Shown here one piece after another: positions 1 to 64,000 of a DNA stretch of 64,000 bases (position 1 is the stretch's first letter; each line of letters begins with the position of its first letter). The position numbers and the translations under genes are program-made. The notes beneath the pieces were generated by a model, which saw nothing but the letters and a program-made list of their open reading frames with translations, did no database searches and was not told the DNA's origin. This DNA comes from Glaciimonas immobilis (GTDB lineage: Bacteria; Pseudomonadota; Gammaproteobacteria; Burkholderiales; Burkholderiaceae_D). The stretch lies in the NCBI RefSeq assembly GCF_011947285.1, contig NZ_JAAOZT010000005.1:62001-126000 (forward strand), written 5' to 3'.

Positions 1-240
1 GGCCAGTGCCTCTATTGCTTCGACCAATGCCAGTCCGGCATCCAATAGCGCAATCAGTTCCTGAATAAACAGGGCAAGTAAAAATTTGCTGCGCTTTTTA
101 GCGCGCTGCTTTACTTCTTTTATGCGTAATACCTGGCCCAGCTTGGCACATTGACTTGTCGCATCGTTGCCATCTTTAGCTTGCACAATATGGTGCTCAG
201 CATGTCCATCTCGCAGGACCAGCACGTCGAACTGCTTCAT
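1..240 (-). CDS. gspF: Type II secretion inner-membrane platform protein GspF-like, N-terminal 80 residues (cut by window edge)
   Basis: Reading the minus strand from the ATG at 240 gives an open frame of 80 codons that runs off the window. It starts MKQFDVLVLRDG and reaches a stretch ending FIQELIALLDAGLALVEA, which matches the start of the first T2SF domain of GspF/PilC inner-membrane platform proteins, where FxxxLxxLLxAGLSLxxAL is characteristic. In this family the protein anchors the assembly ATPase and drives pseudopilus or pilus polymerisation. The start codon overlaps the stop of the upstream transglycosylase gene (ATGA), so the two are probably translationally coupled. Only the N-terminus is visible, so type II secretion and type IV pilus versions cannot be separated by this gene alone; the GspG pseudopilin next door favours the former. 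Confidence 0.75.
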   Translation of the reverse strand, partial: MKQFDVLVLRDGHAEHHIVQAKDGNDATSQCAKLGQVLRIKEVKQRAKKRSKFLLALFIQELIALLDAGLALVEAIEALA

Positions 241-737
241 CGGGCGCTCGTACTTAATTGCGGGATCGGGGTGAATTTCGCGGCCCCAATCCTGATTGGC
301 CGGTTTTTCAAGACGCGATATTGTCCGGCGACCTTTTTAATATAGCGCCGCCTTGCTACTGTGCGGTTGGCGCCGATGCCAGCGTTATAGGCCCCAACCG
401 CAGTCCAGTTGTACCCAACGCGACCGACAAACTCAGCCAATATCCACGCGCCAACCATCACCGAGGTGCATGGCTCCGTCATCAAGCGTTTCTCTGTGAT
501 ACCGAATGCGGCCAATCGTGGGAAGTGCAGCTTATTAATTTGCATCAGGCCGACATCATGCGAACCGTCATTGTTAGTGTTGTAAGCGGCTACATTCATA
601 CCCGACTCAACATGCGCGATTGCCTGTAGCAAAAGCGGATCAATGTTGTAGCGTGCACCGGCTTCCTCCCAACAGGCAGCATGTGATGGGGCTACTGCCG
701 CGATGCATAAAGTGAGGGCTATCGTTGATATGTTCAT
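237..737 (-). CDS. Secreted lytic transglycosylase (SLT domain)
   Basis: A 166-residue protein with a signal peptide (MNISTIALTLCIAAVAPSHA, cleavage after about residue 20) followed by a compact SLT lysozyme-like domain. Visible motifs are IAHVESGM, with the probable catalytic Glu, GLMQIN, and the late AYNAG motif. Enzymes of this group cut peptidoglycan strands in the periplasm so that envelope-spanning machines can be assembled. Small transglycosylases of this size accompany type IV pilus, T2SS, T3SS and conjugation loci. Here it sits 3 bp after gspG and overlaps gspF by 4 bp, so it belongs to the same operon. A role opening the wall for the secretion apparatus is inferred from context. Confidence 0.85.
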   Translation of the reverse strand: MNISTIALTLCIAAVAPSHAACWEEAGARYNIDPLLLQAIAHVESGMNVAAYNTNNDGSHDVGLMQINKLHFPRLAAFGITEKRLMTEPCTSVMVGAWILAEFVGRVGYNWTAVGAYNAGIGANRTVARRRYIKKVAGQYRVLKNRPIRIGAAKFTPIPQLSTSAR

Positions 738-740
738 ACG

Positions 741-1178
741 TTAGAAACCCCTCGTAATATCTTTATTTTTGCCGGAACCTCCGAGTTGACCATCAGCACC
801 CAACGACAAAATTTCAACTTCGTGCGTTGCATTAGCATCGCGCGCCGGGTTATGCCAGACATACGCATGATCCCAGGGATCTTTTGGCACTTCATTGTTC
901 AGGTAAGGGCCTTTCCAGTTATTTTCGCCAGCGGGCTGGACGATCAACGCTTCCAATCCTTGCTCTTCGGTTGGATACTCCCCAGTATCTATACGATATT
1001 GGCCCAGCACGTCGGCTAATGTTTTCATTTGCGACGCAGCGGCGCTCTCTTTTGCCTGCTCGATTTTTCCGAATAGTTTTGGACCGACATAGCCTGCCAG
1101 CAGTGCCGTGATCAACAGAACCACTAACAACTCAAGCAACGTAAAACCGCGTTGGAATTTGGATTTTAAATTCATCAT
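741..1178 (-). CDS. gspG: Major pseudopilin GspG of a type II secretion-like system
   Basis: About 145 residues. A short positively charged leader ending in RG is followed by FTLLELLVVLLI, the prepilin peptidase site with Glu at mature position 5 and the hydrophobic N-terminal helix. The C-terminal half carries the GspG signature: KDPW, then a run ending in SLGADGQLGGSGKNKDI, which in this family forms the calcium-binding loop. The product is processed by a prepilin peptidase and polymerises into the periplasmic pseudopilus. An upstream ATG at 1184 directly abuts the AAGGAA Shine-Dalgarno sequence, so the ATG at 1178 (6-nt spacing) is the better start. Neighbours are a DsbC-like protein upstream and a transglycosylase and GspF downstream. 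Confidence 0.88.
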   Translation of the reverse strand: MMNLKSKFQRGFTLLELLVVLLITALLAGYVGPKLFGKIEQAKESAAASQMKTLADVLGQYRIDTGEYPTEEQGLEALIVQPAGENNWKGPYLNNEVPKDPWDHAYVWHNPARDANATHEVEILSLGADGQLGGSGKNKDITRGF

Positions 1179-1291
1179 ATACATTTCCTTAATAAATCAG
1201 AGGCTGTTGAGCCGACGTAAATTTTTTGTTACCGTCACAAGGTCCCTAAGCTGCTGGACGATGATTCGGCAATAAACATTCCAGATATGGC

Positions 1292-1966
1292 TTAATGCAA
1301 TTTTTGCTCAATCGCGGCTGCGGGAGCGTAACCACTAATGCGCGTTCCATCATCAAAGATAAGGACTGGCGTTCCCCGAATATCAAAGCTGCGTCCGAGG
1401 TCCAGCAACTCTTGTAGTCGGGATGAGCAAAGTGGATTCCTGGCCGGAGATTTACCTTGCAGCATCCAGTCGCCCCACGCTGCGGATGGATCCGGTGCGC
1501 AAAGAACATCGCTCGCTTTATCACGTGAAGATGCTGATAAAAAAGGAAAAATAAAAGTATGAACGGTCAAATTTTTGATCTTGGCAAGCTCAGCCTCGAC
1601 GCGCTTGCAATAGCTACAGTTGGGATCGGAAAAAACTGCAATTTGACGCTTGCCGGTGCCCTGAATGCGTGTAACCGATTTCTCCATCGGTAGACGGTTC
1701 CAGAGGTTTTTATCTGCGCTTTTGACATCATTTAGTGCCACGGTCTGACGAGAAAAAGCGCCGCGAATATTTTTAAATAATTGGTAGTGCTCTGCAGCTG
1801 GTGCCGGTTCACCGCTATCGTATTGGCTATCTGTCAACGAAGCAAAAGTACCCAAACGCTGCGCATCATCTGGCTGCAAACCGGCGGCAATATTCGATGC
1901 CATTGCGAGGGGGGCAGATACCAGAAGAGAAAACGCTACGGCGGTCATGATGATATTTTTATGCAT
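1292..1966 (-). CDS. DsbC/DsbG-like periplasmic thiol:disulfide interchange protein
   Basis: 224 residues with a signal peptide (hydrophobic stretch ending PLAMAS). The second half is a thioredoxin fold with the active site FSDPNCSYCKR (CxxC) and the cis-proline element RGTPVLIF. Two further cysteines lie in the helical insertion (VLCAPDP and NPLCSS). The arrangement fits the DsbC/DsbG isomerase family, but the N-terminal dimerisation region is shorter or divergent. In the family the protein reshuffles or reduces disulfides in exported proteins. It precedes gspG by about 110 bp in the same direction, which suggests that it services components or substrates of this secretion locus. The ATG at 1966 is preceded by GGAG. 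Confidence 0.8.
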   Translation of the reverse strand: MHKNIIMTAVAFSLLVSAPLAMASNIAAGLQPDDAQRLGTFASLTDSQYDSGEPAPAAEHYQLFKNIRGAFSRQTVALNDVKSADKNLWNRLPMEKSVTRIQGTGKRQIAVFSDPNCSYCKRVEAELAKIKNLTVHTFIFPFLSASSRDKASDVLCAPDPSAAWGDWMLQGKSPARNPLCSSRLQELLDLGRSFDIRGTPVLIFDDGTRISGYAPAAAIEQKLH

Positions 1967-2034
1967 GGTGGAAGGCTCCTGATGAGATGAGCAACTTTCT
2001 GAACTGGCTGATACGCCGGATCTCTTGGCTCGAA

Positions 2035-2373
2035 TTAAATGGATAACGAAGTTTCACAGGGAAAGTGATTCTGGGAAATGGGATTTATCCCAAAGTACGC
2101 ATCAATTTGGGATGCCATGCACGCCCGTTCAGCCCTATTTTTTTTAAAACGTGAGTCGCACCATTTCGTTAGCCGCTGGTGCGCCTGCAGCGCAATAGGC
2201 GTTGTTGGATCAATCAATAAAGTGATAACAGGAAGGCTTCTACCCGAATGGCGCGCAGCCTCATCGATAGTAAATCTGCGACCAGCCTGGACTGCAGTGT
2301 TCCGTACATGCCCGTCAAGCATTCGATCATCGGCATTGCTCCGTGGCCCCGCGCTCCTCATCAATGGCTTCAA
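2035..2373 (-). CDS. Unrecognised 112-residue reading frame, possibly the remnant of an exported protein
   Basis: The frame opens with TTG at 2373 and ends 68 bp upstream of the DsbC-like gene. I do not recognise the product. Its middle (RSLPVITLLIDPTTPIALQA) could be a folded beta-strand segment, and three cysteines follow. The open frame continues upstream without a stop to about 2530 and encodes a hydrophobic stretch (PVILVAFILPQAHG) that looks like a signal peptide, but no ATG or GTG precedes it. This suggests either an unusual start codon or a gene whose 5' end has been damaged. Its position and direction fit membership of the secretion locus. A chance open frame cannot be excluded. Confidence 0.35.
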   Translation of the reverse strand: MKPLMRSAGPRSNADDRMLDGHVRNTAVQAGRRFTIDEAARHSGRSLPVITLLIDPTTPIALQAHQRLTKWCDSRFKKNRAERACMASQIDAYFGINPISQNHFPCETSLSI

Positions 2374-2601
2374 TTCATCGCTGGGGTTCGGCTGAGGTGA
2401 GCAATCTATCTCAATAATCCCATGCGCTTGAGGAAGAATAAAAGCGACGAGTATGACGGGGCTCCCGGCGACGCTTGCATCAGCGACCGAGAAAATTTGT
2501 TCGATAATTTTGACAATCCAATTGTTTCACCGAGTCTTCAAAATAATTTTCTCGTACAAAAATATGCAAGAGGATAGTAAATATCGGAACAAAAAACAAT
2601 G

Positions 2602-2651
2602 AGAATTATCTAAATTTTCCTAAGAATATTCTGTACTTACAAGACTATTCT
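2602..2651. promoter_or_regulatory. Cluster of three AGA-N4-TCT decamers upstream of the TonB receptor gene
   Basis: Three decamers of the form AGANNNNTCT occur here: AGAATTATCT at 2602-2611, AGAATATTCT at 2623-2632 and AGACTATTCT at 2642-2651. The first two are exactly 21 bp apart. The middle one, in the context TAAGAATATTCTGTA, closely resembles the box bound by RcsB-type response regulators. The same decamer precedes both RcsB-like regulator genes in this window. The surrounding 2400-3260 region is AT-rich and has no convincing gene. A Fur-type reading of the first site is possible, but it would not explain the copies elsewhere. Confidence 0.5.
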
Positions 2652-2770
2652 TAGACCGCCATAGGAGAAAAAATAAGACGCTATAAAAAACCCCATAAAT
2701 GCCTTATAAAAAAATAAAAATGTGCACACTTTCTATAAAAAAAAATTATAAATCCTATCGGACTGGCTCT

Positions 2771-2874
2771 AGATATAGCTAATTGAGACTACAGACAAAT
2801 CTGTAGAAAAACCAGATACCAAGAATTATCTGTAGTGAATATAGATTTATCTCTGTGATTTATAGGATTTATCT
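2771..2874. promoter_or_regulatory. Second cluster of AGA-N4-TCT decamers upstream of the TonB receptor gene
   Basis: Exact decamers lie at 2793-2802 (AGACAAATCT), 2822-2831 (AGAATTATCT) and 2843-2852 (AGATTTATCT). The last two are 21 bp apart and share the intervening sequence GTAGTGAATAT. Near matches occur at 2771-2780 and 2865-2874. The pair at 2822-2852 is almost identical to the pair at 13320-13350 upstream of the second regulator gene, where the linker is GTAGTGAAAAT. This conservation across 10.5 kb points to a common operator rather than chance. Distance to the likely TonB start (3268) is about 400 bp, so either the transcript has a long leader or the sites act from a distance. Confidence 0.5.
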
Positions 2875-3267
2875 AGTTACATTGAGCGCAGTAACTAGTC
2901 AGAATGTGTCTCATCATTCGAATCGAATTTACTAAAAATTCGTACTCATCAAGCGTCATAGATGTGTGCCGATCTCGCGTATCAGGACGTACCATAATTT
3001 ACGTTCCGCCACGTAAGCAAAGCGTGAATCCCATGATAAAGCGGAATAATATTTGAAACAGCATTGCAGTATCCAGAGCCTTTGGCGTGAGACGCTGGAA
3101 TCGATGAAACGCCGTGACTATAATTTTCTTATTATTTTTGTCACCTTATTTTTGGCCTCGACACTTTTAAATCCTGACCAACTGTGAATACCGATGTGAG
3201 ACCTGAGCAGCAACATCGCTGCCGGAAAAACATGATCGCAGGTGGACTACCAACTATCCATTACACT

Positions 3268-5340
3268 ATGAAAAATCGTTTCAAACTCACTCCGTTAGCA
3301 GTTGTTCTGAGCGTTCTCTTTCTCAATAATGTTCAGGCACAAGCGATTGCTTCTACCGCGCCATCAGAACACCCGCTTATCGCGCAACAAAGCGCGCCTC
3401 TGCCAGAGGTCGTCGTGACTGCACCTCAAATGTCCGCGCCGTTGACAGTGGTCACCGATCCAAAAGCACCACGACAACCGGTTCCTGCGCATGACGGTGC
3501 CGATTACCTTAAAACAATTCCAGGTTTTTCGATAGTTCGCAAGGGCGGCACCGATGGTGATCCCGTCCTGCGCGGCATGGCCGGATCGCGTTTGAATATC
3601 GCGACCGATGGACAACAGATTTTGGGCGGCTGCGGCGGTCGCATGGACCCACCAACTGCGTACATATTCCCTGCGGAATACGACACCATCACCGTCATCA
3701 AAGGGCCGCAAACTGTACTTTACGGTCCCGGCAGTTCTGCCGGAACGGTACTTTTCGAGCGCAGCACCTTACGTGCCGCGCCCGGTCTGAAGATGAACAC
3801 GAGTATTATGGCAGGCAGCTTCGGTCGACAAGATGAGGTCGCCAGCGCACGATATAGCTTGTCCGATTTTTACGCTGAGGCTGGTGCCACGCGCTCACAT
3901 TCCGACGATTATCGCGATGGAAACGGCAACTCTGTGCACTCTTCCTACACACGCTGGAGCAGTCGCGCAGCATTCGGCTGGACTCCTGACGACAACACCT
4001 TGCTTGAGCTTTCTGTTGCGAAAAGCGACGGACACGCCGCCTACGCAGACCGTGGCATGGATGGCGCACGTTTTGCACGCTCCAATCTCGGACTGAAATT
4101 TCAAAAGCGTAACATCTCGCCAGTAGTGAAAAAAATTGAGGCTCAGATTTATCGCAATTACATCGATCACGTAATGGATAATTACAGTCTGCGTACACCG
4201 CCGCCGAAGAGCATGTTCATGGCGAGCAATCCTGATCGCACCACTGAAGGTGGGCGCGCTGCGATTACCTTGAATCTGACGGACACGACGCAACTGATCA
4301 CAGGTTTCGATATGCAAAGCAACACCCATACTTCGCGCATGGGCATGGGAATGAACGCCAGCGAAGCCTCCTATCAAAATAAGCCTCGCGTGACTAATGC
4401 ACACTTCTCAAACGTCGGCATATTTGGTGAATTGACGCAACATCTGGGCGAAAAAGAAAACAGCCGAATCATTTCAGGTCTGCGGACTGACTTTTGGCAT
4501 GCCTCTGACGAGCGTAAAGCGACTGCCATCGCTGGCAACACCACGCGTCGTAACGCTACGCTAGGCAGCGGATTCTCGCGCTATGAGTACGATCTTGCAG
4601 CGGTTCCGATGACGGTCTATGCGGGTCTGGGCGTCGCCCAACGCTTCCCCGATTATTGGGAGCTGATTTCAAAGGAAAGCGCTACCAGTAATAGCGCGTT
4701 CGGCACCAAACCAGAAAAAACCACACAACTGGATATCGGCGCGCTATATCAAGCCGGTCCCTGGAGCGTGACCGCGTCCGGCTTTTACAGCCGGGTACAA
4801 GACTTTATCCTGATTCAGTCGAATGTGAGTAAAGGTTCAAGGTCCGGCATTTCCATCGCCCGCAATGTCGCGGCGACCACCTGGGGCGGAGAAGTCGGTG
4901 CGGCTTATGCGTTAAATCAACTATGGAAACTCGACGGTTCCGTTAACTATGTACGCGGTAACAATCGCACTGACAATACGCCGTTGGCGCAAATGCCACC
5001 GCTGGAAAGCAAGTTCGGACTGACCTTCGATAATCAAACGTTTTCTCTGGCATCCATGGTTCGCTCCGTGGCAGCACAAAAACGTTTCGACCTCAACAAA
5101 GGCAATATCGCAGGACAAGATCTGGGTGCCAGTTCCGGGTTCACGATTTTCTCAGTGAATGCCGGATGGAAGCCGCGTAAAGACGTACTTGTCTCCGCCG
5201 GGATCGACAATCTGACCAACAAAACCTACGCAGAACATCTGAGCCGCCGTGGCGCAGCATTACCCGGCTATGATCAGACTTCGCGTATCAATGAGCCAGG
5301 CCGCACGTTGTGGGTTAAGGCGCAGTTTGAATTGAAGTAA
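3268..5340 (+). CDS. oprC: TonB-dependent copper receptor (OprC/NosA type)
   Basis: About 690 residues from the ATG at 3268, which opens a good signal peptide ending NNVQAQA; a GTG at 3184 gives a longer but less likely N-terminus. The plug domain begins near PEVVVTAP, a TonB-box-like segment, and contains LRGMAGSRLNIATDGQQ, then GGCGGRMDPPTAYIFP and ITVIKGPQTVLYGPG. The C-x3-M pair (Cys122, Met126) and the later His/Met run around residues 354-362 match the copper ligands known from OprC of Pseudomonas. A 22-strand barrel follows, ending in an aromatic-poor FELK. The family imports copper across the outer membrane using TonB energy. It lies upstream of a copper-dependent LPMO and downstream of the decamer clusters. 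Confidence 0.85.
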   Translation: MKNRFKLTPLAVVLSVLFLNNVQAQAIASTAPSEHPLIAQQSAPLPEVVVTAPQMSAPLTVVTDPKAPRQPVPAHDGADYLKTIPGFSIVRKGGTDGDPVLRGMAGSRLNIATDGQQILGGCGGRMDPPTAYIFPAEYDTITVIKGPQTVLYGPGSSAGTVLFERSTLRAAPGLKMNTSIMAGSFGRQDEVASARYSLSDFYAEAGATRSHSDDYRDGNGNSVHSSYTRWSSRAAFGWTPDDNTLLELSVAKSDGHAAYADRGMDGARFARSNLGLKFQKRNISPVVKKIEAQIYRNYIDHVMDNYSLRTPPPKSMFMASNPDRTTEGGRAAITLNLTDTTQLITGFDMQSNTHTSRMGMGMNASEASYQNKPRVTNAHFSNVGIFGELTQHLGEKENSRIISGLRTDFWHASDERKATAIAGNTTRRNATLGSGFSRYEYDLAAVPMTVYAGLGVAQRFPDYWELISKESATSNSAFGTKPEKTTQLDIGALYQAGPWSVTASGFYSRVQDFILIQSNVSKGSRSGISIARNVAATTWGGEVGAAYALNQLWKLDGSVNYVRGNNRTDNTPLAQMPPLESKFGLTFDNQTFSLASMVRSVAAQKRFDLNKGNIAGQDLGASSGFTIFSVNAGWKPRKDVLVSAGIDNLTNKTYAEHLSRRGAALPGYDQTSRINEPGRTLWVKAQFELK

Positions 5341-5391
5341 GGCGGATGCTTGTGTTTTTTTGATATATCAGCGGCGTAGTAAATCGCTTTC

Positions 5392-5421
5392 AAAGGTGAC
5401 GACATTGTCGTCACCTTTTTT
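5392..5421 (+). terminator. Rho-independent terminator after the TonB receptor gene
   Basis: A perfect inverted repeat with arms GGTGACGAC and GTCGTCACC, separated by ATT, is followed by a run of six T. The 5' side carries three A that can extend the stem into the T-tract, so it could work in both directions. It lies 51 bp after the receptor stop codon. Confidence 0.9.
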
Positions 5422-5447
5422 GCTTTTTTCGCTATTATTACGTGATA

Positions 5448-6239
5448 TCAGTTAGTAGCTGTATTGACTACCGCGCTACAGACCGATACTCCGCTGTTGA
5501 ACCCGACTAAGTGCATCGTAGACCTGCGCACTCTGGCGGACTGGCTCGCCCCCGGAGCCTTGCACATTTTCTGCCAATGATTACCTAGATTATCGAGGTC
5601 ATACGCGACGTTATTACCTGCACCATCAGTGGCAGCAATCAACCGATGCGCGCCGTCGTACACATAATTAATCGCATCACCGCCGGGTAGGGACTTGCGC
5701 AACAATAGCCCTGCACCGTCATATTCATAGCTAGTCACCTCCTGCGCGCCATTGGTCGTTACGGTCTTCGCGCTTAACCATCCGCGCAGCGTATAGGCCA
5801 ACAGCGTCGTCTGTCCGTTGGAAGTCTGCAATGTCCCTGCGCGACCGTTAGCGTCATAATTGGACAGCGTGGTAACGCGGCCCGCCGGACTGGTCGCCTA
5901 CGTCAGGTTACCCGCGTCATCGCAGGCATAACGCGGAACCTCGGCACGCGGACCGGTGACGGCCGACCTTTGTCCTAACGTATTATAAGTATAGGCCCAC
6001 GTTTGCGCTTTACCGACCGTGGCACCCGAGAAGTTTTGCGCGCCAGCAGCATCGGTAGTGGCCTGGTAAGCCTTGGTTATTACGTTACCGAAGTCATCGT
6101 AGGTCAGCGTAATAATACGATGTGGCTCAGCGATCCTGATCGGCTGTCTAAACACAGGATGCCATTCGGTGGTCGTCGTGCGGGCCTGCGCTGTGCCGGA
6201 TGACGCCACTAGAGCTTTCCAAAAAAATAAAAACTTCAT
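5448..6239 (-). pseudogene. RHS/YD-repeat protein fragment, inactivated
   Basis: On the minus strand the sequence encodes several typical YD repeats (ITLTYDDFGNVITKAY, TSYEYDGAGLLLRK, INYVYDGAHRLIAATD, VAYDLDNLGN), characteristic of RHS proteins. The frame is interrupted by an in-frame TAG near 5899 directly after DDAGNLT; the same frame continues on the other side with YD-type sequence. Near the 3' end the frame changes: the motif VYDAL is found in a different frame from about 5520. There is no signal peptide, no N-terminal domain and no C-terminal toxin domain. Intact RHS proteins are many hundreds of residues long and deliver toxins or act as adhesins. This is a relic that probably marks a former larger locus. 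Confidence 0.8.
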
Positions 6240-6558
6240 TCCTCCATAAGAATTATTTCAAAACGCCTTCGTCAAGAAGCGCATCACTTTCTGAAAACAC
6301 CTAAGACGTGAGTAAAACCGATGACCACGAACTCTGGGGTACATGCAGAAAATTCTTAATCTCTTAAGCGTTTTTCTGAGACAAACAGCGCGCTTGTCAG
6401 GTGTTAAGACTTCGTCTAAAACTGCACAATGATGCTCATCAACAGTAACGAAGCGGTGCCATCTTGGTGGCTGCAAAGATACTCACTGAGATTTCTGGTT
6501 CATGCAGATTGCACGAATTTTTTAATGCTTTTTCATCCATTAACAAAGGCTCTATTCA
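6240..6558. other. Intergenic region upstream of the LPMO gene
   Basis: This 319-bp stretch holds no credible gene. One decamer of the AGA-N4-TCT class is present at 6347-6356 (AGAAAATTCT), but no 21-bp partner is exact, so its membership in the decamer family is uncertain. No terminator was recognised. It should contain the LPMO promoter. Confidence 0.4.
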
Positions 6559-8085
6559 ATGTCTACTTCAGCGTCAACAAATAAATTCTTTAAACTATCG
6601 CTTGGTCTCACACTAGTACTAGGTTCGGTAGTCGCTCAACAAGCTACTGCGCATGGCTATGTCGATTCTCCAAAGAGCCGTTCGCTGGCTTGCTACGAAG
6701 GTATCAACTCCAATTGCCGCGCTCCTTACGAGCCGCAAGGCGTTGAATTCGGTGGTGGTGGCGGCGCGTTCGGCGTACTACCTCCTGGTAACGAAGCGTT
6801 TCCGGTTGGTGGCCCTAAAGATGGCGACATTGCTGCCGGTGGCCTCACAAGTAAGTACGGCAACCTGAACACGCAAACCGCGGATCGTTGGACTAAAACC
6901 AAAGTCAGCACAGGCAAAAATACATTCAGATGGCATTACACGGCAGCGCATCAAACAGCATATTGGCAATTCTTTATTACCAAGAAGGGCTGGAACCCAA
7001 ATATGCCTTTGTCACGCAGCTCGTTTGAGTCGACACCAATCGGCCAAGAAATTCATAACGGTACTAACGCGGACAGCAAGCTCGGCGGCATGAAATCAAC
7101 GCATACCCTTAATATTCCTGCTGATCGTAGCGGATACAACGTTATTTTGGCGACATGGAAAACTTCCGATACTTCTGCAGCGTTTTATCAAGTCATTGAC
7201 GTAGATGTTCAAAACGGTGTAATTGCTGTTCCTTCGAAATGGTCAAAAATTGGTTCGATCCAACCAAGCCAGACAGATCTGAAAGCTGACTCAGTCGTTA
7301 CTGCGCGCGTTATGGTGGGTGGTGCAGAAGATGTTTCCAAGCAAACTGTATTGACTATCCAAAGCGATGAAGATGGTAAAAGTTCGCAATGGCCGCATAA
7401 GTTGGCCACTAAAATCAACGCTGAAGACTTCGGTTACAAGGCCGGCCTGTTGAACAAAAATGATGAAGTTAAGCCAGCCTACGGCCTTAACAATGCGTAC
7501 GTTCAAAAAGACAGTAAAGTGTCTGGTCTGATCATCGACATTCAACGCGCATCGCCTGCATTCTCGATGGATATTACTGGTCTGAATTCGACCTATAAAA
7601 TCCAGGACGGCAAAGTAACGCTACATTTTAACGTTAACGCGATTGGTGATTCTAGCCATGTGCAAAATATCGTTTATAACGCACAACGCGAAGAAGTTGC
7701 CCGTGGCGAAGCCGATGTTAACGACGGTACAGAGCATTTTTCTATTGACGTGAATAAAGCAGTTGCCGGCAATTATGATCTGGTTACTGTTGCTAAAGCT
7801 AAATCGGGCAAAGTCATTCAGAAAACTTCGAGCTTTAAGATGATGGGCGAAGATATCTCGATTCCTGATGATCCGATTGATGTCGTACCACCAGTGAACG
7901 ACAAGTATGATTTCACCTATCCTAACGGTATTGATTCGTACACTTTCGGAACACGTGTACTGCAACCGAAGGATGGCAGTATCTACCAATGTAAGCCACT
8001 GCCGCACGGCTTCTGGTGCAAACAGGGTGCATATGCACCGGGCGGCATCTATTCAAGCGAAGCATGGACCAAGGTCAGCAACTAA
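6559..8085 (+). CDS. gbpA: Secreted GlcNAc/chitin-active lytic polysaccharide monooxygenase (GbpA-like, AA10)
   Basis: 508 residues. The signal peptide ends ...QQATA, so the mature protein begins HGYVDSPKSR. His32 would be the N-terminal copper ligand and His131 (in TAAHQTAYW) the second arm of the histidine brace. The AA10 domain runs to about residue 215. It is followed by two GbpA-type middle domains (about 230-330 and 335-435), an Asp/Pro-rich linker and a C-terminal chitin-binding module of the CBM5/12 or CBM73 kind (FTYPNGIDSY to SEAWTKVS). The family oxidatively cleaves chitin, and GbpA also mediates attachment to chitinous surfaces. Activity needs copper and an electron donor. The gene is monocistronic, with a strong terminator after it. 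Confidence 0.92.
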   Translation: MSTSASTNKFFKLSLGLTLVLGSVVAQQATAHGYVDSPKSRSLACYEGINSNCRAPYEPQGVEFGGGGGAFGVLPPGNEAFPVGGPKDGDIAAGGLTSKYGNLNTQTADRWTKTKVSTGKNTFRWHYTAAHQTAYWQFFITKKGWNPNMPLSRSSFESTPIGQEIHNGTNADSKLGGMKSTHTLNIPADRSGYNVILATWKTSDTSAAFYQVIDVDVQNGVIAVPSKWSKIGSIQPSQTDLKADSVVTARVMVGGAEDVSKQTVLTIQSDEDGKSSQWPHKLATKINAEDFGYKAGLLNKNDEVKPAYGLNNAYVQKDSKVSGLIIDIQRASPAFSMDITGLNSTYKIQDGKVTLHFNVNAIGDSSHVQNIVYNAQREEVARGEADVNDGTEHFSIDVNKAVAGNYDLVTVAKAKSGKVIQKTSSFKMMGEDISIPDDPIDVVPPVNDKYDFTYPNGIDSYTFGTRVLQPKDGSIYQCKPLPHGFWCKQGAYAPGGIYSSEAWTKVSN

Positions 8086-8160
8086 ATAGTTGATCATCGT
8101 TTTCTTTCAACTCAGCTGGCGTCAGATTTTGCAGTATTGACGTCAGACCGACTTGCGCCA

Positions 8161-8188
8161 AAACACCTCGATTCGAGGTGTTTTTTTT
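8161..8188 (+). terminator. Rho-independent terminator after the LPMO gene
   Basis: An inverted repeat with arms AACACCTCGA and TCGAGGTGTT leads directly into a run of T. It lies about 75 bp after the LPMO stop codon and separates it from the regulator operon. Confidence 0.88.
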
Positions 8189-8249
8189 CGCCCGAAACAA
8201 GTAGAAATTTTTTCGTCTTAGCACAGCAACGCGGCTATTCATCTTTTTG

Positions 8250-8290
8250 GGATATATCCCATTCTAAACATTGGCGGTTAAGAATATTCT
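8250..8290. promoter_or_regulatory. RcsB-box-like site and a GGGATATATCCC palindrome upstream of the first response regulator
   Basis: The sequence TTAAGAATATTCTGTA contains the decamer AGAATATTCT at 8281-8290, identical to the copy at 2623-2632 upstream of the TonB receptor, with the same flanks (TAAG and GTA). It lies about 110 bp before the regulator start at 8402. A perfect 12-bp palindrome GGGATATATCCC sits just upstream at 8250-8261; its role is unknown. Autoregulation by the RcsB-like product is a reasonable inference. Confidence 0.45.
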
Positions 8291-8401
8291 GTATATCAAC
8301 CGGCCAGGACCCGTCCTTCTCGTTACGTAACTATTGTTTTTGATAGCGGCGTCACATTCGACGAAGATGTTCTGGCGACAATCTGAATGAATGGAGATTA
8401 T

Positions 8402-9082
8402 ATGCCGTTGAATATTATTATCGTTGAAGATTCCACTTTGGTCCGCAAGGGCATGGTTTCAATGGTCAGCAATATGTCACTACAAAACGTAACGCATCCG
8501 ATGTCTGCGGACGAAAAAATGCCTTATCGCGTCGTCGCAGATGTGGCTTCGTCCAAAGATTTGCTGATAGCGCTAAAGGAACATAACCCCGATATGCTGA
8601 TACTGGATTACTCGTTGCAATCCGACGGGGAGGAGACCCATCCGCTACATACGCTCGATGGACAAAATCTGATCCGACATATCCGCAAGACATACAGCAC
8701 AAACATGCTGGTTGTATCACTGCACCATTCTCCCGTGATCATTCGCGCGGCGTTGGAAGCAGGGGCAAACGGTTACATAAGTAAAAATGCCAATGAAGAA
8801 GTATTAAGTCAGGCAATCCAGGCGGTAATGAAAGGCGACACATTTGTCGAGCATAACTTACTAAAAAATATGCTCAACCGCAGTCCGGAAAGCGCAGTCA
8901 TCAGTCCAAAAGAAATAGAAGTATTGCGCTTGATAGGAAAAGGCAGTCGTCTGACCGATATCGCGCAACGCATGAGCCTCAGCATTAAAACTGTCAGCGC
9001 ACACAAGCTGCGTGCAATGGAGAAATTACGTATCCGTAACGACTCTGAACTGTACCGCGTAATTACCGGAATGGCGCTTTGA
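8402..9082 (+). CDS. RcsB-like response regulator (REC + LuxR-type HTH)
   Basis: About 226 residues from the ATG at 8402, which has GGAG six bases upstream; an ATG at 8387 is also possible. The receiver domain shows IIIVEDS, the phosphorylation site LILDYSL, and the Lys in GYISKNA. The DNA-binding domain (about residue 165 on) reads SPKEIEVLRLIGKG...IAQRMSLSIKTVSAHK, then AMEKLRIRND, which follows RcsB closely (SPKE, SIKT, AM.KL, ND). The protein should be activated by phosphotransfer from a hybrid kinase; two such kinases lie downstream. A cytochrome b561 gene follows after 81 bp in the same direction and may be co-transcribed. The promoter carries an RcsB-box-like decamer. Confidence 0.88.
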   Translation: MPLNIIIVEDSTLVRKGMVSMVSNMSLQNVTHPMSADEKMPYRVVADVASSKDLLIALKEHNPDMLILDYSLQSDGEETHPLHTLDGQNLIRHIRKTYSTNMLVVSLHHSPVIIRAALEAGANGYISKNANEEVLSQAIQAVMKGDTFVEHNLLKNMLNRSPESAVISPKEIEVLRLIGKGSRLTDIAQRMSLSIKTVSAHKLRAMEKLRIRNDSELYRVITGMAL

Positions 9083-9163
9083 CGACAAACATTTCTTACA
9101 GTCATTGCCGATCTCATGACCTGTCCCACACCAATCACAAATACATTAATTTATAAGGTTTTT

Positions 9164-9712
9164 ATGACTACTATAACTCCCGATATCGCCACCCTGCTAA
9201 AGCAGCCGACCCGCTACGACCTCCTTACGCGAGGCCTGCATTGGTTCGCCGCGGGCATTATCAGCTATACGATGATCGCCGGTTACTCACTCCAATTTTT
9301 GATAGACACGCCTTACTTCCATTTTTTCTCAGTCCTGAATATGTCGCTTGGCACCTTGGTAATTCCAGTTACCATCGCGCGCTATTTATGGAAATTCTTT
9401 CGACCGTCGGTCCCTTACCCGGCAGATCTCTCACGCCCTAAAAAAAACCTGGCACATTTTGCACATGAAATGTTCTACCTCGTAATTTTTATCATGTTGA
9501 TCAGTGGCGTCTTGATGCTGACCCACGGATTCACATTTTTCTGGTTAATCGATATTCCACATCCGCTGGATAACCCTGAAGTCAATGCATTCTTTTTTGA
9601 AGTACATCGTATAGCCTGTGCCGCTGTGGCCCTGACGCTCGGCTTGCATGTTGCAGCGGTAGTGAAGCATCAGATTATAGATAAGCGGAATATTCTTGGA
9701 CGCATGCTCTGA
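9164..9712 (+). CDS. Cytochrome b561-family membrane protein
   Basis: About 182 residues from the ATG at 9164, which follows AAGG. It has four predicted membrane helices with heme-ligand histidines in the right places: GLHWFAAG in helix 1, AHEMFYLV in helix 3, and HRIA and LHVAAVVKH in helix 4. The family passes electrons across or within the inner membrane, typically from quinol or to small acceptors. It is placed between an RcsB-like regulator and a convergent hybrid kinase. A link to signalling (redox sensing) or to electron supply for the secreted LPMO is only inferred from proximity. Confidence 0.82.
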   Translation: MTTITPDIATLLKQPTRYDLLTRGLHWFAAGIISYTMIAGYSLQFLIDTPYFHFFSVLNMSLGTLVIPVTIARYLWKFFRPSVPYPADLSRPKKNLAHFAHEMFYLVIFIMLISGVLMLTHGFTFFWLIDIPHPLDNPEVNAFFFEVHRIACAAVALTLGLHVAAVVKHQIIDKRNILGRML

Positions 9713-9736
9713 GCGAATACGCAATCTCATCAGGCA

Positions 9737-12700
9737 TTAGTCGTCGTCCGGATCAATATCCAATCGAATCTGCACCAGCATGGTCTGCAATATAGGCGCT
9801 AAACGGAATGCTTCTTCGGGCCATTCATACTCTGCGCTTTCTTCTATGGCGCGGCAGAGAGCTGTTGCGGGGCGCATATCCAGTGCCGCCATACCGCCGT
9901 GAATGCGATGCGCGACCTCACCCAGATAGGTGAGGTCTGCCCGGGTAATAGCAGCCACCAGAAGAGCAATGTCTTCTGAAATGCCTGCCACAGCGGCACG
10001 TAACATTCCTGGCTGCCACATTTGCGATGCGATTGCAGAGGCTTCTGCAATCGCTTTTTCTCGATCAGGCGCATCATCCTGAAACTGATTGCCAGAAATG
10101 GTATCGCGCAAGATACCTGGCGCTTCTATGCGTGATCCAATGTGCCGGTCGAGCAGCTTTTCCAAGTCCTCCATCGTGAACGGTTTAATCATATAACCAT
10201 TCATACCAGCCGCCAAACCGCGCTCCCGCTCACCCGTTAATGCGCTCGCCGTCACCGCCACGATGGGGCAGGTCACGGCACGAGCACGCAACGCCAATGA
10301 TAATTCATAGCCATTCATCAAGGGCATGTGCAGGTCGCTCAAAATCAAATCAAATTGCAGTCCATCCTTGATCAGTTGCAGGGCTTGAGCAGCGCTGCCA
10401 GCGGCTGTAATTTCGCATCCCAGATAGCCCAATTGTTTTTCGAGCAGCAGTCGGTTAATAGCCTGATCATCCACGATCAGAACATGCGCGTTGATTGCGC
10501 GGCGATTTCCTTGTAGTGCATCCTGAGCCGGTTCTGCAATATAAATTTTGCGACCGGCGACCATCAGGATCGCATCGACAATACCCGGCCCTGACAAAGG
10601 ATTGGCGTAGCCTATGTCGTGCTTAAGAAAGGCGCTATAGGACGAGGACAGGTCGAGAAATACGCTGCCGTCACCGGCGGTAAACGGTTGCCTCTCCGTC
10701 GCAAACGGGATCGAAGACTCCGTCAGGTTAATGTCTATTCTTGCGTAATGCCCCGCTCTGTCAGATACATCGTCGCCAGTCGCGATCACCCTGCCGCCCT
10801 TAGAGGCTAACAACACGCTCAGGTGGGCTGCAAACTCCGCATCGCCCTTATCAATGTTGATCACAAACTTCAAACCACGCAGCGTATCGTCCATAACTGC
10901 CACTATTTTTGATGAGATAAGAGGGATGCTTACCACGAAAGTGGTCCCTGTTCCAGGTATCGAGTCAACGCTAATCACCCCGCCCATGGCGGCGACATAT
11001 TTTTTGCAGATAAAAAGGCCGAGACCGGTACCAGGGAATTGCTGACGGGTCGCGACACCGCTAGCTTGTCCAAATGGTTGAAAAATCCGCTCCATGTCTT
11101 CTTCAAGTATTCCCGGACCGGTGTCACGGATCGAAAGAGCGATCCGTAGTGCGCCATGGTCTGATTTATCTGTTGCGCTGGCGGAGTCTCTTTCACCCCC
11201 TGCGGCGATGTCGGATGATAGCAGTATGCCTGTCACTACCACTTTTCCTGAAGGAGTAAATTTGACCGCATTATTGATAAGGTTATTTAAAACCTGGATT
11301 AATTTAAGCGCATCACCGTACCATATGCCGTTCAGGGCCGGGTCCATCAGGCACACTAACTCTAGATTTTTTAATAGTGCACGTGACCAAAATCCCTGCA
11401 CTACCGATTCTACTTCTTTGGTTAAATCGAACGGATGGCTGTCGATCTCAACAGCTTCGGTCTCACCCTTCGTAAAGTCGAGCGCATCATTCAGTATATC
11501 CTTCAGCGTACGCGCGGAACCGTCCATAGTGTGAGATAACTGGCGCTGGCCTGCATCCAGTCGGGTTTTCGCCATGAGTTCAATTGACGCCAGCATACCG
11601 TATAAAGGCGTTCGGATCTCGTGGCTGATGGTGGCCAGGAACAGACTTTTGGAAGCACTTGTCGATTCGGCAAAGCGTTTGGCCTCCGCCAGCGCCTGCT
11701 CTGTGCGTTTGTGGTCGGTCATATCGCTGAGCACGCAAATCAATACGGACTCGCCGTCATGCATCGCAGAGGCAATCCCGATTTGGTAAAAATGGCCGCT
11801 CTCAATATCTTCCACATGCAGCACGTCCTGAGGACTTTGCTGCGTATGCAGTAACAGCAAAGACCATGCTTTCGCAGAAAGGACCTGCTCCGGGGTATCG
11901 ATCAGTCGCCAGCGTTCCAGAGGGATAAATTGTGCATTCTGTATGATCACGCCGCAGTCACTGGCGCGCAAAACGGCAAGCCCGACCGGCGACGTCTCAA
12001 CCACGGTGCGATTGAAATTTTCGCTATCCGCTAAGCGCTTTTGCTGCCGCGCTGCCGGCCCGATCACAGCAAGATTGATTTGGCGCGTGCCTAATAAAAC
12101 ACTTAGCACGGCTAGAAGGTAAATCAATATGCCCGCACCGATCGGCACAGTCTTATCCTGCAATAACGTCCACAACCTGACCGCGTACACCACACGCCAC
12201 TCAATGTTCGGGACCGCATAGCTGACTTGCAGCATCGCGTCTCGGGGCCGAAACTGTAGAGAACTTCGGTGATATTTGTATTCCTGTTCAGAGTCCAGAT
12301 TGCGGTAAAAAGTTACCTCCTCGGCGGTCGGCACACGACCGTCGATTAACATTAATCGGCCGGTATAAGCATAAATCAGCACTAGCCCGGCCCTTTGGTA
12401 GAAGGCATTGCCGGTAATCCGTGTTCTGGCTAATACGGTGTCCGGCGACATATCGGTCGCAACGTAACCAATGACAACACCAGCACGATTACGAAACGGA
12501 ATGAAGCAAGTGAACACAGTACGCCCGGTAAAGGGATCAGTCATCGCCTTGGTCCAATACACGCCATCGGCATTTTGAGCATCGGGATAGTCACGCAAAA
12601 TCCGTTCGAATTCATGACGCTTCTGCGCCGAGAACGCAGCATTTCTGTGTGCGTCCGGTTGAGGGACTGCCAAATCGGGTGATTGCTGGGTAAACACGAT

Positions 12701-13210
12701 CAGCGAGCCATCAGCATTCGACAGAATCGACTGATCGCTTCTGGCTCGATAGCCCCAGAACCCTTTTTGAAAGTCAGCCAGGCGACGCCCAAGCCCCAAC
12801 CATTCTTGTTGCAGCTTTTCCTGCGCGCCAGCGGCAACCGCCAGGTCCCCCACCGCAGGGCCGTTACGAAGGACCCAGAATTCTTCATTGAGCTGGGCGG
12901 CCTCCCCTGCAGACGGCAGCAAAACATGTTTGTCCTGCGTTTCTTTACAACGCGATGCCATCGCACAAATATAATCAGGCGCTAACTCCGCAAATCGCCC
13001 AATAAAATATTCCTGTCGGGTTATCTGCCGCAGCAAATCGGCATAATTCTCATGCGCCCATTCACTGCGATCCCATAACATAAATAGCAGAAGAAAACCA
13101 ATATATAGTGCAAGCAATAAAGTTAGTAAAGCAACAATTAAGTAAGTTCGCGCATGCAGAAAGCGGCGCGAAATCGTCGTTATACCTTCTGCTACATCCG
13201 AATGGCTCAT
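9737..13210 (-). CDS. Tripartite hybrid sensor histidine kinase (HisKA-HATPase-REC-HPt), RcsC/BvgS-like
   Basis: About 1,157 residues from the ATG at 13210 (AAGGA at good spacing; ATG 13216 and TTG 13237 are alternatives). Order: transmembrane helix about 25-45, a periplasmic sensor of roughly 300 residues, a second helix near 350, a PAS-like region, HisKA with His530 in TISHEIRTPLYG, HATPase with LNNLINNAVKFTPSG and GTGLGLFI, a divergent alpha/beta segment resembling in position the ABL domain of RcsC, a receiver with Asp959 (LILSDLHMPL), and an HPt domain with His1101 (AHRIHGG). This allows a full His-Asp-His-Asp relay ending on a separate regulator. It is divergent from the second regulator/kinase operon and shares its decamer-bearing promoter region. 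Confidence 0.9.
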   Translation of the reverse strand: MSHSDVAEGITTISRRFLHARTYLIVALLTLLLALYIGFLLLFMLWDRSEWAHENYADLLRQITRQEYFIGRFAELAPDYICAMASRCKETQDKHVLLPSAGEAAQLNEEFWVLRNGPAVGDLAVAAGAQEKLQQEWLGLGRRLADFQKGFWGYRARSDQSILSNADGSLIVFTQQSPDLAVPQPDAHRNAAFSAQKRHEFERILRDYPDAQNADGVYWTKAMTDPFTGRTVFTCFIPFRNRAGVVIGYVATDMSPDTVLARTRITGNAFYQRAGLVLIYAYTGRLMLIDGRVPTAEEVTFYRNLDSEQEYKYHRSSLQFRPRDAMLQVSYAVPNIEWRVVYAVRLWTLLQDKTVPIGAGILIYLLAVLSVLLGTRQINLAVIGPAARQQKRLADSENFNRTVVETSPVGLAVLRASDCGVIIQNAQFIPLERWRLIDTPEQVLSAKAWSLLLLHTQQSPQDVLHVEDIESGHFYQIGIASAMHDGESVLICVLSDMTDHKRTEQALAEAKRFAESTSASKSLFLATISHEIRTPLYGMLASIELMAKTRLDAGQRQLSHTMDGSARTLKDILNDALDFTKGETEAVEIDSHPFDLTKEVESVVQGFWSRALLKNLELVCLMDPALNGIWYGDALKLIQVLNNLINNAVKFTPSGKVVVTGILLSSDIAAGGERDSASATDKSDHGALRIALSIRDTGPGILEEDMERIFQPFGQASGVATRQQFPGTGLGLFICKKYVAAMGGVISVDSIPGTGTTFVVSIPLISSKIVAVMDDTLRGLKFVINIDKGDAEFAAHLSVLLASKGGRVIATGDDVSDRAGHYARIDINLTESSIPFATERQPFTAGDGSVFLDLSSSYSAFLKHDIGYANPLSGPGIVDAILMVAGRKIYIAEPAQDALQGNRRAINAHVLIVDDQAINRLLLEKQLGYLGCEITAAGSAAQALQLIKDGLQFDLILSDLHMPLMNGYELSLALRARAVTCPIVAVTASALTGERERGLAAGMNGYMIKPFTMEDLEKLLDRHIGSRIEAPGILRDTISGNQFQDDAPDREKAIAEASAIASQMWQPGMLRAAVAGISEDIALLVAAITRADLTYLGEVAHRIHGGMAALDMRPATALCRAIEESAEYEWPEEAFRLAPILQTMLVQIRLDIDPDDD

Positions 13211-13298
13211 AGACATCCTTACCTCACTTTTACACAAGGCGTACTCTCACCCCCATTGTTGGGAGCATAACATTACCCGCAGGAAAATCTCTAAACTA

Positions 13299-13384
13299 AG
13301 AATTCTCTTAACCATTTACAGATAAGTCTGTAGTGAAAATAGATTTGTCTTAGTTCATTTACGATTTTTAACTGAGATAATTCT
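13299..13384. promoter_or_regulatory. Four AGA-N4-TCT decamers, three spaced exactly 21 bp, between divergent kinase and regulator genes
   Basis: Decamers lie at 13299-13308 (AGAATTCTCT), 13320-13329 (AGATAAGTCT), 13341-13350 (AGATTTGTCT) and 13375-13384 (AGATAATTCT). The first three start exactly 21 bp apart, two turns of DNA, so proteins bound there would lie on one face of the helix. The linker GTAGTGAAAAT between the second and third is nearly the same as at 2832-2842 upstream of the TonB receptor. The position between the divergent hybrid kinase and the regulator at 13468 suggests control of both, most simply by one or both RcsB-like regulators encoded here. Confidence 0.6.
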
Positions 13385-13467
13385 ATTTGCTCAAAAAGGA
13401 ACTTGGCCCATCAAAAGGGCCATGTACGCGTCCGCCATTTTTGTACAAAAAAAGTAAGGAGAGCAAC

Positions 13468-14184
13468 ATGGCAGAAACCGAACAGCAATTAGAAAACCCG
13501 CTTTTAAGTCAAATGTGCGACATTATTGTTGCGGACGATCACCCTATTCTTTTGCATGGAATTGAAAAAATATTAGCAACTACTAAGAGTCTGAGAATCG
13601 TCGCGACCGCGCAAACGGTCACCGAGATATTCCGGGTGCTTGATTTATATCCATGCGAAATTCTGATTTGCGACTACTCCTTCTATGGTGATGATCTGCC
13701 AGACGGTTTGCCGATGATCAAAAGAATCCGGACTCTCTATCCCCATATCAAAATAATTATTCTTTCAGCGCGCGACGATCTGGGCACCGCCCGCAATACG
13801 CTTGAATGTGGCGTCTACGGATTTGTGCGTAAAAATAGCGATATGCGCAACGTGATTAATGCTGTGCAAGAGGTCAGGTCGGGCAATAAATTTACTGACA
13901 CCGCTACCACCCAGGACATGTTAAAAAATCTTCTCTCGCTGGGCAGAAATGAGCGCTCGCCTTCCGAGGGACGCGTCTCGTTTACGCCTAAAGAAATCGA
14001 AACTATTCGTTTGCTGCAGCGCGGCCTGACGTTGACGGAAATCGCCGAATTAACCAATCGCAGCGTCAAGACCGTGAGTGCACATAAACAATTGCTGATG
14101 AAAAAACTCGGCACCAGAAGCAATCTTGAATTTTTTCATACGCTGAGTAACGAGCAATTGATGGCTGCTATCACTGCACAATGA
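13468..14184 (+). CDS. Second RcsB-like response regulator (REC + LuxR-type HTH)
   Basis: 238 residues from the ATG at 13468, which follows AAGGAGAG; an in-frame upstream start at 13387 would add an implausible 27-residue leader. The receiver shows IIVADDHP, the phospho-acceptor ILICDYSF and FVRKNSD. The LuxR-type domain reads TPKEIETIRLLQRG...TEIAELTNRSVKTVSAHK, then MKKLG, again closest in pattern to RcsB. It is a diverged paralogue of the regulator at 8402. Its stop overlaps the start of the following hybrid kinase by 4 bp, so the pair is one operon. Four decamers of the shared operator family lie just upstream. Confidence 0.9.
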   Translation: MAETEQQLENPLLSQMCDIIVADDHPILLHGIEKILATTKSLRIVATAQTVTEIFRVLDLYPCEILICDYSFYGDDLPDGLPMIKRIRTLYPHIKIIILSARDDLGTARNTLECGVYGFVRKNSDMRNVINAVQEVRSGNKFTDTATTQDMLKNLLSLGRNERSPSEGRVSFTPKEIETIRLLQRGLTLTEIAELTNRSVKTVSAHKQLLMKKLGTRSNLEFFHTLSNEQLMAAITAQ

Positions 14185-17100
14185 TCAGACCGGGCGCGAA
14201 CAAACCTTTCTCCACGCTGTACACACCACTGCATCGCTCTAACGGCAACAGCCCGGTCCAGCTTTTAGGCCGATACCATCGATGGATTATCTATGGCGGT
14301 GCCACGTTAGTGACGGTAGCTGTACTTCTGGCCGCTGTGATCGCCATGGCCTTGTATGCCGAAAATTTCATTCATGCGCAACGCCTGTTATTTGACGCAG
14401 AACAACGCCAGGTAGAAATCAAAGTACTTTCTGCCAATTCCAAGATGCGCCAGACCATCGTCCGCCAGCAATTCCTGCGCGTGCACCGCGGAACAGATAT
14501 GGCACCGCAATCGACCACAACGCTGGCTGCGCGACATCCCCGCACCCACAGGCACGATACAGTCGGACATAAAAACCTTGAAAAGTCGATTGAGAACGCA
14601 ACCGTCAATGCGTCGGTCAACGCTGCAATAAACGCCATCAATGACCCCGATACTATTTCTACTGAGTCTTATGTGACCACGATCCTGGACGCCACGAGTC
14701 GCCCATCAGCATTAGAAGCCTTGTTGACGCAATTTTATGATGTCGTCCCCAGCGCCGTGATGAATACCTCGCCCGCGGAACAAGGAACTACCATCATGCT
14801 CTATGATAAAAATCTGACATTTCTGGGTATGCATATGCCGCAGGCTGAAAAGCCCCATTTGCTCCAGAAAAAAAATCGGGCGGCAACGCGCGCTGCCATC
14901 GCTAAGGCAGTTGCGCCAATCGAACACGCGTTACAATCTATACCGCTGGAACAATTACGCGCTGGCAAAACGGTGTGGCTGGCACCCTATGTGGACGCCC
15001 TGACCGACACCTTAATGTTAAGTCGCGCCGCCGTGGTTTTTCACGGCAAACAGCCTTTCTCGGTTCTGGTTATCAGCGTCCCTGCAGAGCAGTTCAGCCA
15101 ACATTTTCTATCACAGCCGCTTTCACACGGTTTTGCCGTAATTACCGCCGCTGGTCGGGTACTGTCAGGCAAGCTGATTAATCATATTTCGACTGCTGCG
15201 GTGCTACACCACCAAGATCGGGAGGAAACCTCAAAAACCTATACCAGTTCCCTTAATAGCTTATTTTCCGGCGACGCCACGTTGATTGCATTAAGCCATC
15301 CAATCGGCGCAACCGGATGGACGATGGTGTATACATTTGACTGGGCCATGTTATGGGAGGCTTTGCACAGCGAAATCCTTTTTGCGATGGCGGTCGCATT
15401 GACGCTCTGTACAATCCTGTGGACGATTGTCATATTATTCAATCGCCTGATATTTATTCCGGTCATGCGGGAGGCGCTACGTGTCCACGATAGCGAAGCG
15501 TTTTCGCGGGCGATGATGGGCGTTGCACCACTCGGATTTTTTGTATTGAGCTATCCGACCGGCGCACTTATGCTTGACAATGAGCAAGCCCGTGCAGTCG
15601 GCAATCAGGATTACAACTCGCCTGATCTGGCATCGTTTCACCAAAGACTTATGGCATGTTATAAAAATCTGGGAGCAGCCATCGAGGCCGATCAGACGCT
15701 CGCCCACGCTGTGCTGGAGTTGTGCGGTGAAGACGGCGATTACACCTATGCGCTGGCCGCGTTTACCCGTACGCGATATTTGCACAATGATGTATTGTTA
15801 TGCTGCCTAAGCGATATCACAGTTCAAAAACGCGCTGAACGCACGCTTGTACAGGCAAAAACAGACGCAGATGAGGCGAACAAAGCAAAATCGATGTTTC
15901 TTGCGTTAATCAGTCATGAGATACGCACGCCTTTGCACGGGGCTGCAGGCCATCTTGAGCTGTTGGAGATGGCTACTTTACCGGACGCCGAACATGAACT
16001 GGTACAGACCATCCGCGGGTCGTTTGACTCACTTTTGAGAATCATCAATGACATACTCGACATATCGAGAATAGAGGCCGGACAGTTAGCGCTGAATAAC
16101 GCACCGTTCAATTTGCATGAAGTCGTGACTTGCTGCACGCATTTATGGACCCCGGCGCTTGACGCCAAGTCTGTTGCCTTTATTTGCCGCACGGCGCCAA
16201 ACGTTCCCACCTATTTGCTTGGCGACGCTGGTCGAATCAAGCAGATATTAAATAACTTACTATCAAATGCGGTTAAATTCACCCATCAGGGCAGCATCGT
16301 TCTGGATATTTCAGGAAGCCCAAAAAATGGCGGATATGTACTCCAGATCGGCATACGCGATTCTGGAATCGGTATTTCCCAGCACGATCAAAAACGCTTA
16401 TTCACCCCGTTTAGCCAAGCTAACGCCAGCATCGCGGGTGAGTTCGGCGGCACTGGGCTGGGATTGTCCCTATGCAAACAACTTATTGATGCCATGCACG
16501 GCAGAATTAATATCGAAAGCACCTATGGATCTGGCACCATCGTGATGGTCACGCTTTTGCTTTGTCATACAGAGACGGATCGGATTACGCCTGCGATCAA
16601 ACGCGCAATTCGAGATACGTCACCAACCAAAGCCCGCCCACTAACCGATCTGATTAGTAACGTATCCCCAGTCTCAGCGCCGTTCCAGCAATTGCATTCT
16701 CTTACCGACTGGCTGGCTGCCGCCAACCGCTTACGGGTGCTGGTCGTCGAAGACGATCTGGTCAGCAGTAAACTAATGGAAAAACAATTATTGGCACTAG
16801 GATGCATCCATGTCGATTTCGTCAATAACGGGATGGAGGCGCTGGAACGTGCCACTTCGCGCCAAGGCGACTTCGCCTATGATCTGATATTGACCGATAT
16901 GAGCCTGCCCCAAATGAGTGGCCAAGAATTGGTGTTATCGCTACGCCAGATCGGGTTATCGACCCCTATTATCGTCATCTCGGCTAGCGTGTCGAATAGC
17001 CAGACCACGGCGATTCTACCTGAGATTGATGCTTTTCTAATCAAGCCGGTTTCCTTAAACAAACTCAAGGCGGCGTTGGCCCCCTATGTGTTGGCCGCAA

Positions 17101-17510
17101 CAACGCACGACCAAAAACTTATGCCGGCTCTTTATCTATCACCTGATGCAGCAGCCGAATCCACCTTCGATACAACCGGTGCGAGGCGCTGGCCCGTTGT
17201 AGATGCCGACATTGCTATTATTTTTTTAGATACTTACCGCGACGATTTACGCTCACTATTGCAAGCGTACCAGGTCGAAGATGTGGCAATTCTGAGCGCA
17301 CGGCTGCATCGCCTCAAAGGCGCGCTATTAGTCATACAAGAAGATGCTCTCGCGCAACACGTCGAGCGATTATGCCATGCCATTTTTAGCAACGGATGCA
17401 ATCCGAACCGAGAAGATTTACGCCTGTTCGTTAAAGGGTTGCTTTTCGTGGTTCGCCATTTGCGGGTAGCTTTACTGGCCGATCCTGGGGTGACCAAACC
17501 TATAACCTGA
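14181..17510 (+). CDS. Second tripartite hybrid sensor histidine kinase (HisKA-HATPase-REC-HPt)
   Basis: 1,109 residues, start overlapping the regulator stop by 4 bp. Order: a transmembrane helix at about 36-57, a large periplasmic region to about 400, a second helix (FAMAVALTLCTILWTIVIL), a PAS-like segment, HisKA with His579 (LISHEIRTPLHG), HATPase with LNNLLSNAVKFTHQG and GTGLGLSL, a receiver with Asp906 (LILTDMSLPQ) and a C-terminal HPt with His1043 (LHRLKGAL). All phosphorelay residues are present. The periplasmic part includes an Asn/Ala-rich stretch (residues about 135-155). Being fused by overlap to the regulator at 13468, it is the natural partner of that protein; cross-talk with the other pair is likely given the shared operators. 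Confidence 0.9.
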   Translation: MIRPGANKPFSTLYTPLHRSNGNSPVQLLGRYHRWIIYGGATLVTVAVLLAAVIAMALYAENFIHAQRLLFDAEQRQVEIKVLSANSKMRQTIVRQQFLRVHRGTDMAPQSTTTLAARHPRTHRHDTVGHKNLEKSIENATVNASVNAAINAINDPDTISTESYVTTILDATSRPSALEALLTQFYDVVPSAVMNTSPAEQGTTIMLYDKNLTFLGMHMPQAEKPHLLQKKNRAATRAAIAKAVAPIEHALQSIPLEQLRAGKTVWLAPYVDALTDTLMLSRAAVVFHGKQPFSVLVISVPAEQFSQHFLSQPLSHGFAVITAAGRVLSGKLINHISTAAVLHHQDREETSKTYTSSLNSLFSGDATLIALSHPIGATGWTMVYTFDWAMLWEALHSEILFAMAVALTLCTILWTIVILFNRLIFIPVMREALRVHDSEAFSRAMMGVAPLGFFVLSYPTGALMLDNEQARAVGNQDYNSPDLASFHQRLMACYKNLGAAIEADQTLAHAVLELCGEDGDYTYALAAFTRTRYLHNDVLLCCLSDITVQKRAERTLVQAKTDADEANKAKSMFLALISHEIRTPLHGAAGHLELLEMATLPDAEHELVQTIRGSFDSLLRIINDILDISRIEAGQLALNNAPFNLHEVVTCCTHLWTPALDAKSVAFICRTAPNVPTYLLGDAGRIKQILNNLLSNAVKFTHQGSIVLDISGSPKNGGYVLQIGIRDSGIGISQHDQKRLFTPFSQANASIAGEFGGTGLGLSLCKQLIDAMHGRINIESTYGSGTIVMVTLLLCHTETDRITPAIKRAIRDTSPTKARPLTDLISNVSPVSAPFQQLHSLTDWLAAANRLRVLVVEDDLVSSKLMEKQLLALGCIHVDFVNNGMEALERATSRQGDFAYDLILTDMSLPQMSGQELVLSLRQIGLSTPIIVISASVSNSQTTAILPEIDAFLIKPVSLNKLKAALAPYVLAATTHDQKLMPALYLSPDAAAESTFDTTGARRWPVVDADIAIIFLDTYRDDLRSLLQAYQVEDVAILSARLHRLKGALLVIQEDALAQHVERLCHAIFSNGCNPNREDLRLFVKGLLFVVRHLRVALLADPGVTKPIT

Positions 17511-17532
17511 TCACGGCGAACGTTGAATTGAA

Positions 17533-17628
17533 TGGCGGAAGGCAGCAAGAGTCGAACTTACGAGAGGACGGCTGACGCCCCCTACCGGGTTTGAAGCCCG
17601 GCCGCACCACCGGATGCGTGTGCCTTCC
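17533..17628 (-). tRNA. selC: tRNA-Sec (anticodon UCA), with encoded CCA end
   Basis: On the minus strand the sequence begins GGAAGGCA and ends TGCCTTCCGCCA, giving the long 8-bp acceptor stem typical of tRNA-Sec. The anticodon loop is CTTCAAA (anticodon TCA, reading UGA), flanked by the stem CCGGG/CCCGG. A long variable arm and a T-arm with TTCGACTC follow. The total of 96 nt including CCA is close to E. coli selC. It lies about 110 bp downstream of selB in the same orientation and so may be part of the same transcript. Confidence 0.95.
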
Positions 17629-17739
17629 AAGGGAATCGGCTTGCGACATGGGATAGTACTGCTTAATGGAAAACTGCGCGACCAAAATCAAGTCAGCCAC
17701 CTCTATTCCGTCGTATCGTGTGGCTAATCTGACGCCCTG

Positions 17740-19932
17740 TTAACTGTCGCTTGCCCACAGGCCCGCAGAACGCAAAATATGTGCATCTTTAAAGCGTCGG
17801 GTATAACCTACTCTATCAAAAAACTCCAATAACTGGATTGCACGTTTACGACCGAGACTGCTTGCATCTCGAAATGCAGCCGCGCTCACCGGATGTCGGG
17901 TAGTAGCCAAAGAAACTATGCGACCGTTAGCCCCGTCTTCGTTCCCTGTGCCCAGTTCACCGGTATCGTTTTTTGAATTTTCCTGGCGTGCAACGACGTC
18001 ATCTGTACCTTCCGCAAGTTTAGCAATCATGCGCGACAGCTCCTCAATACGGGACGGATGATAGAACAAATCCGGCACGACTTGACTGGCTTGCCCGCGT
18101 TTGGCGCATTTGCAGAGCAAATCTCGCACGACGGTTTCACTCACGTCACACAGGCGTGCCAAATCGCGTACCCAGGGCGGATTGAATCCGGCTGCGTGGA
18201 TTGCGCCTAGCATACGTGCAGCGAGGGCCTGTTCATCGGCGCCCAGTTCCACGGTATGCTCGGATAGATGCACCCAGGGGCCCTGGCGGATGATCAATGC
18301 CGAATCACATAAGAAAGTCAGTAGCGCGCGCCACAGGGGCTCATCAAGCGCTGGCTCGACGATACGTCTGAGACGTCCGGTTTGCGGGCCGATATCATCC
18401 GGCGCACTTGCATGAAAATCCCGTAGAGCATCGATAGTACGGCCAGCGAGGGAACCCCATGCGACGTCCGACATCAGCAATGCATCGCCATCCCGAAGAG
18501 GAATAATATGCGTCTCGTTTGGTAATCCCAGCCGTTCTTGCGACACCTGCGACAACCGGACCAGCGTAGACCGGGACAGGCCAAGGGGACTGCAGTCCAG
18601 AAGCGCAGCGCTGTCACCGGATAGGATAAAAGCCGCAAGGGCGTCGCGCCACACATCGCTGGCAGCGCTTCGCCGTTTATAGGCAGGGCCGAATGGATTG
18701 AGCACCTGCCCGCCGCCGATAGTGCGCGACGCTTGCGCGTTCCGGATCACAAAGCGATCGCCTGGCACCGCATGCACCGGCTCGTTAAATACAAGTTGTA
18801 CCCTAGTCCGCTGTCCGGGTTTCAACAGCTCGCCTTCGAGTAACACGACATGCGCAGTGCGATGCGTCGCACCCAGATGTACATGCACCGGCGACCATGA
18901 TTTGAGAATCAGGCCAGCGTCGCCCAGCAAGCGCAAGTCCACATCAATCCGCTCTGAGCATTCTGCGAGTGCCGGAGATAAAATCCAGTCGCCCCGATTA
19001 ATCTGTTCGCGCGCAATACCGACGAGATTCAACGCCAATCGTTGACCCGCATGACCACTGGTGGCAGGACGATTTTGCGCATGAATACTGCGCACGCGCA
19101 CCCGTTCACCGCCCGGGACCAGCATAAGCGTGTCGTCTACACACACGCGTCCCGCCAATGCCGTTCCAGCCACTATAGTGCCATGTCCAGCCAACGTGAA
19201 GACACGATCTATCGCAAGGCGAAACAGGTGCGTCTCTGGTTGAATACGCTTGGTTAGCGTGGCATCGGCAACCGTCGCAGAAGTAATTGCCGAGTCACCG
19301 TGGTTATCACTGTTACAGTCGTTACCATTGTTACCATTGTTACCATTGTTACCATTGTTACCATTGTTACCATTGTTACCATTGTTACCATTGTTACCAT
19401 TGTCATCGCTTTTGCCATTATTGGTACAGCCAGCAAAATGCGTAAGATACGCAAGCAGTGCGGCAACGCCTACATCGCCGGGGATATGTGCCCGCGTGCG
19501 AAATATCGGTACGCCGACGAATACGGTGGGCGCCAGTAACGCATTAATATCGTTTTCGACCACAACGATGCGATCACTATCCACCCGATCAATTTTGGTC
19601 AGTGCGACGGCAGCACGGGTAATGCCTAGTAACTCCAGTATTGCAAGATGCTCCCGGGTTTGCGGCATGATACCGTCATCGGCAGCAATTACCAGTAATG
19701 CAAAATCGATTCCACTGGCGCCGGCGGCCATCGTATGGATCAATTTTTCGTGGCCCGGGACGTCGATCAAACCTAGTATTTCCCCATTGGGTAAAGGCAA
19801 ATAAGCGTAGCCAAGTTCGATAGAAATACCGCGCTCTTTTTCTTCCTTGAGGCGATCAGTATCCACGCCCGTCAAAGCGCGCGTTAAAGTAGTTTTGCCG
19901 TGATCAATGTGTCCTGCAGTGCCGACAATCAT
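17740..19932 (-). CDS. selB: Selenocysteine-specific elongation factor SelB
   Basis: 730 residues, longer than the usual 610-640. The GTPase domain has GHIDHGKTTL, DTDRLKEEKERGISIELGYA, DVPGHEKLI and LTKID. Domains II/III and a C-terminal set of winged helices, which bind the mRNA SECIS hairpin, follow. SelB brings selenocysteyl-tRNA to UGA codons marked by that hairpin. Two features lengthen it: an insertion of nine Asn-Gly-Asn units (residues about 178-204) encoded by a perfect 9-bp tandem repeat, and a hydrophilic linker near residues 645-670. The start overlaps the selA stop by 4 bp. The substrate mRNA, fdoG, lies in the same operon. Confidence 0.96.
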   Translation of the reverse strand: MIVGTAGHIDHGKTTLTRALTGVDTDRLKEEKERGISIELGYAYLPLPNGEILGLIDVPGHEKLIHTMAAGASGIDFALLVIAADDGIMPQTREHLAILELLGITRAAVALTKIDRVDSDRIVVVENDINALLAPTVFVGVPIFRTRAHIPGDVGVAALLAYLTHFAGCTNNGKSDDNGNNGNNGNNGNNGNNGNNGNNGNNGNDCNSDNHGDSAITSATVADATLTKRIQPETHLFRLAIDRVFTLAGHGTIVAGTALAGRVCVDDTLMLVPGGERVRVRSIHAQNRPATSGHAGQRLALNLVGIAREQINRGDWILSPALAECSERIDVDLRLLGDAGLILKSWSPVHVHLGATHRTAHVVLLEGELLKPGQRTRVQLVFNEPVHAVPGDRFVIRNAQASRTIGGGQVLNPFGPAYKRRSAASDVWRDALAAFILSGDSAALLDCSPLGLSRSTLVRLSQVSQERLGLPNETHIIPLRDGDALLMSDVAWGSLAGRTIDALRDFHASAPDDIGPQTGRLRRIVEPALDEPLWRALLTFLCDSALIIRQGPWVHLSEHTVELGADEQALAARMLGAIHAAGFNPPWVRDLARLCDVSETVVRDLLCKCAKRGQASQVVPDLFYHPSRIEELSRMIAKLAEGTDDVVARQENSKNDTGELGTGNEDGANGRIVSLATTRHPVSAAAFRDASSLGRKRAIQLLEFFDRVGYTRRFKDAHILRSAGLWASDS
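19321..19401. repeat. Nine perfect copies of a 9-bp tandem repeat inside selB
   Basis: The plus-strand unit GTTACCATT is repeated nine times without a mismatch. Read on the coding strand it gives nine Asn-Gly-Asn triplets. Because the unit is a multiple of three, copy-number change would not break the frame. Its perfection implies recent expansion. Confidence 0.97.
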
Positions 19933-21416
19933 GAAGATAATTTATTTAGCTGTGCAATGAATTGGGCTTCATCAGCATTTTCCAGGCAGCGCAGATCCAG
20001 CCACAGTGCGTCGTTAGCGATGCGTCCGACTACCGGACGCGGCAACTCACGCAGCATCTTTTCTATTCGACCGAGGCCGCGGCCATGCCGGGATTTACCA
20101 CTCGTGCGTAACGTCAGCCCATAACTAGGCAACAAGTCTACCGGCAAGGCGCCACTGCCGATTTGACTAAACATTGGCTCCGCGGAAATGACATATGCCG
20201 ACCCGAGCACTTGTTGCAATACTGGCAAGATCCGCTCTGCCTGCAAACGCATTGCCGACTGATGCCGGGTGAGCAAACGCAATGTGGTCAAACGTTCCGG
20301 CAGAAATTCCGGACTACGATATAACGCTAAAACCGGTTCAAGGGCAGCCAGCGTAAGCTTACCCACACGGAGCGCGCGTTTTAACGGATGGCGCTTTATT
20401 TTCTTGATCAGATCGGCCCGACCGACGATCAGACCAGCCTGCGGTCCGCCTAATAATTTGTCACCGCTGAAGGTCACCAGGTCGGCGCCTGCTTCAATGG
20501 TCTCGCGCACCGTGGTCTCGTGCGGCAATCCGTATTGCGTAAGGTCAACCAACGTCCCGCTGCCTAAATCGACGACGGTTGGTACACCATGGGTGCGGCT
20601 GAGTTGTGCCAGTTGGTCAATCTCAACGCTTTTCGTGAATCCCTGCACTACATAATTACTGCAGTGAATTTTCATCAGCAATGCGCTACGCGGGCCGATG
20701 GCCTCTGCATAGTCGGACAAATGGGTGCGGTTGGTAGTACCGACTTCGCGCAATTTCGCTCCTGCCCGCAACATCACATCCGGGATGCGAAACCCACCGC
20801 CGATTTCAACCAACTCGCCACGAGACACGATCACCTCGCGGCGCGGTGCCAGCGCGCTAATCATCAATAGCACGGCGGCAGCATTGTTATTGACAACGGT
20901 CGCCGCTTCAGCGCCTGTCAGTTCACATAACAGGTCTTCCACCAGATCGTCGCGATCACCGCGTTTGCCGGTCGACAAATCGAACTCAAGATTCATCGGA
21001 GAGGTCAACGCGGCAACCACTGCCTTTATCGCGACGTCCGGCAACAAGGCTCTGCCAAGATTGGTGTGCAACACGGTGCCAGTAAGGTTGAACACCTGTT
21101 TTAAAGATGAAACCGCAGCGGTTGCCAGACGCTGAGTCAGAACCGCATTGAGACCAGCGATCCCGGGCAAACCGTCGCCATTAACCATAGCTGAGCCGAT
21201 AACAGCGCCATCGGCGGAATTAGGCGCCTCGACCTTCCCGGCCAACATTTCTGCACGCAATTCACCGAGCAATGTTCGTAGTGCCGCCAATGTTTGCGTT
21301 CGTCCATATTCTGCGATTAACGGTGCGCTCGATGGATCGGAGAGAACCCGCTCGACTGAAGGCAAACGTATCGAAAAAACGGCATCGCGTTCCACCGCTG
21401 ATTGCGGTTCGGTCAT
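19929..21416 (-). CDS. selA: L-seryl-tRNA(Sec) selenium transferase (selenocysteine synthase) SelA
   Basis: 495 residues, slightly longer than the E. coli enzyme (463) because of the N-terminus and a Gly/Ala-rich linker near residue 65-85. The pyridoxal-phosphate lysine is in FSGDKLLGGPQ (about Lys320). Other family motifs are FDLSTGKRGDRD, TGAEAATVVNNNAAAVLL and VVDLGSGTLVD. SelA converts seryl-tRNA-Sec to selenocysteyl-tRNA-Sec using selenophosphate and pyridoxal phosphate; selenophosphate synthetase (selD) is not in this window. The gene overlaps fdhE upstream and selB downstream by 4 bp each, so translation of the three is probably coupled. Confidence 0.97.
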   Translation of the reverse strand: MTEPQSAVERDAVFSIRLPSVERVLSDPSSAPLIAEYGRTQTLAALRTLLGELRAEMLAGKVEAPNSADGAVIGSAMVNGDGLPGIAGLNAVLTQRLATAAVSSLKQVFNLTGTVLHTNLGRALLPDVAIKAVVAALTSPMNLEFDLSTGKRGDRDDLVEDLLCELTGAEAATVVNNNAAAVLLMISALAPRREVIVSRGELVEIGGGFRIPDVMLRAGAKLREVGTTNRTHLSDYAEAIGPRSALLMKIHCSNYVVQGFTKSVEIDQLAQLSRTHGVPTVVDLGSGTLVDLTQYGLPHETTVRETIEAGADLVTFSGDKLLGGPQAGLIVGRADLIKKIKRHPLKRALRVGKLTLAALEPVLALYRSPEFLPERLTTLRLLTRHQSAMRLQAERILPVLQQVLGSAYVISAEPMFSQIGSGALPVDLLPSYGLTLRTSGKSRHGRGLGRIEKMLRELPRPVVGRIANDALWLDLRCLENADEAQFIAQLNKLSS

Positions 21417-22453
21417 TCGGCGGCGCTAAACCAGAGTAACGGATTCATACTGGCGCGGGTATATCCGGCCTCGGTAACCAGTACGTCAAGCGTCAGGCTT
21501 GCCAAGTCATCCGCTAGCGGTTCCACCTCGTAGTCGTGCTCCTGATTCACAATTTTTCGATAATTATGGCAGTCATCACAAGTCTCGGCGCGGATCACTT
21601 TTTGTGGATCATTCGCTTTGTTAAGTTTGTTCGATAGCGGCTTGGCGGCGCTATTAGCGTCACTGTCTGACGCAGCAATCTCTTCATCGCTACGATTGTC
21701 CACACCCTGATAGGCGATGTTGGCATTTTTCTCGCAATATGAACACTTAACCCGCACCATGTGCCACTCACTCGCGCACAATTCACAATGCAGATAACGA
21801 TAGCCCTGCGACTGACCACCAATGCGCACAACGCTTGCGACCGGATGTGAACCGCAAACCGGGCACAAGGTAGCTGCCTCCAGAACAGGCACATCTTTAA
21901 GCAACAATTTGCTGGCACGATGCGTCCAAAGTACCTGCAGCGCGGCGGCAACAAAAGGTGCCTGGGCGGCATCGAGGGTTTCTGTCCGCTGGGCCAGCAC
22001 GTCATCCGCTAGTGCATTCAGCGCATTTTTATCGAGCGCATGTAGCGCGGCAAGTACCGGAACCAATTGCGGACGCTCCGCCGCAGTCGGCACCAGAAAC
22101 GTGAGCAGTCGGTCAAAAATAGTGGGCCATATTGCAGGCCGTTCGCGCGTTACAGGCAGTGGTGGCATTGCGTACTGGCGCGCCCTATCCAGCGCATTCT
22201 GATCAGGTAATTCTGCGTCGGCGTCTGTCAGGGATTCAAACACCGCATCCTGCGCGTCCACCAATTCAGCCATCAGGTCCAGATAACCGCTCAATTCAGG
22301 ACTAACCGGCGTCCCTAAAACTTCACCGGCTGCTAACTTGCGCAGCCGCGCTGCGCGTGCTCCAAATACGCCATCCGCTGGTGGTAACCGCAGACGGGGA
22401 ATGGTAGTGTGATCAAGCGACTCAATTTCTCCGCGTTCCAAAATTCGCTGCAC
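21413..22453 (-). CDS. fdhE: Formate dehydrogenase maturation/accessory protein FdhE
   Basis: About 346 residues from a GTG at 22453, preceded by AAGGAAG; a GTG at 22528 would give a 371-residue protein with an N-terminus unlike the family. The region around residues 190-240 holds several CxxC pairs (CPVCGSHPVAS, CELCASEW, CSYCEK) and, further on, CDDCHNY, forming the rubredoxin-like metal sites of FdhE. In E. coli the protein is needed to mature the periplasmic membrane formate dehydrogenases. There is an Ala/Asn/Ser-rich loop before the last CxxC. It sits between fdoI and selA in the operon, linking enzyme assembly with selenocysteine synthesis. Confidence 0.93.
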   Translation of the reverse strand: MQRILERGEIESLDHTTIPRLRLPPADGVFGARAARLRKLAAGEVLGTPVSPELSGYLDLMAELVDAQDAVFESLTDADAELPDQNALDRARQYAMPPLPVTRERPAIWPTIFDRLLTFLVPTAAERPQLVPVLAALHALDKNALNALADDVLAQRTETLDAAQAPFVAAALQVLWTHRASKLLLKDVPVLEAATLCPVCGSHPVASVVRIGGQSQGYRYLHCELCASEWHMVRVKCSYCEKNANIAYQGVDNRSDEEIAASDSDANSAAKPLSNKLNKANDPQKVIRAETCDDCHNYRKIVNQEHDYEVEPLADDLASLTLDVLVTEAGYTRASMNPLLWFSAAE

Positions 22454-22584
22454 TAAAACTTCCTTTACATGACTTGTTCGGACAACAACCTCGGGCCGTT
22501 TACACGGCACCGAGGCGAATTTACACACTGTTTTGTCATTGCATTAGCGTTGTATTGCATCCGCAACACATGAGCAAGGCTGCA

Positions 22585-23286
22585 TTATTTCTTTTTAACA
22601 ACATCATTAAACCAGCGTGGATGATGTTTTCTGGCCCAGCCATAGGTCACGCTGCCACGTACCATTGCGCCCATTGATCCTTTAATCCAGAGACCTGCAT
22701 AGATATGAATAATAATACCCATGATCAGTACAAATGCGCAAATAGCATGTAACAAGGCTGCCGCCCGTATCAGCGGGATAGGAAAATAAAACGCAAAATA
22801 CGCCCGCCAAATGACAAAACCTGACAGCAATAGCCCGAGCATGCAAATAATCAATGTGAAGAATAATAGTTTCTGACCGGCGTTGTAGCGACCAACCGGC
22901 GGCAATTTTTCTTCGCGATTGGCGAGAACGTCGTCAATCTGTTTTAACCATTGAACATCGCCCGGTTCCAGCAGGTTGTGATGCCAGAAGCGCAATACCA
23001 AAAAAGCGAACGATACAAACATCACCACCCCGGCAAAAGGATGGAGAATCCGCGTCCATTGCCCGCCACCAAACAGCGCCGCCAGCCAGGACATTGAAGG
23101 ATGGAATAGCGCCAGCCCCGATAACGCCAGTAGAACAAACGTTATCGCGGTGACCCAGTGGTTACTCCGTTCGTTAGGCGTGTAACGCAGGATCAGTGGC
23201 GTCGGCAACTCCAGCGCTGTGTGCTCGGCATGCGCAATATACCCCGGCTGCCCGGGTGTTGTTTCCGGTTTCATTTTGGGATTCAT
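22585..23286 (-). CDS. fdoI: Formate dehydrogenase cytochrome b556 (gamma) subunit
   Basis: 233 residues with four membrane helices. Heme-ligand histidines are visible in [46 protein letters not shown]. The family passes electrons from the beta subunit to the quinone pool in the inner membrane. The start overlaps fdoH by 4 bp. The N-terminus has a 35-residue hydrophilic extension before helix 1. It is clearly part of the same complex as FdoG and FdoH. Confidence 0.95.
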
Positions 23287-24251
23287 GTCACCTCCCCGCG
23301 CTGCTCTTCCTTAATTTTAAGCGCAGCTTCCTGCGCCTCGCGCTGCTCTTCCTTAATTCTAAGCGCAGCTTCCTGCGCCTCGCGCTCCTCTTCTGCACTC
23401 ACTTCGGACGGTCCGACCCGCGTGTAATGGAAGAACCCAGACAAGGCCGCTAACGCCATCCCGGCCACCGCCAATGGCTTGGCGATCCCTTTCCATACCG
23501 ACACCATCGGACTAATGCGGGGGTTATTGGGCAGGCCATGATACAGAGACGGCTGATCGGCATGATGCAACACATACATCACATGCGTGCCGCCCACCCC
23601 TGGTGGATCGTACAATCCCGCCTTATCGAACCCACGCGACTTGAGATCAACAATACGCTCTTCTGCATGCTGCTTCATGTCCTCTTTGGTGCCAAACACA
23701 ATCGCCCCGGTCGGACAGGTTTTTACGCATGCCGGTTCTTGTCCGACGGCAACACGGTCTGAACATAATGTGCATTTGTAGGCACGGTTATCCTGTTTGG
23801 ATATCCTCGGAACGTCAAAAGGACAACCGGCGATACAATAACCACAACCGATGCAGTTTTCCTGATGGAAATCAACAATACCGTTGGTGTATTGCACGAT
23901 GGCGCCGGGTGCCGGGCAGGCTTTAAGGCAACCCGGATCCTCGCAATGCATGCAGCCGTCTTTACGAATCAGCCACTCAAGGTTCTTTTCCTGATTCTCG
24001 TACTCCGAGAACCGCATCACCGTCCACGACTTATCGGTCAGGTCACGCGGATTGTCGTAAGTACCGGCGGTATCGCCAATCTCATCCCGTATATCGTTCC
24101 ACTCCATGCAGGCGGTTTGACAGGCTTTGCAACCGATGCATTTGGAGACATCAATCAGTTTGGCGACGGTTCCGGTAGACGGTTCCCTCACCGAAGGCGG
24201 CTGGACCGTCGTTGCCGACAGTCGCCGGATATCAAGTGATTGCATTGACAT
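23283..24251 (-). CDS. fdoH: Formate dehydrogenase iron-sulfur (beta) subunit
   Basis: 322 residues. Four [4Fe-4S] cluster motifs are seen: [41 protein letters not shown] and CTLCSDRV...[10 protein letters not shown]. One transmembrane helix near the C-terminus ([15 protein letters not shown]) anchors it, as in E. coli FdnH. After the helix the protein has an unusual charged tail made of a 14-residue repeat ([14 protein letters not shown], twice, plus a partial copy), predicted to be helical. The subunit relays electrons from the selenocysteine/molybdenum subunit to cytochrome b. It lies 37 bp after fdoG. Confidence 0.95.
23297..23380. repeat. Two near-identical 42-bp tandem repeats at the 3' end of fdoH
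   Basis: Two adjacent 42-bp copies (23297-23338 and 23339-23380) differ by one base (TTAATTTTAA against TTAATTCTAA), and a degraded third begins at 23381. They encode the repeated 14-residue segment of the FdoH tail. The near identity implies a recent duplication. Confidence 0.93.
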
Positions 24252-24288
24252 CGTTATTCCCCTCTTTCAGAACACATTAGGTGGTTGA

Positions 24289-27200
24289 TCATGCTTTTTC
24301 CACCTTCACCAGGAACGATTTAAATTCCGGTGTCTGAGAGTTCGCGTCGCCTACCGAAGGCGTAAGGGTATTTATCAGATAGCCGGGCTTTGCAAGACCC
24401 GTGAAACCCCAGTGAATCGGGAGTCCGACTGTATGCATTTTTTTACCTTCAATCATCAATGACTTAATCCGTTTGGTCACGACCGCTTTGGCAATGATAT
24501 GACCGCGCTTGGAACTGACACGCACGCGCTCACCCGCTACAACACCGACTTCTTTGGCTAGCTCCTCGCCTATTTCAACGAATTGCTCAGGCTGAACAAT
24601 GGCGTTCAACTTGGCATGCTTGGTCCAGTAGTGGAAATGCTCGGTTAATCGATAGCTGGTTGCTATATGCGGAAAATCCTCATGCTTACCAAATTGCGCG
24701 CGGTCCTGCGGAAATACCCGTGCCGCTGGATTACTGGTGGCAAGCGGATTTTTAGGGTGCATCGGGTTATAACCGAGCGGATTTTCAAATGGTTCATAAT
24801 GTTCCGGGAACGGACCTTCCGCCATCGCACCGCGGGCAAAGAAGCGCGCGACGCCCTCGCCTAACATGATGAACGGACCCATTCCGTTTTCCGGCGGTTC
24901 GTCCGCTTTAAAGTCGGGAATGTCCGGGCCGTTCCAGGTCGTTCCGTTCCAGGCTATGAGCTTACGTTTGGGGTCGAACGGTTTACCTTTGACATCGCAC
25001 GAGGCACGGTTGTATAACACCCTGCGATTTAAGGGCCAGGCCCACGCCCAGTTCAGCGTCTGACCAATACCAGTTGGGTCGGTGTTATCACGCCGCCCCA
25101 TTTGGTTACCGGCCTGCGTCCACGCACCGCAAAATATCCAGCAACCGCTCGTCGTCGATCCGTCGTCACGCAACATGGAAAATGAAGACAATTGCTCGCC
25201 TTTTTTTGCCAAAAGCTTGGTCGCATCTTTGGGATCGTAAAGATCGACTAATGCCTTGCCGTTAAATTCCTTGGCCAGCTCTTCCGGCGTCGGGCTTTCG
25301 GAATTGGCATAGTTCCAGGTCAAATTAACGATAGGGTCGGGAAACTTGCCACCGTCGCGCTTATACATGGTGCGCATACGCAAGAAGATGCCGGACATGA
25401 TATCCAGATCGCTGCGGGCCTGGCCGGGCGGTTCGGAACCTTGCCAATGCCATTGCAACCAACGCGCCGAACTAACCAGCGATCCACGCTCTTCAGCGAA
25501 ACAGGTTGTTGGGAGACGGAATACTTCGGTTTGAATCTTGGCGGGATCCACCTCATGAAATTCGCCATGCGGCTTCCAGAACTCGGCCGTTTCCACAGCC
25601 AGCGGATCCATTACCACCAACCATTTCAGTTTCGACAGCGCTTCGGTGACTTTTTGCTTGTTTGGCGCAGAAGCCAGCATGTTAAAGCCTTGCGCAATAT
25701 AGCCGTTCATTTTGCCCTGATGCATCAGCTCAATCGCTTGCAATAAGTCGTAGGGCTTATCAAGCTTAGGCAGATAGTCGAAGGCCCAGTTATTTTCTGC
25801 CGTGGCAGCATCGCCCCACCACGTCTTCATCAAACTGACATGAAAGCTGCGGTAGTTTTTCCAATAGCTCAGCTGGTTAGGACGCAGCGGCTTGGTTGCG
25901 CGAGTGGCGATATAGGCGTCGAAATCCTGTTCTTTCTCGTTCGGCAAGGTCATATAGCCCGGCAACAGGTTCGACATCAATCCCAGATCAGTTAAACCCT
26001 GGATATTAGAGTGTCCCCGCAAAGCGTTCATACCACCGCCAGCGATCCCCATATTTCCGAGTAACAACTGTATCATCGCCCCGGTCCGGATAGTCTGCGC
26101 CCCGGTCGAATGATGGGTCCAGCCCAATGCGTACAAAATCGTGCCGGCACGATCCGGCGTGGCGGTCGACGCTAACGCCTCAGCTACCTTATGAAATTTA
26201 TCCGAAGGCACGCCACAAATACGCTCCACCATTTCTGGCGTATAGCGTGAATAGTGGGTTTTCATCAACTGATACACGCAACGCGGGTCCTGCAAGGTAG
26301 GGTCAATTTTGGCATAGCCATCACTGCCCATCTCATAATCCCACGTGCTCTTATCCGGATACCCGCCAGCCTTTTCGCTATAACCTGAGAACAGGCCGTC
26401 CTTGAACGCAAAATCGTCACGCACAATAAATGGCATGTCGGTGTAATTGCGGACGTACTCGTGCTGAATCTTATCGTTGACCAATAAGTAATTGATGATC
26501 GCGCCCAAAAACACGATATCGGTACCGGTCCGGGTCGGGACGTGAAAGTCCGCTACCGAAGCTGTACGCGTAAAGCGCGGGTCGACCACGATCAGGCGCG
26601 CTTTGTTATGCGCCTTTGCTTCTGTTACCCATTTAAATCCACATGGGTGTGCTTCAGCGGCATTGCCGCCCATTACCAGGATCACATCGGCATTCTTGAT
26701 GTCAACCCAATGATTCGTCATCGCACCACGGCCAAACGTCGGGGCAAGACCTGCCACCGTCGGTCCGTGTCAAACGCGCGCTTGATTATCGAACGTCAAC
26801 ATTCCTAAACTACGTATTGTCTTGTGCGTCAGATAACCGACTTCGTTACTGCCCGCTGATGCCGCCAGCATGCCGGTGGTCAACCACCGATTAACCGTTG
26901 CACCTTGTGCATTTTTTTCAATGAAATTCTCGTCGCGATCTTTCTTCATCAGACCCGCGATCTTATCAAGCGCATCATTCCACGATATTTTTTGCCACTT
27001 GTCGTCACCGGGGGCGCGATATTCCGGCGCCAGCAATCGACTAGGGCTATGAATAAAGTCAATCAGACTGGCACCCTTAGGACATAACGTGCCGCGATTA
27101 ACGGGATGGTCTGGATCGCCCTCGATATGAATAATACTGGCAGAGGCATTTTTCGCACCATCGCCTAGCCCGTACATCAGAATGCCGCAACCCACTGAAC

Positions 27201-27360
27201 AATACGGACAGGTGTTGCGTGTTTCCGTCGTGCGGGTAAGTTTATATTGTCGGACTTCCGCCAGCGCCGCTATTGGCGCAAAGCCAAGTAAAGCGAGGCT
27301 GGAACCCGCCAGCGTAGAGCCAGTAACCTTGAGAAACTGGCGCCTTGATAATTGGACCAT
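24289..27360 (-). CDS. fdoG: Selenocysteine-containing formate dehydrogenase catalytic (alpha) subunit
   Basis: 1,023 residues when the in-frame TGA at 26770-26772 is read as selenocysteine (residue 197), matching the family length of about 1,015. The N-terminus has a twin-arginine export signal (SRRQFLKVTG). The [4Fe-4S] motif CPYCSVGCG...LCPKGAS follows. The TGA lies in NQARV-U-HGPTV, exactly where FdnG/FdoG carry Sec beside the catalytic His. The remaining molybdopterin guanine dinucleotide domains are intact. The enzyme oxidises formate to CO2 on the periplasmic side and passes electrons through FdoH and FdoI to quinone. Automatic gene calling would split it into 196- and 822-residue pieces. 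It is first in the operon with fdhE and the sel genes. Confidence 0.97.
26735..26772 (-). promoter_or_regulatory. SECIS element following the Sec UGA codon of fdoG
   Basis: Counting from the U of UGA (26772), the RNA reads UGACACGGACCG, ACGGUGGCAGGUCUUGCCCC. It folds with stem GGCA/UGCC and loop GGUCU, and an unpaired U at position 17. In the E. coli fdhF element, U17 and loop bases G23 and U24 are the SelB contacts; all three are conserved at the same positions here. The hairpin is inside the coding sequence, as in other bacteria. Confidence 0.88.
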
Positions 27361-27853
27361 GGTGAATGCCTATGTGGGTACTACAAAGAAATGTGTCAGA
27401 TGATAAAAAATATATCACGCTTTTGTAACTATTGCGCGGCAACGTAAATCCGGGCGAGCGTCAAAAAAAGCAGAGGCTGTACAGGTGTTAACCTTCGAAC
27501 GCTATTATCGCATTTTCGGAGGAAATATTTTATTTACGCATAATTTTTTACTATTGTTATGCGTAAATTGCCGTACATGGGGTGGATTTTAGATGTAAAT
27601 ACGACACCACAGGCCAACGCAAGCGCGCATTAAAAACGGCCCCCTATGACTGAGACCCAGCCGCGCGATTTATTTTTAAACTATTTTATTTAACTTTTGT
27701 CTATTTTTACTGATACATCTGTTGCCGCGATGTGTCAGTGTTCGCCTGAGTTTATCCAACCGGCCAAAGTCACAGCAATGCAACTATCCAAGCAAACAAC
27801 GCCGCTCGGACGAGTTCACGTAAGTACGATCAAACGTAACCAAGGAGTGAGCA
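27361..27853. other. Divergent promoter region between the formate dehydrogenase operon and transketolase
   Basis: This 493-bp region contains no credible gene and must hold promoters for fdoG (leftward) and tkt (rightward). Its clearest feature is the long inverted repeat at 27532-27568, listed separately. The stretch around 27660-27720 is AT-rich. No terminator or riboswitch was recognised. Confidence 0.6.
27532..27568. promoter_or_regulatory. Perfect 12-bp inverted repeat between fdoG and tkt
   Basis: The arms ATTTACGCATAA (27532-27543) and TTATGCGTAAAT (27557-27568) are exact reverse complements, separated by the 13-bp spacer TTTTTTACTATTG. It is about 170 bp upstream of fdoG and 285 bp upstream of tkt. 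A T-run lies in the spacer, not after the stem, so it is unlikely to be a terminator. The arm-to-arm distance of 25 bp fits a dimeric or tetrameric regulator binding two sites. No known regulator was recognised. Confidence 0.6.
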
Positions 27854-29935
27854 ATGCCCTCAACTTTTTCAGACGTCGATAATATTTGCGTTAATACTCT
27901 GCGTTTTCTTTCCGTCGATGCCGTTCAGAAAGCCAACAGCGGGCATCCGGGATTGCCATTAGATGCGGCACCGATGGCGTACGTGCTTTGGTTACAAGTG
28001 ATGAAACATCATCCGGCCAATCCGCACTGGTTTGACCGTGATCGCTTTTTTCTCTCTGCCGGCCACGGATCGGCGCTATTGTACAGCTTGATTCATTTGA
28101 GCGGTTACGACTTGCCGCTGGAACAAATTAAACAGTTTAGGCAATGGGGCAGTATCACGCCCGGCCATCCAGAACGTGGTTTGACTGCTGGCGTGGAAAT
28201 GACGACAGGCCCGCTTGGCCAGGGCTTTGCTAACGGTGTCGGCGCGGCAATGACGGAGGCGCATCTCGCGGCGCGTTACAACCGCGATGGTTTTCAGGTC
28301 ATCAACCATTACACGTACGGCATTGTCAGTGATGGCGATCTGATGGAAGGCGTCGCTTCAGAAGCTGCATCGTTGGCGGGGCACCTGCAACTGGGCAAAT
28401 TAATTTATTTATATGATGATAATAACATAACTTTATCAGCAGGCACCGACATGGCCTTCAGCGAGGATCGGGCCCAGCGCTTTGACGCTTACGGCTGGCA
28501 CACCCACATTGTCGAAGATGGCAATGATCTGTCGGCCATTGCGCAAGCGCTAGATATCGCCCGCGCCGAAACCAGACGTCCATCACTGATACTGGTGCGC
28601 ACACATCTGGGTTATGGCTCGCCCAATAAGCAGGATACCTTTGAGGCGCACGGCTCACCTTTAGGGTTAGACGAGGTGCGCTTGACCAAGCGTAATCTTG
28701 GGTGGCCGGAAGAGCCTGCCTTTTTAATTCCCGAAGCCGCACGCGCCCACTTCAAGACCATCAATGCGCGTGGCGAACAAGCAGAAGCAGAATGGACTGC
28801 TCATTTCTCAGACTACGAAAAACAATTTCCTGACCTCGCCCATGAATTAACACAACGGAGGAGCGGCGGTACGGCAGCGTTTCCAGACGGATGGGATACC
28901 GATATCCCGCTGTTTCCGGCCGACGAAAAAGGCATGGCAACACGCATTGCGTCGGGCAAGGTCATGAATGCCATTGCGGCACATTTTCCCGCACTGATCG
29001 GCGGCTCGGCGGATCTTGACCCATCGACCATGACCGCGTTAAAAGGCTTGGGTGACTTCCAGCCCAGCGGCGTCAGCGCCCGTGACCGCCAAGGCTCCAA
29101 TGGCGGTGGCTGGAGTATGGATGGGCGCAACCTGCACTTTGGCGTCCGTGAACATGCCATGGGCGCGATTATAAACGGCATGGCAGGACATGGCGGCGTC
29201 GTTCCTTTTGGGGCAACCTTTCTGGTTTTTTCCGATTACATGCGACCCTCAATTCGACTGGCAGCGCTGATGGGATTGCACGTGATCTTTGTCTTTACCC
29301 ACGACAGCATCGCGCTGGGAGAGGATGGTCCGACTCACCAGCCGGTGGAACAACTTGCCAGCCTGCGCGCGATACCGCAATTGGTCGTCATCCGTCCCGC
29401 CGATGCAAACGAAACAGCGATAGCCTGGCGCGTTGCGATACAGTCGATTGATCGCCCCGTAGTGCTTATATTAACCAGACAAAATGTGCCGACGCTAGAC
29501 CGCACCCAATTTGCCAGCGCCGACGGCTTGCAGCGCGGCGCTTACATTCTGGCAGACGCGACCGGCGGCAAGCCCGACCTGATCCTGCTGGCCAGTGGTT
29601 CGGAGGTAAAGTTAATTGTCGCCGCGCAGCAACAGTTATCGGCCCAAAATATTCAGGCGCGCATTGTATCCATGCCAAGCTGGGAGTTATTCGAGGACCA
29701 GCCACAGGCATACCGAGACGCAGTGCTACCGCCCGCATTCAATGTCAGGCTTGCGGTCGAGGCTGGCGTCGCCCAAGGTTGGCATCGCTATGTGGGCGAT
29801 GGCGGCGACATCATTTCGGTAGACCGCTTCGGTGCCTCGGCGTCCGGCGATACGGTGCTGCGAGAATATGGGTTTACCGTTGAAAATGTCTGCGCACGCG
29901 CCGTTGCGTTACATCAAAATAAGCGCCAAAGTTAA
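27854..29935 (+). CDS. tktA: Transketolase
   Basis: 693 residues, normal family length, with ATG after AAGGAGTGAGCA. The thiamine-diphosphate motif starts at [13 protein letters not shown] and ends DDNNITL. N-terminal [28 protein letters not shown] and the pyrimidine-domain segment [17 protein letters not shown] are typical. The enzyme transfers two-carbon units between sugar phosphates in the pentose phosphate pathway. It is divergent from the fdo operon and not in an operon here, although pentose phosphate genes (zwf and two 6-phosphogluconate dehydrogenases) lie downstream. Confidence 0.97.
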
Positions 29936-30002
29936 CACTGTATTCACGCGAGCCTTGTAATGCGGCGCATCTGGTACTTATGCAGTACGTTAGCTTGATT
30001 CG

Positions 30003-31313
30003 TTAGCTGGTGCCAAGCCAACCGCCAGTAAAACCGGCCCGTCGTAGTCCGCTCACGATGAAAGGACAGTCGCGCATCAGCTGCCATAAAAATCCAGACC
30101 GGTAGTTCTCAATCATCAAAATCATCGGCCCTTCATTGATGCCGAAATGCCACGGCGAAACCCAGCCATAGCGATTATGTGATTTTTCCGGGAAGGTCGG
30201 ATTAAAGGTGGCCTTGAAGCCATAGGGATTGCCAGCTTTCAGCCCGACCTGGTGAACAAAATAATCGATAGTCGGCAAAACGATCTCTGGCGCAAAAGGA
30301 AGCGACGCCACGACCACCCACGGCGCAATGGTCCCATCATCCGGACCGTATGGCACGCCCCGCGCCACGTAATCGTAAAACTCTCGTTGCACGCCGTTGA
30401 TTTCAAGCGATGTCGGACCGGGCCCATCACTGGCCGTAATACCCCAGCAACATTCCCCAAATCCGGAAAATCCGCGAGGATTATCGATCGCATACTTTTG
30501 CTGCACGAGCGTTGCGCGACGACTGTTTTCAAAATAGTCCAATCCTTTGGTACGCATGAAGGTGTCCTGAATGCCGCGAAAATCTACCCATATATGAGAA
30601 AGTTGGTGAGTAAAAAGCGACCCGGCGTACAAATAATCAATGCCATAACTTTGCTCCCATTGATAAGCCGCTGCCCACTCAGCGTAACTGCTCACGCTGA
30701 GCGGATGGGTCGGCGAACCGAATCCGAGGATGTATAACAGCAGCGCCTCGTCATACCCTTTCCAGCGGTACGGCGAAAACCCGTTCTCCGGCGTCCATCC
30801 CAGCGACACCGCGGCACCTTCAGCTTGTGCCCATTGCCAATCGGCGCGCAGATATAGGTTCTCAGCCAGCGCCCGAATTTCGGTCTCGTCAGCCGTACTG
30901 CCATCAAAATATCTACCTGCCGTCAACGCCCCCGCTAGAAAAAAAGCGCTATCGATAGTCGATAATTCACAGTTCCAGACCCGCCGCCCAGTGGACATAT
31001 CCAGAAAATGATAATAGAAACCTTTATATCCGGTAGCGTCGGGTGCCGTTCCTTGTGGACTATTCCAGAAAAATCGTAGTGTCACCACCACCCGCCGGAC
31101 CGCCGCGGAGCGAGAAATGAAACCACGTTCCACCGCCACCGGATACGCAGAAAGCCCGAGACCGACTGCAGCGATACTCGCTGGCGACCCGGGCGCGCTT
31201 TTATCGATTACCAACCCATTTTCGGGATTAGTCTCATGCATAAAATAGCTGAAGGATTCACGCTGAAGCAAGATCAGTTCAGCTTCGGTAGACAATTTTC
31301 GGGTCATGATCAT
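30003..31313 (-). CDS. Glycoamylase-family (PF10091, GH144-like) protein
   Basis: 436 residues (ATG 31313, or 31307 two codons later). It shows the family features: FSYFMHETNPENGLVIDKS near the N-terminus, GYKGFYYHFLDMSTGRR, CELSTIDSAFFLAGAL, YFENSRRATLVQQ and GWVSPWHFGINEGP. Proteins of this family include beta-1,2-glucanases and the C-terminal domain of cyclic beta-1,2-glucan synthases; the substrate here cannot be assigned. Unlike many characterised relatives it has no signal peptide or lipobox, so it appears cytoplasmic. It is convergent with tkt and ends 67 bp from it, and the upstream 31330-31400 region has several copies of CCAACG. Confidence 0.8.
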   Translation of the reverse strand: MIMTRKLSTEAELILLQRESFSYFMHETNPENGLVIDKSAPGSPASIAAVGLGLSAYPVAVERGFISRSAAVRRVVVTLRFFWNSPQGTAPDATGYKGFYYHFLDMSTGRRVWNCELSTIDSAFFLAGALTAGRYFDGSTADETEIRALAENLYLRADWQWAQAEGAAVSLGWTPENGFSPYRWKGYDEALLLYILGFGSPTHPLSVSSYAEWAAAYQWEQSYGIDYLYAGSLFTHQLSHIWVDFRGIQDTFMRTKGLDYFENSRRATLVQQKYAIDNPRGFSGFGECCWGITASDGPGPTSLEINGVQREFYDYVARGVPYGPDDGTIAPWVVVASLPFAPEIVLPTIDYFVHQVGLKAGNPYGFKATFNPTFPEKSHNRYGWVSPWHFGINEGPMILMIENYRSGFLWQLMRDCPFIVSGLRRAGFTGGWLGTS

Positions 31314-31399
31314 GGTCAGAACAATACTAATCTCTACGTTAGTGCCATCAAATTAGTACCAACGTAGCAACGCACTAATATACCAACGCACCAACGCGT

Positions 31400-32089
31400 T
31401 CATTCGCCCGACAACACCAGTCGACCTTCCCGATAATCCATGGCCCTGATCAAATCACACACCCTCTCAACTGTCAGATCAGCTGCCGGATAGGTGGCGA
31501 TAACATCGGGATCCCGCGCGTAGTGTCCCTGCCGTGGGAATACCGTTGTCAGCCGTTCCTTCATCACGTTTTTCATAGCAGCCAAAATACGTAATTTATC
31601 GTCGACCATTACGTACTGACGCGCCGGATAACGTTGCTGCAGGTCATCCAGCATTTTTTCCTTATGAATATAGATCAGCACCCGCCCGCAAACGGCATCC
31701 CATAATCCCGAGCGCTGGATTTTACGAGGCTGAAAAACAACGTCACCATCCGAAAGAATCACCGTTGGTCCCCATTTACCAAGGTGCGCGACGACGTCCA
31801 GCGCCTCAGGATAAAGGCGTTCGGCAAACGGGTAATCCATTAAAAAAGCGGACATTTGCAGCAGACGTGGATCAGTCATAGCGCATAACCGATAGCGCTG
31901 TAACGCGCCTAGATAATCTGCGTAACCCAGCTCAGTGCGCAATTGTTCAAAAATCTCCCAATACCGAGTGCGATTTTCTGCCCCAAATTCTTGTTCCAGA
32001 TGCGTTTGAAGGTCAAATTGCACGCGGTCATTGTCCAGCAGCGTGTTGTCGCAGTCGAACAAAAAAACAATCTCGCTTGGCGTGGTCAT
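31400..32089 (-). CDS. HAD-superfamily hydrolase
   Basis: 229 residues. HAD motif I is FLFDCDNTLLDND, motif II ILSDGD, and motifs III/IV are formed by the Lys in FQPRKIQRSG or HKEKML and by YVMVDDKLRIL. An alpha-helical cap lies between motifs I and II. The family hydrolyses phosphate esters; the substrate is unknown. Its start overlaps the zwf stop by 4 bp, so it is the last gene of a three-gene 6-phosphogluconate dehydrogenase-zwf-HAD operon. Sugar phosphates are therefore plausible substrates, but that is inference. Confidence 0.85.
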   Translation of the reverse strand: MTTPSEIVFLFDCDNTLLDNDRVQFDLQTHLEQEFGAENRTRYWEIFEQLRTELGYADYLGALQRYRLCAMTDPRLLQMSAFLMDYPFAERLYPEALDVVAHLGKWGPTVILSDGDVVFQPRKIQRSGLWDAVCGRVLIYIHKEKMLDDLQQRYPARQYVMVDDKLRILAAMKNVMKERLTTVFPRQGHYARDPDVIATYPAADLTVERVCDLIRAMDYREGRLVLSGE

Positions 32090-33570
32090 GGCGGTGTGTC
32101 CTTCAATGCAGGGTTATGCCACCCGTCGTTAGTGTCCATAATTTGCTCTGCCGCTTCCGGCCCCCAGGTGCCGGGCGCGTAAGAAATTACCGGCATAGTC
32201 TTGGTTTGTCCCGTCGAGATAGTCACTGTATTCAGCACAGGATCAACCACGCGCCAGGCAGCCTCTACCATATCGCCGCGTGTAAATAACGCCGAATTTC
32301 CCTGCAACGCATCCCCAAGCAGACGCTCATAAGGCGTCATTTCTTGACCCGGTTGGCGATGGGCGATTAGTGGCGTCGCCATGCCTACCATTGCTTCGCC
32401 GGGCAATTTAGTGCGGGTGCCGAGTGCGATCAAAAAATCAGGGCTGAGCCGAAATAGAAAATAATTCGGATGCTCGGCACCGGTTTTATCAAACAAAGTA
32501 CTAGGCGGAGGTTTGAGTTCAACCACGATTTCCGTACAGGTCACCGGCAATTGTTTGCCCGCCCGAATGTAAAAAGGTACGTCTTGCCAGCGCGGGTTAT
32601 CGATGTGTAATTTTAAGGCTGCGAAGGTTTCCACCTGAGAATCGGACGCTACGCCCGGTTCATCACGATAGCCCTGAAATTGCCCACGCACCAAGTCTGT
32701 TAGCAGCAGTGGGCGCATTGCACTTAAAACGCGACATTTTTCATCGCGGATGGCGTCCTGCGCCGTATTTTTTCCTGCTTCCTGCCATGCCCCGAATGGA
32801 CTCACAGGCGCATCACCCGTATGATTATCTATGTCAGCTATCGGCATCTCCATGGTGAGTAGCGCCATCACTTGCAGCATATGATTTTGCACGACATCCC
32901 GGATTGCGCCGACTTCTTCATAAAATGCGCCGCGACCCTGAACGCCGAATTTTTCCGCCATGGTGATCTGTACGCTCGCGACATAATCGCGATGCCAGAT
33001 TGGTTCTACAAAGGTATTGGAAAACCGAAAATACAGCAGATTCTCGACCGCCTCTTTCCCAAGATAATGGTCTATCCGAAAAATGGCGTCCTCCTCGAAG
33101 GCGGTATGCAGCATCTGATTGAGCGCTTGTGCGGAGGCAAGATCGCGACCGAAAGGTTTTTCAACTATCACGCGGGCGTTTTTTGTCCCTCCTGATTTGG
33201 CAAGACCCAGCGTCACCGGCTCGAACATGCTCGGCGGAATAGCGAGGTAATACAAAGGTCGCACCGACTGGCCGAGTGCTGAACGTATTTGAGCGTACGT
33301 CGCATCATCTTGATAATCCCCATCAATATAAATGAGTTGCGCAGATAACCTGGCAAACGCCCCTGCGTCAAAGGTACCGCTATTCTGGATGCTATCTCGC
33401 GCGCGTTCGCGCAATTGATGGACCGTCAAACCGGATTTGGCGACGCCGATAATCGGAAGATTTAGATGACCGTGCCTTATCATCGCCTGCAAGGCAGGGA
33501 AAATTTGTTTGTAAGCCAGATCGCCGGTCGCACCGAAGAAAACTAATGCGTCAGAATGGGATGCAGTCAT
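32086..33570 (-). CDS. zwf: Glucose-6-phosphate 1-dehydrogenase
   Basis: 494 residues, usual length. The N-terminal nucleotide-binding segment is VFFGATGDLAYKQIFPAL, and the active-site signature is RIDHYLGKEAVENLL. EKPFGRD and the C-terminal substrate-binding parts are intact. The enzyme oxidises glucose 6-phosphate to 6-phosphogluconolactone with NADP or NAD and opens the oxidative pentose phosphate and Entner-Doudoroff routes. Overlaps of 4 bp with both the upstream 6-phosphogluconate dehydrogenase gene and the downstream HAD gene indicate a tightly coupled operon. No lactonase gene is in the block. Confidence 0.97.
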   Translation of the reverse strand: MTASHSDALVFFGATGDLAYKQIFPALQAMIRHGHLNLPIIGVAKSGLTVHQLRERARDSIQNSGTFDAGAFARLSAQLIYIDGDYQDDATYAQIRSALGQSVRPLYYLAIPPSMFEPVTLGLAKSGGTKNARVIVEKPFGRDLASAQALNQMLHTAFEEDAIFRIDHYLGKEAVENLLYFRFSNTFVEPIWHRDYVASVQITMAEKFGVQGRGAFYEEVGAIRDVVQNHMLQVMALLTMEMPIADIDNHTGDAPVSPFGAWQEAGKNTAQDAIRDEKCRVLSAMRPLLLTDLVRGQFQGYRDEPGVASDSQVETFAALKLHIDNPRWQDVPFYIRAGKQLPVTCTEIVVELKPPPSTLFDKTGAEHPNYFLFRLSPDFLIALGTRTKLPGEAMVGMATPLIAHRQPGQEMTPYERLLGDALQGNSALFTRGDMVEAAWRVVDPVLNTVTISTGQTKTMPVISYAPGTWGPEAAEQIMDTNDGWHNPALKDTPP

Positions 33571-34703
33571 GATCCATCCTTCTGCGACTTGTGACTTGGC
33601 ATTGACTCAGGAGCTGCTTCAGGAACTGGTGCTGGATCGGACGCCGTAGTCGGCCCGGTAATGGGTGCAAGACCAGACGACCCATCTGGGGGGAACAGTT
33701 TTTCTGTATGCCCGCCGAACCCATACCGCATCGCCGATAAAACCTTATCTGCAAAATCGGCTTCGCCACGCGAACTGAAGCGTTCATACAAAGCGGCGCT
33801 CAAAATCGGCGCTGGCACGGCCTCATCAATGGCAGCGGTGATTGTCCAACGTCCTTCGCCAGAATCCGACACGCGGCCAGCATATTTTTCCAGTATCGGG
33901 TCTTCGACAAGCGCTCTGGCGGTCAAATCAAGTAACCAGGAACCGATCACGCTACCGCGGCGCCACAGTTCTGCGATCTCGGGCAAAACCATTTCGTACT
34001 GGTAATATTCTGGATTGCGTAAAGGCGTGGTTTCGGCGTCTAGATCGGATGTCTTCAATCCGACGTTAGCGTTGCGGAGGATATTTAATCCCTCGGCATA
34101 CGCGCCCATGATGCCGTACTCAATACCGTTGTGGACCATTTTTACGAAGTGTCCCGCACCTTGCGGTCCGCAGTGTAAATAACCTTGCGCCGCGGTGCTT
34201 CTGGTGTTGTCCCGCCCCGCCGTCGGCGGGGCAGCGTCCACTCCCGAAGCAAGGGTCGAAAATATCGGGTCGAGATGTGCAACGATGTCTTTGTCGCCGC
34301 CGATCATCAGGCAATAGCCGCGCTCTAACCCTGCTGTGCCGCCACTCGTCCCGACATCTACAAAATGTAGCTGCAGCGCGTTCAATGATTTGCCACGCCG
34401 GATATCGTCGTGATAATACGAATTGCCGCCGTCAATAATGATATCGCCAGCGTTCAGTAAAGGCATCAGCAAAGCTAGGTCGTCATCCACCAAAGCGGCG
34501 GGTACCATTACCCAGATTACCCGGGGCTTTTGCAGTCCGGCAACCAACTCCGTCAATGTAGAAGCACCCTTGATGCCTTTGCCTAGGAGCGTATTAATCG
34601 CATCTACCCTAACATCGTAAACCACGCACTCGTGGCCGCCTTGCTGCAAACGTCGGACCATATTGGCCCCCATGCGCCCCAATCCAACCATGCCGATTTG
34701 CAT
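33567..34703 (-). CDS. gnd: 6-phosphogluconate dehydrogenase, short (YqeC/GndA-like) form with Pro-rich tail
   Basis: 378 residues from the ATG at 34703, which has a strong AAGGAGG six bases upstream. The dinucleotide-binding motif is GLGRMGANMVRRL, and the substrate and catalytic segment is [16 protein letters not shown]. The short form usually ends near residue 300-335; here about 45 extra residues rich in Pro, Ala and Ser follow FPPDGSSG. The short forms are often NAD-linked. It converts 6-phosphogluconate to ribulose 5-phosphate. It is the first gene of the operon with zwf and a HAD hydrolase. A second, long-form enzyme lies at 44184. Confidence 0.92.
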   Translation of the reverse strand: MQIGMVGLGRMGANMVRRLQQGGHECVVYDVRVDAINTLLGKGIKGASTLTELVAGLQKPRVIWVMVPAALVDDDLALLMPLLNAGDIIIDGGNSYYHDDIRRGKSLNALQLHFVDVGTSGGTAGLERGYCLMIGGDKDIVAHLDPIFSTLASGVDAAPPTAGRDNTRSTAAQGYLHCGPQGAGHFVKMVHNGIEYGIMGAYAEGLNILRNANVGLKTSDLDAETTPLRNPEYYQYEMVLPEIAELWRRGSVIGSWLLDLTARALVEDPILEKYAGRVSDSGEGRWTITAAIDEAVPAPILSAALYERFSSRGEADFADKVLSAMRYGFGGHTEKLFPPDGSSGLAPITGPTTASDPAPVPEAAPESMPSHKSQKDGS

Positions 34704-35131
34704 TGTGAACCTCCTTGTAAGGGGACCGTTCAACGGTATCTGTTCGGTATCTGTTCGGCATCTTGAGCTGGACTGAAATGGGCCGAACGCACACTCTGCG
34801 TTATTCGCTAATCCTGTTAAATACTCACAACGCTTGCAACATGCAACGAGTTAGATTCAACGCAGAAAAGATGATAAATGATATTCCATCAAGGCGCCTC
34901 CCGCCAAGGTAAGCTATGCCAAGCCGCACTACGCACGAGGCGTCGTAACTACACAAACCGCTCCAGCCCACCGCAAATTTACGTAGAATTATTCTACGAT
35001 GAATTTGACCGTTAATGCAGCGGTTATTAGCAGCTATTGTCGGCATACAGTTTCCATGCCTTCCAGCAAGCCTATGGTTGCGCATCGTCTGACCAGCCTC
35101 CTTCACCCAAATTTCTTGCCGGATATAAAAA
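34704..35131. other. Intergenic region between otsA and the gnd-zwf operon
   Basis: No gene is supported in these 428 bp. A perfect 7-bp inverted repeat CGTAGAA-TTA-TTCTACG is at 34982-34998; there is no T-tract on either side, so it is not a clear terminator. An 11-bp direct repeat (GGTATCTGTTC, two exact copies and a partial third) runs from 34735 to 34765, close to the gnd start, and may be part of its promoter or leader. Confidence 0.5.
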
Positions 35132-36544
35132 TTATTTAGCGTCCAGCAACAAAGGCGGCAAATCCAGATTAGCCAATGTATCAAGGAAAGTCCTGCACCA
35201 CCAATGTATGTCCTGATCTTTTATCCGTTGCAACAGCGCAGCGTGGCGGGTACGTCGCTCATCCAGAGGCATATGCAGCGCCTGCTGAATGACTTTGGCC
35301 GTATGCTCGATGTCGTAAGGATTGACCAGCAGCGCCTCTTTTAGTTGTTCCGCGGCCCCGGCGAAACGCGACAACACTAGCACACCGGGATCCTCGGGAT
35401 CTTGCGCGGCGATATATTCCTTCGCCACCAGATTCATGCCATCGCGCAACGGCGTCACCAGTCCGACCCTGCTGGCGCGGTATAAACCCGGCAAGCGCTT
35501 GCGTGCTACCGTGCGGTGAATATAACGAATCGGCATCCAGTCCAGTTCACCGAAATCGCCGTTAATGGCACCGCACAGATGCTCCATTTCAGTCCGGATA
35601 TTGGTGTAGGCGTCTACATCTTCCCTGCTTGGTGACGCAATCTGAATCAACGTTGCACTATTTTTATTTTCAGGAAAGCGTGTAAGCAATTCACGGAAGG
35701 TGCGCATGCGTTGCGGCAATCCCTTGGAATAATCCAGTCGATCAACGCCCACCAATAGTTGACGCCGAGAATACTCCTCGCGCAGGCGCTTAAACATTTG
35801 ACTGCCCTCCTTGGTCTCAGCCAGGCGGATGAGTTCATCAACGTCGATACCGATCGGAAAAGCACCCGCTTGCACGGTGCGGTCGAAAGCGCGGTAACGG
35901 CCATCGGGCAGCACATCCGCATGCGCCTCGCTCTGGACGTAATGAGAGAAATTTAAAAGATCGGCGTCGCTTTGAAAGCCCAGAAGATCATAGGCAAAAA
36001 GCGTGCGCATTAGCCATTCCTGATGCGGAATAGTGGCGGTAATGAGCGGCGGCGGCATCGGAATATGCAAAAAAAATCCCATCCGGTTGCGGCATCCCAT
36101 AGCGCGTAAATTGGCTGCCAACGGGATCAAGTGATAATCATGGACCCAAATCTGGTCGTCTGGCCTGAGTAACGGTAATAACTTGCGTGCGAAGAGCTCA
36201 TTTACCCGACGATAACCTTCTGCAAAACCGGGTTCATAATTACCCAGGTCCAGTCGATAATGGAACACCGGCCATAACACGCCGTTGGCATATCCAAGAT
36301 AATAAGCGTCATGATCTTCGCGGCATAAGTCAACTGTAACCAGCTCAATATTGCCGGCTTGCTCGGTATGCAGCCGCCCTTCACCAGGGACGCCACCATC
36401 GGCTTCTTCGATAATTTCTCCGCTCCAGCCAAACCACAGCGCCCCGGTTTTTTTCATGCTTTCACCAAGCGCTACAGCCAGGCCACCCGCAGCGGGTTTG
36501 CGCGGATCGGCAACCCGATTAGATACGATTACGAGACGTGACAT
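35132..36544 (-). CDS. otsA: Trehalose-6-phosphate synthase (UDP/GDP-glucose-dependent, GT20)
   Basis: 470 residues from the ATG at 36544, preceded by GAAGGG; the open frame extends upstream to 36604 but overlaps the GH15 gene. Motifs include [48 protein letters not shown] and [13 protein letters not shown]. The enzyme joins a nucleotide sugar and glucose 6-phosphate to trehalose 6-phosphate, a stress protectant precursor. It is the last gene of an otsB-GH15-otsA operon, 19 bp after the GH15 stop. Confidence 0.96.
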
Positions 36545-36563
36545 AGTTTTCCCTTCAAGGCTT

Positions 36564-38396
36564 TTATATGGCGCTATCCCAAGGTGCGGAGAGTCGCACC
36601 GCACAGTTAATCAGCCCTACCATTGAGTAAGTCTGCGGAAAATTCCCCCACATTTCACCGGTGTCCGGATGCGTATCTTCCGATAATAATCCTAGATGAT
36701 TGCGGGCCTTAAGCATAGTCTCAAAAATTTCACGCGCTTGCTCTTTCCGGCCAATCCGCGCTAGTGCATCAATACGCCAGAACGTGCAAATATTAAACGT
36801 TGTTTCGGGCTTACCAAAATCATCCGGCGCCTCGTAGCGGCGCATATACGGCCCGTCGCAAAGCGATTTCTCAAGTGCATCTACTGTGGCGACAAAGCGC
36901 GGATCTTTGGGATCGATAAAATTAACTTCTGCCATCAATAAAACGCTTGCATCCAGATCATGCCCGCCCAGACTTTCGGCAAATGCCTGCCTTTCTTCAC
37001 TCCAAGCGTCGCGCAGCAAGTGTTCGCGGATGATTTGGGCGCGTTCTTCCCAATGTAATGCACGTTCAGTCAGACCAAGCGCATGGGCAATTTTGGACAA
37101 GCGGTCGCACGCCGCCCAACTCATCAACACCGATGAGGTATGCACCCGTGCGCGCGAACGTAACTCCCACATCCCTGCATCCGGCTCGGCATACACCCGA
37201 AATGCCTGGTCGCCCACTGCTTCGAGATATTTAAACTCTGCAACACCGGCCCGATGAAACAAACGCTTATCAAGAAACGCCTGCGTCGCACCCAGAATGA
37301 TATTTCCGTACACATCATGTTGATAATGTTCCTGCGCCTGATTGCCTATCCGCACCGGGGCGTGATCGCGATATCCGGGAAGATGCTCAACGATGGACTC
37401 CGCCAATGACTCTTCCAGACCGATGCCATACAAAGGCTGAATATGGCCGCCTTTAGAGCGGGCCACGACGTTGGTCAGCCAGCGCATATAATCTTCCATC
37501 GTGCCGACTTCGGACAAGCTGTTAAGTGCACGCACGACAAAAAATGCATCTCGCAACCAGCAATAACGGTAATCCCAGTTGCGGCTGCTACCCGGTGCCT
37601 CGGGGATGCTGGTAGTCATCGCGGCTATAATCGCGCCGGTGTCCTCGTACAAGGACAACTTTAGCGTAATGGCCGCACGAATAACAACATCCTGCCATTC
37701 CAGTGGCACCGCAAGGCGTCGGCTCCAGGTCAACCAATAGCTGATGGTTTCTTTTTCAAACATGCGCGCCGTGTCCTCGATTCCGTCGGCCAGCGTTTCA
37801 TCCGGTCCTAGCAAGAAATTGGCGGTCTTATCGAGCACAAAGAACGATTCCGTAAGGATATAACTCAGGGGCGCATCCGTATTGAGCCGTAATGTATCGG
37901 CTTGGCCGACATAGCGTATATGGTGACTTCCCTGCGTAATTGTGGGAATCTGCCGCCCCCAGTCAAACCTTGGTCTGAGTTTGACCTTGATGCGTATCGC
38001 GCTATCCAGCGGTCGCACCCGACGGATCAGCATCAGCGGACGGAACATGCGGTCGCGGCTCAGAAAGCGCGGCGCAAAGTCGGTAATTTCTACACCGCGA
38101 CCTTTTGTATCGTAAAGGCGCGTCTGTAGTACGGCGGTATTGGGTTCGTAAATTTGCTCGGAGCGGGCAAAATTCTCAATTTCGATACTCCATAAACTGC
38201 CGTTGTCGGATTGATCGAGCAGCGCATTAAATACCGGATCGCCATCGAAACGCGGCAGACAACACCATACCATTCGCCCCATCTTGTCTATCAGTGCGCT
38301 GAATGCACAATTGCCGACCACCCCACAATCAAGGGTAGAAGTGCCTTGCTGCGGTTCAATTTTCGGTGTTGCAGATTCCTCAAAGAGCTTGGTCAT
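36564..38396 (-). CDS. Glycoside hydrolase family 15 protein (glucoamylase/trehalase-like)
   Basis: 610 residues. An N-terminal beta-sandwich (CGVVGNCAFSALIDKMG, WCCLPRFDGDPVFNALL) is followed by an (alpha/alpha)6 barrel with SSRNWDYRYCWLRDAFF, the typical GH15 substrate motif, and a later acidic segment around LLSEDTHPDTGEMWGNFPQT, which probably carries the catalytic base. There is no signal peptide, so it acts in the cytoplasm. Bacterial GH15 members include glucoamylases and, in actinobacteria, trehalases. Placement between otsB and otsA makes action on trehalose or a related alpha-glucoside likely, but this is inference. It begins immediately (one base) after the otsB stop. Confidence 0.9.
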   Translation of the reverse strand: MTKLFEESATPKIEPQQGTSTLDCGVVGNCAFSALIDKMGRMVWCCLPRFDGDPVFNALLDQSDNGSLWSIEIENFARSEQIYEPNTAVLQTRLYDTKGRGVEITDFAPRFLSRDRMFRPLMLIRRVRPLDSAIRIKVKLRPRFDWGRQIPTITQGSHHIRYVGQADTLRLNTDAPLSYILTESFFVLDKTANFLLGPDETLADGIEDTARMFEKETISYWLTWSRRLAVPLEWQDVVIRAAITLKLSLYEDTGAIIAAMTTSIPEAPGSSRNWDYRYCWLRDAFFVVRALNSLSEVGTMEDYMRWLTNVVARSKGGHIQPLYGIGLEESLAESIVEHLPGYRDHAPVRIGNQAQEHYQHDVYGNIILGATQAFLDKRLFHRAGVAEFKYLEAVGDQAFRVYAEPDAGMWELRSRARVHTSSVLMSWAACDRLSKIAHALGLTERALHWEERAQIIREHLLRDAWSEERQAFAESLGGHDLDASVLLMAEVNFIDPKDPRFVATVDALEKSLCDGPYMRRYEAPDDFGKPETTFNICTFWRIDALARIGRKEQAREIFETMLKARNHLGLLSEDTHPDTGEMWGNFPQTYSMVGLINCAVRLSAPWDSAI

Positions 38397-38397
38397 A

Positions 38398-39357
38398 TCA
38401 ACACCCTTTAGACAAAGTCGGGACGCTTTGCGCCGGTTGTACGGATGTTGACGCCTGCGCCAAGGTGGCCAACTCGGCCAGTTGGAACAGTTCTGCGCGC
38501 AATGCGTGAGGTGACGCGATGCGATATCGTGCCACGCTGTTGCCTTCTCCTATCTTGATGCCAATACCGCCAGTTTTCTGTACATACTCGAACCCACTTT
38601 CGTCCGTCGTATCATCGCCAGCAAAAATTGGGCTGGTACCCATAAATGGTGACTCCGCCAAAAATTTCTCGATGGCAGCGCCTTTAGTGACGGTGGCGGG
38701 CTTTACTTCAAATACCATTTTTCCGTGTAATAAAATCATCCCCGGGCAATCGCGCAAGGCTATAGTTAATTCAGACTGACAAAGCGCCTCCAACTCCGGT
38801 GCCTGGCGATAATGCAATGCCAAGGTGCCGCGTTTTTGCTCCACGCGTAATGTTGGGTGACTCTCTTCAAGCCGTAACGCACATGCCTGCACCGCAAAAA
38901 AATCGGGTATAGGCGCATAATGAAGTGCCATTCCAGCGTCGCGGCGTTCCATACCGTGCACCCCCGCTACCGGTAATATCAACGGTGAAAGCATGGTGTC
39001 GATCTGCGCGATCGGACGGCCCGAGACAATTGCCAGGCGACCATCGAGAAAATCATACAGTGACCTTAACGTATCAATGAGTTGGGGGCTAACAACGACT
39101 TCTTCTGGCCTGGGTGCAAGATCAACTAGCGTCCCATCAAAATCGAGAAAAAGAGCGGAGGCGTGAAGCGCGCTCAAAATGCGCTTTAAGGGGAATTCAG
39201 ACAGCGGAGTTTGAGGGGGTGAAGCTTGCATCGCCGACGATTCAGGAGATGAATCGCCGATAACATTTTCTTGCGATTTTGAACTTTTTTCTGAATGTTG
39301 TTCTGCTTGTTTTTTTATGGGTGCTTCTGTAGAGCCCGTAAGATTTACATTTTTCAT
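38398..39357 (-). CDS. otsB: Trehalose-6-phosphate phosphatase
   Basis: 319 residues, about 50 more than E. coli OtsB because of a Ser/Gln/Glu-rich N-terminal extension. A downstream ATG at about residue 43 could be the true start. The HAD motifs are LFLDFDGTLVDLAPRPEEV, IVSGRP and FAGDDTTDESGFEYVQ. The enzyme removes phosphate from trehalose 6-phosphate. It is the first gene of the trehalose operon and is followed directly by GH15 and otsA. Confidence 0.95.
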   Translation of the reverse strand: MKNVNLTGSTEAPIKKQAEQHSEKSSKSQENVIGDSSPESSAMQASPPQTPLSEFPLKRILSALHASALFLDFDGTLVDLAPRPEEVVVSPQLIDTLRSLYDFLDGRLAIVSGRPIAQIDTMLSPLILPVAGVHGMERRDAGMALHYAPIPDFFAVQACALRLEESHPTLRVEQKRGTLALHYRQAPELEALCQSELTIALRDCPGMILLHGKMVFEVKPATVTKGAAIEKFLAESPFMGTSPIFAGDDTTDESGFEYVQKTGGIGIKIGEGNSVARYRIASPHALRAELFQLAELATLAQASTSVQPAQSVPTLSKGC

Positions 39358-39789
39358 TTCTGGATGATCCCAGTGAATAAAGCGAAAATGGTAACCTTTT
39401 TACGTCGCTGAGGTTAAATGAAACTACGTGGCACAAGGTATACATCTCGTTGCAAGCGGCATGAGGAGTCTGCTTCGCACTAAAAAAATATCCAAATTGC
39501 ATCACTTCAGTTCGAGCAACCTTTAGATAGTTTAGTTCACAATTATTTTTTTTAAGCTGGAAAACTAGATGTAATGAAGAAGAAAAAGGCGGTTCGCGTA
39601 ATTAATACGTGCGGCCCACCTGACTGCCTTTAGCTAGCCTCTCTTAACGTCAGCATCACCTTGCCAATCCTTAAGCCATGCATGTTTCATTTTTGGAACT
39701 TTTTAGGTGTTTTACTTTGAATACGTCGTCTAAGAAACGTCTCAAGTTTCCCCGCGCGTAAAATTTATTGCGCGGATTACATCCAGAAT
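39358..39789. other. Intergenic region between hpd and otsB
   Basis: No gene is seen in these 432 bp. A hairpin with arms CCGCGC and GCGCGG (39752-39757 and 39770-39775) lies just after the hpd stop but is not followed by a T-run on the minus strand, so its role as a terminator is doubtful. The remainder, AT-rich near 39540-39560, presumably contains the otsB promoter. Confidence 0.5.
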
Positions 39790-40866
39790 TCACGAAGCCT
39801 GAATCACGCCACGTCTGATCTGATCGCGTTCGATCGATTCAAACAACGCTTTGAAGTTGCCTTCGCCAAAACCATCATCACCCTTGCGTTGAATGAATTC
39901 AAAAAAGACCGGGCCCAACATTGTTTCTGAAAAAATCTGTAGCAATAACCGTTTGTCTTTTTGTTCGACCGAACCGTCCATCAAGATGCCGCGTACCTGC
40001 AACCCTTCCACGCTCTCGCCATGACCCGGCAAGCGGCCTTCGAGCATTTCGTAATAGGTGGCGGGCGGCGCGCTCATCAAGGGCACACCGGCTTTGCGCA
40101 AACTGTCGACGCTGGCAATAAGGTCGTCGGACAGCAACGCAATGTGCTGAATGCCTTCACCGTTAAACTTCATCAGAAATTCTTCGATCTGGCCACCGCT
40201 GCCGGAGGCTTCTTCGTTCAATGGAATCCGGATTTTGCCATCCGGTGCCGTCATCGCGCGTGAGGTCAACCCCGTGTACTCGCCTTTGATGTCGAAGTAG
40301 CGGATTTCTCGGAAGTTAAAAATGCGTTCATAAAAACTGGCCCAGTAGGTCATGCGTCCGCGGTAAACGTTGTGCGTCAGGTGGTCAATCAGCTTCAGAC
40401 CGTGCCCGACCGGATGGGGATCGACGCCGTCGATAAATTCAAAGTCGATATCGTAGATTGCCTTGCCTTCGGTGAAACGGTCAATCAGATACAACGGTGC
40501 ACCACCGATGCCCTTAATGGCAGGCAATCGCAGTTCCATCGGTCCGGTCGGCAGTTCCAACGCTTGCGCGCCCAGCGCTAACGCGCGGGCGTAGGCTTTG
40601 TGAGCGTCCTTAACCCGAAAAGCCATGCCGCAAGCTGAAGGTCCATGCTCCGCTGCAAAAAAGGAAGCCACGCTATTCGGCGCATTATTAATAATGAAAT
40701 TAATGTCGCCCTGGCGATATAAAGATACGTCCTTGGAACGGTGTTGCGCTACCTTGGTAAATCCTAACAGCGTGAAGACCGGTTCCAGCGTATTAGGGAT
40801 AGGAGAGGCAAACTCAACGAACTCAAAGCCCATAAGTCCCATTGGATTTTCAAAAAGATCAGGCAT
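39790..40866 (-). CDS. hpd: 4-hydroxyphenylpyruvate dioxygenase
   Basis: 358 residues, normal for bacterial enzymes. Two vicinal-oxygen-chelate domains. The iron ligands can be placed at His in [11 protein letters not shown], His in [11 protein letters not shown] and Glu in [20 protein letters not shown]. The enzyme converts 4-hydroxyphenylpyruvate to homogentisate in tyrosine degradation. No other homogentisate pathway genes are adjacent. The ATG at 40866 is preceded by AAGGAAC. Confidence 0.96.
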
Positions 40867-41179
40867 TTTTAGTGTTCCTTATCAGATTAAGTCCTATATT
40901 AACGGGATATTGGATCAGCGACCTAGTGTTGACGCGACGGCGCAGGCAATTTCAAGCAAGCAGTAGCCGAGAGGTTGGAGCGGATGAAAGCTACCATCTT
41001 CCGCGCCAACTGGGCGTCGTAACAAAAGAAGCCACAGCGGCAGCGGTAGTTAAAACAGGAGTCGGCACTCGAATCTTTAACGGTGGAAATAACATTCTAA
41101 GGAACGCTAACCTGCCATTCCCTGCTTAGTCACCAATTAGTCGCCCATCAACTCGCCCGATCCTTAACCAATCACGCAA
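40867..41179. other. Intergenic region between the luciferase-like monooxygenase gene and hpd
   Basis: A 313-bp gap. A plus-strand open frame crosses it and overlaps the start of hpd antisense, but it has no ribosome binding site and no recognisable product, so I do not call it. No repeat, hairpin or RNA gene stands out. Confidence 0.4.
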
Positions 41180-42175
41180 TCAAACGAGCTCCGTATCCCG
41201 GGCTATCTCCGCCATGATTTCGTAAGAACGCAGTCGTGCCGCGTGGTCGAAAACGTCCGAGACGATCATCAATTCGTCCGCGCCAGTCATATCGATCAAT
41301 CGTTCCATCCCAGCGCGAACGGTGGCCTTTGATCCAACTATGGAGAAGGCTAACATGTGTGACGCTTGCGCCTTTTCTGCGCCTGACCAATAGGTTTCAA
41401 TATCATCAATTGGCGGCTTGCTGAAGCCCCGCGTACCGCGAAACATATCGGCGAATGACATTTGCTGCGTCGTTGCCAGGCGCTGCGCCTCGGCATCGGT
41501 CTCGGCCGCGATGATGTTAATGCCGACCATTGCATGTGGCGTCGACTGCTGATCGGATGCTTCGAATTGGGCGCGGTAAAGCTGCAATGCAGACTCTAAA
41601 GAGTCGGGCGCAAAATGGGACGCAAATGCATACGGCAACCCCAATTTAGCTGCAAGTCTGGCGCCAAATGTACTCGATCCCAAAATCCACAAAGGCACTT
41701 CGGTCCCCACACCAGGCACGGCCACGATACGTTGACCCGGTTCAGCTGGCGCGAGAAAGGCTTGAAGTTCCAGCACGTCTTGCGGAAACGACTCTGCACT
41801 GGCGGGGTCGCGTCGCAGCGCACGCGTGGTGATCTGATCGGTGCCCGGTGCTCTGCCCAAACCAAGGTCAATACGTCCGGGGAATAATGAGGCAAGCGTT
41901 CCGAACTGCTCGGCAATAACTAGTGGCGCATGATTGGGGAGCATGACGCCGCCAGCGCCGACCCGGATTGTGCTGGTTCCAGCCGCGACGTGCGCGATAG
42001 CCACTGCAGTTGCCGCGCTGGCTATGCCTATCATATTGTGGTGCTCTGCCATCCAGAATCTGCTATAGCCCCAGTTCTCGGCATGAAGTGCGAGATCGCG
42101 CGCATTATCGAGCGCATTACGGGCGTTGCCACCTTGTCTAATACGGACCAAATCGAGAATCGATATGGGGATCAT
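41180..42175 (-). CDS. Luciferase-like flavin monooxygenase (LLM family)
   Basis: 331 residues from the ATG at 42175, which follows AAGGAACGACCA; the open frame extends upstream to 42259 without support. The TIM-barrel family pattern is clear: [60 protein letters not shown] and [15 protein letters not shown]. This set is typical of the alkanal monooxygenase-like subgroup, which uses FMNH2 or binds FMN; substrates are mostly unknown. It is upstream of hpd in the same direction but 313 bp away, so co-transcription is not evident. Confidence 0.88.
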
Positions 42176-42412
42176 TGGTCGTTCCTTATCTAACTGCTTA
42201 TGAAGAATAAGTATAACCGTTATGAGCAATTCGATTTTGCAACGGTCAAGAGTGACCAATTACTGTCTCGACCAAAGCAATGCCGTCGGCTTTATCCAAT
42301 GCATCACGACGCAAAAAGTCAACGAACAAGCGCCGCGCAGATGTTCACGCTACCATTCCGTTCGCCATTCCGTTAATTTCGGATGCCTTGACCGCTCGAG
42401 AATTAACGCGGG

Positions 42413-42646
42413 TTACGCGCTGAACGTCGACAATTTGAGCTGGACGTCGGATCGCGCGTTCTCAAGCGCTGCGTGATTTGCCGTTCCGTGCGTCGGGAGT
42501 CCCTCCGCGATATTCGCCCGCGTCCAGGGAATTTTTATTTCACCCTCTTTGCTGACAGAGTATTCCGCTGCCCACACGTCGCCTGTCGGGACGGCACGCG
42601 TGTGTATTTCATAACCTTCGTAAAGTGTTACTGTGATGGCGCTCAT
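42413..42646 (-). CDS. Small conserved-looking hypothetical protein (77 residues)
   Basis: A 77-residue frame starting MSAITVTLYEGYEIHTRAVPTG, with AGAAAG-type ribosome binding sequence eight bases upstream. The pattern is an antiparallel beta protein of low complexity-free composition, ending in a short helix (NHAALENARSDVQLKL). I recall similar short proteins in Burkholderiales but cannot name a function. Three 13-bp direct repeats lie 38-76 bp upstream of its start and are probably part of its promoter. Confidence 0.6.
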   Translation of the reverse strand: MSAITVTLYEGYEIHTRAVPTGDVWAAEYSVSKEGEIKIPWTRANIAEGLPTHGTANHAALENARSDVQLKLSTFSA

Positions 42647-42683
42647 AGGGTTCTTTCTGTCGAAAAGGGGCTTTATAATGTCC

Positions 42684-42722
42684 TTTAATCCGGTATTTCA
42701 ATCCTGTACTTTAATCCCGTAC
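42684..42722. repeat. Three 13-bp tandem direct repeats (iteron-like) upstream of the 77-residue gene
   Basis: Contiguous units are TTTAATCCGGTAT, TTCAATCCTGTAC and TTTAATCCCGTAC (42684-42696, 42697-42709, 42710-42722). The core AATCC.GTA is invariant; a weak fourth unit may follow. Exact 13-bp periodicity with drift at fixed positions suggests binding sites for a repeating DNA-binding protein rather than slippage. The arrangement sits in an otherwise empty region (42647-43015). Confidence 0.7.
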
Positions 42723-43015
42723 TTTTGAATCGTGCGTGGCATGTAAGCCTATTGTGGTTTTTAAGGCAACTATATGTAATGATGTGTGGTTTTCGATGGC
42801 TACCTGTCTGACCAGAATACACGCAATGCCGACAGGCGTTCCGATAACCGGAGGTTCACATTCCAGAAGACAGCATGCACGCATTAACTTCAAATTGTAG
42901 AAGCCTCGCCCGTGCATTCCTGCGCCTGCCGTCAGATTCATACAAGCTATAGGGAGAACATTCCATGGCGCATGGATAATACAGAGGAGCGATCCTGAGT
43001 TAAACTAGTTCCCGC

Positions 43016-43183
43016 ATGGAAGACTCCGACTGCATCAAAAAATTCCCTTATGAACGTGTTGGCTTTATACACTATCACCGAGACCTTCATGCAGCGTATA
43101 GAGAACTTGAAGCATCTATTTCATTGCCTTGGATCTGCCTCGCAACAATTAACCACTTAACAATTAGCAATGGAAAAGTATGA
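43016..43183 (+). CDS. Possible small protein (55 residues) overlapping the start of the MipA gene
   Basis: An open frame from the ATG at 43016 begins MEDSDCIKKFPYERVGFIHY and ends in a TGA that overlaps the MipA-family start codon (ATGA). Composition looks protein-like, but there is no clear ribosome binding site and I recognise no homologue. It could be a leader peptide coupled to the downstream gene or a remnant of a longer protein. Confidence 0.2.
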   Translation: MEDSDCIKKFPYERVGFIHYHRDLHAAYRELEASISLPWICLATINHLTISNGKV

Positions 43184-44007
43184 AAGAACCATGTCCGGGC
43201 AAAGTCTTTCTCGGTGCCATTCTGAGCGGCTTGACAGGGATGGCATTAGCGACCGGCGCGGTGACGCAAGATGCCCCTCCTCAAGACGCGAGTCTCGTTA
43301 ACATTGAAGAATTTCCTCAACACGTCGTGGGTGATCTGGGGTTTGGCGCGTTCGAGTCACCGAGTGACACGCGCGGAGAAATTCGCAGCAAACGCAGTTC
43401 CACACGAGTGCTGCCTTATGCGTACCTTGATTACGGTCGTTTTTTTGCCCGGGTCGACACGTTTGGGATCAAGACTTTTAAAATGGGTTACGGCTACTTT
43501 GAACTTGCTGGCCGTATCACTTTCGATGGCTTTAAAACGTCGAACTCCGCACTACGTGGGCTGACCAACAGAAAGAACGATATCCCGTTAGGTATCGGTA
43601 CCTTCCAGGAAACGCCGATAGGTGCGTTCTTTCTTAACGCTTTTTATGATGTCAATCAATCCCATGGCACGATGCTCGAAGGGCTCTACACCGCGGAAGT
43701 AAAAGCGGGATCAATTAATTTCTATCCCCAAATCGGCGCTGAATACCGGAATGCGAATTTCGTAAATTACTACTATGGCATCACGCCCGCCGAGTCGGCC
43801 GCCAACGGACATTACAAGGTTTATGAAGGCAAGGGCACGATTAATCCCATGGTTGCGCTACAAGTTGAAATTCCTTTAAACAAATTTTGGGTAGTCAATT
43901 TATACGGGCGCTATAAATGGCTAGGGGATGGCATCAAAAATAGCCCCATCGTGGTTAAAAAAACGTCGCAAAACTACTTCGTTTCACTAGCATATCGATT
44001 TCAGTAA
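43180..44007 (+). CDS. MipA/OmpV-family outer-membrane protein
   Basis: 275 residues with a weak signal sequence (FLGAILSGLTGMALATG). The remainder is a beta-barrel pattern with alternating aromatic residues: RVLPYAYLDYGRFFARVDTFGIK, FYPQIGAEYRNANFVNYYYGI, a typical GITPAES segment, and the C-terminal strand FVSLAYRFQ, ending in the Phe-containing outer-membrane signature. MipA in E. coli scaffolds murein synthesis, while OmpV-type members have varied roles; which applies here is unknown. It stands alone, upstream of the long-form gnd. Confidence 0.85.
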   Translation: MKEPCPGKVFLGAILSGLTGMALATGAVTQDAPPQDASLVNIEEFPQHVVGDLGFGAFESPSDTRGEIRSKRSSTRVLPYAYLDYGRFFARVDTFGIKTFKMGYGYFELAGRITFDGFKTSNSALRGLTNRKNDIPLGIGTFQETPIGAFFLNAFYDVNQSHGTMLEGLYTAEVKAGSINFYPQIGAEYRNANFVNYYYGITPAESAANGHYKVYEGKGTINPMVALQVEIPLNKFWVVNLYGRYKWLGDGIKNSPIVVKKTSQNYFVSLAYRFQ

Positions 44008-44183
44008 ACTGTCAAAGTATACGGGAATGAATAATCGTTGCAAAAAGCGATATAAGGTCGCGCTTGAAGTCCGCTATCATTGAAGTCATACAATGAGAGA
44101 TGATGTGAGCGCAACCTCAAAAACACGTCGTGCGACACAACCGCTCACCGCCACCATTAACGGTCACCTTCTGGAGGGAAACA

Positions 44184-45593
44184 ATGACTAAACAGATTAT
44201 CGGTGTGATTGGACTGGCCGTCATGGGCCGCAATCTTGCACTTAATATTGAAAGCCGGGGTCATGCGGTGTCGGTCTACAACCGCAGCCGAGAAAAAACC
44301 GATTCGCTAGTGGCCGAATTTCCCGACCGCAATCTCGTAGCGACCTTTTCGCTAGAAGAATTTATCAATTCGTTAGATAAACCACGACGGATACTTTTGA
44401 TGGTTAAGGCAGGGGCGGCAACAGATGAGACTATCGCCGCCGTCAAACCATTATTGGAAAAGGGCGACATCCTGATCGACGGTGGCAACACGCATTTTAC
44501 CGATACAATTCGGCGCAATGACGATCTGGCTAAATCCGGCATCCACTTTATCGGCACTGGCGTTTCCGGCGGCGAAGAAGGCGCGCTGAAAGGCCCGGCT
44601 ATTATGCCCGGCGGTCAACGCGAAGCTTACGATCTGGTCGCACCAATCCTCACTGAAATCGCCGCAAAAGCGCCCGATGGCGTGCCTTGCGTGGACTACA
44701 TCGGCCCCAACGGCGCAGGGCATTTTGTCAAGATGGTGCACAATGGCATCGAGTATGGCGATATGCAACTGATTGCCGAAAGTTATGCAGTACTCAAGCA
44801 TGTAGTCGGCCTGTCAAATCACGCGCTGAGCCAGGTATATGCGGACTGGAACAAGGGCGAACTAAATAGTTACCTGATCGAAATAACCTCACAAATTTTC
44901 CGCAAAAAAGATAGCGATACCGCTCAAGATCTGATTGACGTCATCCTCGACCGTGCGGCGCAAAAAGGTACCGGCAAATGGACCAGCCAAAACGCACTGG
45001 ATTTAGGCGCACCACTTCCACTTATAACCGAGGCGGTTTTTGCGCGGGTAATTTCATCGCTCAAAGATGAACGGTTGATTGCAAGTAAAGTACTCAGCGG
45101 ACCTCCACAGAAAGCTTTCCAGGGCGACCCCGCGGTATTGATTGAAGCGGTCCAGCGTGCGCTGTATTTCAGTAAAATTATCTCCTACGCGCAGGGATTT
45201 GCCCAGTTACGTGCAGCATCGGACGAATACAAATGGGATCTTGATTACGGCAATATCGCCAAAATCTTCCGCGCCGGATGCATTATTCGCGCAAGTTTTC
45301 TGCAAAAAATCATGGAGGCGTACGCTGAGGACAAACAGCTGACTAACCTGTTGCTGAATTCTTATTTCTCCGACATAGCAGCGAAATATCAATCGGCATT
45401 GCGTGAGGTTGTTATTGCCGCATTGAATGCGGGTGTTCCTGTACCGGCATTCTCATCCGCGATTGCTTATTTTGACGCATATCGTACGGCAAGCCTGCCC
45501 GCTAATCTGATTCAGGCGCAACGTGACTTTTTTGGCGCGCACACGTTTGAGCGGACGGACAAAAAAGGTAGCTTTCACGCCAGCTGGCCTTAA
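44184..45593 (+). CDS. gndA: 6-phosphogluconate dehydrogenase, decarboxylating, long form
   Basis: 469 residues from the ATG at 44184, preceded by GGAGGG; the open frame begins earlier at 44130 without support. Motifs are [49 protein letters not shown] and [19 protein letters not shown], and the C-terminal all-helical domain is complete. The long form is normally NADP-dependent. It is a second enzyme for the same reaction as the one at 33567, with different length and context. Confidence 0.97.
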
Positions 45594-45619
45594 CAGGCAT
45601 CCCGGCGCTGTTCCCTGAC

Positions 45620-45636
45620 AGGCGCAGCGCCTTTTT
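45620..45636 (+). terminator. Probable Rho-independent terminator after the long-form gnd
   Basis: The short stem AGGCG-CAG-CGCCT is followed by TTTTC, 26 bp after the stop codon. The stem is only 5 bp, so strength is uncertain. Confidence 0.6.
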
Positions 45637-45732
45637 CTTTTATGCATCCACATTTCAATACCAGTGAGTAGACATTACTCAGCTTTCTGTTCGTCGCTAT
45701 GAAGTCATCTTGTTCGCTATCGAAAGAATATA

Positions 45733-48700
45733 ATGCCATTTATAAACAAAGCAGCGGAAGAAAAGAAACAGCAACAGCTTGCCGATATGTTGAAATTTGC
45801 TGCGGACCGTTTGCCAGCCGACGGTTTTGCCATCGTGCAGCCGTTCATGGCGGATTACTACTCTCAGGTTGGCGAGGAGCAGGTACAAAGTCGCAACATC
45901 GCCGATCTCTACGGTGCTGTTATGTCTCACTGGCAGTTTGCACGCCATTTTAAATCCGGTGCGGCGCGGGTGCGCATATACAACCCCCAAATTGATGAGC
46001 ATGGCTGGGAGTCTGCCCATAGCGTGGTCGAAATCGTCAACGACGATATGCCATTTTTGGTGGACTCGGTCACCAATGAAATTAACCGCCTTGGGCTAAC
46101 TCTGCACGCCGCAATACACCCGGTGTTCCGGGTCTGGCGCGACACATCCGGCCAGATCGAGAAGATCCAGTCCGCCGCTGAAAATGGCACTAAGGCGAAC
46201 GGGATCGGCATCGGAATCGGCGCACATAACCCAAACGCGAGTAATCCCAAACTCGAATCTTATATCCATTTTGAAATTGACCGCTGTACCGAGGCCGTCA
46301 GGCTCGAAGAAATTCTTGCCGGCATCAACAAGGTATTAGCTGATGTCCGTGCCGCTGTGGAGGACTGGCGTGGCATGATGAACAGCGCCAGCGCCGCTGT
46401 GACCGATCTGAAGGACCAAGCCTGCAACGGCGAAAAAGTACAGGCAGAAACCGATGAAGCCCGGGCTTTCCTTGAGTGGATGATCAATGATCATTTCACC
46501 TTTCTCGGTTGCCGCGATTACGAGCTCGTTATCAATGCAGGCGAAAATTATCTGCAGGCAATACCCGGTTCCGGACTAGGCATTCTTCGTGATGCGCTCC
46601 GCGATACAGCGCGCACCTCCGACAGCGGCGACGTTACAAAATTACCGAGCGGTTCACAGGCAATTATCGATTCGCCCTCCCCCGTGTTTATCACCAAAGC
46701 GGATTCGCGCGCGACCGTACATCGCCCGGGCTATCTCGATTACGTCGGAGTCAAGCGCTATGACGCCACAGGTAAAGTCATCGGTGAGCGGCGCTTTGTT
46801 GGCCTTTACACTTCCATCGCTTACATGGTGTCAACCAGCGATATCCCGATAGTCCGGCGCAAAGTAGCGAAGGTACAGGAGCGCGCCAGTTTTGTGCCAA
46901 AAGGACATCTGGCAAAAACACTGGCGACTATCCTTGAACAGTATCCTCGCGATGAACTGTTTCAGGTTGATGAGGATAATTTATACGATACCGCCATCGG
47001 CATTCTGCGTCTGGAAGAACGCCAGCGCACCCGCCTGTTTGTGCGGCGCGATGCGTTCGGGCGTTATGTCTCGTGCCTCGTGTACGTGCCACGCGACAAA
47101 TTCAATACCGAACTCCGGGTCCGAATTCAGACCTTGCTAACAGAAGCGTTTAATGGCGTCAGCATTGAATTTACGCCGTTACTGTCGGATTCAGTATTGG
47201 CCCGCATTCAATTTACGGTCCGCACCGAGGCCGGTACGGTTACAGAGGTTGATATAGCCGCGCTTGAAAAGAAAATCGTGCAAGCCACACGGCGCTGGCA
47301 GGATGATCTGGCCGATGCCCTGCTTGAGAGCCGCGGCGAAGAGCGCGGCAATCGCCTGTTACGTCGTTATGCGGCGTCCTTCCCTGCTGGTTTCCGCGAA
47401 GATTACGCAGCCCGCGCCACGGTACGTGATATCGAATTAATGGAAGTCGCCCAGCAGCAGGCCGGACTGGCGATGAACCTGTATCGCCCTATCGAAGCCA
47501 CAGCTTCTTCGTTGCGCATGAAGATTTATCACGCCGGAAAGCCGATTGCGTTATCACAGAGTTTGCCGATGTTGGAACATATGGGCGTCAAAGTTCAGGA
47601 AGAACGCCCGTATCGGATTGAGTTGCAAGATGCGGCACCGGTATGGATTCATGATTTCGGGATGCAAACCGCGGACGGCGGCGAGGTCGAGATCGACCGT
47701 ATCAAAGAAATATTTGAAGATGCTTTTTCCCGTGTATGGAGTGGCGAAGCCGACAATGACGACCTCAATCGGCTGGTGCTGGGTGCCGCACTCAGCTGGC
47801 GTGAAGTTACGATACTGCGCGCCTATGCGCGATATCTGCGCCAGGTGGGGTCAACCTTTAGTAACGCCTACATAGAGCAGGCCGTCACCGGAAACCCGGC
47901 GATTGCACGCAATCTGGTAGAACTGTTTATTGCTCGCTTCGATCCTGCCGCTGCCGGTTTGACAGACGGCAATTTCACCGATGACATCCGCCCCAATACG
48001 GAGCGCGTCAACACCCTCCTGAAGCTGACTGAAGAGGCGATGGATCAGGTGCCGAATCTGGACGAAGACCGCATCCTGCGCCAGTTCCTCGGCGTGATAC
48101 AAGCGACCACCCGCACCAATTATTTCCAGCGCGACGCCAATGGCAAACCTAAGCCCTACCTATCGTTCAAGTTCGATCCCGCCAAGATTCCGGGCCTGCC
48201 TGCTCCCAAGCCCATGTTTGAGATTTGGGTGTACTCGCCCCGTTTTGAAGGCGTCCATTTAAGAGGCGGCAAGGTCGCCCGCGGTGGGCTGCGCTGGTCT
48301 GACCGGCGCGAAGATTTCCGCACCGAAGTATTGGGTCTGGTCAAAGCGCAAATGGTCAAGAACGCAGTCATCGTGCCGGTCGGCTCCAAAGGCGGATTTG
48401 TACTCAAGAATGCACCCCCGGCATCCGAGCGCGAGGCGTATTTAAAAGAAGGTATTGCTTGCTACCAGAACTTCTTACGCGGTTTGCTGGACCTGACTGA
48501 CAACTTGGTGGGCGGCAAAGTCGTACCACCGACCGACGTGGTGCGCTACGACATCGACGATCCATATCTGGTCGTCGCAGCGGACAAAGGCACCGCCACG
48601 TTCTCCGATTTTGCCAACGCGATTTCAGCCGAGTACGGATTCTGGCTGACCGATGCCTTTGCATCCGGCGGATCGGTCGGCTACGATCATAAAAAAATGG

Positions 48701-50673
48701 GCATCACCGCGCGCGGCGCATGGGAAGCCGTCAAGCGCCACTTCCGCGAACTTGGCGTCAACACGCAGGAGCAGGATTTTACCGTTGCCGGCATCGGTGA
48801 CATGTCTGGTGATGTGTTCGGTAACGGAATGCTGTTATCACGCCATATCAAACTAGTAGCCGCGTTTGATCATCGGCATATTTTCCTTGATCCCGATCCT
48901 GATACCAACGCCAGCTTCAACGAGCGCGAACGTCTGTTTGCATTGCCACGGTCGAGTTGGGCAGATTACACCACCGCATTGATCTCACGCGGTGGCGGGA
49001 TCTATCCCCGCACCCTGAAAACGATTCCTTTATCGCCTGAGATGCGTGTGGCGTTAAACGTTACCGCGACCGAGTTGGCACCCATCGAACTGATTCGCGC
49101 CATACTGGTGGCCCCGGTCGACTTGTTGTACAACGGTGGTATTGGCACCTACGTCAAGGCCGCCTACGAAACCCATGCGCAGGTTGGCGACCGCGCTAAT
49201 GATGCCATCAGGGTCAACGGTGCCGAGCTGAACTGTAAAGTAGTGGCAGAGGGTGGGAACCTGGGGCTAACTCAGTTTGGGCGGATCGAGTTTGCGCAAA
49301 AAGGCGGCCGGATATGTACCGATGCAATCGATAACTCCGCCGGGGTCGATTGCTCTGACCATGAAGTTAATATCAAAATTTTGCTGGGTCTTGTCGTCAC
49401 CGAAGGCGAAATGACCGAAAAGCAACGCAACAAGTTACTTGCCGAGATGACCGATGAGGTCGGTAAGCAGGTATTGACCGATAACTATTATCAGACCCAG
49501 GCATTATCTGTCGCCGGGCGCTGCGCCGCGACATTACTTGAACCGGAAGCACGCCTGATACGCTTTCTGGAGCGCGCCGGACGACTTGACCGCAGCGTCG
49601 AATTCTTGCCATCAGATGAAGCAATCGCCGAGCGCAAGACCGCCAAGCAGGGATTGACGGCACCGGAACGCGCCGTGTTAATGGCCTACAATAAAATGTG
49701 GCTATATGAGGCCTCGCTCGCTTCCGATTTGCTGGATGATAGCTTCATCAGTCGTGCACTTGCACAGTACTTTCCGCAAGCGCTGCGTGAGCGCTATCCC
49801 GACGTCATGACGCGTCACCCGCTGGCGCGCGAGATCATTGCGACCTACGTGGTGAACACGTTTACTAACCGGGTCGGCACTACCTTTGTGCACCGTCTCA
49901 GCGACGAAAGCGGCGCCAGCCCGACTGAGGTAATCAGGTCCGCCATTATCGCACGCGACGTGTTTGGCTTTGAAGAAATCTGGCGCGATATCGATGCACT
50001 GGATAACCTTGTGCCCGATGCACTACAGGCGCAAATGTTTATCGAAATCAGTCGTTTGATCGAGCAGGCCAGCTTCTGGTTCTTGCATCGTCATGCTAAA
50101 GCAGAGACGATTGAAGCAACGGTCGCCCGCTTCCGGCCTGCCGCCGATCAACTCGGACCGATACTGGTGTCGTTGCTGACACCCACCGATGCAGATGCGT
50201 TAACTGCTAAACAAGCGGCGCTGGTACAAAGCGGCGTACCGGAAACCCTGGCACGCCGGGTCGCCAGCGCCGAACTAATCGGTGCGGTACTGGATATCGC
50301 TGAAGTGGCGACGATAACCGGTCGTAGTCTGGAAATGGTGGCACAAGTCTATTTCGCGCTCGACCTGAACCTGAACTTCGGCTGGATGCGTGAACGGGCG
50401 GCGACACTTCCGGTCGATACCTATTGGCAAACGCTGGCTCGCACGGCATTGCAAAGCGATTTGACGACGCTACAGCGTACATTGACTGCCAACGTAATCC
50501 AGCTGTCGCCGGTCATTGACCAGTCTGCCGATATGCTGGAAGCGTGGCAAACCGCCCATCGCCCTCAGCTTGAACGCTATCGTCGCTTGCTGATTGATTT
50601 TCAATTAGGAGGTAACGTGGATCTGGCGATGCTATCGGTTGCGGCACGAGAAATGCGGGCAATAGAAACCTAG
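45733..50673 (+). CDS. gdhB: NAD-specific glutamate dehydrogenase, large (180-kDa) type
   Basis: 1,646 residues, as expected for the large bacterial GDH family of Streptomyces and Pseudomonas. The N-terminal half contains ACT-like regulatory segments (EIVNDDMPFLVDSVTNEINRLG, near residue 100). The catalytic core (about 800-1,250) has RGGKVARGGLRWSDR, MVKNAVIVPVGSKGGFV, FASGGSVGYDHKKMGITARG and VAEGGNLGLTQ. The enzyme oxidatively deaminates glutamate with NAD to feed carbon to the TCA cycle. The gene is monocistronic. The start lies after a weak GAAAGAA site. Confidence 0.96.
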   Translation: MPFINKAAEEKKQQQLADMLKFAADRLPADGFAIVQPFMADYYSQVGEEQVQSRNIADLYGAVMSHWQFARHFKSGAARVRIYNPQIDEHGWESAHSVVEIVNDDMPFLVDSVTNEINRLGLTLHAAIHPVFRVWRDTSGQIEKIQSAAENGTKANGIGIGIGAHNPNASNPKLESYIHFEIDRCTEAVRLEEILAGINKVLADVRAAVEDWRGMMNSASAAVTDLKDQACNGEKVQAETDEARAFLEWMINDHFTFLGCRDYELVINAGENYLQAIPGSGLGILRDALRDTARTSDSGDVTKLPSGSQAIIDSPSPVFITKADSRATVHRPGYLDYVGVKRYDATGKVIGERRFVGLYTSIAYMVSTSDIPIVRRKVAKVQERASFVPKGHLAKTLATILEQYPRDELFQVDEDNLYDTAIGILRLEERQRTRLFVRRDAFGRYVSCLVYVPRDKFNTELRVRIQTLLTEAFNGVSIEFTPLLSDSVLARIQFTVRTEAGTVTEVDIAALEKKIVQATRRWQDDLADALLESRGEERGNRLLRRYAASFPAGFREDYAARATVRDIELMEVAQQQAGLAMNLYRPIEATASSLRMKIYHAGKPIALSQSLPMLEHMGVKVQEERPYRIELQDAAPVWIHDFGMQTADGGEVEIDRIKEIFEDAFSRVWSGEADNDDLNRLVLGAALSWREVTILRAYARYLRQVGSTFSNAYIEQAVTGNPAIARNLVELFIARFDPAAAGLTDGNFTDDIRPNTERVNTLLKLTEEAMDQVPNLDEDRILRQFLGVIQATTRTNYFQRDANGKPKPYLSFKFDPAKIPGLPAPKPMFEIWVYSPRFEGVHLRGGKVARGGLRWSDRREDFRTEVLGLVKAQMVKNAVIVPVGSKGGFVLKNAPPASEREAYLKEGIACYQNFLRGLLDLTDNLVGGKVVPPTDVVRYDIDDPYLVVAADKGTATFSDFANAISAEYGFWLTDAFASGGSVGYDHKKMGITARGAWEAVKRHFRELGVNTQEQDFTVAGIGDMSGDVFGNGMLLSRHIKLVAAFDHRHIFLDPDPDTNASFNERERLFALPRSSWADYTTALISRGGGIYPRTLKTIPLSPEMRVALNVTATELAPIELIRAILVAPVDLLYNGGIGTYVKAAYETHAQVGDRANDAIRVNGAELNCKVVAEGGNLGLTQFGRIEFAQKGGRICTDAIDNSAGVDCSDHEVNIKILLGLVVTEGEMTEKQRNKLLAEMTDEVGKQVLTDNYYQTQALSVAGRCAATLLEPEARLIRFLERAGRLDRSVEFLPSDEAIAERKTAKQGLTAPERAVLMAYNKMWLYEASLASDLLDDSFISRALAQYFPQALRERYPDVMTRHPLAREIIATYVVNTFTNRVGTTFVHRLSDESGASPTEVIRSAIIARDVFGFEEIWRDIDALDNLVPDALQAQMFIEISRLIEQASFWFLHRHAKAETIEATVARFRPAADQLGPILVSLLTPTDADALTAKQAALVQSGVPETLARRVASAELIGAVLDIAEVATITGRSLEMVAQVYFALDLNLNFGWMRERAATLPVDTYWQTLARTALQSDLTTLQRTLTANVIQLSPVIDQSADMLEAWQTAHRPQLERYRRLLIDFQLGGNVDLAMLSVAAREMRAIET

Positions 50674-50684
50674 CAGAAGAAAGT

Positions 50685-50718
50685 TAGTGTCCTGTATGGA
50701 GGGTGACGCAGGACACTA
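50685..50718. other. Perfect 10-bp inverted repeat downstream of gdhB
   Basis: TAGTGTCCTG (50685-50694) pairs with CAGGACACTA (50709-50718) around a 14-base loop, 12 bp after the gdhB stop. No T-run follows, so it may be a transcript-end stabilising hairpin, a Rho-associated structure or a protein-binding palindrome. Confidence 0.5.
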
Positions 50719-50804
50719 CATAGGAATTGCTATAGGTTACAACGCATAGGCTTCTGCCGTTTAAGTTGAGAAAAGTTAATTCTCGTATTTTTTCGCCATT
50801 GTGC

Positions 50805-50835
50805 GGAGCTAATTAGCCTAAGGTTAATCAGCTCC
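50805..50835 (-). other. Hairpin downstream of the aldolase gene
   Basis: GGAGCT (50805-50810) and AGCTCC (50830-50835) form the outer stem of an imperfect hairpin just after the aldolase stop (minus strand). There is no downstream T-tract, so terminator function is uncertain. Confidence 0.35.
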
Positions 50836-50840
50836 CTGCT

Positions 50841-51872
50841 TTACAGCGCTTCCATCTCAGCCGAGTACTGCCCGCGCACCGCAGCGCTATTCAATCGTGC
50901 ACGCAAATACAGCGCCTGCTGCGCGGCCTCTTTATTCGACGCCTCGCCGTGCCATGACTTGATTGCTGAAGATTGCAGCGCCCGCCCGTAAGAAAAACTG
51001 ACCTGCCACGGAAGCGGGTTTTTGATACCCAAAACATTCATGGCGTTCAAATTCTCCGTGGCCGCAGCATCGGTTTGTCCTCCAGAGAGAAAAGTAATCC
51101 CCGGCACTGCCCCTGGAACGGTACGCCGCAAACACCTGAGCGTGGCGTCCGCAATTTGTTGAGGCGAAGCCTGGACTGTGCATTGCACGCCGGGCACCAC
51201 CATATTCGGTTTCAAAATCATGTATTCGAGCACCACGCGCTGCTTGTTTAACGCATGAAACACGACATTCAAAACCTGTTCAGTGACTGCAGCGCACGTC
51301 TCGATTGTATGATCGCCGTCCATTAATACTTCTGGCTCAACGATTGGCACTAATCCAATATCCTGACAAATTGCAGCGTAACGGGCCAAAGCATAGGCAT
51401 TGTTGGCGATCCCCCCATGCGTCGGAATGCCATTAGCTATCGTCAGCACTGCCCGCCACTTAGCAAAGCGCGCACCCAATTGTTTGTACTCGGTGAGCCT
51501 TTTGGCCAGTCCATCCAGCCCCTCGGTCATTTTTTCTTCCGGAAATCCCGCCAGAGGGACGGTGCCGCTATCAACTTTAATACCGGCCAGCATACCTTGC
51601 GCCTTTAATAAATCAGGCAACGGCACCCCGGTGGTATTTTGCTGTTTGATGGTCTCGTCATATAAAATCACGCCACTAATAAATTCGTTGAGGCCCGGCG
51701 TGGAGAACAAAAGTTCACGATAATCTCGCCGTGACTCTTGCGTGGATGCTACGTTCACCGCGCTGAACCGCTTTTCAATGGTGCCTCCGCTTTCATCGGC
51801 AGCGAGAATGCCCTTGCCTGGGGCAATGAGTGAAGCGACAGTTTGCTGGAGCTCTTTTGCAGTTGTCGACAT
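50841..51872 (-). CDS. fbaB: Fructose-bisphosphate aldolase class I
   Basis: 343 residues with ATG after GGAGGAAG. The eukaryote-like class I signature is clear: ASLIAPGKGILAADESGGTIEKRF near the N-terminus and the Schiff-base lysine in YMILKPNMV, with the late FLSGGQTDAAATENLNAMN. The enzyme cleaves fructose 1,6-bisphosphate to triose phosphates. It is a single gene between gdhB (convergent) and the slipin/NfeD pair. This animal/plant-like class occurs sporadically in bacteria. Confidence 0.96.
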   Translation of the reverse strand: MSTTAKELQQTVASLIAPGKGILAADESGGTIEKRFSAVNVASTQESRRDYRELLFSTPGLNEFISGVILYDETIKQQNTTGVPLPDLLKAQGMLAGIKVDSGTVPLAGFPEEKMTEGLDGLAKRLTEYKQLGARFAKWRAVLTIANGIPTHGGIANNAYALARYAAICQDIGLVPIVEPEVLMDGDHTIETCAAVTEQVLNVVFHALNKQRVVLEYMILKPNMVVPGVQCTVQASPQQIADATLRCLRRTVPGAVPGITFLSGGQTDAAATENLNAMNVLGIKNPLPWQVSFSYGRALQSSAIKSWHGEASNKEAAQQALYLRARLNSAAVRGQYSAEMEAL

Positions 51873-52037
51873 ACTTCCTCCAATGGGTTATTTCCGGCGT
51901 GGGTAATCCTTTTTATCTCTGGACCCCGTTCTTTTATTTAATGCTACTAAGCGTATTGATTCGGCCATTCACACACGTTTGATGCTTATATACAAGCGCC
52001 ACTTTTTTAGGTTTTTGCTACAAAACCTGTGCGATTT

Positions 52038-52820
52038 TCACGGTGACTCCGGCGCAATTCCTCCTTTAGCATTTGCCAAAATCGTAAAAATATCCATCGG
52101 CACCGGGAAGATAATCGTGGAGCTTTTATCTCCGGCAATATTAGTCAATGTTTGCAGATACCGTAGTTGCATTGCTTGCGGTTGTTGCGCCAGCATCTGT
52201 GCCGCTTGCAATAGCTTTTCGGATGCCTGAAGCTCGCCCTCGGCGTGGATGATTTTGGCGCGCCGTTCACGTTCGGCTTCCGCCTGACGGGCGATTGCGC
52301 GAATCATGGTCTCGTTGATATCAACATGTTTTATTTCGACGGTAGACACCTTGATCCCCCAGGCATCGGTTTGCGTATCCAATACTTTCTGGATGTCCAG
52401 ATTAAGCCTCTCGCGCTCAGACAATAATTCGTCCAGCTCGTGCTTACCCAGAACGGAACGCAACGTCGTTTGGGCTAACTGACTGGTCGCGTCTAAAAAC
52501 TTGACCACCTGAATCACCGATTTCTCGGGATCGACGATCCGAAAATACACCACCGCATTGACCTTGACTGAGACGTTATCCCGGGTGATGACATCCTGTG
52601 GTGGTACATCGAACACCACCGTGCGCAAATCGGTTCGCACCATTTGCTGGATGACCGGAATTAACAATACCAGACCGGGACCTTTGACTTTCCAGAATCG
52701 GCCCAGCATAAATATTACGCCACGTTCATACTCGCGCATAATCCTTACCGACGAAATGAACAGCACGCCAATTATCAACAATAAAATGCCACTGAATCCA
52801 AATCCGAATGCCCTCTCCAT
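52038..52820 (-). CDS. Slipin-family SPFH/band 7 membrane protein
   Basis: 260 residues from the ATG at 52820 (GGAGG six bases upstream); an in-frame TTG at 52826 is less likely. One N-terminal membrane helix ([15 protein letters not shown]) precedes an SPFH domain with [37 protein letters not shown], and the helical tail [19 protein letters not shown]. Stomatin-like proteins oligomerise in the membrane and are substrates or scaffolds of NfeD-type proteases. The gene starts 2 bp after the nfeD stop, a classical pair. Confidence 0.93.
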
Positions 52821-52822
52821 TA

Positions 52823-54280
52823 TCAACCTCCAGGTTCCACCTCATTAATCGGCACCACATTTAAAATCAAACCGGTTCGCGCTGTTACCCGTACCCGTTG
52901 TCCTTGCAGTAACGGAAGCGGGCTCTGGGCACGCCAGCGCTCACTATGCACCCGTGCCCACCCCTCATTGATCACACCGTCGGATTGCATATCGCTGAGC
53001 ATGATCCCTGCGCTGCCGAGCAGTTGTTCGGCTCCGCTCACTATCGGTCGCTTGCGTGATGTCAGGACCGCACTGGACACAAAGTAGATAAAAACCGCTG
53101 CAAACGCAGCCAGCCCCACAATTAGCCCCAACGGAATGCCATAACCGGGCAAGTCCGTATCAATTAACATCGTCGCGCCAAACCCAAACGCAATCAGTCC
53201 ACCTATTCCCACTACACCAAAAGTGGGCAAAAACACCTCCGCAACTAAAAATCCCAAACCCAGCAGAATTAATCCCAACCCGGCATAATTTATAGGCAGC
53301 ATCTGGATGGCGGACAATCCAAGCAATAAGCAAATGCCCCCGACCACACCTGGCAGTAGAAGGCCCGGTTGCGTGAATTCAACAATCAAACCGAAAACGC
53401 CGACCAATAACAAAATCAGCGCAGTCCCCGGATCGGTGATGACCGCCAGGAACCGCGTTCTGTTGTCTGGTTCTCTGGTGAGAATGTTGGCACCCCCAGT
53501 GTGTAGTACGTGCATCCCGTTGGCTGTAGTGACCTGACGCCCGTCTAGCTTGCGCATTAAGTCAGGGATATCCTGCGCGGTGAGATCGATCACTTTTTGT
53601 GTCAAGGCTTCATTCGAGGACAGGCTGACGGCTTCACGTACTGCGCGCTCTGCCCATTCCGCGTTACGCCCGCGCAGTTGCGCCAATCCACGAATATAAG
53701 CTGCCGCGTCCTGTATCTGTTTTCTGCGCAACGTACTCTCGCTATCAGAGGCCAGTTCTGGTGCGGAAGTATTGCCTATCTTTGGGTCAATGTCATGGGG
53801 AGCGTTATTGATTGGCGGTCGCCGCGGGGGGCCACCTTGCCCGGAAATTCTAATTTGAACAGGACTGGCAGCACCCAGATTGGTGCCCGGCGCCATCGCC
53901 GCAATATGGCTTGCGTAGAGAATATAAGTCCCGGCGCTTGCAGCGCGCGCACCGCCGGGAGCCACAAAGGTAGCTACCGGTATCGGGGAGGCAAGTATCG
54001 TCTGAATAATCTGTCGCATCGACATGTCAAGACCGCCCGGCGTGTCCATTTGCAGGACGATTAACTGCGCACCCTGTTTCTGCGCTCGCACAATATTACC
54101 GCTAACAAAATCTGCCGTCGCCGGTCCGATCACACCTGTGACAGGTATCACCAAAACCGGCCCCGTGACTGGTATTCCCCGCAACGCTGGGGCTGGGGCG
54201 GCATTTGCACACGCAACAGACCCAAGGCTCAACGCGAACCCAATACATAGCACGCCTGCGGATCTTAAAAACATCAACAT
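52823..54280 (-). CDS. nfeD: NfeD-type membrane serine protease (ClpP-class, stomatin-operon partner)
   Basis: About 485 residues from the ATG at 54280 (a TTG at 54304 is in frame). A signal-anchor is followed by a ClpP-like domain with [24 protein letters not shown] and the catalytic Ser in [11 protein letters not shown]; the base Lys is probably in the [12 protein letters not shown] helix. Four to five membrane helices follow, then a C-terminal NfeD OB-fold ([10 protein letters not shown]...[12 protein letters not shown]). The protease cleaves the C-terminus of the neighbouring stomatin in known systems. A Gly/Arg/Pro-rich linker ([14 protein letters not shown]) sits between ClpP motifs. 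Confidence 0.92.
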
Positions 54281-54609
54281 GATTGCGCGAAGGATAGGTG
54301 GCAAATTGTCTTATCTGTTGCGATAAGACCATCGTATGCAAAATAATATCCCAAACTCGAATGTAATTATTAAAAATACACTATTTCCGTGAACTCTACC
54401 TGCACCGATAAGTCCTCAATACCATAACTGGTTTGACAATACCTGTACCGGGCATTAATACGCCTTGGTGTTTAGTGCACACATTGGGTTACAAGCCACT
54501 ACAGTAGTTATTTCTCGATGAGGCGCGTATAAACCCTCATCCGGCCGAACAGGAAGGTACCGTAGGCTTCATTGATGAGGCAAAAGGCACCGGATCTTGA
54601 AAAATAGCT
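54281..54609. other. Intergenic region between lipA and nfeD
   Basis: No gene is supported in these 329 bp. The main feature is a perfect 8-bp inverted repeat, GTCTTATC-TGTTGC-GATAAGAC, at 54308-54329, 28 bp upstream of the nfeD start. It could be an operator or a leader hairpin influencing nfeD translation. Confidence 0.5.
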
Positions 54610-55620
54610 TTAGGGTGCAGTAATTTCAGGATGTGCCAGCAATACCTGCGCCGAAAGCGTCCCGTCAGATTGCGCATCTGCATGATAAGAAGACCGCACC
54701 ATCGGACCAGACGCCACGCGCGTGAAGCCAAGCTTTAGGGCGACAACACGAAGCCCTTCAAATTCGGCCGGGGTCACATAACGTATGACCGGCAGGTGAT
54801 GCGGGCTGGGCTGCAAATACTGGCCGAGTGTTAGCATATCGACCTGATGGGTCCGCAAATCCCGCATCACATCTTCTATTTCTTCCAGCGTCTCGCCCAA
54901 TCCCAGCATGAGTCCGGATTTGGTAACGACTTGGGGATGGCGATCCTTAAACCGGCGCAGTAACGTTAAGGAATTTTGATAGTCTGCGCCGGGGCGAGCC
55001 TCGCGATATAGACGGGGGATAGTCTCCAGATTATGGTTAAAAATATCGGGTACGGCCAAACCTAGTACGTCGAGCGCAGTATCGATCCGCCCACGAAAAT
55101 CAGGTGTCAGAATTTCAATCCTTATCTCTGGGCTGAGGGCCCGGGTCTGTTGCATGCATTCAACAAAATGCGCCGCACCGCCATCGCGTAAATCGTCTCT
55201 GTCTACCGAGGTAATCACCACGTAGCGCAAACCCATCGCCTTGATGGTTCGCGCCAGATTTTTAGGTTCTTCAGCATCCAGGGGATTGGGACGACCGTGC
55301 CCGACGTCACAAAACGGACAACGTCGGGTGCAGATGTCACCCATGATCATAAAGGTCGCGGTACCGTTTTTAAAACATTCGCCTATATTCGGGCAATTTG
55401 CCTCTTCACAAACAGTATGCAGATGATTCTGGCGGAGAATATCTTTTAAGCGCAGTACTTCCCGCGTGCCTGTGAATTGGGCACGTATCCAGGCTGGCTT
55501 GCGCAGATATTGCCCTGCCTCCGTCGGAATGATTTTGATCGGGATACGGGCCATCTTTGCCGCCCCGCGAAGTTTTTCGCCCGCTTCCACCGGACGCTGT
55601 ATTACGGTTGATTCAGGCAT
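54610..55620 (-). CDS. lipA: Lipoyl synthase
   Basis: 336 residues. The auxiliary [4Fe-4S] cysteines are in [12 protein letters not shown] and the radical-SAM motif is CTRRCPFC. The enzyme inserts two sulfurs into octanoyl groups on lipoyl domains. It lies 33 bp after gcvT, in the glycine cleavage operon. Lipoylation of GcvH, encoded upstream, is the likely shared purpose. No lipB is present. Confidence 0.97.
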
Positions 55621-55653
55621 AGCACCCCCGCTGTTGGTCTCGTTTTAATATTT

Positions 55654-56778
55654 TTACCCGCGATAGTAGTGCTGGGGTGTGAACGGCATTTTGGTAACGA
55701 CCACCGGAATTGGTTTGCCGCGCACAATCGCGTGTAGTGCGCTGCCACTGCTGGCATAGGCGGTCTCGACGTAACCCATCGCCACGGGTGCGCCTACTGT
55801 CGGACCAAAACCGCCGCTCGTTACTATGCCGACAACATGACCGCTGGGATTAACAATTTCTGCACCTTCGCGCACAGGCACCCTGTCTTGCGGCAACAAG
55901 CCAACGCGCTTGCGCGCCACGCCTTCTGCCAGTTGGCGCTGGATAATTTCTGCCCCAGGATATCCACCGCCACGCGGCTGGTCGGCGCGGCGTACTTTGG
56001 ATAAGGCCCAGACCAGACTTGCCTCTACCGGTGTCGTGCTGACATTCAGGTCGTGACCGTACAGACACAACCCGGCCTCTAGCCGCAATGAGTCGCGTGC
56101 TCCTAGTCCGACGGGTGCGACTTCCGGTTGCGCCAACAACAAGCGTGCCAAGGCTTCGGCATGGTCATTGGAAACGGATATTTCAAAACCGTCTTCGCCA
56201 GTGTAACCGGAGCGACTAACCACGCAATTGAAGCCCGCGAGCATCACGCTAGAAGTTTGCATGAATAACATTTGAGCCGTTTTAGGGGCGAAGCGCGCTA
56301 GTACCTTTGCAGCCTGTGGCCCTTGTAACGCTAATAATGCGCGATTGGTCAACGCTTCAATCGCGCAACTATCCGGCAAATGATGCTGCAAGTACGCAAG
56401 GTCCTGGTGTTTGCAGGCGGCGTTAACTACCAACAATAAATGATCGCCTGAGTTCGTTACCATCAGATCGTCCAGAATGCCGCCACTTTCGTTGGTGAAA
56501 ACTGCATAGCGCTGAGTATTGGGACGCAGGCCGAGAATATCGACCGGCACCAGCGCCTCCAGCGCCGCGGCGACATCCGCTCCGCTCAGGCGAATCTGCC
56601 CCATGTGCGACACGTCAAACAGGCCTGCCTGCGTGCGGGTATGCGCGTGCTCTTTGAGGCCGCCCATTGGATACTGCACCGGCATTTGGTAGCCGGCAAA
56701 CGGCACCATTTTTGCTCCCAATTCAAGATGCAGATCATACAGCGCGGTACGTTTAAGGGATTCTGGCGTGATATCCAT
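55654..56778 (-). CDS. gcvT: Glycine cleavage system T protein (aminomethyltransferase)
   Basis: 374 residues, ATG after AAGGA. Typical elements: GAKMVPFAGYQMPVQYPMGGLKEH, FDVSHMGQ, SRSGYTGEDGFEI and the C-terminal PVGLGARDSLRLEAGLCLYGHD. It transfers the aminomethyl carbon from GcvH to tetrahydrofolate. Upstream is the sdaA relic and then gcvP. Confidence 0.97.
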   Translation of the reverse strand: MDITPESLKRTALYDLHLELGAKMVPFAGYQMPVQYPMGGLKEHAHTRTQAGLFDVSHMGQIRLSGADVAAALEALVPVDILGLRPNTQRYAVFTNESGGILDDLMVTNSGDHLLLVVNAACKHQDLAYLQHHLPDSCAIEALTNRALLALQGPQAAKVLARFAPKTAQMLFMQTSSVMLAGFNCVVSRSGYTGEDGFEISVSNDHAEALARLLLAQPEVAPVGLGARDSLRLEAGLCLYGHDLNVSTTPVEASLVWALSKVRRADQPRGGGYPGAEIIQRQLAEGVARKRVGLLPQDRVPVREGAEIVNPSGHVVGIVTSGGFGPTVGAPVAMGYVETAYASSGSALHAIVRGKPIPVVVTKMPFTPQHYYRG

Positions 56779-56869
56779 AGTCGTTGTCCTTATTCTTTAC
56801 GAACCTTTCGTCCTGTTATGCGGGCAGGCGGCCCTGCCGCAGATCAAGCGTCGCGCGCCAGCAGTTCCA

Positions 56870-57277
56870 TCAACATTCAATGACGTTAACAGCCAGTCCG
56901 CCACGCCACGTTTCTTTGTATTTGGTTTTCATGTCTGCGCCGGTATCGCGCATGGTTTTGATCACATTATCGAGCGAAACATGGTGGCGACCATCGCCGC
57001 GCAAGGCCATCCGTGCGACATTGATGGGCTTGACCGAACCCATTGCGTTCGGCACCTCTCCTGGCAAACCCGACAAAATCGCCTTATCGCTGCCATGGCC
57101 TTTGCCCGTCCCGCCCGGCGAGCCGTACAAGGCCGATTTAATCGACTGTGTCCGCGCCAGCAGGCCGTTATTTTTAAACCGGTGACAAACAGTAGTGCCG
57201 CACGCATTGGTCCGACGGTATGCGAGCTGGAAGGACCGATACCGATTTTTAAATAAATCAAATACGCTGGTAGCCAT
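56870..57277 (-). pseudogene. sdaA: L-serine dehydratase (sdaA), decayed: two frameshifts and a large internal deletion
   Basis: The N-terminus [10 protein letters not shown] is in one frame; the signature [17 protein letters not shown] continues in another; [34 protein letters not shown] returns to the first. The next part jumps straight to the C-terminal end ([33 protein letters not shown]). The first shift fits one extra A at TTTAAAAATC, the second one missing A at TTTAAAAATAAC. Functional SdaA has about 460 residues; here barely 135 are encoded and the catalytic iron-sulfur region is missing. The gene sits where many Burkholderiales carry sdaA with the gcv operon, so it was once functional there. 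Confidence 0.9.
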
Positions 57278-57369
57278 GGACCGACATTTCCTTTGTTTAG
57301 CGCTTAAAACAACAGACTACTGGCACAATCTGGTACACACGTGGTTATTGGTAATCCTATTTGTAATCA

Positions 57370-60282
57370 CTATTCGTAATCGGACATAGGCGGGCAAGAG
57401 CACACCAGATTGCGATCGCCATAGACATTATCAACGCGGCCAACTGGCGGCCAATACTTGTTAGTCGTCTTTAAATTGAGAACCGGAAACACCGCCTGCT
57501 CTCGCGTGTAGGCGCGATCCCACTCTTCGGTCAAATCGAGCGCTGTGTGCGGCGCGCGCCTTAACGGACTATTGTCGGCCGTCATACGGCCCTCTTCGAC
57601 CGCCTGAATCTCATGTCTGATCGCAATCATTGCAGCACAAAAACGGTCGATTTCTTGTTTCGATTCACTTTCTGTAGGCTCGATCATCAACGTCCCGGCG
57701 ACCGGAAATGACATCGTCGGCGCATGAAAACCAAAATCGATAAGACGTTTCGCCACATCCTCCACCGTCACGCCGGTCTTGTCTTTCAGCAGTCGCAGAT
57801 CGATGATGCATTCATGCGCCACGATACCGTTTTTACCTGCATATAGAATCGGGTATTGGGGCGCAAGACGATGGGCAATATAGTTGGCATTCAGAATTGC
57901 CATTTGACTCGCTTGCCTGAGACCGCGCGCGCCCATCAACGTAATGTAGGCCCAACTGATCGGCAGGATGTTTGCACTACCCCAAGGTGTCGCAGCCACC
58001 GGTGCAATGCCAGTCTCTAATAACCCATGTCCGGGTAAAAAAGGCGCAAGGTGCGACTTCACGCCAATTGGCCCGACGCCAGGACCACCCCCTCCGTGTG
58101 GAATACAAAATGTCTTGTGCAGATTGAGATGCGATACATCGCCGCCGAAATGACCCGGGGCGCACAGGCCGACCATTGCATTCATGTTCGCACCATCGAT
58201 ATACACCTGGCCGCCGTGACCATGAATGATGTCGCAAATTTCACGGATCGCCCCCTCAAATACACCATGGGTAGACGGATAAGTGACCATCAATGCCGCA
58301 AGGTCGCCCGCATGCTGTTGCGCTTTGGCGCGGAGGTCGGCCACATCCACGTTACCGTTGTCGTCACAGCGCACCACCACCACTTTCATGCCAGCCATGT
58401 GCGCGGTGGCCGGATTGGTTCCATGCGCAGAGCTGGGGATCAGGCAAATATCACGCTGTCCTTCGCCGCGACTTTGATGATACGCGCGGATCGCCAGCAT
58501 CCCCGCATATTCGCCCTGCGATCCGGCGTTGGGTTGCAATGAAACCGCATCGTAGCCGGTGCACACGCATAACATCTGTTCAAGCTCAGAGATAAGCTGC
58601 TGATAGCCCTGTGCCTGTTCGAGCGGTGCGAATGGATGGATCTGGCTAAACTCTTTCCATGTTATTGGAATCATTTCGGTACTGGCGTTCAGCTTCATGG
58701 TGCAGGACCCCAGCGGGATCATGGTGCGGTCAAGCGCCAGATCCTTGTCGGCCAGGCTACGAAGATAGCGCATCATTTGGGTCTCGGAGTGATGGCTATT
58801 GAAGACCGGATGCGTCAGAAAATCGCTGGTGCGCCTTAACGTCGCCGGAATCCGCTCATCAGCATTGGCCTCTATGGACGCAAAAGATAGCCCTGGATCA
58901 CCCCTGTTAGAAAAAATCCGCCACAGTGCTTCAACATCCGCTGCGGTTGTGGTCTCGTCGAAGGACACGCCGACCGTATCACTGGCAACAATCCGCAGAT
59001 TAACGGACTGCGCGCGCGCCGCCGCGTGGATGGCTTGCGTATGGCCAACAGTGCGGACCGTGATGGTGTCAAAAAAATGGGCCGTCAACACTTCATTATT
59101 GCATTTAGTCAAACCAGCTGCGAACGTTGCTGCTAGCCGATGTATGCGCTGGGCGATAGTTTTTAAGCCTTGCGGTCCGTGATAGACCGCGTACATGCTG
59201 GCGATGTTCGCTAGTAAAACCTGCGCTGTGCAAATATTGCTGGTAGCTTTTTCGCGACGAATATGTTGCTCGCGGGTTTGCATCGCCAGACGATAGGCCT
59301 GGTCGCCCCGACTATCGATGGAGACGCCCACCACACGTCCCGGCATCTGTCGCTTATGCGCATCCCGCGTAGCGAAATAGGCGGCATGCGGTCCACCATA
59401 ACCGAGTGGCACGCCAAACCTCTGAGACGAGCCGATAGCAACATCTGCGCCGAATTCTCCGGGCGGCGTTAATAACGTCAGCGCGAGCAAATCTGCGGCA
59501 ACGACGACTAGCGCGTCCTTGCTATGGGCGCTAGCAACGGTCGCCGAATAATCGTGTATCTCACCGCCGAGGTTGGGATATTGCAGCAGGATGCCGAAAT
59601 AATCGATTGCATTGGTGGCATTGGTGGCATTGGTGGCATTGGTCACATTCAGCGCGGTCCGGTGATCACCGACGACGACGTTAATGTTCAGCGGCACGGC
59701 TCTGGTGCGCACTACAGCGATGGTTTGCGGAAAGCAGTCTTGCGATACAAAGAAGGTGGTGCTCTTGCTTTTGGAGACGCGCTGACAGAATGTCATGGCC
59801 TCCGCTGCCGCAGTGGCTTCATCCAGCAACGAGGCGTTGGCGATTTCCATACCGGTTAAATCGGAGACCATCGTTTGAAAGTTCAGTAGCGCTTCTAAAC
59901 GCCCTTGCGATATCTCGGGCTGATACGGGGTATAGGCGGTGTACCAGCCGGGATTTTCCAGCAGGTTGCGCAGGATGACGGTCGGTGTGTGGCAGTTGTA
60001 ATACCCCATCCCGATATAGGTTTTAAAAACCTTATTTCTTGCGGCGATGACCCGCAGCGCGTCCAATGTCTCCACCTCGTTTAGCGCGGCACTCCCAGTC
60101 AAAGGCAATGGCGCATCCAGCAAAATCGCTGCAGGGATCACATCTTTTATCAACGCATCAATAGACGCATACCCTAGCGCCTCCAGCATGCTTTGTTGAT
60201 CTTTTGCGCCCGGCCCGATATGCCTGCTGACAAACGCCGTATGCTGTAACAAATCATCAAATGCGAGCCGTGGCTGAGTCAT
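57370..60282 (-). CDS. gcvP: Glycine dehydrogenase (glycine cleavage P protein)
   Basis: 970 residues, fused P1+P2 type. Pyridoxal-phosphate lysine is in [18 protein letters not shown]-terminal [21 protein letters not shown] and the substrate loop [14 protein letters not shown]-like segment are conserved. The enzyme decarboxylates glycine and loads the aminomethyl group onto GcvH. A run of Thr-Asn-Ala repeats (about residue 215) is encoded by a 9-bp tandem repeat and is not typical. The gene follows gcvH by 203 bp and precedes the sdaA relic. Confidence 0.97.
59611..59646. repeat. Three perfect and one partial copy of a 9-bp tandem repeat inside gcvP
   Basis: The plus-strand unit ATTGGTGGC is repeated at 59611-59637, followed by the variant ATTGGTCAC. 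On the coding strand it encodes Asn-Ala-Thr units. Frame is preserved by its length. Confidence 0.93.
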
Positions 60283-60485
60283 TATGCTCTCTCGAAATTA
60301 GTATTTTGCCAAGCATCTGGGAGTGACGCACTAATCGCCAGAGCCCTACTAGCTTAATCGTTGGCTGGATTTATTGCTTTAATTATTGTGCTGGACGTCC
60401 CATCGAACTAAATAGCATGAAACTCGCAGGATCTTTCCCAGGACATTGACGCAATGCAACCCACCACACACGTGCACACGCAACG

Positions 60486-60866
60486 TCAGCCTAAACCTGC
60501 GACGAACGCTTTATAAGCGTCCCCGTCCATCAAGTCCGCCAGTTCCAGGGGGTCGCGCAACTGAAACCTAAAAAACCAGCCGTCACCTAAAGGATCTTCG
60601 TTAACCCTGCCGGGCTCCTCAATCAACGATTCGTTGACTTCGGTCACGATCCCGGCGGCAGGCATCAGTATCTCGCTCGCGGTTTTGACCGACTCAATGA
60701 CGACTACTTCCTCCCCTTTTTTTAGCTCTCTGCCGACATCTGGTAACTGAACGTAGACCAGATCTCCCAAATGATCCTGGGCAAATTCGGTAATGCCGAC
60801 CGTCACCAGACCGCCATCCTCAACCTTCAACCACTCATGCTGCTTTGTGTATTGCGTCGCACTCAT
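60486..60866 (-). CDS. gcvH: Glycine cleavage system H protein
   Basis: 126 residues. The lipoyl-lysine motif is VVVIESVKTASEILMP. The small protein carries the aminomethyl group between GcvP, GcvT and the L protein. It is the first gene of the gcv cluster on the minus strand. The ATG at 60866 follows GGGAGATAAGCA. No glycine riboswitch was recognised in the upstream 330 bp. Confidence 0.97.
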   Translation of the reverse strand: MSATQYTKQHEWLKVEDGGLVTVGITEFAQDHLGDLVYVQLPDVGRELKKGEEVVVIESVKTASEILMPAAGIVTEVNESLIEEPGRVNEDPLGDGWFFRFQLRDPLELADLMDGDAYKAFVAGLG

Positions 60867-61200
60867 TGCTTATCTCCCACAAAAGTTGGCATTATAAAGT
60901 TGGCGTTACCTGATGCCCTTACCCCGGATGTACAGCGCACAGGTCTTACACCACACATAAAATTGTAGAGTTTTTAGCGCCATTTATGCAATCAAATGCG
61001 TGGTGCAAAAGTTTGTTCACAACAATAATATATTTAAAAAAATTTAAAAAAATAAAATCCATATCGCTATATTTTAAAAAACAAAGCCAAAAAAATATTT
61101 CATTCCTTGTTGCGAAAAACCCAGACACCGATCAAAAATATCAAAGTCACCGCGTTCGACGTAGACTTTGCATGTAACTACCCTAAAAAGGAGGGGTTCC
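60867..61200. other. Divergent promoter region between gcvH and the aldehyde dehydrogenase gene
   Basis: No gene in 334 bp. The segment 61015-61105 is very AT-rich with several A-tracts, the expected setting of a promoter or UP element for the rightward gene. I looked for glycine aptamer features on the minus strand and did not find them. Confidence 0.5.
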
Positions 61201-62700
61201 ATGGATATTTTTGAGTTAATGAAGCGCTTTGGCGTTCCGCAAACGGTACTACAAAATGGCAATCTTCCAGTGCGCAGTCCTATCGATGGCGCGCTGCTTG
61301 CAAACATCAGAACACACAATGCTAATCAGACTACGGCCGCGGTAAATCGTGCACATCAAGCGTTTCTTGCATGGCGTATGGTTCCCGCTCCTCGGCGCGG
61401 CGAACTGGTGCGCCTGTTAGGCAATACTCTGCGTGTGCATAAGAAAGATTTAGGTACGTTGATCACCCTTGAGACCGGCAAAATTTTGCAGGAAGGATTA
61501 GGTGAAGTACAGGAAATGATCGACATCTGTGATTTTGCAGTTGGTCTTTCACGGCAACTATACGGTTTGACGATTGCGTCCGAACGTCCGGGGCATCGAA
61601 TGATGGAAAGCTGGCATCCGCTAGGTGTCTGCGGCATCATATCGGCCTTTAATTTTCCTGCAGCGGTGTGGGCGTGGAATGCCGCTCTGGCTTTCGTTTG
61701 CGGCAATAGCGTGGTATGGAAACCGTCAGAAAAATCGCCGTTGACTGGCTTAGCTTGCGCGGCCCTATTCGAGCAGGCGTGCGTCGCTTTCGGGGATGCG
61801 CCTGACGGCTTACTGGAAGTGGTTCAAGGTGCCCGCGCCGTTGGCGATGTATTGGTTAACGATGTGCGGGTGCCGTTAATTTCTGCCACTGGATCGACCC
61901 GTATGGGCCGTGAAGTCGGCGCACGTGTCGCCGAACGATTTGGTCGCAGCATTCTTGAACTAGGGGGCAATAACGCCGCGATAATAGCGCCTAGCGCCGA
62001 TCTTTCTATGGTGGTGCGCGGGGTATTGTTTGCCGCCGTGGGCACCGCTGGGCAACGCTGCACGACGCTACGTCGACTAATCGTCCATAACGACGTTTAC
62101 GACACACTGATCCCACAACTCCGACAGGCGTATGGCAATATCAAGATCGGTAACCCGCTGCATGGCGACACCTTGGTGGGCCCGTTAATTGATGTGAAGT
62201 CTTTTGACACCATGCAGCAAGCTTTGCACGTTGCACGCAGTCAGGGCGGCAAAATAACTGGCGGTGCGCAGGTGGATGTCGCAGGATGTATGGACGGCTT
62301 TTACGTCCGGCCCGCGTTGGTTGAGATGCCGCAGCAGACAGAGCTGGTCCGGCATGAAACCTTTGGGCCGATTTTATACATCTTGCGCTATGACGATTTT
62401 GCCGAAGCGATCGCATTACAAAATGGTGTTTCGCAAGGACTATCATCGTCGATCTTCACTATGAATATGCGCGAGGCCGAACTCTTTGTTTCTGCCGTTG
62501 GAAGCGATTGCGGGATCGCCAACGTTAACATTGGGCCATCGGGTGCCGAAATCGGCGGCGCGTTCGGCGGTGAAAAAGACACCGGCGGAGGTCGCGAATC
62601 GGGCTCGGATTCCTGGCGGGCCTATATGCGTCGGGCCACCAACACTATCAATTACTCAGATACGTTACCGTTGGCGCAAGGCATTGTATTTAACCTTTAA
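61201..62700 (+). CDS. amaB: Aldehyde dehydrogenase of the ALDH7 family (alpha-aminoadipic semialdehyde dehydrogenase-like)
   Basis: 499 residues from the ATG at 61201, preceded by AAGGAGG; an in-frame start at 61168 is weaker. Family features: SWHPLGVCGIISAFNFPAAVWAWN, SRPE-like ETGK region, catalytic Glu in LELGGNNA, catalytic Cys in GTAGQRCTTLRRL, and the C-terminal GGAFGGEKDTGGGRESGSDSWR typical of ALDH7. Members oxidise aminoadipate semialdehyde in lysine breakdown. No other lysine genes are adjacent, so the substrate is inferred from family only. The gene is transcribed alone. Confidence 0.9.
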   Translation: MDIFELMKRFGVPQTVLQNGNLPVRSPIDGALLANIRTHNANQTTAAVNRAHQAFLAWRMVPAPRRGELVRLLGNTLRVHKKDLGTLITLETGKILQEGLGEVQEMIDICDFAVGLSRQLYGLTIASERPGHRMMESWHPLGVCGIISAFNFPAAVWAWNAALAFVCGNSVVWKPSEKSPLTGLACAALFEQACVAFGDAPDGLLEVVQGARAVGDVLVNDVRVPLISATGSTRMGREVGARVAERFGRSILELGGNNAAIIAPSADLSMVVRGVLFAAVGTAGQRCTTLRRLIVHNDVYDTLIPQLRQAYGNIKIGNPLHGDTLVGPLIDVKSFDTMQQALHVARSQGGKITGGAQVDVAGCMDGFYVRPALVEMPQQTELVRHETFGPILYILRYDDFAEAIALQNGVSQGLSSSIFTMNMREAELFVSAVGSDCGIANVNIGPSGAEIGGAFGGEKDTGGGRESGSDSWRAYMRRATNTINYSDTLPLAQGIVFNL

Positions 62701-62783
62701 AAGATCATGCATAAAAGAGTGGTATTTTTGGATGTGTAATATTTACCTATTTTGATCTGAAATTTCTGGATGCATTGCTGACG

Positions 62784-62815
62784 GCATCAATGCATCAATG
62801 CATCAATGCACCAAT
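62784..62815. repeat. Four copies of an 8-bp tandem repeat between two genes
   Basis: GCATCAAT is repeated three times exactly, followed by GCACCAAT. It lies in the 168-bp gap after the aldehyde dehydrogenase and is noncoding. No function is evident. Confidence 0.9.
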
Positions 62816-62867
62816 GCGCAAGGCACACGGCACTGCACCAATGATCGCCGCTAGGTTGCGCCTTTGC

Positions 62868-64000
62868 TTAAGACATTTTCTGCGTCCGCAATGCCTGCTC
62901 TCTGATTGAGGATAAACTGCTTGTGGGCGTGATCACTTCAGGCGATAGTCGAATCTCAATAAGAGCGGGCAAACCGCTGGCGCACGCTTGTTCAAAAGCC
63001 GGGATAAAGTCCTCAGTCTTTTCAACTGTCGCACCCAACGCGCCGAATGAGCGAGCATATGCAGCAAAGTCCGGATTGGTCAGCGTTGTGCCATGTACCC
63101 GGCCCGGATAGGTGCGTTCCTGATGCATACGTATGGTGCCGTATATGCCATTATTGACAACGATAAAAATTACCGGCAAAGCATATTGCATTGCCGTCGC
63201 CAGCTCCTGACTGCTCATCATAAAACAACCGTCGCCTGCGAAAGCAATCACCATCCGTTCGGGATAAAGTGACTTCGCAGCAATGGCAGCGGGTACGCCG
63301 TAGCCCATCGCGCCACTGGTCGGCGCAAGCTGTGATCTGAAATACCGATAGTAATAAAACCGGTGCACCCAGGTGGCATAATTACCCGCGCCATTACAAA
63401 TGATCGCATCGGACGATAAGTGTTCACGCAGATATCGCATAATCTCCCCCATTTGCACCGGCCCTGCAACTGTTGGCGGCGTGCTCCATGCCAGGTAATC
63501 CGCATGCGCAGCTTCGGCCTGCCCGCTGTGCCCTGACTGGCCCACCCACGCTAGCGGGTTGACTGGCACGAGCCGGGCGGCAACCGCAGCGAACTCGGGC
63601 ATCCCCGCATTAATCATCACCTCTGCCGCGTACACGGAACCTAACTCCTCGGCACCGGCATGTACATGCACCAGATGTTGCCGCGGCGTGGGTATATCGA
63701 ACAGGGTATAACCGCTGGTAGTCATTTCGCCCAGGCGAGGACCGATTGCCAGCACCACGTCAGCGTCCTTAATCCGCTGCGCTAATACAGGATTAATCCC
63801 AATACCCACATCGCCCGCATACAAAGAATGCGTATTATCAAACAAATCCTGAAAGCGAAAAGCACAGGCCGTGGGCAGCTGCCACGCTTCACTAAACCGG
63901 CGTATATCGTCATATGCTTGCTGGGTCCAGCCGCTGCCGCCAAGTATCGCAATCGGCCGTTGTGCAGCGCTGAGCAGTGCCGCCAACTGCTGCACGGCCT
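62868..64000 (-). CDS. Thiamine-diphosphate-dependent enzyme (acetolactate synthase-like), cut by window edge
   Basis: About 377 residues of the C-terminal two-thirds are visible; the frame is open to the last base and the N-terminal domain is outside. The middle domain starts near RPIAILGGSGW. The C-terminal ThDP-binding domain has GAMGYGVPAAIAAKSLYPER, FAGDGCFMMSSQELATA and VVNNGIYGTIRMHQE. This combination fits acetolactate synthase-like or related decarboxylases; the exact reaction cannot be told from the visible part. It is convergent with the aldehyde dehydrogenase. Confidence 0.85.
   Translation of the reverse strand, partial: AVQQLAALLSAAQRPIAILGGSGWTQQAYDDIRRFSEAWQLPTACAFRFQDLFDNTHSLYAGDVGIGINPVLAQRIKDADVVLAIGPRLGEMTTSGYTLFDIPTPRQHLVHVHAGAEELGSVYAAEVMINAGMPEFAAVAARLVPVNPLAWVGQSGHSGQAEAAHADYLAWSTPPTVAGPVQMGEIMRYLREHLSSDAIICNGAGNYATWVHRFYYYRYFRSQLAPTSGAMGYGVPAAIAAKSLYPERMVIAFAGDGCFMMSSQELATAMQYALPVIFIVVNNGIYGTIRMHQERTYPGRVHGTTLTNPDFAAYARSFGALGATVEKTEDFIPAFEQACASGLPALIEIRLSPEVITPTSSLSSIREQALRTQKMS

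Follow-up and report, generated by a model that had tools for sequence, protein, structure and literature searches.

Phased AGA-N4-TCT operator arrays upstream of surface and secretion genes in Glaciimonas, and the RcsB/BvgA-class regulators that probably read them

The locus considered here, a window of 64,000 nucleotides from Glaciimonas immobilis, carries a gene for an OprC-type TonB-dependent copper receptor (3184..5340, forward strand; TIGR01778, 743 bits against a cutoff of 472), a gene for a GbpA-like chitin-binding LPMO (6559..8085, forward strand; PF03067, PF18416 and PF21868, with the NCBIfam GbpA model at 450.7 bits, below its cutoff of 481), and genes for two RcsB-like response regulators, RR1 (8402..9082) and RR2 (13468..14184), both on the forward strand. 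Two hybrid histidine kinases, each with HisKA, HATPase, REC and Hpt domains, are encoded next to RR2, one divergently (9737..13237, reverse strand) and the other directly 3' of it (14181..17510, forward strand). The decamer AGA-N4-TCT recurs in the upstream regions of this locus, and the question is what reads it and for how large a set of genes. A sequence-only reading of the window had proposed a local regulon, in which decamers at regular helical phase are bound by the two regulators encoded beside them.

The window holds 16 such decamers, against a mean of 7.28 (sd 3.00) in shuffled sequence, and none of 100 shuffles reached 16. The eleven listed in the sequence-only reading are all in place, starting at 2602, 2623, 2642, 2793, 2822 and 2843, at 8281, and at 13299, 13320, 13341 and 13375; it had claimed five exact 21-bp cases, and we count four (2602/2623, 2822/2843, 13299/13320 and 13320/13341). 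The linkers it regarded as conserved, GTAGTGAATAT and GTAGTGAAAAT, are present, as are two copies of TAAGAATATTCTGTA. Its inventory was incomplete: it lacked the decamer at 6347..6356, ahead of the LPMO gene, and GGATTTATCT at 2865, a decamer with one mismatch that starts 22 bp after the one at 2843. Upstream of oprC there is thus a distal array (2602..2651; decamers at 2602, 2623 and 2642, steps of 21 and 19 bp) and a proximal one (2822..2874; decamers at 2822 and 2843 and the one-mismatch site at 2865, steps of 21 and 22 bp), while the decamer at 2793..2802, 29 bp before the proximal array and out of phase, is a weak candidate. A lone decamer (8281..8290), lying within TAAGAATATTCT, precedes RR1, and an array with two 21-bp steps (13299..13350; decamers at 13299, 13320 and 13341) occupies the space between RR2 and the divergent kinase gene. 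The start codon of oprC is uncertain, congener matches beginning at residue 16 or 17.

The 4.91-Mb G. immobilis genome (G000) contains 23 pairs of decamers 21 bp apart (an 11-bp gap), against none for the reversed pattern (the decamer or pair read backwards, which served as the control throughout) and 0.08 expected from independent placement of single decamers. When all pairs with starts 10 to 40 bp apart are counted, there are 38 against 2 in the control, and 35 of the 38 lie at 19 to 22 bp: 21 bp occurs 23 times, 22 and 19 bp five times each, 20 bp twice, and 14, 29 and 34 bp once each. Since steps of 19 to 22 bp all occur, the phase amounts to two helical turns with some tolerance. With up to one mismatch allowed, the 21-bp pairs number 35, of which 23 are exact and 12 are added, and the control has 5; the exact pairs thus carry most of the signal. 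Single decamers were rejected as a predictor of the regulon, being only weakly enriched (617 against 481 for the reversed control). Twenty-two of the 23 pairs lie outside ORFs of at least 150 aa, though 76% of the fetched sequence falls within such ORFs; the remaining pair, L006:5909, is inside a 579-aa ORF and was excluded from the promoter analysis. All 18 pairs found in congeners also lie outside ORFs of this length, which cover 71% of the stretches fetched there. The phased pairs are therefore not as common in long ORFs or for the reversed pattern, a comparison by which the sequence-only reading had asked to be judged, and its shared operator with same-face phasing gains support; its regulon, on the other hand, is not local, the pairs being spread over the genome and recurring in three of four congeners.

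The arrays of G000 stand upstream of about 18 gene groups, mostly concerned with surface and secretion. Their neighbours include the copper receptor, RR2, a third RcsB-like response regulator (RR3; L005:4980-5675, reverse strand), a Scabin-like protein, a sodium:alanine symporter, a lasso-peptide cluster, a ShlB/FhaC-type (two-partner secretion) transporter, minor pilins, a type I-like exporter (594 bits, below its cutoff), a leucine-rich-repeat protein, a fimbrial subunit, a periplasmic sugar-binding-type protein, and proteins of 371 and 575 aa, each with an export-like N-terminus; a porin adjoins an array at 22-bp spacing. Proteins with no Pfam match are called secreted or exported by the appearance of their N-terminus, some of the targets are not surface-related, and the direction of some arrays is uncertain. 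By manual count, with homologues sought among the fetched loci, 12 of the 18 congener pairs adjoin a gene homologous to an array neighbour in G000. For G002 this gene is oprC; for G003 the genes are the type I secretion locus, minor pilins and the porin; and for G004 they are oprC, the type I secretion locus (two pairs), relatives of the 371-aa protein (two pairs), the symporter, minor pilins and a relative of the 575-aa protein. The neighbours of the six other pairs include a YadA-type adhesin (G003) and a response regulator (G002).

Two of the loci surveyed deserve a description of their own. The lasso-peptide cluster (L003, G000:C23:120000-133000; 1429-5799, reverse strand) has its phased array upstream of the precursor gene, the candidate precursor being a 54-aa product (5635-5799) with the core start GTPGG, which we take to be capistruin-like; the cluster further encodes a cyclase-like protein (matched by the NCBIfam macrolactam and lasso cyclase models, below cutoff), a Transglut_core3 protein and an ABC transporter. 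At L096, twin subtilase genes with PKD and chitin-binding-type (CBM5/12) domains (1246-3774 and 4179-6743) are each preceded by TTAAGATTTTTCTCTA, and there is a 20-bp pair upstream of the second.

The cluster in the window, in the order oprC, LPMO, RR1, cytochrome b561, kinase, RR2, kinase, is whole in G003 and G004, and its oprC, LPMO, RR1 and RR2 genes all have upstream operators. The G002 cluster comprises oprC, LPMO, RR1, RR2 and the second kinase, with the b561 gene and the first kinase missing in the fetched 20 kb; a 460-aa ORF lies between RR1 and RR2 (L068, 8450-11761), where these two are absent. The oprC homologues of G002, G003 and G004 match at 77-80%, and the sites upstream of the gene are kept to different degrees: the decamer at 2623 aligns with CTAAGAATATTCTATA in G003 and G004, the sites at 2822 and 2843 are exact 21-bp pairs in G004 and G002, with the 2822 counterpart one mismatch away in G003, and the site at 2865 is degenerate throughout the four species. 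At the same aligned place as the LPMO decamer at 6347, G003 and G004 have an exact decamer and G002 has one with a single mismatch. The upstream DNA has otherwise diverged, but all four species share TAAGAATATTCT ahead of RR1 and GATAATTCTA ahead of RR2 without change, and the RR2 array keeps its site register within about one base in G003, G004 and G002, while single sites drift in and out of the consensus.

The arrays also have a preferred distance to the core promoter. Thirty-eight arrays were aligned, 19 from G000 (L086 at 22 bp and 18 others, which between them contain 22 of the 23 21-bp pairs, the pairs at 14 and 20 bp being left out) and 19 from congeners (the 18 pairs at 21 bp and L070 at 19 bp). 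A -10-like hexamer, defined by A at position 2, T at position 6 and at least four matches to TATAAT, occurs at offset 25 after the promoter-proximal site in 13 of the 38, against 5 at the next-best offset and a mean of 1.29 arrays over the other 83 offsets; the remaining 25 arrays have no strict match at this offset. The opposite reading direction gives at most 4 arrays at any offset, and removal of two near-duplicates (L081 and the second L080 array) leaves 11 of 36. The arrays of L008, L009 and L075 may be read as plus or minus (minus by the nearest start or by the homologous target), and the count is 13 of 38 either way. Since the offset was first spotted by eye in these same arrays, a whole-genome search was added as a check, in which a decamer followed by TADAAT at 15 to 35 bp was sought in three genomes. 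The gap is 25 in 13 of the 66 places tallied (the one remaining place has a gap of 28), and outside the known arrays it is 25 in 7 places against 2.65 per other gap (p 0.02), a weaker result than that of the array test; the total of 67 places is no higher than the 66 of the reversed pattern, so the signal is in the gap only and not in the number. A TTGACA-like -35 element is not prominent in the aligned arrays. A hexamer that begins 25 bp after the operator places the -35 region directly behind the operator, the geometry reported for BvgA promoters. At the promoters of the type I-like exporter (three species) and of the porin (two species), the last operator, the spacing and the -10-like hexamer are all kept.

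At the promoters of the window this geometry is found with differing clarity. The putative -10 of oprC is CAGAAT (2900..2905, forward strand), 25 bp after the 2865 site, and its aligned place reads CAGAAT or CACACT across the four species; RR1 has one operator instead of an array, and no -10-like hexamer follows it at 25 bp. The decamer at 13375 (13375..13384, forward strand), which had been taken as the fourth site of the RR2 array, does exist but stands 34 rather than 21 bp from its neighbour at 13341, and the same 34-bp step is found in four species. It contains GATAAT (13376-13381) 25 bp after the 13341 site, which is the -10 offset of the other arrays, so that it is probably mainly the -10 box of RR2; its TCT is also conserved, and a second role is possible. 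Two further decamer pairs 34 bp apart, the distance between the last RR2 site and this decamer, were seen in G004 (L085, 3834-4093).

How the arrays are distributed bears on which regulators may read them. The genus genomes hold 23 (G000), 0 (G001), 2 (G002), 7 (G003) and 9 (G004) 21-bp pairs, and G001 is the congener that lacks close orthologues of RR1 and RR2. Over a sample of 116 genomes of the family, 41 pairs (control 1) fall in the four with close RR1/RR2 orthologues and 13 (control 11) in the other 112. At E 1e-25, RR1 has matches among these 116 only in G000, G002, G003 and G004, at 72-81% in the congeners; RR2 has matches in 23, with 82-85% identity only in G002, G003 and G004, a second copy at 65% in G002, and distant relatives (about 26-36% identical) in G001 and 18 further family genomes, which show no array excess. 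G002 has both RR1 and RR2 yet only two pairs, and the four genomes belong to one genus of close kin, so that the co-occurrence may reflect a single evolutionary event. Among 399 genomes of the order, where G000 is the sole member of its genus, none besides G000 has more than three pairs. A Herbaspirillum metagenome-assembled genome (L013), the nearest named relative found (58% to RR2), has no 21-bp pair in the 20.7 kb examined, and a near-mode search of the RR2 operon DNA against plasmids gave no match. Seven of the 13 pairs outside the regulator-bearing genomes are near-identical copies of one sequence (G015, G021, G080 and G098; genera g12 and g18).

RR1, RR2 and RR3 all combine a receiver domain with a LuxR-type GerE helix-turn-helix (PF00072 and PF00196, above cutoff), which is the domain make-up of the NarL/FixJ class. 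Searches of solved structures with RR1 and RR2 return RcsB first (7.7e-18 and 1.6e-28, respectively) and EvgA next. RcsB orthology was nevertheless rejected for both, which are RcsB-class but not RcsB, since the NCBIfam equivalog NF008098 (cutoff 235 bits) gives 115.3 bits for RR2 and 83.2 for RR1. The recognition helices of RR1 and RR2 are each identical across the four species, while those of the three regulators differ from one another outside a shared core. RcsB contacts its operator bases through two residues, K180 and S184 (PMC5829831); K180 is kept in RR1, RR2 and RR3, and in place of S184 RR1 and RR2 have A and RR3 has H. The earlier suggestion of RcsB-like helices in both local regulators is supported. 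RR3 has orthologues at 62-67% in G002, G003 and G004, against a best match of 37% in G001, as judged from five genus genomes, and exact sites lie upstream of it in G000 (a pair), G004 and G002 (single sites), G003 having no exact decamer there. Choosing one regulator by co-occurrence failed, because all three have close orthologues in the same four genomes, and the binder cannot be named in this way. The proposed link of the operator to the two local regulators thus rests on co-occurrence and on sites upstream of both, and does not stand in its original form, RR3 co-occurring as well and having exact upstream sites in three of four genomes. Further RcsB-like paralogues are present in these genomes; one additional frame of this kind (G000:C1:325596-326222) has an internal stop and is possibly a pseudogene. 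A 20-bp pair (L097, 4160-4189) lies upstream of a gene for a short receiver-only response regulator (4377-4799).

Several described systems resemble the one outlined here. The BvgAS sensor kinase is built from periplasmic binding-protein-like domains followed by HisKA-HATPase-REC-Hpt; the two kinases of the window share the latter four, and no BvgS-type periplasmic binding-protein-like sensor domain was found in either at E 0.001. BvgA of Bordetella, as described in PMC7250471, binds the Pfha and Pptx promoters as head-to-head dimers at 22-bp steps on one face of the DNA, with the promoter-proximal dimer abutting a poor -35, and prediction of its lower-affinity sites from sequence is described as problematic. 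Steps of about two turns on the same face (22 bp for BvgA; 21 bp here, and 19 to 22 bp in 35 of the 38 close pairs, a likeness of spacing in sequence) and secreted and surface factors in the regulon are common to both systems, and a promoter-proximal dimer against the -35 region may be as well; the Glaciimonas arrays differ in their 21-bp step and in being legible from sequence. As to RcsB of enterobacteria, the flhDC box has the half-sites TTAGGAA and TCTAAGA, contacted at G and A (PMC5829831), which appear compatible with an AGA/TCT core, and the resemblance of the decamer to an RcsB box, already proposed, is supported, with the base-contacting K180 retained in all three regulators. The two systems also differ, RR1 and RR2 lying far under the RcsB equivalog cutoff and the neighbouring kinases having Hpt in the same chain. 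To our knowledge, RcsB sites have not been described as 21-bp arrays across a regulon. EvgA (PDB 5f64, 8zwn), second to RcsB in the structure searches, and FimZ, whose model was matched, belong to the same regulator class, and the scores of the RRs are well below the respective cutoffs (251 for EvgA and 271 for the FimZ equivalog). In openly licensed literature no paper was found for the motif strings AGANNNNTCT, AGAN4TCT or AGA-N4-TCT, and among the papers listed the titles and abstract openings gave no description of such a regulon. The geometry agrees with BvgA promoters and the operator with RcsB boxes, and neither RR1 nor RR2 qualifies as RcsB.

We think it probable, judging from these sequence patterns, that dimers of RcsB/BvgA class on same-face operators about 21 bp apart, the last of them at the -35 region, activate a genus-wide regulon in which surface and secretion genes abound. 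The decamer would be the core sequence of an RcsB-type operator, to which a response regulator of this class (NarL/FixJ family), most likely the product of RR1, RR2 or both, binds as a dimer. Phosphorylated dimers would fill successive operators about two turns apart (most commonly 21 bp, within 19 to 22) on one face of the DNA, and the promoter-proximal dimer, abutting the -35 region with the -10 hexamer starting 25 bp after its operator, would help to recruit RNA polymerase where a good -35 is absent; cooperativity, phosphorylation dependence, activation in place of repression and the identity of the binder are what we infer here. The resulting regulon would take in oprC, the LPMO, the regulators, the type I-like exporter, minor pilins, the porin, the fimbrial subunit, the two-partner secretion transporter, the lasso-peptide cluster and others.

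It is very improbable that the arrays are chance occurrences or a mobile repeat carrying two decamers. Such a repeat does occur in other genera of the family, where, by manual count, seven of the 13 pairs outside the regulator-bearing genomes are near-identical copies of one sequence; but linkers and flanks vary among the G000 arrays, several of which are kept next to homologous genes, and a chance, repeat or coding origin was rejected on these differing flanks, the zero count of the reversed control and the location relative to ORFs. Repression, with operators that cover promoters until a signal is lost, would account for the RR2 decamer at 13375, which overlaps the putative -10 and has a TCT invariant in four species; it is an improbable account of the arrays in general, as those with the offset-25 hexamer have their operators upstream of the core promoter, the arrangement described for activated BvgA promoters (PMC7250471).

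The choice of binder is harder. RR3 or another NarL-family regulator of the genus might bind the operators, with RR1 and RR2 merely among the targets, and the close RR3 orthologues of G002, G003 and G004, the operators upstream of RR3 in three genomes and the additional RcsB-like paralogues speak for this; we hold it unlikely, since RR1 and RR2 sit in a conserved cluster in which oprC, the LPMO gene and both regulator genes all have upstream operators, and the RR3 of G003 is without an exact upstream decamer. It is also possible, if doubtful, that RR1, RR2 and RR3 act on the same operators, jointly or in competition and perhaps as heterodimers, the arrays then reading a mixture of regulators. 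All three are of RcsB class, with operators upstream of their own genes and close orthologues in the same genomes, and RcsB is known to work with partner regulators (PMC5829831); the differences between the recognition helices of the three outside the shared core speak, at the level of sequence, against such sharing. Activation by dimers of RR1 and/or RR2 remains the reading that we prefer.

For BvgA, activator arrays in tandem on one DNA face are well documented, and its weaker sites are not readily read from sequence (PMC7250471). The array of Glaciimonas can be read in this way, is kept between species and has a preferred distance to the -10, which makes the whole regulon predictable and the contribution of each dimer testable. 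A broader and more tentative idea is that several RcsB-type regulators with operators at their own genes read one 21-bp array code with a set core-promoter distance in a genus-specific global regulon, in which the number and strength of operators might set the response of genes for antagonism and surface functions (lasso peptide, chitin LPMO, adhesins, secretion systems). In any case, the arrays suggest how the surface, secretion and antimicrobial genes of the genus may be regulated.
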